Shown: positions 1 through 23,198 of the stretch, piece by piece
Position numbering within the stretch: the first letter of the stretch is position 1
Layout of the letters: each line of letters opens with the position of its first letter
Virus record (IMG/VR): IMGVR_UViG_3300025141_008079
Span: 1 to 23,198 of that record
Reading direction: 5' to 3' (one strand)
DNA: 23,198 nucleotides
Source: a virus
The notes under the pieces: model-generated
What the model saw: only the letters and a program-made list of their open reading frames with translations
The model's database searches: none
What the model was told of the DNA's origin: nothing
Translations under genes and position numbers: made by a program

Positions 1-37
1 TAAATTTGCTTTGCATTTTCTTCATATCAATTGCCAT
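1..37 (-). CDS. 5' end of a gene, possibly ssDNA-binding protein (partial)
   Basis: Only the first 12 codons are in the window (MAIDMKKMQSKF). The ATG at 37 is preceded by a good Shine-Dalgarno (AAAGGAG, about 6 bases upstream) and by an exact sigma-70 consensus promoter about 25 bases further up, so the gene itself is well supported. This N-terminus resembles what I remember of gp32-like single-stranded DNA-binding proteins in marine T4-like phages. The neighbouring polymerase, MazG and WYL_2-like genes make a replication role reasonable. Twelve residues cannot prove it, so the product name is a guess while the existence of the gene is not. Confidence 0.45.
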   Translation of the reverse strand, partial: MAIDMKKMQSKF

Positions 38-68
38 TATTTTCTCCTTTTATCTAAACGACATCCCC

Positions 69-97
69 ATTATAGCACACCCAGATCAGGGTGTCAA
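69..97 (-). promoter_or_regulatory. Perfect sigma-70 promoter (TTGACA-N17-TATAAT)
   Basis: On the minus strand the -35 box TTGACA occupies 97-92 and the -10 box TATAAT occupies 74-69, exactly 17 bases apart. The -10 is preceded by TGC, an extended -10. The -35 box overlaps the last codons of the 94-aa gene. Transcription should start near 62, giving a leader of about 25 nt before the ATG at 37. The spacer contains an inverted repeat described separately. Confidence 0.92.
77..94. repeat. Inverted repeat inside the promoter spacer, possible operator
   Basis: ACACCC, six bases, then GGGTGT form a perfect dyad that fills most of the space between the -10 and -35 boxes and overlaps part of the -35. 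No U-run follows it on either strand, so it is not a rho-independent terminator. Its position is where a repressor dimer would block polymerase. Whether anything binds it is unknown. Confidence 0.45.
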
Positions 98-370
98 GCC
101 TTTATTTCCGAAAAGTTTATTTTTTTCCGCATCGCTCATCTCCACCTCTTTTAACTCCCCCACTTGAGAAGAATAGTTAAAGACCCGGAAATCTGCTTGA
201 TCTAAATCCCACACCAACTCCATGCCAGAGGGCATTGAGCGGTCTTTGGCAGTATCCTTAATTTTACTTTCCAAAAAAGTATCTGGTACATCGTCCAACT
301 TGACGAAGGTCATATGTCTCAGATCATTGTTTTTCTTGCGGAACATGCCCGCATATATTTTACTCATCAT
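86..370 (-). CDS. Small WYL_2/SH3-like protein of unknown function
   Basis: A 94-aa protein. The pattern of a basic strand (FRKKNNDLRHMTF), a loop, then GMELVWDLDQADFRVFNY resembles the Sm-like SH3 beta-barrel family listed as WYL_2 (DUF2693), which is common in phages. The T4-type members have no established biochemical role. The start is one of two adjacent ATGs (370 or 367). AAGGAG lies 5 to 8 bases upstream, and the start overlaps the stop of the tubulin-like gene, so the two are probably translationally coupled. The 3' end contains the -35 box of the promoter for the next gene. Family placement rests on pattern recognition only. Confidence 0.7.
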   Translation of the reverse strand: MMSKIYAGMFRKKNNDLRHMTFVKLDDVPDTFLESKIKDTAKDRSMPSGMELVWDLDQADFRVFNYSSQVGELKEVEMSDAEKNKLFGNKGLTP

Positions 371-1205
371 AATTTACTCCTTGTATGATTTTTGTGTTAG
401 CCAAAATATAAATATAATTTTGCTCGTATGAGGTTGGATATACTCCAAACCCCACTTTAATAGTTAAATCTTCTTCCCTCGCTCTCCGCTTGAGATTAGA
501 CAATAGTTCAGGATCCTCATCCAGTTGCTTTTGGTTTATAGCGAAATAATATTCTTTCTCGCTAATATAGTTAAGAGGAAAAAACATCTGGTCTGTTATA
601 TTATCCAGTGCACCGATGCCGAGGGTAGAAATGCGCGCTGTCTCGCTACCCTCGCTCAAACTCGATAAAGAGGGCGACGAATTCTTACACACATTAAACA
701 TGTGAAAGGTAGAAGAAATTATTTCGTTTACCTTTTCATAATAAGAAGAAACAGGAATTTGTCCCACCACCTTCTCTATTTCACTGTTTGAAACAATAAA
801 CAATCGCCGCAGAATGCCCGAGCGTGCATACTCTTGCAAGACATTAAATACGGCGTTATCTAGCGTGGTTGCGTGCTTGGTTAAAAACGATACGTCAGGG
901 CGTATAAGTAGCACTTCCATCTTATTGTGCTGGAGAGCCTCCATCACTCGCAACGTGCATGAGGAAATAGAACCGCCCCCTGCCACAATCAACAGGACAT
1001 CGCCGCGTATCTTTTTTAAATCTGAAAAAACCTTCGGGGAAAATTTTTCTTCGTATTCCTCCGTAGAGGATCGTTGAGTTATGGGGAAAATGCCCTTACC
1101 CTTCTTTAATCCTACATCCATTTTATAGATGGTATACTGAGGGTACTGGGATAGAGAGTCTGCAATCTTACATCCTGCATGCCCAATGCCAATAACATTA
1201 ATCAT
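360..1205 (-). CDS. Divergent tubulin/FtsZ-superfamily protein
   Basis: This 281-aa protein has the layout of an FtsZ/tubulin GTPase domain. It begins with a strand and glycine loop (NVIGIGHAGCKIA, residues 3-15), like the FtsZ T1 loop. Strand VLLIVAGGG then leads into SISSCTLRVMEAL (70-90), in the place of the tubulin signature GGGTGSG but degenerate. Next comes EVLLIRPDVSF (97-107), then a helix, then RRLFIVSNSEIEKVVG (133-148), matching the FtsZ 'LIVIPNDRLLEVV' strand. A helix like the FtsZ core helix and the strand RISTLGIGA (191-199) follow. The T7 loop has no recognisable NxDxxD, so the usual synergy-loop aspartates appear missing, and the C-terminal domain is short. The gene overlaps MazG by 8 bases and the 94-aa gene by 11. 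A non-tubulin Rossmann-like fold is the alternative. I would not claim filament formation or GTP hydrolysis. Confidence 0.62.
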   Translation of the reverse strand: MINVIGIGHAGCKIADSLSQYPQYTIYKMDVGLKKGKGIFPITQRSSTEEYEEKFSPKVFSDLKKIRGDVLLIVAGGGSISSCTLRVMEALQHNKMEVLLIRPDVSFLTKHATTLDNAVFNVLQEYARSGILRRLFIVSNSEIEKVVGQIPVSSYYEKVNEIISSTFHMFNVCKNSSPSLSSLSEGSETARISTLGIGALDNITDQMFFPLNYISEKEYYFAINQKQLDEDPELLSNLKRRAREEDLTIKVGFGVYPTSYEQNYIYILANTKIIQGVNYDE

Positions 1206-1512
1206 CCTTAACCCCTGCTAAAATCCATCGCTCGCTGAAGGCGCCTCGTTCTTCTATCTTCATGGCGCGTTCCCTTCTAACGTCTGCCATCGTCACGTCC
1301 ATGTCCTTGAGGAGGGCACTTAATACCTCATATACATCCGCCAACTCGTGGACCGAGGGAGATTCTAAAAATTCCTCAACCTCTTCGCGCAGTTTCTTCT
1401 TTAAATAAAGGGAGTAGTCGCCATCTGCTACCTTATACGCTACAAATTCTTTATTTTTCTTCTGTAGGATTTCGGGGATTCTATCCCGAACTAGTTTATC
1501 ATAATACGTCAT
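1198..1512 (-). CDS. MazG-like nucleoside triphosphate pyrophosphohydrolase
   Basis: A 104-aa all-alpha protein with the MazG/phosphoribosyl-ATP pyrophosphohydrolase signature. It starts with YDKLVRDRIPEIL, then EEVEEF (E43, E44, E47) and ELADVYE (E56, D59), which form the EExxE...ExxD magnesium site, and ends with KIEERGAFSERWIL. The family hydrolyses NTPs or dNTPs to monophosphate and pyrophosphate. In phages it is thought to adjust nucleotide pools or lower host alarmone signals. The ATG overlaps the polymerase stop (ATGA) and AAGGAG sits 8 bases upstream. A perfect sigma-70 promoter inside the polymerase gene, about 100 bases upstream, should give it its own transcript. The substrate cannot be read from the sequence. 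Confidence 0.9.
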   Translation of the reverse strand: MTYYDKLVRDRIPEILQKKNKEFVAYKVADGDYSLYLKKKLREEVEEFLESPSVHELADVYEVLSALLKDMDVTMADVRRERAMKIEERGAFSERWILAGVKDD

Positions 1513-2717
1513 ACTTCAATCTCCTTCATGCTACCAAAATCTTTTCCCACTCTCACTCCAACCCTATACTCTCCGAATCGGGTGGACGCAAAGACGTTTT
1601 TGATCTCCGGTATATTATATCGTGCTTCGGCGGGAATGTCAAGCACAAAACTGTCGTGAATCAAAAAAACTATTTTAGAGGCGTCATTGCCCAGAAATTT
1701 CAAGAATTCTTGCACCGCGAGTACCTTTTCGAGCACCAAATCACTGGTAGTGCTTTGAATGAGGTAGTTCAAAGCGTAATGTTCTCCCGCTTCTATCTCT
1801 CTCCCAAAAGGAGTTCGAACCCTAGTACCATCCCAATACTTAGACAATACTTTATCCCGATCATATGTATCGTTTAATAATTCATCCTTTGATTGAGGAT
1901 TATATAGCCACGCAAAGATTCTTTTCTTTGCTGCTTCTCTGGTGCACCCGTCTTTGAAGAGGTGGCGGATATTCCACTCATGAATGTCCTCCGTCGGTTG
2001 CTTCACCTGCATCGTGCCCAGAAGCGTACGCAACTCAGCCGCGTTATAATCAAACTCGACAAAAAAATCATTAGTCGGCTTTAAAACCTTTCTAAAATTT
2101 TTGGGAAGATTGAGGATAGGAAAACTATTTTTCTCGAGCGTCAAACGGCCCGTTACCGATCCAAACTGATTGTAACTTAGAGTATTTTTAACTCCACTCA
2201 ACTTCTTCAAATTCTGCCTCACTACCAATGAAGAGAGGTGGTTGTTCATGACACTTAAATCTATACTTAAAGGGGAGTCCCTTATTTCACCAAATAATTT
2301 TTCTAATTTCAATGCTTTATTATAGTTATGTGGTTTAGGCAGATTATCAAAACACCACTCAACGATGTCGCATTTAACCTGGGAATATTCTCTTAGAAAC
2401 CATCCGGGAATAAGGTCGTTAGTGCATACCTGTGTGAGATCTACTTTAGATACCAGCAGTGCATTTTGAAATGCTACCTTGCGCTCCTGAAGTTTATCCC
2501 ACTCTTCGCGGAGATGATCGGGACACGCTTCACTCAGCGATTTCCCTTGAGCATATAACTGCATATACTCAGTTCCTTCCTCGTGGAAGTAGGGATTATA
2601 GTCCCATGTAATGAACTGGTCTTGTGTTTTTTGCTCTTTAATTTCCCCGTTGTAATAATATCCTAGACACTCTTTTTTTGAATCCAATACTGTAAAAACA
2701 TTATTCATCATACTCAC
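1509..2717 (-). CDS. Short family A DNA polymerase (no exonuclease domain)
   Basis: A 402-aa protein with the palm and fingers motifs of Pol I-type polymerases. There is a region like GRLSS...NLQNIP (190-205, GRLTLEKN...ILNLP). Motif A is EFDYNAAELR with catalytic D223. The O-helix has the full RxxxKxxxFxxxY pattern (R260, K264, F268, Y272). NYLIQSTTSDL (317-327) follows, and motif C is IHDS with D355, where the family usually has HDE. Known family A enzymes carry a 3'-5' exonuclease of about 200 residues before this core. Here the N-terminal part is too short and shows no DxE exonuclease motif, so proofreading would need a separate gene. The listed start is GTG; ATGs at 2711 and 2708 are equally possible and no clear ribosome site separates them. 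The 5' end overlaps the upstream gene by 17 bases. Confidence 0.85.
   Translation of the reverse strand: MSMMNNVFTVLDSKKECLGYYYNGEIKEQKTQDQFITWDYNPYFHEEGTEYMQLYAQGKSLSEACPDHLREEWDKLQERKVAFQNALLVSKVDLTQVCTNDLIPGWFLREYSQVKCDIVEWCFDNLPKPHNYNKALKLEKLFGEIRDSPLSIDLSVMNNHLSSLVVRQNLKKLSGVKNTLSYNQFGSVTGRLTLEKNSFPILNLPKNFRKVLKPTNDFFVEFDYNAAELRTLLGTMQVKQPTEDIHEWNIRHLFKDGCTREAAKKRIFAWLYNPQSKDELLNDTYDRDKVLSKYWDGTRVRTPFGREIEAGEHYALNYLIQSTTSDLVLEKVLAVQEFLKFLGNDASKIVFLIHDSFVLDIPAEARYNIPEIKNVFASTRFGEYRVGVRVGKDFGSMKEIEV
1614..1642 (-). promoter_or_regulatory. Perfect sigma-70 promoter inside the polymerase gene
   Basis: On the minus strand TTGACA (1642-1637) and TATAAT (1619-1614) are exactly 17 bases apart, within the polymerase coding sequence (codons for LDIPAEARYNI). 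Transcription should start near 1607 and read the MazG gene, whose ATG is at 1512, and then the tubulin-like gene. Confidence 0.9.
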
Positions 2718-3927
2718 GATATCTTTGCTTTCTCTGGAATCTAAAATTTCCCCTTCGCGTCTTTACGGAAGGATCGGGTACGGCGATTCTCATCTCTTGG
2801 TTGATATATTTAAACGCCGCCGTCTCAGTAGAGTGCGTCAAGAAATCACTCGCTCGTTGCACCACATGATCAAACTTATATTGATCCCAGTCTTGATTTG
2901 TTTCCTTTGCTCGTATATATACACAGAGTCGAATCCAAAAAAGGTTGTCATACCTTTCTTCATACTCTGCCCACTCCATTATAGCACGCGGAATTTCCTT
3001 TGTCAAGCTAAATGATTTGGACTTTATAGTACGTACCACGGGAATGCGTACTTTAGGATAATCACGTACAAAGGAACGATAGTATTGGAATAAATAAGAT
3101 TTCATTGTAGGAATATCTAATAAGTGAGTGCGATAGTACCTTTTTGCAAAAAGATCGTCCACTCCTCCTATGTCGTTGGCGGCTAAGTGTGGTGCCATGG
3201 CCGGTGAACCGGGGACAGCAACTAACCGCCAGGGTGCATTCTTATCGAGAGCAAATCCATTCTGTTTGGCAACTGCCCTGAAGACTTCGAAATTACGATC
3301 ATTAATAAAACGACTTATTTTCACATAATCGTTCCCATGATCATAGTCCCCACATTCTATTACCAATCCACTCACGAGTGGTGAAGAGTACTTGCTCTTT
3401 ACAAATCCAGTTTTAGTGAAAGGAATTAAAAGTGTTACTCTCTCTATTAATCTAGTAAATGCGTCAATAAAATCATCAAAATCTACAATATCCTTAGACA
3501 CCGCAGGGGTCATCAGATAAGGCACCACATTAGTATTATAGAACCTATTAATATGGTTTCCATAATCAGCGTTGACGCTCATCCATCCCTGAAGGGGCAC
3601 AAAAACTTTCTGGTAGGGAGAAGTATCGGACACGGGAAAGTTACCTTCTGCTGTTTCCGCATGAAGCGCGTTTACAAAACTCGCATAGGCATCTGCTACA
3701 AAATCTACCACAAAAACATCGGGGGTACCAGGAATCTGCTTCAGATGTGCTTGATTGGGATAGATTGTATCGCCCTGAGTATTAATCTTGCCGTAGTTTC
3801 CTTCCCCATACCAGAAATCAATCTTGCGATAATGCTCTATCCCCGGTGGATAATTCTTTATGTATTGGCTGCGCTGTTCAAAAGAAGAACTGGCTAATAA
3901 ATTATTCGACCCAAAACTAACTTTCAC
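2701..3927 (-). CDS. Unknown protein at the end of the baseplate operon
   Basis: A 408-aa soluble protein with no signal peptide or membrane segment. I recognise the pattern (DFWYGEGNYGKIN, then a 'YPN...LKQIP' turn, then VFVVDFVADAYASF, then VFVPLQGW) from proteins coded beside baseplate genes in marine T4-like phages, but no function is established that I can name. The C-terminus is very basic (KTRRGNFRFQRKQRYREYDE). The start is GTG at 3927 with AGGAG 9 bases upstream. That ribosome site overlaps the stop of the 955-aa gene, so the two are probably coupled. A structural or tail-assembly role is inferred from position only. The gene also hosts the promoter for the polymerase. Confidence 0.75.
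   Translation of the reverse strand: MKVSFGSNNLLASSSFEQRSQYIKNYPPGIEHYRKIDFWYGEGNYGKINTQGDTIYPNQAHLKQIPGTPDVFVVDFVADAYASFVNALHAETAEGNFPVSDTSPYQKVFVPLQGWMSVNADYGNHINRFYNTNVVPYLMTPAVSKDIVDFDDFIDAFTRLIERVTLLIPFTKTGFVKSKYSSPLVSGLVIECGDYDHGNDYVKISRFINDRNFEVFRAVAKQNGFALDKNAPWRLVAVPGSPAMAPHLAANDIGGVDDLFAKRYYRTHLLDIPTMKSYLFQYYRSFVRDYPKVRIPVVRTIKSKSFSLTKEIPRAIMEWAEYEERYDNLFWIRLCVYIRAKETNQDWDQYKFDHVVQRASDFLTHSTETAAFKYINQEMRIAVPDPSVKTRRGNFRFQRKQRYREYDE
2978..3006 (-). promoter_or_regulatory. Perfect sigma-70 promoter inside the 408-aa gene
   Basis: On the minus strand TTGACA (3006-3001) and TATAAT (2983-2978) are exactly 17 bases apart, with TGC before the -10. It lies within codons for LTKEIPRAIM of the upstream tail-region gene. 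A start near 2971 would give the DNA polymerase gene a leader of about 250 nt. Twelve bases around its -10 (GTGCTATAATGG) are identical to those of the promoter at 69-97. Confidence 0.92.
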
Positions 3928-3939
3928 CTTTCGCTTCTC

Positions 3940-6807
3940 CTATACGGTGGCACTCGGATCACCAATATCCGTTTGCGCACCTTCTTCTCCCGTGGGGGTA
4001 CCGCCGCTGGTTGTTGTGGTTGACCCTGCCTCATCGGGAAGGGTACCATAATATTCAAAACGACAATCCAATACTGTCTCTAATTTTCCCGCCTCAATAA
4101 CTGTCTCCACGGTGTTAATTAAATAGAACCCTCCCAGACCTAACTTGCGTGCGAGAGAGAGGCGCGCCAGTTCTGATCCGAATCCTAATGTAGCAGGATT
4201 AAGATAAACATACTGTCCGGGTTGCCAAAACCCGCACCCGAAAAGACGTACTGTGGCATTGTAGGGCTCTAGAATGGCACCAATGCTGGTGTCGCCCGTA
4301 TTATAAGCTCTCATAATATTCCAATCCCTAATTTCACTCTTAGCGGTTCTTTGAAAATCAATCGACTTTACAATTCCCCCATCCGTACCTATTTTTAAAT
4401 GGTATATCCCTTCCTGTTTATTCGCGGCTTCGTCTACCGCTGTTGAACTGTGTGGCATTTTGGTGGCGCATATAACCAAGTACTGTGTGAGTGTCTCGCC
4501 CTGCGAGGCGGTCGATGGTTCAATCCATATTTGATTTTCTCCATTCGCAGCGATTGTAGTGGGATCATGAATCAATTTGCCCCTCTGTAAGAGGGGGTTT
4601 TGCCCAATAAGGATTCCTCTCCTTACCCTATTCCTCTCGTTAAATAATCGCCTCATTGCGGTACCAACCTCATCATTGGTACGCGCATGTAAGCTTCCCA
4701 TCACCAGTTCGCTTAATAATTTATTAAGATAATCACGAAAGGTCCACACACTATTTCCGTTAATGACATTCTTAGAAAACCACATACTATAAAAATCAAA
4801 TGAGATGGGAAGAAACGCTAAATTTTTATTGGAACGTGCCAATTGCACCAACCTACTACGCTCACCTTCATTTGCCGTGTCACGGTTCGTCGCTTCCATG
4901 GTCGCCTTGATCTGCAATGCTTCTTGCTTAAAAACTCGCCAATCTAAAAATTCAATATCCCCCAATACTATTTCATACTTTTCCGCAGCATCTTGGAGAT
5001 AGGTGGAGGGCGCATTATCCGGAAGTGCATAAGAAATATAGTTTATCAAATCACCTAAAAAGAAATAGTTAATCTCTACCTTCCCCCGAGGCGTAGGCGT
5101 CTTTCCAAAAACCTTGCGCTCCATTAATTGAGCAAACCCCGCTGAACTAATATCGCCCGTCTCGCTATCCAACAAACTCTTGTAAACACTCATGGAGGCG
5201 TTCTCCAGATCATTGCCCACACTACTCACCACCGCCCCTTTAGGAACTACCCCGTTCTCCCAATCGGATTCATCCGCCTCAATACTATAGAGTTTACCTT
5301 CTTTCACAAGCCATTGAACAAAATTACCATAATTTGAAACTTTAAGAGTTTTCTTCTGTTTGTCGATGCTCTCTTTAAGTTTCTCAATTTTTTCTTTCTT
5401 CTCATCTATCAGCTTCTGGACAGCATTTTTATCTTTATCGCTGGCCGCCTCTTTAAGCGCGCAGGTCAATCCGGTGGGGGAACTAATATCTTTTTGAATA
5501 GTCGCTACTTGCAGTTCAACATCCATTAGATTCTGGGCGATCACATTCTCCCCATTAGCATTTAAATTAAAAATATCGGTGGCATAAGTATTAGCAAGTC
5601 CTTCGTATCGTGCCGAATACTCCACCGTCAGATCAATGGTGCCATTTTCATTAAAAGAAAATTGGTGTGAGCGCAACGTGAGTGCCAGGACCACCTTGGA
5701 TTTATCGATAGCCCTCTTAAAGGCATCACCGCTGGCTCCTTCAAACACATTGGAAGAAGGATACTTGTACCCTGCTTCTACCACCAAAGCAAACTCTCTA
5801 ATACTTTCGCGGCGCTTTGCGTGTCGACTTTGTTCGACGTCCTCTTCGGCGTCGTTAACGGGAACACCTAAATCTGCCTCCTCCTCGACACTGCAATTAT
5901 TATCCAAGTTCATATTGCCAGGGCGTGGCAGCATAAGGTCAGTCCATTTAGGGCCGCCTGCGCCAGCCGTAGAATCTACCAAGTCCGAGAGGGTTTGGAA
6001 GTGCAACTTCAACGTCGCCATCAAAGTGCGAGGAGCGGTATAGGCATCTGTACCCGTAGTTTTCCACTCGAAACTCTTAAGACCCACTCCGGATCCATAA
6101 GCACTGCGATCCTCTGTGATGTCTTCCACCCGAATGGTATCCGCAAATCGAAACTCATCCAGGTCCCCTGCTTGCCAACTCTTATTCCTCTCTGGATCGG
6201 CGCCAGTGGTATTATAACGCTTAAAAATTTTCACGCTAGGCATCAAACTAGAAAGTTCGAGGGGGGACGCATGAAGAAGAGGAGAAAGTTGCCGACTCGT
6301 ACTCATCACATTTACCAAATTACCTTGTATTCCATTAATTAAAATAAGATTGGGAAATCGGGCTCCCTCCGTTCCCTGTGCCGCAGTAAAGGTTTCCAGT
6401 TCAATGTCTTGTGAAATCTGACTTAAATTTTGAAGCAAGAACCCTTGTTCCGTTTGCTTCGCCAGGCGCGTTTGTTCTTCATCATACTTGGAAACTTTTT
6501 TTCCCTTTGCCGTTCCCTTCTTTTTGTTAAGTCCGCATGCCGTAAGAGCTTCTAATTGACATACGTCATCCGCAGTTAGTCCCTCTCCAAACCCAACGGA
6601 TCCCGCCGCTTCAATAAGCCAACGAACGGCGCCAGAATTATCCTCGATACATTCTTCCCATTTTTCGGTATCACTGCGCGCATCCGCAATACACTTAGAT
6701 TTTTTTGCTTCCTTGGCCGTAGCTTTGAGAACACCTGCCGGTGATTTATCCTTACCCTTTTTGCTGGTGGGGTTGGTTTCAAACTTAACTCCCTTACCTG
6801 CTACCAT
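3940..6807 (-). CDS. Large baseplate (hub-like) structural protein
   Basis: A 955-aa protein following the LysM gene. The lysine-rich N-terminus has four cysteines (C39, C53, C83, C91) and is probably helical. Next comes a region with SLMPSVKIFKRYN, then FRFADTIRVEDI, GSGVGLKSFEWKTTGT and TLMATLKLHFQTLSDL (about 190-290), a block I associate with large baseplate proteins of marine myoviruses. A charged coiled coil lies near 455-490. The C-terminal part (about 780-930) has beta-rich stretches (LFGCGFWQPGQYVYLNP, FYLINTVETVIEAGKLETVL) reminiscent of hub proteins of the gp27 type. I see no lysozyme or peptidase motif. The ATG at 6807 has AGGAGG 8 bases upstream, overlapping the stop of the LysM gene. 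The hub assignment is an inference from order and size. Confidence 0.7.
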   Translation of the reverse strand: MVAGKGVKFETNPTSKKGKDKSPAGVLKATAKEAKKSKCIADARSDTEKWEECIEDNSGAVRWLIEAAGSVGFGEGLTADDVCQLEALTACGLNKKKGTAKGKKVSKYDEEQTRLAKQTEQGFLLQNLSQISQDIELETFTAAQGTEGARFPNLILINGIQGNLVNVMSTSRQLSPLLHASPLELSSLMPSVKIFKRYNTTGADPERNKSWQAGDLDEFRFADTIRVEDITEDRSAYGSGVGLKSFEWKTTGTDAYTAPRTLMATLKLHFQTLSDLVDSTAGAGGPKWTDLMLPRPGNMNLDNNCSVEEEADLGVPVNDAEEDVEQSRHAKRRESIREFALVVEAGYKYPSSNVFEGASGDAFKRAIDKSKVVLALTLRSHQFSFNENGTIDLTVEYSARYEGLANTYATDIFNLNANGENVIAQNLMDVELQVATIQKDISSPTGLTCALKEAASDKDKNAVQKLIDEKKEKIEKLKESIDKQKKTLKVSNYGNFVQWLVKEGKLYSIEADESDWENGVVPKGAVVSSVGNDLENASMSVYKSLLDSETGDISSAGFAQLMERKVFGKTPTPRGKVEINYFFLGDLINYISYALPDNAPSTYLQDAAEKYEIVLGDIEFLDWRVFKQEALQIKATMEATNRDTANEGERSRLVQLARSNKNLAFLPISFDFYSMWFSKNVINGNSVWTFRDYLNKLLSELVMGSLHARTNDEVGTAMRRLFNERNRVRRGILIGQNPLLQRGKLIHDPTTIAANGENQIWIEPSTASQGETLTQYLVICATKMPHSSTAVDEAANKQEGIYHLKIGTDGGIVKSIDFQRTAKSEIRDWNIMRAYNTGDTSIGAILEPYNATVRLFGCGFWQPGQYVYLNPATLGFGSELARLSLARKLGLGGFYLINTVETVIEAGKLETVLDCRFEYYGTLPDEAGSTTTTSGGTPTGEEGAQTDIGDPSATV

Positions 6808-6819
6808 TCTAACCGCCTC

Positions 6820-7164
6820 CTACTTGTTGCGCATAAAAATAGCTAGAACTCTATCTAACGGTAAGGGTATGGAAATAACCTGTCCCGGATGAACATGACC
6901 TTCAGTGGGTTTCATATTGTACCATGCAATAATCCACCACAAGGAGGGATCATTATAGAATTTCTGTGCTAACTTATAGTATTTATCGCCGGCGCGCCAT
7001 ATATGATCTACCTGCTTGATGGTAGACGTTTCTTTGTTGCTCGGAAAACTTAACTTGCCAGTACGAAATTGATTAATGAATTTAATTCCCCTCTTTTTAA
7101 AAAAAGATTTATATAATTCACTTTGATTCTTTACTGCTTCTTTATTATCATAGCGTGAAGTCAT
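6820..7164 (-). CDS. LysM-domain baseplate protein (gp53-like)
   Basis: A small protein ending in a LysM-like domain at residues 54-102: HIWRAGDKYYKLAQKFYNDP, then LWWIIAWYN, then HPGQVISIPLP. T4 gp53, a baseplate wedge protein, has a LysM fold, and many contractile tails carry such a protein between the tube-initiator and hub genes, exactly as here. The frame is open up to a GTG at 7191, but that codon has no ribosome site. The ATG at 7164 follows the stop of the 424-aa gene and has AGGGAG about 12 bases upstream, so I prefer it (114 aa). The domain may bind peptidoglycan or simply serve as a structural module. Confidence 0.85.
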   Translation of the reverse strand: MTSRYDNKEAVKNQSELYKSFFKKRGIKFINQFRTGKLSFPSNKETSTIKQVDHIWRAGDKYYKLAQKFYNDPSLWWIIAWYNMKPTEGHVHPGQVISIPLPLDRVLAIFMRNK

Positions 7165-7181
7165 TAAAATTCTTATCTCCC

Positions 7182-8456
7182 TTAAAACCACTCATTGGTG
7201 CCAGAATAATCTCCGGTGTCTGACTGATCAAACTGACCCAAAAGAAAGCGTCCGGTTGGGCCGAGCATTCTCTTGATACGAATTTCCATGCGCGCTTTGA
7301 GCAAGTCAGTTTGCAAATCAAACCAAGTAATTCCTCGCTCATACATCGTGTCGCCCCACACATCAGCGCGGGCACGAACACCGTCGGGACTCTGCGCTGC
7401 CAGTCTTCTCAATCGGGCAACCTGCTCTTCCGTATATTGCGAATTTGGATTATCCGCCATCGCTTGTTCAATATCATCTGCCAATGCGTTAAACCACGTA
7501 TCTATCGTCTGATAAGTAAACGTAGGTGGGGGCGTCATGCATTCATCCAACTCACTCAGCGGCGTACACTCGGCCGAGTCTCTCCATGCGCCGCGTCCGT
7601 CAGCAGTTAAATCGTCTCCCAAGTGTTGAACGCCGATTCCACCATACCACAGATCACCACCAAGAGGATTATATCCGCTGGGAGTATCGTAGGGAGTATT
7701 GGCACGAACTTTGTAAGGGAAATTATCTTTCGCCGCATTGCCGCCACGCCAAGATCCATCATCATTCCACCCCAATTTCTTATTGTGCAACACAGTAAAC
7801 TCAAAGGATACACGAATACTTTGGGGATAAAGATCTCCCCGCCATTGAGCAGTGGTTTGGCCCTCCGATGACGCCAAGTCTTGAGGATCAAACATGCCCT
7901 CCTCTAAAATAGGATCATATGAAAACCCATTAATTATTCCTGGCAACCCTGAAGTTATCGCGGCGTGCTCGCCTCCGCCGCCATCGTATATCAAGTTGCC
8001 AAAAAGCAATTTAAAAATGGGGGCCCCCTTGATGGTGGTGGCACCTCCGGGGTTTCCGGGTGTGGCATCATCATAGGTGGGATAGAGTCGACTAATCAGC
8101 TTATTAACCTTGAGCATATTAGAGCGCGCCTCATTTAAATCTTCAGCGGGCACAGTAAACCCTATATTAATAGTTCGCTCAATTGATTTAAAAGTAGCAA
8201 TAGGATCCATGCGGCCGAAGACTGTTTCTTTTTGGTAATCCGTCTTATAGTTATCTTTAAAGTCGGTAAGAAAAGCAGGGAACTCAATGATCTCGTTAGT
8301 CGGCACATGATATAGTTTTATCACCTGCTTGTTGGCAGTTGCCAGTGTTGCCGGTGCACTCTCAAAAAAGTGCCCAGTTTGTGCCTGCGCTCGTTCGGTA
8401 AACACTCCTTGCCTACTCTTTGTTTCTTTTGTGAAATTTTTATTTGTAAAAACCAT
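7182..8456 (-). CDS. Baseplate/tail-tube initiator-like structural protein
   Basis: A 424-aa protein between the tape measure and the LysM gene. The central block (EFPAFLTDFKDNYKTDY, VFGRMDPIATFKSIERTI, FTVPAEDLNEAR, KLISRLYPTY, then GAPIFKLLFGNLI, residues about 57-160) resembles the tube-like proteins that start tube polymerisation on the baseplate (T4 gp48/gp54 role). These commonly neighbour a LysM protein. Glycine- and tryptophan-rich loops fill residues 160-300, and the C-terminus has a helical Asn/Gln-rich stretch followed by ITWFDLQTDLLKARMEIRIKRMLGPTGRFLLGQ. The ATG has GGGGAG 8 bases upstream, overlapping the tape measure stop. The structural role is likely. The exact T4 counterpart is an inference. 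Confidence 0.68.
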   Translation of the reverse strand: MVFTNKNFTKETKSRQGVFTERAQAQTGHFFESAPATLATANKQVIKLYHVPTNEIIEFPAFLTDFKDNYKTDYQKETVFGRMDPIATFKSIERTINIGFTVPAEDLNEARSNMLKVNKLISRLYPTYDDATPGNPGGATTIKGAPIFKLLFGNLIYDGGGGEHAAITSGLPGIINGFSYDPILEEGMFDPQDLASSEGQTTAQWRGDLYPQSIRVSFEFTVLHNKKLGWNDDGSWRGGNAAKDNFPYKVRANTPYDTPSGYNPLGGDLWYGGIGVQHLGDDLTADGRGAWRDSAECTPLSELDECMTPPPTFTYQTIDTWFNALADDIEQAMADNPNSQYTEEQVARLRRLAAQSPDGVRARADVWGDTMYERGITWFDLQTDLLKARMEIRIKRMLGPTGRFLLGQFDQSDTGDYSGTNEWF

Positions 8457-8469
8457 CTTTTATTCTCCC

Positions 8470-11400
8470 CTATGCTGGTCCGTAACGCGCTATCTTTGCG
8501 TCTCGTGTCTTATTAACAAGTGTGCGGAGTGGGCGACCATCCAGTTCAATAATCATCTTTTCGGGCATGCCCCCTCCTCCTGCTCCTGCTGCCGGCTGCG
8601 ATGCTTTAAGCACCTGCGCCAACGCATCTACATTATCCTTGTTGGCGGCAACTTCCTTCTGATACTTAGTTGCTTCCTTAATAACTTTGATGGGTGCATC
8701 GGGATTAGTTATTTTACTTGCTGGTACAAGGAACGAATTCATCCCGTAAGCAAAGTCTGCTACCACCTGATTGGGCATACTATTGAAAGCACTAACCAGG
8801 AGATTCACCGACTCCGTTATTTCCTTAAACTTTTCAATCGCGTCGGTGGTGATTACTGCCCACATCTCGGCGAAGGCAGTGCGCACAGATTCTACTTCTG
8901 ATTTAATCGCATTAACTATTCCCTCTGCAATACCGGTGCCCAGTTTGCCGCCTTCGGCCGTTTTGGAATCCAAGGGACTACCACTAAACCACGACACCAC
9001 CTTATCCCATCCTTCGCTCAATACCTTCCCGGCATCTTTACCGAAGTCTTTAAGAGGATTTATGATACCACTTATTAATCCTGCACCAAGTTTGCCTCCT
9101 CTTGAATTGGGGGAATCCAGGGGACTGCCGCTGAACCATGCTACCACCTTATCCCATCCTTCACTTATTGGATCGAGGAGGTTTGTCCCTATCCAGCGGA
9201 AAGGCGTCATAAAAGCTTCGTAAATCTCTACTGCTGTGTCTTTTATCGACTTCACGATGCCCCAAAACAATCCGGGAATTTGCTCACCGAAAAGATACGC
9301 CATCGACTCATAAAACTCATCCCACATGCCACTAAAATCAGTAAACACCCTCTCTATAAGATGCCCGACGTATGCTAGACCATCCACTAATAGTCCCATC
9401 GTGTTCGCCCATAGAGTCCCTACGAACCCCAGATAATTGCCGATGATTGAAACAAATACATTGTCCGAATTGGCCCACTCCTCAACAGTTTCGGATATCC
9501 AATCAAATATACCCAGAAAACCATCCATGATAGCTTTGTAAGTATCGTCGCTCATGAGTCCAAGCGTGAAAAATTTTATAATCGCAGTAGGTATGGCAGC
9601 AAGTTTCTTGGCCAACGATCCCTCTCCAATAACATTGTCCGGCAATAAAGTATTGAGAATGTATGCAAAATCAAATACCGCTAACAACATGCCCAATCCC
9701 TTGATGGTAATCTTTTTGAGCATCCCTATTATATTGGAAGGTTTAAAAAATCTTAACAACCTCATTGGAAGTCCCTTAAAAAACTTTCCAAGGGCGGCGG
9801 ATTTCTCTCCTAGAAATTTCATTGCGCCTTTCCACGCTTCAGCAAACCATTTCCCCACCTTTGTTTTTAAGATCCATCGCTTGAGCAACAAAAAATTCTT
9901 TTTAAGTGGTCGAAAAACATACTTTGAAAATCTAGAAATCTTTTTTGCACCCTTATCTAGGTTTTTACCAAAAGCCCAACTGAATGCTTTCCCAACTAAC
10001 CTGAGCGGTTTAAGGAGAAACATCAATACCTTCCCAACCAAAAGAATAGGTTTTATAATAAAGAAGAAAACCATGGCAAAAGCAAAAATATCATCTATAT
10101 GATTCGCCAAGAAATCAATAAGAACTGCCATTACCTCCGCAATCGTACCGAGTGCTCGGGCAATTTTCTTTTCATTCTTTTTGATAGCGGCAAAGAATTT
10201 ATTGAAAACATTTAAGATAGCATCCATTAATGATTTCTTTCGGAAGATAGAGGCGAACATTAACTTAAATCGTGTCAACAGATCTACCGTCATATTAATC
10301 ATCTTATTATATTTTTCTTGTTGGCGCGCCTTCTTGGCCGCTTCTTCCGCTGCTTTTTTGCTTTCCTCTGTTTCAACCCCCATCATCTGTGCCAACTGCG
10401 CAGTATCAATTCCTAGTTGTTTGGCAACTGCTTTTCTCTCAAACCTTTCCATTTGATCATAACTTCTCCCAGACATATCAATGGCTCGCTTGACTGCTTC
10501 TACCCTCTCGTCTTCTGTCATTGCCATCATCTCTACGCTATTAAGATAATCACCTCCTAAAATAGCATTTAAAGATCCCACTGAATCCGCTGCTGACTCA
10601 AAGCTATCGAACTTGTCAGCAATCCCCAACACCGTCTTCATTTCCATGCCAGCCTTCTTGGCAAACCCTTGAAGGCGGAAAAAGACTTCTTCCATCTTCG
10701 GTCCTTGGGCGGAGAGCGTACCTGCGGCGGAGGCAAAGTCATCCGCTAATTGTTTAGGAGTTTTACCCAGCGTTGAAGCAGCTGTTGCTAATCCTTTCAT
10801 CTTAGATTCTGCTTGTTTGGTGCTCATTCCCATCGCTTTGGTAAGAAATGTCATATTCTTTCCAGTGGTCGATGCACTGATTCCCAACCTTTCTAACTCT
10901 GCGGCAGTTTGAATCATAGAGCGTGCGTCTTCTTTGGACGCGCTAGTTAGTTCCGTAAAACTTCCTGCCAGTCCCTCTGCTGCCTTGCCTGCTTCTGCAA
11001 TATCTACGCCCGCTGCTAAGTTCATTGCTCCTGAAACGGAACTGGCCATTTCACCAGCAGTTCCAGAAGTGGCGCTGAATGATGCTTGCGCCTTAGAAGA
11101 CGCCCATATAAATTCTAATGTTGCCTTCATCATTGCGCCGATGGCAGCAGAAATTAAATTAGTAAGACTAAACACATCTAGAAATGATTTCGTCATTTGC
11201 TTCATCATGTTTCTGAGTCCACCTGCTTTTTTGGTGGCCCTGATGAAACCCGATCCTACGCCTATCACCTTCCCTAACATACTATCCGATGACTTCGCCG
11301 ATAATCCCAGTTTGATCGCAATGCTACCCAAGATATCATCATTTGCTTTTTGAGCAGTTAATTTTTTCTCAATTTCCGCTCGGGTTTCTTTTTGGGTTTT

Positions 11401-11826
11401 AAGGATCTCCTCTAAGTTCTTTTTTTGTTTTTTAAGTGAGTCATTTTCTTTTTCGGCGTCCTCAATTGCCTTCTTATCTAACTTGCTCTTCCTTCTTTTC
11501 TTCTTGAGTTGAGCAAGGAGTTGATCATTCTTTTCTGCCTGCAAGTCAAAGATCTTGATTTCCTTCTCAAGTTCCATGTTTTTAATTTGAAGGTGTTCTA
11601 GGTCAAAAGTAAGGGCATCTTGTCTGGTGCCCGCCATGGCTTGAGATAGCGAACCCCTTTCGGAGGCTATGTCGAGCAAATCTTTGGCAATAACTTCAAG
11701 GTCTTCTTCAAGATCTTTGATCTCCTGAGTGAGATCTCTCTTCTTCGTCAACTTCTCCAGTTGTTCTTGAAGAAGTTTATTGCCTGAAGGTGTTGCCGGT
11801 TGGTCGCTGTCTTTCTTTCTTGCCAC
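8470..11826 (-). CDS. Tail tape measure protein
   Basis: At 1118 aa it is the longest gene here and sits in the standard tape measure position. The N-terminal 165 residues are strongly coiled coil (repeated LEK/KKL heptads). An Ala/Gly/Ser-rich helical region (about 240-500, including AAGVDIAEAGKAAEGLAG) follows. Hydrophobic segments lie near 575-610 (FAMVFFFIIKPILLVGKVLMF... type), 710-730 and 785-815. A 49-residue tandem repeat with the SGSPLDS motif lies at 889-975. The C-terminus (MIIELDGRPLRTLV) is typical of tape measures. The family sets tail length and is ejected with the DNA. At roughly 0.15 nm per residue the tail would be about 165 nm. The start is GTG with AAGGA about 9 bases upstream, just after the 113-aa gene. 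Confidence 0.93.
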   Translation of the reverse strand: MARKKDSDQPATPSGNKLLQEQLEKLTKKRDLTQEIKDLEEDLEVIAKDLLDIASERGSLSQAMAGTRQDALTFDLEHLQIKNMELEKEIKIFDLQAEKNDQLLAQLKKKRRKSKLDKKAIEDAEKENDSLKKQKKNLEEILKTQKETRAEIEKKLTAQKANDDILGSIAIKLGLSAKSSDSMLGKVIGVGSGFIRATKKAGGLRNMMKQMTKSFLDVFSLTNLISAAIGAMMKATLEFIWASSKAQASFSATSGTAGEMASSVSGAMNLAAGVDIAEAGKAAEGLAGSFTELTSASKEDARSMIQTAAELERLGISASTTGKNMTFLTKAMGMSTKQAESKMKGLATAASTLGKTPKQLADDFASAAGTLSAQGPKMEEVFFRLQGFAKKAGMEMKTVLGIADKFDSFESAADSVGSLNAILGGDYLNSVEMMAMTEDERVEAVKRAIDMSGRSYDQMERFERKAVAKQLGIDTAQLAQMMGVETEESKKAAEEAAKKARQQEKYNKMINMTVDLLTRFKLMFASIFRKKSLMDAILNVFNKFFAAIKKNEKKIARALGTIAEVMAVLIDFLANHIDDIFAFAMVFFFIIKPILLVGKVLMFLLKPLRLVGKAFSWAFGKNLDKGAKKISRFSKYVFRPLKKNFLLLKRWILKTKVGKWFAEAWKGAMKFLGEKSAALGKFFKGLPMRLLRFFKPSNIIGMLKKITIKGLGMLLAVFDFAYILNTLLPDNVIGEGSLAKKLAAIPTAIIKFFTLGLMSDDTYKAIMDGFLGIFDWISETVEEWANSDNVFVSIIGNYLGFVGTLWANTMGLLVDGLAYVGHLIERVFTDFSGMWDEFYESMAYLFGEQIPGLFWGIVKSIKDTAVEIYEAFMTPFRWIGTNLLDPISEGWDKVVAWFSGSPLDSPNSRGGKLGAGLISGIINPLKDFGKDAGKVLSEGWDKVVSWFSGSPLDSKTAEGGKLGTGIAEGIVNAIKSEVESVRTAFAEMWAVITTDAIEKFKEITESVNLLVSAFNSMPNQVVADFAYGMNSFLVPASKITNPDAPIKVIKEATKYQKEVAANKDNVDALAQVLKASQPAAGAGGGGMPEKMIIELDGRPLRTLVNKTRDAKIARYGPA
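8902..9162 (-). repeat. 49-codon tandem repeat in the tape measure gene
   Basis: Residues 889-937 and about 938-975 begin with the same block: EGWDKVV(A/S)WFSGSPLDS, a variable four to five residues, then GGKLG(A/T)G. The copies are exactly 147 bases apart. They remain similar in DNA, for example CCACCTTATCCCATCCTTC in both on the plus strand. This looks like an internal duplication that has diverged. Confidence 0.85.
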
Positions 11827-11840
11827 TAGTTATGTTTTCC

Positions 11841-12182
11841 TTACCTATCAAAAGGCCATCTTAACCCTGTCGTTCTTTCGAATTGTGCAATTGCGCCGTC
11901 GAGTTTGCTCTTATTGGCATACGTTTGAGGACTATCCAATCCGTGGTCCCGCCACGATTGAAGATAATTCTTTTCACGCCCCAACGTATTAGCAAAATTT
12001 TTAATATCAGCAGGGCTACCAGTGAGATTTAAAGGAAGCGTTCCCCCTTTAAATAAAGATGGCATAACCCACCTCAATATAGCACCAAAAGTAAGCCACC
12101 AACTCTCGTTGAGTGTGCCATCCTCATCTCGTGCCTTGGTAAAGTCAATAACAACCGGTACCAAATCTTTCTCGTTCTTCAT
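11841..12182 (-). CDS. Small conserved-looking protein before the tape measure
   Basis: A 113-aa soluble protein directly upstream of the tape measure. I do not know a function. Visible features are LNESWWLTFGAILRWVMPSLF (residues about 24-44), then NLTGSPADIKNFANTLGREK, a YLQSWRDHGLDSPQTY stretch, and a C-terminal helix ending in AQFERTTGLRWPF. This pattern seems familiar from marine T4-like phages next to tape measure genes. The ATG has GGAGG 7 bases upstream. It is the first gene after a strong terminator and carries a possible late-promoter motif 27 bases before the ATG, so it likely opens the tape measure-baseplate transcript. A tail assembly role is inferred from position. Confidence 0.75.
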   Translation of the reverse strand: MKNEKDLVPVVIDFTKARDEDGTLNESWWLTFGAILRWVMPSLFKGGTLPLNLTGSPADIKNFANTLGREKNYLQSWRDHGLDSPQTYANKSKLDGAIAQFERTTGLRWPFDR

Positions 12183-12208
12183 TGTACACCCTCCTGCGGT
12201 TACACTAA

Positions 12209-12216
12209 TAAATAGA
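12209..12216 (-). promoter_or_regulatory. Possible late promoter motif (TCTATTTA)
   Basis: The minus strand reads TCTATTTA about 27 bases before the ATG of the 113-aa gene and directly after a terminator. It is one of five similar octamers in gaps before structural genes. The assignment is by recurrence only. Confidence 0.3.
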
Positions 12217-12224
12217 TACTTCCA

Positions 12225-12251
12225 TAAAAAAGAGGAGGCAATGCCTCCTCT
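12225..12251 (-). terminator. Rho-independent terminator after the tail chaperone-like ORF
   Basis: On the minus strand GAGGAGGC, a three-base loop ATT and GCCTCCTC form a perfect stem (extendable by an A-T pair), followed by six Ts. It begins within a few bases of the stop of the 53-aa ORF and separates the sheath/tube/gp26 genes from the tape measure transcript. Confidence 0.9.
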
Positions 12252-12252
12252 A

Positions 12253-12414
12253 TTATCGTGAAGCGCTTCTCATTGAATCTGCTTCTTCTTTTAATTGTTT
12301 GGCGAGTCTCTCTACAAACCAGTTTCTTAATTGAACAGGTAAGTTGTATGCCTCTAACAAACTCCATCCACCGTGATACTTTAAAACGAAAAACTGTTCG
12401 TACACGGCTTCCAT
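12253..12414 (-). CDS. 53-aa ORF, candidate tail assembly chaperone partner
   Basis: The product is 53 aa: it starts MEAVYEQFFVLKYHGGWSLL, continues through EAYNLPVQLRNWFVERL, and ends in a charged helix. The 'LKYHGGWS..EAYNLPV..R.WFVERL' pattern looks like a conserved small protein coded in this same place in other T4-like phages. The ATG lies four bases after the gp26-like stop and has no Shine-Dalgarno. Expression therefore probably depends on translational coupling or on a frameshift from the upstream gene; the frame stays open about 25 codons upstream. Many tailed phages have two overlapping chaperone frames between the tube and the tape measure, and this ORF is in the place of the second. 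No function has been shown. Confidence 0.7.
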   Translation of the reverse strand: MEAVYEQFFVLKYHGGWSLLEAYNLPVQLRNWFVERLAKQLKEEADSMRSASR

Positions 12415-12418
12415 ATAA

Positions 12419-13318
12419 TCATGCGTCAGGCCAAAAAAAGTCCGTAGTAAAGGGCACCTCCATCTCCTGCTCGTGATTACAATTTTCGCAGACGAACTCC
12501 TGCGTTAGATCTATGTTGGGGGTGAGTTGGGCATAGACTTTCCTAAGAAACCGCGAATCAATCGCTGGCATCAAATCAAGAAACTTGGAAATCTGCACCT
12601 TGTCTTCTACACCGCTGACGGACATGACAAAAGTTTTGAAATGTTCTGTGAGTGGATTTTCTGGTAACTTTTTCTTGCGCTTCATTTCCTGAGTTGCTAC
12701 AATGCGCCTTTCATCGCGCCCATTCAAGAGTCTGACCTCTATTGAAACGCCAGTTCTGGGAACCGTGATAAAGTAGTGCCCTCCGGGGGAGGCAGTCACA
12801 TTCCCCTTTACTCTTTCGTCTTCGCACTCCTCTAAATTAATAGGAGGAGTAAGATTCGAGTTGGTTAAGTCAAATAAATACTTATTACTCTCATCACATG
12901 CGGGACATGTGACTTGTGTCTCATACTCTGCTCCATATCCGCTAATTCTAAGCGCTATCAGAATAGCGTTTTTATCTCCTGTCAATAAATCTTCAACCTT
13001 AATTGTTTTATCGACCAGAACGCTCTGTATGAGTCTGTCTAAAACTACTCCCTTTTGGATAAGAGATTTGGAAGTAAGAATATCTTCCTGCTTCGCTGTC
13101 ATTTCTCGAATCTCAACAGTAGTTTGGTTATGTAGTGGATGTTCTTCGGGATAAAATTTACCCTCTGAAGGGAGATCTACTAACTCCGTTGGATTCACAT
13201 ACGATAAAATATCCGTGGATCCTTCTGGGTTTCCTACTATAGTAGGTGGAACGTCGGCCGAATCTTTAGCTCCCGCTCGGGGGAACCCAAGACGCTCCTC
13301 ATTACTCTTTCTTGCCAT
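12419..13318 (-). CDS. gp26/gp51-type baseplate hub or tail assembly protein with zinc ribbon
   Basis: A 299-aa protein related by pattern to the T4 gp26/gp51 'T4 baseplate' family: LPSEGKFYP (49-57), EIREMTAKQEDIL, LIQSVLVDKTIKVEDLLTGDKNAILIALRI in the first half, and a conserved-looking C-terminal FFWP. Two CxxC pairs (C138/C141 in TCPAC and C277/C280 in CENC) probably form one zinc ribbon from distant parts of the chain. In T4 these proteins act in assembling the baseplate hub. The gene lies between tube and tape measure, where chaperones normally sit, so a tail assembly role fits either reading. The ATG at 13318 has GAGGT just upstream. The 3' end holds the U7 run and almost touches the 53-aa ORF. 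Confidence 0.82.
   Translation of the reverse strand: MARKSNEERLGFPRAGAKDSADVPPTIVGNPEGSTDILSYVNPTELVDLPSEGKFYPEEHPLHNQTTVEIREMTAKQEDILTSKSLIQKGVVLDRLIQSVLVDKTIKVEDLLTGDKNAILIALRISGYGAEYETQVTCPACDESNKYLFDLTNSNLTPPINLEECEDERVKGNVTASPGGHYFITVPRTGVSIEVRLLNGRDERRIVATQEMKRKKKLPENPLTEHFKTFVMSVSGVEDKVQISKFLDLMPAIDSRFLRKVYAQLTPNIDLTQEFVCENCNHEQEMEVPFTTDFFWPDA
12433..12439 (-). other. U7 run, candidate slippery site
   Basis: The minus strand reads GAC TTT TTT TGG six codons before the gp26-like stop. A +1 or -2 slip on the seven Us would join the gp26-like frame to the 53-aa frame without meeting a stop. A -1 slip would not. No obvious stimulatory structure was identified. Confidence 0.3.
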
Positions 13319-13383
13319 TATTACCTCGTTTTTTATATATTGTGTATCGGTGCTTACTGATTATTAAACACCGGAAAACCTAA

Positions 13384-13953
13384 TTAGTCGGCTCCCGTTA
13401 CGTCCGGGGTGAAAACTTCAATATCAAACCAATCAAAGCGAAGTTCTAAGGTGATTTCCATCAGTCCTTCGGATTCATAGCTTAACTCACCACCGTAATC
13501 TACACTCTTAATCCAAGCATTTCTAAGCGTCGTTCGCTCAACTGCATTACCATCACCATCTATCATCGTAATGATGCAAGAACCAAGCGCTCCGACACCT
13601 CGTCGTTTGCTGATGGTTGAGACATCTTCATGCCCCGGCGTAATGTCTGCCGCCGTGATATCTCCCGGCAGGCGATAACCAGCCACTTGAATAAGATCAT
13701 AAAGTGCCTGAGTTGCATGAGGATTTGCAGGATCCACGAGCGTAATACTAATAGGATCATACGTTACTCCGCCCGGATAGTAGAAGGTATGATTAATAAA
13801 CTTATGCTCTGCCTCACCGACAGTCATCTTAGGTTTATTGACCTTTTTTGCTACATAAGAAATCATATCAGAAATCTCAGGCGCCGTAATGTCTATAAGC
13901 CACCTATGTTGTCTTTTCGGGTCTGCTCCCGTTGCGTCACTCCAGAATGGCAT
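13384..13953 (-). CDS. Tail tube protein (gp19-like)
   Basis: A 189-aa protein following the sheath. Recognisable features are RQHRWLIDI near the N-terminus, KPKMTVGEAEHKFINHTFYYPGGV, then ISITLVDPANP and a C-terminal beta stretch (WIKSVDYGGELSYESEGLMEITLELRFDWFDI), as in gp19-type tube subunits. Tube proteins stack as hexamer rings around the tape measure and form the DNA channel. Its length is close to T4 gp19 (163 aa). The ATG has AGAGGAG about 8 bases upstream. The 66-base gap before it carries a palindrome and a motif shared with other structural gene leaders, so the tube may have its own promoter, in keeping with the high copy number needed. Confidence 0.92.
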   Translation of the reverse strand: MPFWSDATGADPKRQHRWLIDITAPEISDMISYVAKKVNKPKMTVGEAEHKFINHTFYYPGGVTYDPISITLVDPANPHATQALYDLIQVAGYRLPGDITAADITPGHEDVSTISKRRGVGALGSCIITMIDGDGNAVERTTLRNAWIKSVDYGGELSYESEGLMEITLELRFDWFDIEVFTPDVTGAD

Positions 13954-13981
13954 ATTGTATTTTCTCCTCTAATTCAATTAT

Positions 13982-13997
13982 ACTACTAAATAGTAGT
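13982..13997. repeat. Palindrome upstream of the tail tube gene
   Basis: Perfect dyad ACTACTA-AA-TAGTAGT, 7-base arms with a 2-base centre, about 30 bases before the tube start codon. It contains the ACTATTTA motif. No T-run follows it, so it is not a convincing terminator. It could be a regulator site or a leader hairpin. Confidence 0.5.
13987..13994 (-). promoter_or_regulatory. Possible late promoter motif (ACTATTTA)
   Basis: The minus strand reads ACTATTTA 33 bases before the tube ATG, inside the palindrome at 13982-13997. It is one of five such octamers in gaps before structural genes. Confidence 0.35.
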
Positions 13998-14019
13998 CAC
14001 TTTAAAGTTTTTTAAATTT

Positions 14020-16884
14020 TTAATCATCAAAAGATGCTCCAGATCGTGTTACCACGAAATCCAGTGCAATAAACTCAATCGCCCTCGCAGGTTTCAAGAA
14101 AATCTTGGCATACATGATATTTCTATCAACCAACTCAGGGGTAGTAGTCGTATCATCAAGAAGAACCTTATAGTCAGTTAACCCTAGTCGAGTTTTAACA
14201 CTCCCCAAAAATGGATTGACTTGACTCAAGAATCTATTCCACGTAGTTTGGACATTTTGATCAAAAAGCAGGCGTGCCGCAATTCTAGAAATCTCTCTCT
14301 TAACAAAAATCAACATCCTACGGACGTTAATACGATCCAGTGCTGACCGTGTTACCTGGAGAGTTTTTTGTCCAAAAATCACAATTCCTTCTGCGGGAAA
14401 TTGAGCAATTGGATTAACATTTGCTGTATAAAGGTCGTCTCGTTCTTCCGAAGTTAGACGTTGACGGACATTGCTCACTGGCAACCCCGCACTACCCTCT
14501 GTTAGTCCGCCTCGCGTAAATCCGGCAGGAGCGAACCACAGTTCACTTGCTGCTTCGCTACTTGCTAACGTACCCAAAGCAACCACACTTGGGGGAACCC
14601 ATAAAGATCCACCCGTTGTCACCGTATCCACAACTTGGCACCATGGATAATAAGCGCATCCATAACTATTGTTAAGTGACCGTTGATCTAACTGACTAAT
14701 CGTGTCGGAAACACTTCCCAATCGTAGTTTCGCGCTTTCAGTAGACTCGGTTTCAGGACGATATCCGCCCGCTAAATCAATAATAGCTAACGAGTCCGCA
14801 CGTGCATCGCAAATATTTAGAAGTTTATCAGTCAAACTTACGGTCGTAAGACCGGGCATTGTCATCATATTACATTCTACCACTTCTGGGTCGCGCACAG
14901 CATCCATTGCTCTTTCAATTGAAGCATACGAATACTGACTTGCGGCAGTTGTGCCACCGGGCATCAAACTATTTCGGAAGGGTTCTCGCTCAATAATGTT
15001 AAGTCCTTCAAACCCCGCATTAAGAACGGTAGTAAACTTATTAAATCCTTCATCAAGAACTGATTTATAATCACCAAGTGCCGTAAAGGAATCACCGTCA
15101 AGACGAGATCCTGATACCCACGTAGCGAGGGCGCCATCGGTGCCTGCCTTGACATCATCCAGAGAGAACACCCAAGAGTATTCAAGCAACTCGGCGCCAG
15201 TTGCACCGACAGTTTCGTCATCCAAGTTAGCTGGTTTTCTGCGTACCAAGTCTACAAGAGATGGTTCTACTCGATTGCTAGTTGCCATATTGGTAGTTGC
15301 TCCAAAACAAGCATTCTTTTGATTCGTTATAATTCCTTCATTACTATCCGTTCTTGTGGGAACTTCTGGGAAGTTGAAAGAAGCAGTGAGGAGTTCTGTC
15401 TTCTCCCCCGAGAAAACCAAATCTCCAAATGCAGTCGACAATGAATCCGGCAAATTAACACCGCCTAGCACATAGCGATGTGCCAGATCGTCTGATCCAC
15501 TATAAGGTCGTGGACCCGAAGATGCGCTCATCGCACTAAACCCGCTGAAACGCGAAGGTCCGAAGACTCCAAATGGAAGTGATTTCGGATCAATAACGGC
15601 ACTATCTACCGCCGAATTTAATTCAACACGAATATATCTCGATTGGTTATTATAATTTCCGTATGATTGGTACAGATTTTTAAGGGGCGCCCACGTAGTA
15701 TACATATCGCCTATTCTACGAGCAATATAATTAGGAGAATTAGGATTCAAATCCACATCAGCGTAAGTTTCAACAGGACGTATAGCACTATCGCTATCAC
15801 CTATATCCCGAAGACGCACAGTAAAGGTGCCGTAAGGTACATTCTCATTTGGAGACGCTTTAATGTCTGTAATGGAAATTTTCAAATTAGATTGGGGCCA
15901 CTCTCCATTATCTAATCCCACAAACCTAAACAACTTGGTCATGTCGGCTGGATCATAAAGACTGCTCGTTCCAAAATCTTGTGAGAAGAACCACCCAGTT
16001 TCAGGGTTGCTTAATTGCATTCGTTGCTGGTGTTGGGCAACAAGAGTAGCACCAGATCCACTGGTCAGCCCTAAAATCACGGCAGACGAAGAAACGGATC
16101 CAACTGCGTCAGTCAGCGCTCTACCAAAAGTCTCGCCCAAGAAGTAGGTTTTTTCAACTTCGTTAGAATTCATATCTGCATTCAGCAGAGTGGGATTGGT
16201 ATTAAAAACATTACGGATAAACTGCTTACTGTTCTCGTTAAAGTTAAAAACAACTTTCTCAACAACATCGTCATGGGCTGTGCCCTTCACTAGAAGAGTA
16301 TATTCGTTATTGCTTCCTTGTTGCTTGAACAACCCACAAGTACCAGATTGATTTTCAGTGCCGTCGACCAAAGTGCCGCTCAAGGAAACTACGCCCGACT
16401 TGCAGTAAAAGATGGCACTTAAAACACCATCCTTCTGATCGCCGGTACCACTAGGTATCATGAAAAGTCCGAAGGCGCCGCCGGTATCATAAGCAGTACT
16501 GATTTCTGAACCAGTAGTCTGCCATCCAGCGCGTCCATTTCCGGTGCTCAGTGCATTCTCGTCTTCAATCCCGCCAAGTCGAACAAAAATTGCTGGACTC
16601 TTATTGCGCAAATAGGCTTGCGCGGCATACGTGGCATAGGCTGGGGCGGACACGTTGGGTCCGAATCGCCATGCATCAGGCGAACCTCCACCGAAAATGG
16701 GATCTCCAAAGGTTTCTACAAAATCCGAGAAAGAATTAACTTGAATTGGCCTTAGAGTCGGTCCCTTCAAAGAGCGACCAATAATGACAGGACCAACACC
16801 TCTTGGCAGTTCCGGCAACTGGGAGTTATCTATCTCTTCAACGAAGACTCCAGGGGATACAAACTTAAATTTATCAACTGACAT
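14020..16884 (-). CDS. Tail sheath protein (gp18-like)
   Basis: A 954-aa contractile sheath subunit. The N-terminus is diagnostic: SPGVFVEEID (residues about 10-19), GPVIIGRSLKGPT, FVETFGDP. The C-terminal domain carries NPIAQFPAEGIVIFGQKTLQ, then LDRINVRRMLIFVKREI and ARLLFDQNVQTTWNRFL, the conserved sheath core that interlocks subunits. It is about 300 residues longer than T4 gp18 (659 aa). The excess is in the middle, where sheath proteins carry surface domains of variable size. The ATG has AAGGAG 11 bases upstream. The 117-base gap before it holds a candidate late motif but no gene. Its size predicts a bulky sheath surface and perhaps decoration domains. Confidence 0.95.
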   Translation of the reverse strand: MSVDKFKFVSPGVFVEEIDNSQLPELPRGVGPVIIGRSLKGPTLRPIQVNSFSDFVETFGDPIFGGGSPDAWRFGPNVSAPAYATYAAQAYLRNKSPAIFVRLGGIEDENALSTGNGRAGWQTTGSEISTAYDTGGAFGLFMIPSGTGDQKDGVLSAIFYCKSGVVSLSGTLVDGTENQSGTCGLFKQQGSNNEYTLLVKGTAHDDVVEKVVFNFNENSKQFIRNVFNTNPTLLNADMNSNEVEKTYFLGETFGRALTDAVGSVSSSAVILGLTSGSGATLVAQHQQRMQLSNPETGWFFSQDFGTSSLYDPADMTKLFRFVGLDNGEWPQSNLKISITDIKASPNENVPYGTFTVRLRDIGDSDSAIRPVETYADVDLNPNSPNYIARRIGDMYTTWAPLKNLYQSYGNYNNQSRYIRVELNSAVDSAVIDPKSLPFGVFGPSRFSGFSAMSASSGPRPYSGSDDLAHRYVLGGVNLPDSLSTAFGDLVFSGEKTELLTASFNFPEVPTRTDSNEGIITNQKNACFGATTNMATSNRVEPSLVDLVRRKPANLDDETVGATGAELLEYSWVFSLDDVKAGTDGALATWVSGSRLDGDSFTALGDYKSVLDEGFNKFTTVLNAGFEGLNIIEREPFRNSLMPGGTTAASQYSYASIERAMDAVRDPEVVECNMMTMPGLTTVSLTDKLLNICDARADSLAIIDLAGGYRPETESTESAKLRLGSVSDTISQLDQRSLNNSYGCAYYPWCQVVDTVTTGGSLWVPPSVVALGTLASSEAASELWFAPAGFTRGGLTEGSAGLPVSNVRQRLTSEERDDLYTANVNPIAQFPAEGIVIFGQKTLQVTRSALDRINVRRMLIFVKREISRIAARLLFDQNVQTTWNRFLSQVNPFLGSVKTRLGLTDYKVLLDDTTTTPELVDRNIMYAKIFLKPARAIEFIALDFVVTRSGASFDD

Positions 16885-16963
16885 GGTGGGTTGCTCTCCT
16901 TATTTAAATATTCAACAATAAAATTGTTTAGCGCACGCTTTAATGCTTACTTTTTCCTTCAAT

Positions 16964-16971
16964 TAAATAGT
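16964..16971 (-). promoter_or_regulatory. Possible late promoter motif (ACTATTTA)
   Basis: The minus strand reads ACTATTTA 79 bases before the sheath ATG, within the 117-base gap after the gp15-like gene. Apart from this motif, an A/T-rich leader and the sheath ribosome site, I see nothing in that gap. Confidence 0.32.
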
Positions 16972-17001
16972 TCTGAAAAATAGCAAAAGATATTTTATTC
17001 T

Positions 17002-17847
17002 CTATTCGATAAACAGTTTATCATCCCATGAGTGCTTCTCTTCCATTATTACTCTCTCGCGGGGCAACTTAATTTCAACTGCGTTTTCTCTCTCCACTAT
17101 CTGAGGTTTGATCTGGTTCGCTTCGCCACCAATCAAATACCCTAAAACCTTTACCTCGATAGAGGTCTGATAATTTCTTTCCTCTGTCTCCATCGCCCCG
17201 ACGCTATTCTCTTGAGTATAAGGGGGTTGGAGAAACCCCTCGTAGCGATGTCCATTCTGTCTCATTATGAAACTATTGATGCCCCCCGTCTTTACCATCA
17301 CTGGTTGACTCATCTCGTTCATCTGCTGTTGGTATTCGGCGCGCAGCATGACTTTGTACGTGACGGTTACATAAACAGGCATCGGAATAGATCGATGCGT
17401 ATATACAATCTTGTTGCTCTTCTTCTTCACCTTAAAATTTAATTGTCCATAATCTTTCTTTGCATCTGCATTTTGAAAATTCTTAGTTTTGGTCTGGTTA
17501 ATGACTCTAGAGAGGGGAATTGACCCTCCACGATAGTCATTGATGGGGAAAATGTTTGCCTGCAAGGATCCCTTGAACGCTAAATCCTTTTCTATCGAAG
17601 TTCTCTCCACTGTAATGAGGGGAAGAATTAAGGCGCCTTCCTTATCTCGGAGTGCCTTGGATCGCTTACTCTGATACGAGCGTTCTGCCGCCGTCCAGAT
17701 AACAGGAATCTTTTCCCACCCCCTGTTGGAAGTAGCAAATACATTAAGTCCTTCGTTGACCCAAGTAAAAAATGCTAGATCAATATTTTCCAAATCCGAA
17801 GGTTGGAAAGTTATAATTTTTTCACCGCTTTTAGAAGTTATCGTCAT
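17002..17847 (-). CDS. Tail sheath stabiliser/completion protein (gp15-like)
   Basis: A 281-aa protein immediately before the sheath gene. The pattern IPVIWTAAERSYQSK (47-61), ALILPLITVERTS (72-84), MPVYVTVTYKVMLRAEYQQQMN (156-177) and NGHRYEGFLQPPY (198-210), then a TSIEVKVLGYLIGG strand, fits gp15-type tail terminators of T4-like phages. These form a ring that caps the tail and joins it to the neck. Its length is close to T4 gp15 (272 aa). The start ATG follows the gp14-like stop by ten bases with only a weak ribosome site (TAGGT), which suggests translational coupling. The identification is by pattern and gene order, not by alignment. Confidence 0.78.
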   Translation of the reverse strand: MTITSKSGEKIITFQPSDLENIDLAFFTWVNEGLNVFATSNRGWEKIPVIWTAAERSYQSKRSKALRDKEGALILPLITVERTSIEKDLAFKGSLQANIFPINDYRGGSIPLSRVINQTKTKNFQNADAKKDYGQLNFKVKKKSNKIVYTHRSIPMPVYVTVTYKVMLRAEYQQQMNEMSQPVMVKTGGINSFIMRQNGHRYEGFLQPPYTQENSVGAMETEERNYQTSIEVKVLGYLIGGEANQIKPQIVERENAVEIKLPRERVIMEEKHSWDDKLFIE

Positions 17848-17857
17848 TTTATGTTAC

Positions 17858-18652
17858 CTACACCGTCGTATAGAACGGACTCGCATACCAGACCCCATTC
17901 TCGTTAAAATACCATTTATTAGAAATAGTAAAAGGACCCACAGGAGCAGGGCCTGCATCAGTTAAATAGAACTGGTACCCAATATATTTGGTAGGATCAC
18001 CATCAAATTCTTCTAAAGTTCTATAATCTAGAGAATTAATATCAGCGCCTGAAAGTTTGGGGACACATATTTTGCAATCATCGGGGATCGTCAGTACGCA
18101 CACATTCTGTACGCTCTCTTGTGCCAGTTCATATTTAGTAATAGAAACCTCGGGCAGTGCGGCACCCTCGAACACACCATCTCGTGCCCGAATACAAGTA
18201 GCCGCAATTTCCATTTGATGGTTTATTTGTCCAAATAGAGGCTGCGGTTCGTTAAGCGAAACAATTTCATAAAACAATCTCCCATATAAAATAAAATCAC
18301 CCTCTTGCACCTGCAAATCTTGATCATCAGTGAGGCGCCTTTTATGAAAATGAATGGTTAATTTAGAGCGCCTATCAATTCCAAAATTGTTGGTAGTGGT
18401 TTCTTGACCATCCCATGATATCAGAGCATTGACTTTGACAGGGGATAAAAAACTCTTATGAATTGCCTCCCCATAAAGATGATGAAAGTTTGTATGTTTC
18501 AAACTAACAGGGTAGTACAATATAGTCTGCCCTATTACGCGCTCGATTAACTCATCATTAACCTGCTTTACAAAGTCTCTTTCTTTCCCTCCCATAAACA
18601 AAGGAGGGGGAGGATTCGTAGGTTGAGTCCAAGTAATACTTTTATCTGCCAT
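17858..18652 (-). CDS. Neck protein (gp14-like)
   Basis: A 264-aa protein next to the gp13-like gene. It shares with T4 gp14 (256 aa) the pattern GQTILYYPVS...HHLYGEA (41-63; T4 has CYYVP...IFGED), an NNFGID stretch (88-93), EGDFILYGRLFYEI (117-130; T4 has EGDLIYFPMDNSLFEI) and EPQPLFGQ (135-142; T4 has EPYDPFYQLG). gp14 and gp13 form the neck that closes the filled head and receives the tail. The C-terminal 60 residues (ISNKWYFNENGVWYASPFYTTV at the end) have no T4 equivalent I recognise. The start ATG is ten bases after the gp13-like stop, with GGGGGTG as ribosome site. Confidence 0.78.
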   Translation of the reverse strand: MADKSITWTQPTNPPPPLFMGGKERDFVKQVNDELIERVIGQTILYYPVSLKHTNFHHLYGEAIHKSFLSPVKVNALISWDGQETTTNNFGIDRRSKLTIHFHKRRLTDDQDLQVQEGDFILYGRLFYEIVSLNEPQPLFGQINHQMEIAATCIRARDGVFEGAALPEVSITKYELAQESVQNVCVLTIPDDCKICVPKLSGADINSLDYRTLEEFDGDPTKYIGYQFYLTDAGPAPVGPFTISNKWYFNENGVWYASPFYTTV

Positions 18653-18662
18653 TTAACACCCC

Positions 18663-19916
18663 CTATCCTACAAAAATTGCTAACGGTATGCGTGCTTGTA
18701 GATTCTGAGTTTGTTCGACGAAAGTAGCGTCATCCTCAGACATCTTAAGATAGGTGAGTTCATCTAGAACTGTTTTCAGTTCATCGCGCAGCGCAGTCAT
18801 CTCTTCTTTTGCTTGCGATATGAGCGCATCGCCATTTAACGTAACCGATTCGCCGGGGATGGGGATGGATGCAAACTTACTCCGAGTGAGTCCTAGCATC
18901 TCCTTGCAGACAGAAAGTGCGAATCTCCTGATCCATTGCTTCCCAATTGAATTTATGTTAATGTAGGGAATGTTAGCAAAGGGAGCAGTATTCATATTGT
19001 TAACGCCCTTGATCCCAGTATTTACCCCATCTTTATCAAACAAAGGATCGTCGTCTACTGTAAATTCAAACCATACATTATCAAATTGGTAGCGTGTGGG
19101 AATAGGATAAAGTCGCAACAGATTGTCACGTATCTCAAAAGAATAATGAGAGATCCGAGTATAGAGAGAGTCCTCATAGGCCATGGCCTGCATTTTATTC
19201 TGCCACACAGGAACTATTTGAAAAGTGCTGTCATCGGCGTACTGCCCATAAGTCGACAAATTGCCGATAATATTAAGTCCGCCATAGTATCCATAAAATC
19301 TCCACATAGCTTGAGGAGATTTATAGAAGACTTTTTTAATATGCACCTTCTTATCTCGATTAAAAGTGAAGGCAGTATCGGTACTAGCGGATACTATAGC
19401 CTGAAGATCGTAATCCTGTTGATTTTCAACGATACTTAGGGAAGCAGAATAGACGCGGTTGTCACCGCCCACCTGCGCTTCTTCCGAGATGCCCGATGCC
19501 ACGCGACGGGCATACGCAAAGTTAAATTTAGGATACCTCAACTCTGCACCAGTGCCGCTTAGAGCGCTATTAAGAGTTCCTGCCTGCATCTCCCCATCAC
19601 TATCAAAAGTCCCCGTAGGATTACCCAGGAGGTCCGAGAGGACATTCTTAGACTGATGGATGTTAACAATATAGGAGTATTCTAAAACTGCCTCTTCGTA
19701 GGCGGCGTAGACCTGATTGGCTGTAAGTTCTATATCCAGAACATCTCCACCCAACTTCCGGTACACATAAGACACTTGGTCTACTGCGCCGGAAATAAAA
19801 TCGGCGCCCGTATAGACCCCGAATGGCAACGAACCCGTCACGAGGGACTTTGATCCGGTTGCGGGTAAAGCCACTAAGCTAGAATTAGAACTCGGTGATA
19901 AAACGGGAACTGCCAC
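18663..19916 (-). CDS. Neck protein (gp13-like)
   Basis: A 417-aa protein with both ends of T4 gp13 recognisable: RKLGGDVLDIELTANQVYAA (53-72) matches the gp13 'RLGAPVINVELTPDQIYD' element, and the C-terminus has GESVTLNGDALISQAKEE, ALRDELK and the final AIFVG (gp13 ends FGILVG). T4 gp13 is 309 aa, so about 100 residues are extra, partly in the central GYYGG/aromatic region and partly a 25-residue insert before the end. The start is GTG at 19916 with GGAGG 7 bases upstream. An ATG two bases earlier is in another frame and closes quickly. It opens the neck operon after the capsid terminator. Confidence 0.82.
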   Translation of the reverse strand: MAVPVLSPSSNSSLVALPATGSKSLVTGSLPFGVYTGADFISGAVDQVSYVYRKLGGDVLDIELTANQVYAAYEEAVLEYSYIVNIHQSKNVLSDLLGNPTGTFDSDGEMQAGTLNSALSGTGAELRYPKFNFAYARRVASGISEEAQVGGDNRVYSASLSIVENQQDYDLQAIVSASTDTAFTFNRDKKVHIKKVFYKSPQAMWRFYGYYGGLNIIGNLSTYGQYADDSTFQIVPVWQNKMQAMAYEDSLYTRISHYSFEIRDNLLRLYPIPTRYQFDNVWFEFTVDDDPLFDKDGVNTGIKGVNNMNTAPFANIPYININSIGKQWIRRFALSVCKEMLGLTRSKFASIPIPGESVTLNGDALISQAKEEMTALRDELKTVLDELTYLKMSEDDATFVEQTQNLQARIPLAIFVG

Positions 19917-19932
19917 ATTATTTCCTCCACAT

Positions 19933-19940
19933 TATATAGT
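19933..19940 (-). promoter_or_regulatory. Possible late promoter motif variant (ACTATATA)
   Basis: The minus strand reads ACTATATA 16 bases before the gp13-like GTG, between the capsid terminator and the ribosome site. It differs by one base from ACTATTTA. This is the weakest of the five because the leader would be very short. Confidence 0.22.
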
Positions 19941-19960
19941 ACACATGGTAATTAGTTTTT

Positions 19961-20003
19961 CAAAAAAAGAAAGAGCCTTCATAAGCAAATATGAAGACTC
20001 TTT
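19961..20003 (-). terminator. Rho-independent terminator after the major capsid gene
   Basis: The minus-strand stem is AAAGAGTCTTCATA against TATGAAGGCTCTTT, 14 pairs with one G-U, and a six-base loop. It is followed by C and seven Ts. It starts 29 bases after the capsid stop. Ending the scaffold-capsid transcript here fits the need for far more capsid than neck protein. Confidence 0.93.
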
Positions 20004-20032
20004 TCTTTCAGTTAATTATAAAATTCGTCAGA

Positions 20033-21742
20033 TTAACCTAACAAATCTTCCACAACAACTATACCGTACATATCCGGACGCACCATCTTCTTGGCATATC
20101 GCGTCATGACACCCTTACGGGGCACGAAGTCTTCAATACCAAAGATAGTGGGTGTGGTTTGCAACGGCACATACGGAGCGTATACATATCCACTCTCTAG
20201 GAAAGAGGATCCTTTACGTCCGATCAGCAACACGTTTCGTGGGAAGTAGGGGTCTACATAGACGTCCCATTTCTTGGAAATGTTACCGACGTTAACCGCA
20301 CCAGCATTGCCCTTATCATCATCATGAGTTACTCGTGCTTTAAAGCCCGAGGTAAACTCAAGAATGTTAGATACTTCAGGACCACAAACGATAAAGTTTG
20401 CTCCACCGCGAAGCGTCTTACGATGAATTTGAGCGGAAATGTCATTCACGGTTTCGAGAAGAGTCTCGTACCATTCCGACACGTTGCCAGTAAAGTCACC
20501 AACATCCGATCCTGTTACCCGAGCACCAGTGTCGCGGGTTAAGAACTTCCCAGGACGACGACTCCAGTAATAAGTGCCAGCTTTAGCGCCTTTTACCAAA
20601 TCTTCCAAAATTTCTTGGTCGATTTCGAGAGCAATTTGTTCAGACAGAATGCTTGTCAATTCAACTTCGGCATCGAGGTTGTGATAAGCGTTCAAATCTT
20701 GTCCCAATTCAGGGGTCCATTTTGCTTTCAGTTTCTTGGTAACTGCGGTAACAGCAACACTGTCCACCTTGATGTCAATCTCAGGAATGTTTGGATTATT
20801 TTCCAATCCCCACTGATCAAGACCACCTTCGATAGAACCAAGAGCGCCACCCGTAGTAAAGTCATCAACTTCGACATAACTAGCAGTATTTGCAGCTAAC
20901 AAGTTAGCAGCCACTTGATTGGGACTTAGAGAACTTCCCGAACCAGCGAGAACCACCAACATAGTAGTTTGCGTGGTGCCGCTCAGTTGACTCAAACGCC
21001 GTGCTTGTCGACCATTGGTGATGGGCGTCAACACAACTGATACTAAATCTTCCCGATTTAAACTCGGCAAGTCAGTAGCAATAGTAATGGTTCCAACAGC
21101 CACAGCCGTGCCTGAAGCGATGTCAGGATCATACCTAACGAGCTTTTCACATGCTGCATCTGCCGCACTGGGTCCGCCAATCGTGCCAGAAGCAAGAATA
21201 GCGAGGGTGGTTAATCCGCCCGAACCAGTTGGAGATGAATAACCATTGTTCAAGTTGTAAAACGACTTTTCAATGTCAGCACCCGTCAGTGATACACCGC
21301 CGGTGATTTCGGAACCAACCTTTCCACCACCGTAAAGTGACTCGCCGATTGTCTCGCCTAGACGAGATCCAGTACCACCTTGACTGTCAGTACCACCAAA
21401 AGTGAAGTCCAGGAAGAAGATAAGACCGCTAGGCAGACTCATCGGTTGGACCGACACTAGATCATTGGCAATTAAACCAGCGAATACGCGACGAACGATG
21501 GGAAATGCGACGGCTGCGAAGCCTTCAACATCACCACCAGCGCCTGTTCCGCCCATAGTTGATGCTTCACGAAGAAGCTCTTTTGCTTGGTTTTCAAGAA
21601 GACATGCCATAGCATTACGCTTATTGCCGTCATCAATTCCTTCCAAAAGACCAGTCTTTTCCCACTTATCGAGAAGAGCATGGTTCTCACGACTGAGGTC
21701 ACGACTAACGATCCCTTCAGTCAATTTTTCTAAAATAGACAT
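20033..21742 (-). CDS. Major capsid protein (gp23-like)
   Basis: The HK97-fold shell protein, 569 aa from the ATG at 21742. The frame is open to an upstream ATG at 21778, but that overlaps the scaffold stop region and lacks a ribosome site, whereas AAGGAGG sits 8 bases before 21742. Early residues LLDKWEKTGLLEG and ENQAKE resemble the T4 gp23 propeptide. FPIVRRVFAGLIANDLVSVQPM (about 80-101) matches the gp23 segment that follows the cleavage site. L57-R58-E59 before A60 fits the gp21 protease rule (Leu/Ile-x-Glu), and T4 gp23 is cut at LTE/A just before a similar GG stretch. The C-terminus has GIEDFVPRKGVMTRYAKKM. It is followed by a strong terminator. Confidence 0.93.
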   Translation of the reverse strand: MSILEKLTEGIVSRDLSRENHALLDKWEKTGLLEGIDDGNKRNAMACLLENQAKELLREASTMGGTGAGGDVEGFAAVAFPIVRRVFAGLIANDLVSVQPMSLPSGLIFFLDFTFGGTDSQGGTGSRLGETIGESLYGGGKVGSEITGGVSLTGADIEKSFYNLNNGYSSPTGSGGLTTLAILASGTIGGPSAADAACEKLVRYDPDIASGTAVAVGTITIATDLPSLNREDLVSVVLTPITNGRQARRLSQLSGTTQTTMLVVLAGSGSSLSPNQVAANLLAANTASYVEVDDFTTGGALGSIEGGLDQWGLENNPNIPEIDIKVDSVAVTAVTKKLKAKWTPELGQDLNAYHNLDAEVELTSILSEQIALEIDQEILEDLVKGAKAGTYYWSRRPGKFLTRDTGARVTGSDVGDFTGNVSEWYETLLETVNDISAQIHRKTLRGGANFIVCGPEVSNILEFTSGFKARVTHDDDKGNAGAVNVGNISKKWDVYVDPYFPRNVLLIGRKGSSFLESGYVYAPYVPLQTTPTIFGIEDFVPRKGVMTRYAKKMVRPDMYGIVVVEDLLG

Positions 21743-21764
21743 TTTGTTTTCCTCCTTAAATGAA

Positions 21765-22961
21765 TTAAATGCCCGCAAGTTTCTTCATACGTTCAATATT
21801 AGGATCTTGCGTTGTTTGTTTTTGTTTTTGTCTCAGCGTTGTAGCGTTACCTCTGGTGATCGCTTCGCTCAGTGATTGTGATTTATCTCTTGATTTAAGA
21901 GATGAACCCACTGCGCTTTGAAGTGTCTCAAAAATAGACTTCGCTGCATCGACTGAATCGGCACTACTAATAGCTTCGACAATACGTTGTTTTTGTCGCT
22001 CATTCAAGGAGGCACCATTAAGAACCTGATTCGTATAAATTAGTTTGGCATTAGAAAGATTGACTTCTTCCAACTTGCCAGCAAGTTTTTTGAGGAGACT
22101 TTTCATCTCCTGATTTTCTTTTAATATCTTTTTTTGTTCCGTTAAAAGTTGCTTATTTTCTTTAAGCATTTTTGAATTTGTTTTTGTAAGTTTGGTATTT
22201 TCTTTTAATACCTTTTTGTTTTTCTGCATGGACTCTGCCATGGTAGTGGAGGGAGTTTCGGCGCCGATGTTTAAGGCGTCGGATGCAATCATAGTATTGC
22301 CGCTATCACCCTCGCTAGCTGAGTCGGCTCCGGGGGTTTGCGGGGTGTTAAAGTCGTAACCCAGGTTTTCTTGCTCTTCCAGATCTTCCTCTTCCAGCAC
22401 TCCATCCAACTCTATCATGATCTCTTCGTCTAAATCTAGGTCTTCTTGGAGAGCAATTTCTTCCTCTTCTTCGGGAGGCAACACTTCTCCAGGAGGAGGT
22501 CCTGCCATCTCTTCACCTTCAGGAGCAGGCATTCCTGCGTCGCCACCTAATTCAGCAGCACCTTCTTCTTCTGGAGGCTCTTCATCCATTGTCTTCATCA
22601 GATTGCGCAAAGCATCAAAACTAATTTCCACAGCTTCACCATCGTCAGGACATGGGCATAATCGATCACCATCCGTTGCGGCTAACTCGATCTCATCGCC
22701 CAAACTAGTTTCTGGTTCGTCTTCGGGCGACACAGCAGCACGTGCATCAGGAAGTCCGGTTGGCGGTTCGGCAGCAGCCATGGGATCTTCCATCGCCATT
22801 GGGTCCGCCATAAGGTCGTCCTGTTCCAACATCGTATCCACTGCTTCCTTAATTTGATTAGAATATTTTTGCACCACAAGCGATTCTGCGTTCTTAAGCG
22901 CAACCTCTCGTAGGGCGTCGGCGTCTATAATCGCCTGCTTTAACATAGTATTCGATGACAT
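21765..22961 (-). CDS. Prohead core (scaffold) protein, gp22-like
   Basis: A 398-aa protein directly upstream of the capsid gene. It is strikingly acidic over residues about 45-215 (runs such as PPEEEEEIALQEDLDLDEE), with Pro/Gly-rich linkers. A lysine-rich coiled coil follows near 243-300 (repeated KxLKEN), then a helical C-terminus ending in IERMKKLAGI. Acidic plus coiled-coil composition and position before gp23 are typical of the T4-type core protein, which shapes the prohead and is degraded by the gp21 protease. T4 gp22 is shorter (269 aa). The ATG at 22961 has AAGGAG 8 bases upstream. Composition rather than a conserved motif supports the call. Confidence 0.8.
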   Translation of the reverse strand: MSSNTMLKQAIIDADALREVALKNAESLVVQKYSNQIKEAVDTMLEQDDLMADPMAMEDPMAAAEPPTGLPDARAAVSPEDEPETSLGDEIELAATDGDRLCPCPDDGEAVEISFDALRNLMKTMDEEPPEEEGAAELGGDAGMPAPEGEEMAGPPPGEVLPPEEEEEIALQEDLDLDEEIMIELDGVLEEEDLEEQENLGYDFNTPQTPGADSASEGDSGNTMIASDALNIGAETPSTTMAESMQKNKKVLKENTKLTKTNSKMLKENKQLLTEQKKILKENQEMKSLLKKLAGKLEEVNLSNAKLIYTNQVLNGASLNERQKQRIVEAISSADSVDAAKSIFETLQSAVGSSLKSRDKSQSLSEAITRGNATTLRQKQKQTTQDPNIERMKKLAGI

Positions 22962-22996
22962 ATACGTCTCCTTATATACAAAGATCTGTCTCCCAG

Positions 22997-23004
22997 TAAA
23001 TAGT
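22997..23004 (-). promoter_or_regulatory. Possible late promoter motif (ACTATTTA)
   Basis: The minus strand reads ACTATTTA 35 bases before the scaffold ATG, in the 70-base gap after the partial gene at the right edge. It would start the scaffold-capsid transcript. Confidence 0.35.
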
Positions 23005-23031
23005 TATTAAAAGTGCTAAACTCTAAGTTTA

Positions 23032-23198
23032 TTACTTCTTACCTCTATCTACTATAACTTTCCAGCATGGAAAGGCATTTGTATTCTTCCGGAACATAAA
23101 TCCTTGGGTTCGTAAATGCTCTCTATATTCCCTGCCTTTGTCGATCATTTCAAATCTATCGTCATAAATAAAATCATAGTCCTTTTCATTATATATAT
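23032..23198 (-). CDS. 3' end of an unknown gene (partial)
   Basis: An open frame enters from the right edge and ends at a TAA at 23034-23032. About 55 codons are visible: YNEKDYDFIYDDRFEMIDK, then GREYREHLRTQGFMFRKN, then NAFPCWKVIVDRGKK. Codon usage and the mixed charged/aromatic composition look coding, and the spacing to the scaffold gene is normal for this genome. I do not recognise the product. In T4-like genomes the prohead protease and portal genes lie upstream of the core gene, but nothing in this C-terminus shows either. Confidence 0.7.
   Translation of the reverse strand, partial: IYNEKDYDFIYDDRFEMIDKGREYREHLRTQGFMFRKNTNAFPCWKVIVDRGKK

Follow-up and report, generated by a model that had tools for sequence, protein, structure and literature searches.

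The protein described here, TUB, is encoded in an uncultured phage and represents a new and apparently non-catalytic family of the tubulin superfamily, a constant component of the replication cassette in Far-T4-like phages. Its function is a matter of inference. The reading that fits best, to which we assign a probability of about 0.45, is that TUB binds a guanine nucleotide without hydrolysing it and acts as an accessory in phage DNA replication, because the nucleotide pocket is mostly kept, the catalytic and longitudinal-contact elements are gone, and the gene occupies a constant place in a single copy. The window, by which we mean the whole stretch of DNA analysed, is an entire IMG/VR virus record of 23,198 bases, and its long ORFs lie on the minus strand. 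TUB corresponds to a 281-amino-acid ORF with an ATG start that sits exactly at positions 360-1205 (-). Along the protein the motifs IGIGHAG (residues 5-11), AGGGSISS (75-82), RPDVSF (102-107) and LFIVSNSEIEKVV (135-147) follow one another in the order that a preliminary description of this DNA had recognized as that of the FtsZ core.

The low end of the window is part of a replication cassette, all on the minus strand. It encodes a 408-amino-acid protein (N408; 2701-3927) recognized by synteny in relatives, a family A DNA polymerase of 402 amino acids (polA; 1509-2717; PF00476, E 4.4e-11; phrog_17, E 3e-16), a MazG-like protein of 104 amino acids (1198-1512; PF01503, E 0.0014), TUB itself and a 94-amino-acid protein (86-370). 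N408, directly 5' of polA, has no Pfam match over cut-off and no PHROG match. TUB overlaps the MazG-like gene by 8 nt and the 94-amino-acid gene by 11 nt. The MazG assignment in the window is weak, since its PF01503 score of 19.4 bits lies under the Pfam cut-off of 21.3. The 94-amino-acid protein of the window has no Pfam match; its family is weakly like WYL_2 (an Sm-like SH3 barrel), with PF10902 found at E 2e-4 and 0.0057 in two of the four relatives scanned, both under the Pfam cut-off. Thus the replication cassette and the polymerase named in the preliminary description stand and its MazG is only weakly assigned, while the single-stranded DNA-binding protein (SSB) that it suspected is not in the window, where the next gene is the 94-amino-acid one; in relatives, a gp32-like SSB follows that gene. 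The virion genes of the window are of T4 type by PHROG, as had been claimed for the phage: major head protein (phrog_138, E 1.7e-70), tail sheath (phrog_23, E 1.6e-65) and baseplate hub (phrog_150, E 1.9e-18). The tail sheath gene (14020-16884) encodes 954 amino acids, and its top two PHROG matches are sheath families with profiles 496 and 915 positions long.

From the predicted structures it is near certain that TUB adopts the tubulin/FtsZ fold along its entire length. The window protein, modelled by AlphaFold2 on an alignment of 76 sequences (77 were selected and L080 was omitted), reaches a pLDDT of 95.3 and a pTM of 0.92. The best Foldseek match in the PDB is an FtsZ (E 2.6e-13), and the 50 matches listed are all FtsZ or TubZ. 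By VIA-align 2 the model matches CetZ (3zid_B) at Z 24.8 (256 residues, 3.1 A), FtsZ at Z 23.3 (270 residues, 3.7 A), TubZ at Z 22.5 (271 residues, 3.3 A) and eukaryotic tubulins at Z 21.4-21.7, with residues 1-281 of the model spanned. A second member, L063, is 32% identical to the window protein; modelled on the same sequence set, it has a pLDDT of 92.1 and again the tubulin/FtsZ fold, with VIA-align Z scores of 24.0 for CetZ, 22.8 for TubZ and 22.1 for FtsZ. CetZ is an archaeal tubulin-like protein with intact GTPase loops that forms polymers and has a role in cell shape. It ranks first for both models, within about 3 of FtsZ and TubZ, and from a lead of little over one unit we claim no nearest kinship. 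All matches listed, 50 for each of the two models, are by title FtsZ, CetZ, TubZ or tubulin, alone or in complexes.

Both models show the two-domain architecture of a Rossmann-type nucleotide domain and a C-terminal activation domain, with a long core helix H7 of 23-24 residues. In the window protein H7 covers residues 152-174 (684-752, -) and the activation-like domain residues 192-281 (363-632, -). Confident models of two members at 32% identity bear out the preliminary claim of a tubulin/FtsZ-like protein, the Rossmann core and H7-like helix being in place and the listed matches all falling in the tubulin superfamily. A structure search of a viral library (BFVD) gives seven matches with E no higher than 0.001, led by A0A6J5RW92 ('FtsZ Cell division GTPase'), a protein of 452 amino acids from an uncultured Caudovirales phage, with a TM score of 0.80 by query length and 12% identity; three others are labelled cell-division or tubulin-like.

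Profile comparison indicates that the kinship of TUB with the tubulin/FtsZ superfamily goes beyond the fold, to the level of sequence. Aligned by hhalign with 11 FtsZ sequences, the TUB family scores 32.35 over 289 columns (probability 71.6%, P 4.4e-6), against a mean of 3.1 (s.d. 2.5, maximum 8.96) for 100 column-shuffled FtsZ alignments and 7.5 for the reversed alignment. With five PhuZ sequences the score is 23.2, the shuffle maximum 8.9 and the reversed score 11.9, so that in this comparison, which had been proposed as a check, both FtsZ and PhuZ lie over their shuffle maxima. Ordinary sequence searches are weak, which would explain why the family lacks annotation. In a scan of 76 members, Pfam Tubulin is found in four (best E 0.011), and TIGR00065 (FtsZ), the NCBIfam model matching most members, in 16 (best E 0.0024); PF00091, the Pfam tubulin model, has no match in any of six large records carrying TUB. 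Searched against PDB sequences, the family profile ranks a putative saccharopine dehydrogenase (E 0.24) ahead of FtsZ (E 1.4). Five weak PHROG matches of no stated function occur among the members, the best being phrog_30047 (5/76, E 1.1e-4), and the window protein alone has no PHROG match and no PDB sequence match. Candidate identities of the window protein as DUF4443 (Pfam E 0.007) or saccharopine dehydrogenase (E 0.14) are both under cut-off. Rossmann and short-motif identities among members (TrkA_N 27/76, Sacchrp_dh_NADP 21/76, DEAD 16/76) were dropped as generic because the full-length fold and all 50 matches listed per model belong to the tubulin superfamily.

The motifs on the nucleotide side of TUB are widely kept. 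The T1-like glycine loop, GIGHAGCKI at residues 6-14 (1164-1190, -), aligns with T1 of FtsZ and takes the form GxGxAGCxI in the family; among 157 unique members G6 is kept in 155, G8 in 157 and G11 in 151. In the profile alignment N140 (786-788, -) falls on the asparagine of the FtsZ T6 motif 'PND', and Y156-xxx-N160 of H7 falls on F-xxx-[D/N] of FtsZ (F..A[DN]). N140 and N160 are kept in the same 148 of the 157 sequences, and tyrosine or phenylalanine at 156 accompanies N160 in 129. H7 residues of FtsZ belong to the guanine side of the pocket. T6 of FtsZ also takes part in guanine binding, as described in PMC8936486. Nine members, including L031, L034, L056 and L089, have neither asparagine, and position 79 of the T4 loop is variable (K in 75 of the 157, D in 22, others in the rest); the ligand may therefore be no triphosphate, or there may be none. 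A further motif, QEYxRSG, is specific to the family and was not seen in the FtsZ comparison. It reads QEYARSG at residues 124-130 of the window protein (816-836, -), at the C-terminal end of the post-S4 helix (residues 110-129 in the model), and Q124 and R128 are invariant (157/157), with S129 in 156.

The elements associated with catalysis and assembly in FtsZ show the opposite pattern. The altered T4 loop, AGGGSISS at residues 75-82 (960-983, -), is paired by hhalign at GGGSISS with the GGGTGTG of FtsZ, and the signature GGGTG[ST]G occurs in none of the 157 members versus 11 of 11 FtsZ; PhuZ, an accepted member of the superfamily, likewise has it in none of five. At the place of loop T7 and helix H8, residues 175-191 (633-683, -), the window protein has no NxDxxD and its model no helix. 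Neither NxDxxD nor the relaxed pattern [NQ]x[DE]xx[DE] is present in aligned residues 161-199 of any of the 157 members; allowed anywhere in the sequence, the relaxed pattern is found in 11 of 11 FtsZ and in only two of five PhuZ. Fourteen members carry an NxDxxD string elsewhere, at about residue 222, away from T7. The preliminary description was right on both points, the change of GGGTGSG to GGGSISS and the missing T7 loop. No H8 lies between H7 and S7 in either model, and conservation of the T7 region, 1.74 bits against a mean of 2.27, is the lowest of 20 structural elements save the C-terminal tail. The C-terminal linker and tail peptide of FtsZ are missing: the window protein stops 10 residues past its last strand (264-271), and no H11-like helix follows that strand in its model. 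The C-terminus of L063 has one four-residue helix, within a tail of pLDDT under 50, and in the six longest frames of the family the additional length is chiefly N-terminal. In FtsZ the two T7 aspartates act on the GTP of the neighbouring subunit, and N208L, D210N and D213N suppress assembly (PMC8936486). The sequence of TUB fits the preliminary suggestion of a non-hydrolysing or non-polymerising member.

Set beside FtsZ, the cell-division GTPase of bacteria and archaea, TUB shares the full-length fold, the T1 glycine loop, the T6 asparagine and the H7 [FY]xxx[ND] motif, and its profile is closer to FtsZ than to PhuZ. It differs in having no GGGTGTG, no T7 NxDxxD, no H8 in the two models and no C-terminal linker, in being only about 12% identical, and in being phage-encoded in a replication context. 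PhuZ and phage TubZ of phiKZ-like jumbo phages resemble TUB in their tubulin fold and in belonging to contractile-tailed phages; unlike TUB, PhuZ has H11, a C-terminal knuckle and protofilaments (PMC3678025). The phiKZ PhuZ gene is 7.7 kb off the annotated DNA polymerase, whereas among labelled genes TUB follows polA or, as in the window cassette, the MazG-like gene. Earlier families of the FtsZ superfamily, FtsZl1 and FtsZl2, were likewise recognized from sequence comparison (Makarova and Koonin 2010, PMC2875224); as described there both have GGGTG(S/T)G, are cellular and occur in other contexts, whereas TUB has no such loop.

The TUB family is large and apparently unannotated, and it belongs to uncultured phages that are common in IMG/VR. 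A direct search found one close relative. Loci were also considered through the neighbouring genes: complete or truncated at the contig end, a TUB homologue occurs in 33 of 35 loci fetched through the 94-amino-acid gene and in 77 of 80 fetched through polA (the best 80 of 121), or in 110 of 115 for the two sets together, several contigs being in both. For the five loci with no TUB (L016, L037, L092, L100 and L113), the contig stops 52, 342, 96, 293 and 58 nt, respectively, beyond the neighbour on the side of TUB, too close to accommodate the gene. Searching IMG/VR with a profile yielded at least 600 stretches, of which at least 597 are confirmed relatives. The viral loci assembled number 196, 191 of them with a TUB homologue; as IMG/VR records are fragments and loci overlap, some contigs appearing twice or more, locus counts do not stand for independent phages, and protein counts use unique sequences. 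Leaving out members under 245 amino acids reduced 160 proteins to 157 unique full-length ones, including that of the window, and 85 remain at under 70% identity. All 15 large records of the lineage (81-193 kb), two of them fetched only through the capsid gene, carry a single copy of TUB. Three queries against 50,697 phage records gave no TUB match, and the titles and abstract openings of part of the matching open-access papers describe no such family.

A chance ORF or assembly artefact is ruled out by the 157 unique full-length sequences with shared motifs and by a fold match far over background. A cellular gene was also considered and rejected: the sole relative in the genome_contigs scan (L198; CP070664.1) is a phage piece between runs of N, which we read as scaffolding contamination. 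That record is a 'candidate division WOR-3' MAG labelled as a chromosome, so a phage piece likely contaminates a public genome.

Among loci with TUB, the order of labelled genes is N408-polA-[MazG]-TUB-[94aa]-SSB-UvsX-[SLT]-exo-DnaB, truncated where contigs end and with a few variants towards the edges. In all patterns tallied TUB comes after polA, or after MazG where present, and before the 94-amino-acid gene or SSB. In one relative (L001) the SSB is gp32-like (PF08804, E 6e-13), UvsX resembles RecA and exo is a 5'-3' exonuclease; the DnaB label was given by eye. A lytic transglycosylase (SLT) gene lies between uvsX and the 5'-3' exonuclease gene in a few relatives, among them L001 (L001:3140-3616). 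Across the 196 loci MazG matches number 34 and matches to the 94-amino-acid gene 101, so both genes come and go. The spacing from MazG to TUB is -8 to +1 nt (24 pairs); between polA and TUB, 53 cases show -16 to +12 nt and another 40 a wider gap, of up to 2.5 kb. In L133 (779-1951, +) the MazG-like protein and TUB form a single 391-amino-acid frame, apparently because, compared with L136, a short stretch is deleted where the two genes meet.

By its capsid sequence the window phage is placed in the Far-T4 neighbourhood (PMC4360716). The nearest capsids among phage records are those of Microcystis phage Mel-JY01 (37% identity over 96% of the query), an uncultured 484-kb phage, the Flavobacterium immuto phages, Rhodothermus phage RM378 and an uncultured 595-kb phage; the major capsid proteins of Far-T4 phages (PMC4360716), RM378, immuto and Mel-JY01 are thus related to that of the window. 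Immuto and Mel-JY01 have a PolA-SSB-RecA-exonuclease-helicase cassette comparable to that of the TUB lineage. The TUB profile, which scores in 15 of 15 lineage records, has no match in Mel-JY01, RM378, immuto or the two huge uncultured phages, nor does PF00091 over cut-off, although PF00091 is weak as a test for TUB in other phages since it misses it in all six TUB-carrying records searched. In Mel-JY01 and immuto, none of the proteins encoded between PolA and SSB matches the TUB or the FtsZ profile (best hmmsearch E 0.076). After polA, Mel-JY01 (L300:3175-3564) and immuto (L118:1346-1801) have a short non-TUB protein alike in both (HRKKESNT[ML]YTIN). The 484-kb uncultured phage with a related capsid (W03; LR756508.1) has a sub-threshold PF00091 match (E 0.04) with one internal stop at 204913-205137.

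The Pfam models of the T4 sliding clamp (PF02916) and of a clamp loader (PF13177) have no match in 11 large records of the TUB lineage, while phage T4 gives E 2.9e-35 and 2.8e-7, respectively. PF02916 scores, weakly, in only one of 14 cellular genomes used as controls, which leaves T4 as the control that counts for it. RM378 and immuto, which have no TUB, also match neither model, and Mel-JY01 has a loader match and no clamp match. TUB is therefore no simple clamp substitute, and its replacing the sliding clamp is to be entertained as a possibility only.

We propose that a divergent tubulin/FtsZ member became a fixed part of the cassette in a T4-related lineage with a family A DNA polymerase. 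Judged from a few aligned pocket residues, TUB would still bind a guanine nucleotide. It would not hydrolyse it by the mechanism of FtsZ, in which each active site is completed by the T7 loop of the adjoining subunit, and it would form no dynamic protofilaments of the FtsZ type. Most likely it would serve as a nucleotide-bound switch or scaffold touching a replication protein, perhaps via the QEYxRSG patch, which by topology should face away from the nucleotide. A point against this replication-accessory reading is that position in a replication operon is no proof of a replication function. The more specific proposal that TUB is a replisome subunit, acting with bound guanine nucleotide as a clamp-like, tethering or assembly factor of the family A polymerase in phages with no detected T4-type clamp or loader, seems to us unlikely. 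A ligand-free structural scaffold with a tubulin fold would agree with the degenerate T4 loop, the variable position 79 and the nine members with neither pocket asparagine; the T1 glycines (151-157 of 157) and the T6 and H7 asparagines (148 of 157) are hard to explain without a ligand, and we hold such a scaffold to be distinctly improbable. We consider it very unlikely that TUB is a nucleotide-pool sensor paired with the adjacent MazG-like protein. The close spacing of the two genes in 24 pairs and the fused 391-amino-acid frame of L133 speak for such a pairing, but only 34 MazG matches occur over 196 viral loci, 191 of them with TUB, the window match is under the Pfam cut-off, and the fused frame is one in 157 and may be a deletion or assembly accident.

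Two further readings tie TUB to filaments. That it is a PhuZ- or TubZ-like filament with a changed interface, positioning or segregating replicating phage DNA, we regard as unlikely. The fold is the same, the T1 glycines are kept, and tubulins of jumbo phages do position or segregate DNA (PMC3678025, PMC4244570). PhuZ, moreover, polymerises although none of its five sequences has GGGTG[ST]G and only two have the relaxed T7, so that the loss of motifs alone is not decisive against filaments. However, the protofilament contact of phiKZ PhuZ is formed by loop T7, the base of H8 and S9 (PMC3678025), and TUB has neither the T7 aspartates nor H8; the window protein also has no C-terminal helix after S10. 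The partition system TubZRC has an adjacent TubR and an iterated centromere; no tubC-like iteron array was found in three regions searched, the labelled neighbours are replication genes, and the hhalign score with PhuZ (23.2, five sequences) is lower than with FtsZ (32.4, 11 sequences). Alternatively, TUB could inhibit host division as a mimic of an FtsZ subunit, its nucleotide-bound top face capping the exposed filament bottom and, having no T7, blocking growth; this appears quite unlikely. It would account for the retention of nucleotide-side motifs with loss of T7 and H8. Incoming FtsZ monomers are proposed to join the bottom end by their top surface, FtsZ mutations in the bottom interface are toxic (PMC8936486), and phages do block FtsZ, lambda Kil being an example (PMC3961180). 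At about 12% identity to FtsZ, however, co-assembly is doubtful. Host-takeover genes of phages are usually variable, and the place of TUB between polA and ssb, unlike that of typical genes of this kind, is constant.

The tubulin superfamily consists of cytoskeletal GTPases, and the phage members described in the open-access papers surveyed function in jumbo phages (PhuZ) or in partition of the plasmid kind (TubZ). In the phages studied here a cytoskeleton-type protein seems to have been put to another use, and as a replication accessory TUB would show that the tubulin fold can persist as a non-catalytic module with a different role. The TUB profile could annotate hundreds of genes or more.

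Follow-up and report, generated by a model that had tools for sequence, protein, structure and literature searches.

A gp26-like gene and the small reading frame behind it as a probable two-product tail assembly chaperone gene with +1 frameshifting

The window analysed here is a stretch of viral DNA of 23,198 nucleotides (IMG/VR record IMGVR_UViG_3300025141_008079). On its minus strand a gp26-like gene (12419..13318) encodes a protein of 299 aa, the predicted short tail assembly chaperone (TAC-N). This protein scored 56.6 bits against PF12322 (T4_baseplate; cut-off 24.5, E 3.9e-15) in Pfam, which places it in that family, and matched phrog_150 in PHROG at E 1.9e-18. An AlphaFold2 model of it (pLDDT 87) gave BFVD matches to baseplate hub and hub assembly proteins. 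The gene is flanked by the tail tube gene (phrog_4542) upstream, and downstream by a 113-aa ORF and then the tape measure gene (phrog_167). The same order of tube, PF12322 gene, small ORF and tape measure was found in Flavobacterium phage immuto, Bacillus phage SP-15, Microcystis phage Mel-JY01 and Streptomyces phage BRock; in the last two, what stands in the place of the tape measure is a long gene with a different annotation. T4 gp26 and gp51 are listed as hub assembly chaperones (PMC3004832), and the likeness to them, together with gene position, argues for a tail-chaperone function of the PF12322 gene. The natural fusion gp51 was modelled at pLDDT 87.5; no credible match among PDB folds was found for this model by Foldseek (best E 0.83) or by VIA-align (best Z 5.0, covering part of the model only), and a sequence search of solved structures gave no match, so that the chaperone role drew no support from structure in this analysis. 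A strong RBS precedes the 113-aa ORF (12182-11841, minus strand), for which neither Pfam nor PHROG gave a match; loci L004 and L005 carry a relative of 114 aa in the same place.

The end of the gp26-like gene reads GAC TTT TTT TGG CCT GAC GCA TGA (minus strand, 5' to 3'), with the TGA stop at 12421-12419. The preliminary description had pointed out a U7 run and a small ORF at this junction, and its account of their layout proved accurate. The first TTT of the T7 run (12433..12439, minus; codons TTT TTT TGG at 12431-12439) is six codons upstream of the stop, and the run is the predicted +1 slip site. A 53-aa ORF (12253..12414, minus) starts with an ATG at 12414, four bases past the stop, in the +1/-2 frame relative to the gp26-like gene, and this frame is stop-free from 27 codons before the gp26 stop. 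The trans-frame C-terminal domain, here called TAC-C, comprises 59 codons plus a stop (12253..12432, minus; GLTHDY-MEAVYEQFF...), as defined by translation and by its homologues. The ATG has next to no ribosome site: its anti-SD pairing is only -1.5 kcal/mol vs. -4.7 to -10.8 kcal/mol for most other window genes, although three other annotated starts in the window are equally or nearly as weak. The chance probability of a stop-free overlap of 27 codons is about 0.27, and five T7 runs occur on the coding strand of the window; taken alone, the overlap in the window is not beyond chance, and it is raised above chance because it is conserved in relatives. The C TTT TTT of the window is not a canonical -1 heptamer (X XXY YYZ in the zero frame). 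Directly 3' of the TAC-C stop lies a strong intrinsic-terminator-like hairpin of 9 bp followed by T6 (12231..12251, minus). It precedes the 113-aa ORF and the tape measure gene and could lower expression of the tape measure relative to the chaperone.

We compared 215 loci with a PF12322-type gene (the window and 214 others), of which the scan-derived ones are the best 80 of about 590 matches per scan and are therefore biased towards close relatives. Aligned jointly, the first 13 relatives proved too divergent for scanning contigs, and sub-alignments were used instead; the contig scan with sub-alignment A4 gave no matches, and no BRock-type homologues were found in plasmids. In 209 of the 215 loci the small-domain profile matched a frame overlapping the end of the PF12322 gene, and this frame was always shifted: +1/-2 in 116 loci, -1 in 93 and in frame in none. 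A canonical -1 heptamer was present in 92 of the 93 -1 loci vs. two of the 116 +1/-2 loci. The register of the T-run tracks the direction of the shift, NNT TTT TTC occurring in the -1 group and never in the clade of the window. A different frame relation together with the lack of a T-run in relatives had been named beforehand as evidence against frameshifting. The -1 relation does occur, but with the T-run in another register, and we read this as confirming the mechanism. A few loci have other layouts. In L113 and L114 the +1 overlap lies much further upstream and the T-run lies about 50 nt before the gp26 stop; in the uncultured phage LR756511.1 (L009) the small domain is in the -1 frame, the zero frame has a long tail, and the T-run lies about 70 nt before the stop. 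Vibrio phages D509 and VP-1 and Aeromonas phage phiA8-29 (L255, L258 and L259) have a small -1 frame ORF after the PF12322 gene and no canonical heptamer. In D509 and VP-1 this ORF contains a Met close to the stop, and coupling may be a third solution there.

The clade of the window consists of 82 loci in 52 clusters at 60% identity. Its slip site reads TTT TTT TGG in 78 loci, TTT CTT TGG in three and TTC TTT TGG in one, always 4-5 codons before the gp26 stop, so that the T-run and the frame relation are conserved in this clade, as the preliminary description had proposed to check. The excess of TTT TTT over codon usage is significant at p about 2e-19, and at 5e-12 with one locus per cluster. 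Among the 86 kyanovirus-type loci, which form only 7 clusters, 84 have T TTT TTC, while TTC makes up 25% of Phe codons elsewhere. Across very distant phages, the frame, the slip site and the small domain are conserved as a set and the ATG start is not, which supports the earlier proposal that the gp26-like gene and the small ORF form a T4-type version of the G/GT pair.

The reading we favour, with a probability of about 0.9, is a two-product tail assembly chaperone gene that would yield TAC-N by termination and the longer TAC-NC by a +1 slip. Most ribosomes would read the gp26-like ORF to the TGA and make TAC-N of 299 aa. A minority would slip +1 on UUU-U in the T7 run, four codons upstream of the TGA, by re-pairing of the P-site tRNA-Phe from UUU to UUU. 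Their product would be TAC-NC, 354 aa long and equipped with the small, helical C-terminal domain. On the model of lambda gpG/gpGT, the tape measure protein, whose gene lies downstream, may be coated by TAC-N, and tail tube subunits may be recruited by the C-domain of TAC-NC. The evidence for this reading is comparative throughout; slippage itself, its +1 (over -2) direction, its efficiency, the product ratio and the chaperone role are inferred.

A -2 slip, known from phage Mu, could yield the same two products, the longer one then having one extra Phe. Direction was scored by P-site re-pairing in the 116 loci of the +1/-2 group. Re-pairing after a +1 slip was possible in 108 of them; 98 of these also permit -2, for which re-pairing on the T7 run is as good as for +1, and ten permit +1 only (variants TTC TTT TGG, TTC TTT CGT, CTG TTT CGC and TTT CTA). 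None permits -2 only. We therefore prefer +1 and regard a -2 slip as unlikely. Eight of the 116 loci have no UUU-Y or CUU-U site, and six of these carry CCC-A. Relatives L118, L121-L123, L127 and L128, in the +1 group, lack UUU-Y and have CCC A inside the overlap. A proline +1 site of the CCC-A kind has been described from Listeria phage PSA.

The preliminary description had left it open whether the small ORF is frameshifted to the gp26-like gene or merely coupled to it. Under coupling, the small ORF would be a separate gene on which ribosomes reinitiate at the ATG four bases past the gp26 stop. The stop and the ATG do lie close together in the window. In most kyanoviruses an ATG is found 2 nt past the stop, an ATG near the stop was present in 77 of 82 scored kyanovirus loci, and the kyanovirus small ORF is annotated as a separate gene, gp51; in some relatives among the Ackermannviridae an ATG sits at the stop and the canonical heptamer is missing. 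In the clade of the window, however, the residue aligned to the putative initiator is Met (ATG) in only 30 of 82 loci, while the codon before it is Tyr in all 82 (TAC 43, TAT 39). An invariant Tyr with a free third position is the signature of a translated codon, and translation therefore appears to run through from gp26. The spacing from the slip site to GLxxxY is likewise constant across the 82 loci. Before the domain core an ATG is present in 35 of the 82 loci and absent from 47, and 32 have no ATG, GTG or TTG there at all. A good ribosome site for the small gene in relatives had been named in advance as a contrary finding; an ATG with an SD occurs in only three of the 82. Strong selection on codon choice at the slip site also speaks against an independent start. 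Judged from this conservation, coding is continuous across the gp26 stop, and the small ORF is almost certainly the end of the longer chaperone TAC-NC and no gene of its own. Of the two options first proposed, the frameshift is the favoured one, with the domain frame shifted in 209 of 215 loci, and the coupled start is quite improbable. Given the ATG near the stop in the window and in the 77 kyanovirus loci, reinitiation could add some free C-domain.

Transcriptional slippage would mean that RNA polymerase omits or inserts a U at the T7 run, so that the fusion is encoded by the changed transcript. In its favour is the presence of that run in nearly all of the clade of the window. This account is very improbable in view of same-frame relatives that have no homopolymer (TTC TTT CGT, CTG TTT CGC, TTT CTA). 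A sequencing or assembly indel that splits an intact fused gene comes to mind because homopolymers are error-prone and the two parts are fused in frame in T4 gp51, but it has next to no likelihood, as the shift recurs in 82 loci of 52 clusters, in isolate genomes and in loci without a homopolymer.

We also examined candidate stimulators of the predicted +1 slip. In the window, an internal Shine-Dalgarno-like GGAGGT (12456..12461, minus) lies 17 nt before the T-run and is a possible frameshift stimulator or pause site. GGAG or GAGG is found at exactly this position in 55 of the 82 loci of the clade, and the Glu codon at the site is GAG by 58:1 vs. 37% GAG elsewhere (p about 3e-24). Of the 86 loci in the -1 set, 74 have a GAGG 10 nt upstream of the heptamer. 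The stimulatory spacings given for an SD are 3 nt for +1 and 9-14 nt for -1 (PMC5009743), so that the 10-nt GAGG of the -1 set falls inside these ranges and the 17-nt GGAGG of the window's clade outside both. A search for a stimulatory RNA structure downstream found no conserved one. An upstream RNA-structure signal (mean z -1.1) was dismissed, its weakly supported pairs lying within conserved codons.

Vladimirov and colleagues reportedly describe frameshifting in several T4-like groups and name genes 26 and 51. T4 gp26 and gp51 correspond to the TAC-N and TAC-NC of their paper (Vladimirov, Gautam and Davidson, 2022, Virology 566:9-15). According to the passages that cite it, some T4-like phages have one short and one fused TAC gene and no frameshifting (PMC10885494), and TAC-N genes of T4-like phages contain polyT -1 signals (PMC12846349). 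On the strength of these passages, the principle of a frameshifted TAC in T4-like phages is already published; set against the same passages, the +1 clade and the conserved internal GGAGG at an unusual spacing are apparently new. We put forward tentatively, at somewhat less than even odds, the joint claim that a large, mostly uncultured T4-type clade slips +1 on UUU-U with the sense codon UGG in the A site, helped by a GGAGG 17 nt upstream, that +1 and -1 have switched within the family along with the register, and that T4 lost slippage by duplication and fusion. If this is true, an SD would act at a spacing of 17 nt, beyond both known stimulatory ranges. The series of slip sites within one gene family (+1 UUU-U, CUU-U, UUU-C and CCC-A; -1 U UUU UUY) lets the determinants of direction be tested. 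In several relatives checked, the small genes annotated as 'gp51' or hypothetical are probably pieces of one product.

T4 itself carries PF12322 twice, in gp26 (short) and in gp51 (the short form with the C-domain fused in frame), and therefore encodes the short and long forms separately, whereas the window has a single PF12322 gene with the C-domain in a shifted frame. Among long-tailed phages, T4 was named in a 2016 review (PMC5009743) as the exception to G-T frameshifting. There are two PF12322 genes per genome in Tevenvirinae and Pseudotevenvirus and one in phages of the frameshift type, among them ValKK3 and ZPAH1 of the Straboviridae; since such relatives keep one frameshifted gene, the comparison supports the later view of T4 as the derived case. 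The C-terminal extension of gp51 is homologous to the shifted-frame domain of kyanoviruses (hhalign 97%, E 1.8e-11; column-shuffled null at most 1.1%), and the kyanovirus C-domain had no match in T4 gp26. The C-domain of the window's clade matched that of kyanoviruses (hhalign 86%, E 5e-6) and had no direct match to gp51 (hhalign <1%), and it is therefore tied to gp51 only through the kyanovirus family. By way of this link, the small ORF is the probable counterpart of the C-terminal domain of T4 gp51, not of the whole gene. Weak matches to DUF6760 (PF20546) were seen in 8 of 24 C-domains (best E 0.0019); the window C-domain, at 14.2 bits and E 0.047, is below the 27-bit Pfam cut-off and was not assigned to that family.

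In the Kyanoviridae (P-SSM2, Syn9, HTVC008M), gp26 and the small 'gp51' make up the same pair, with the overlap in the same place and a T-run. Their frame is -1, with T TTT TTC and GAGG 10 nt upstream, whereas the window has a +1 frame and C TTT TTT TGG. The P-site re-pairing predicted for the window is that of the +1 site of prfB (bacterial release factor 2), CUU-U and rarely UUU-U; the window differs in its A-site codon, TGG and not a stop, and in having no SD 3 nt upstream. In many long-tailed phages, slippage yields the pair of helper proteins with which a tail of fixed length is assembled. Lambda (gpG/gpGT) and Mu likewise have a short and a frameshift-extended form encoded between the tube and tape measure genes. 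Lambda shifts by -1 and Mu by -2 (PMC5009743), whereas +1 is predicted for the window, and the likeness drawn here is one of arrangement.
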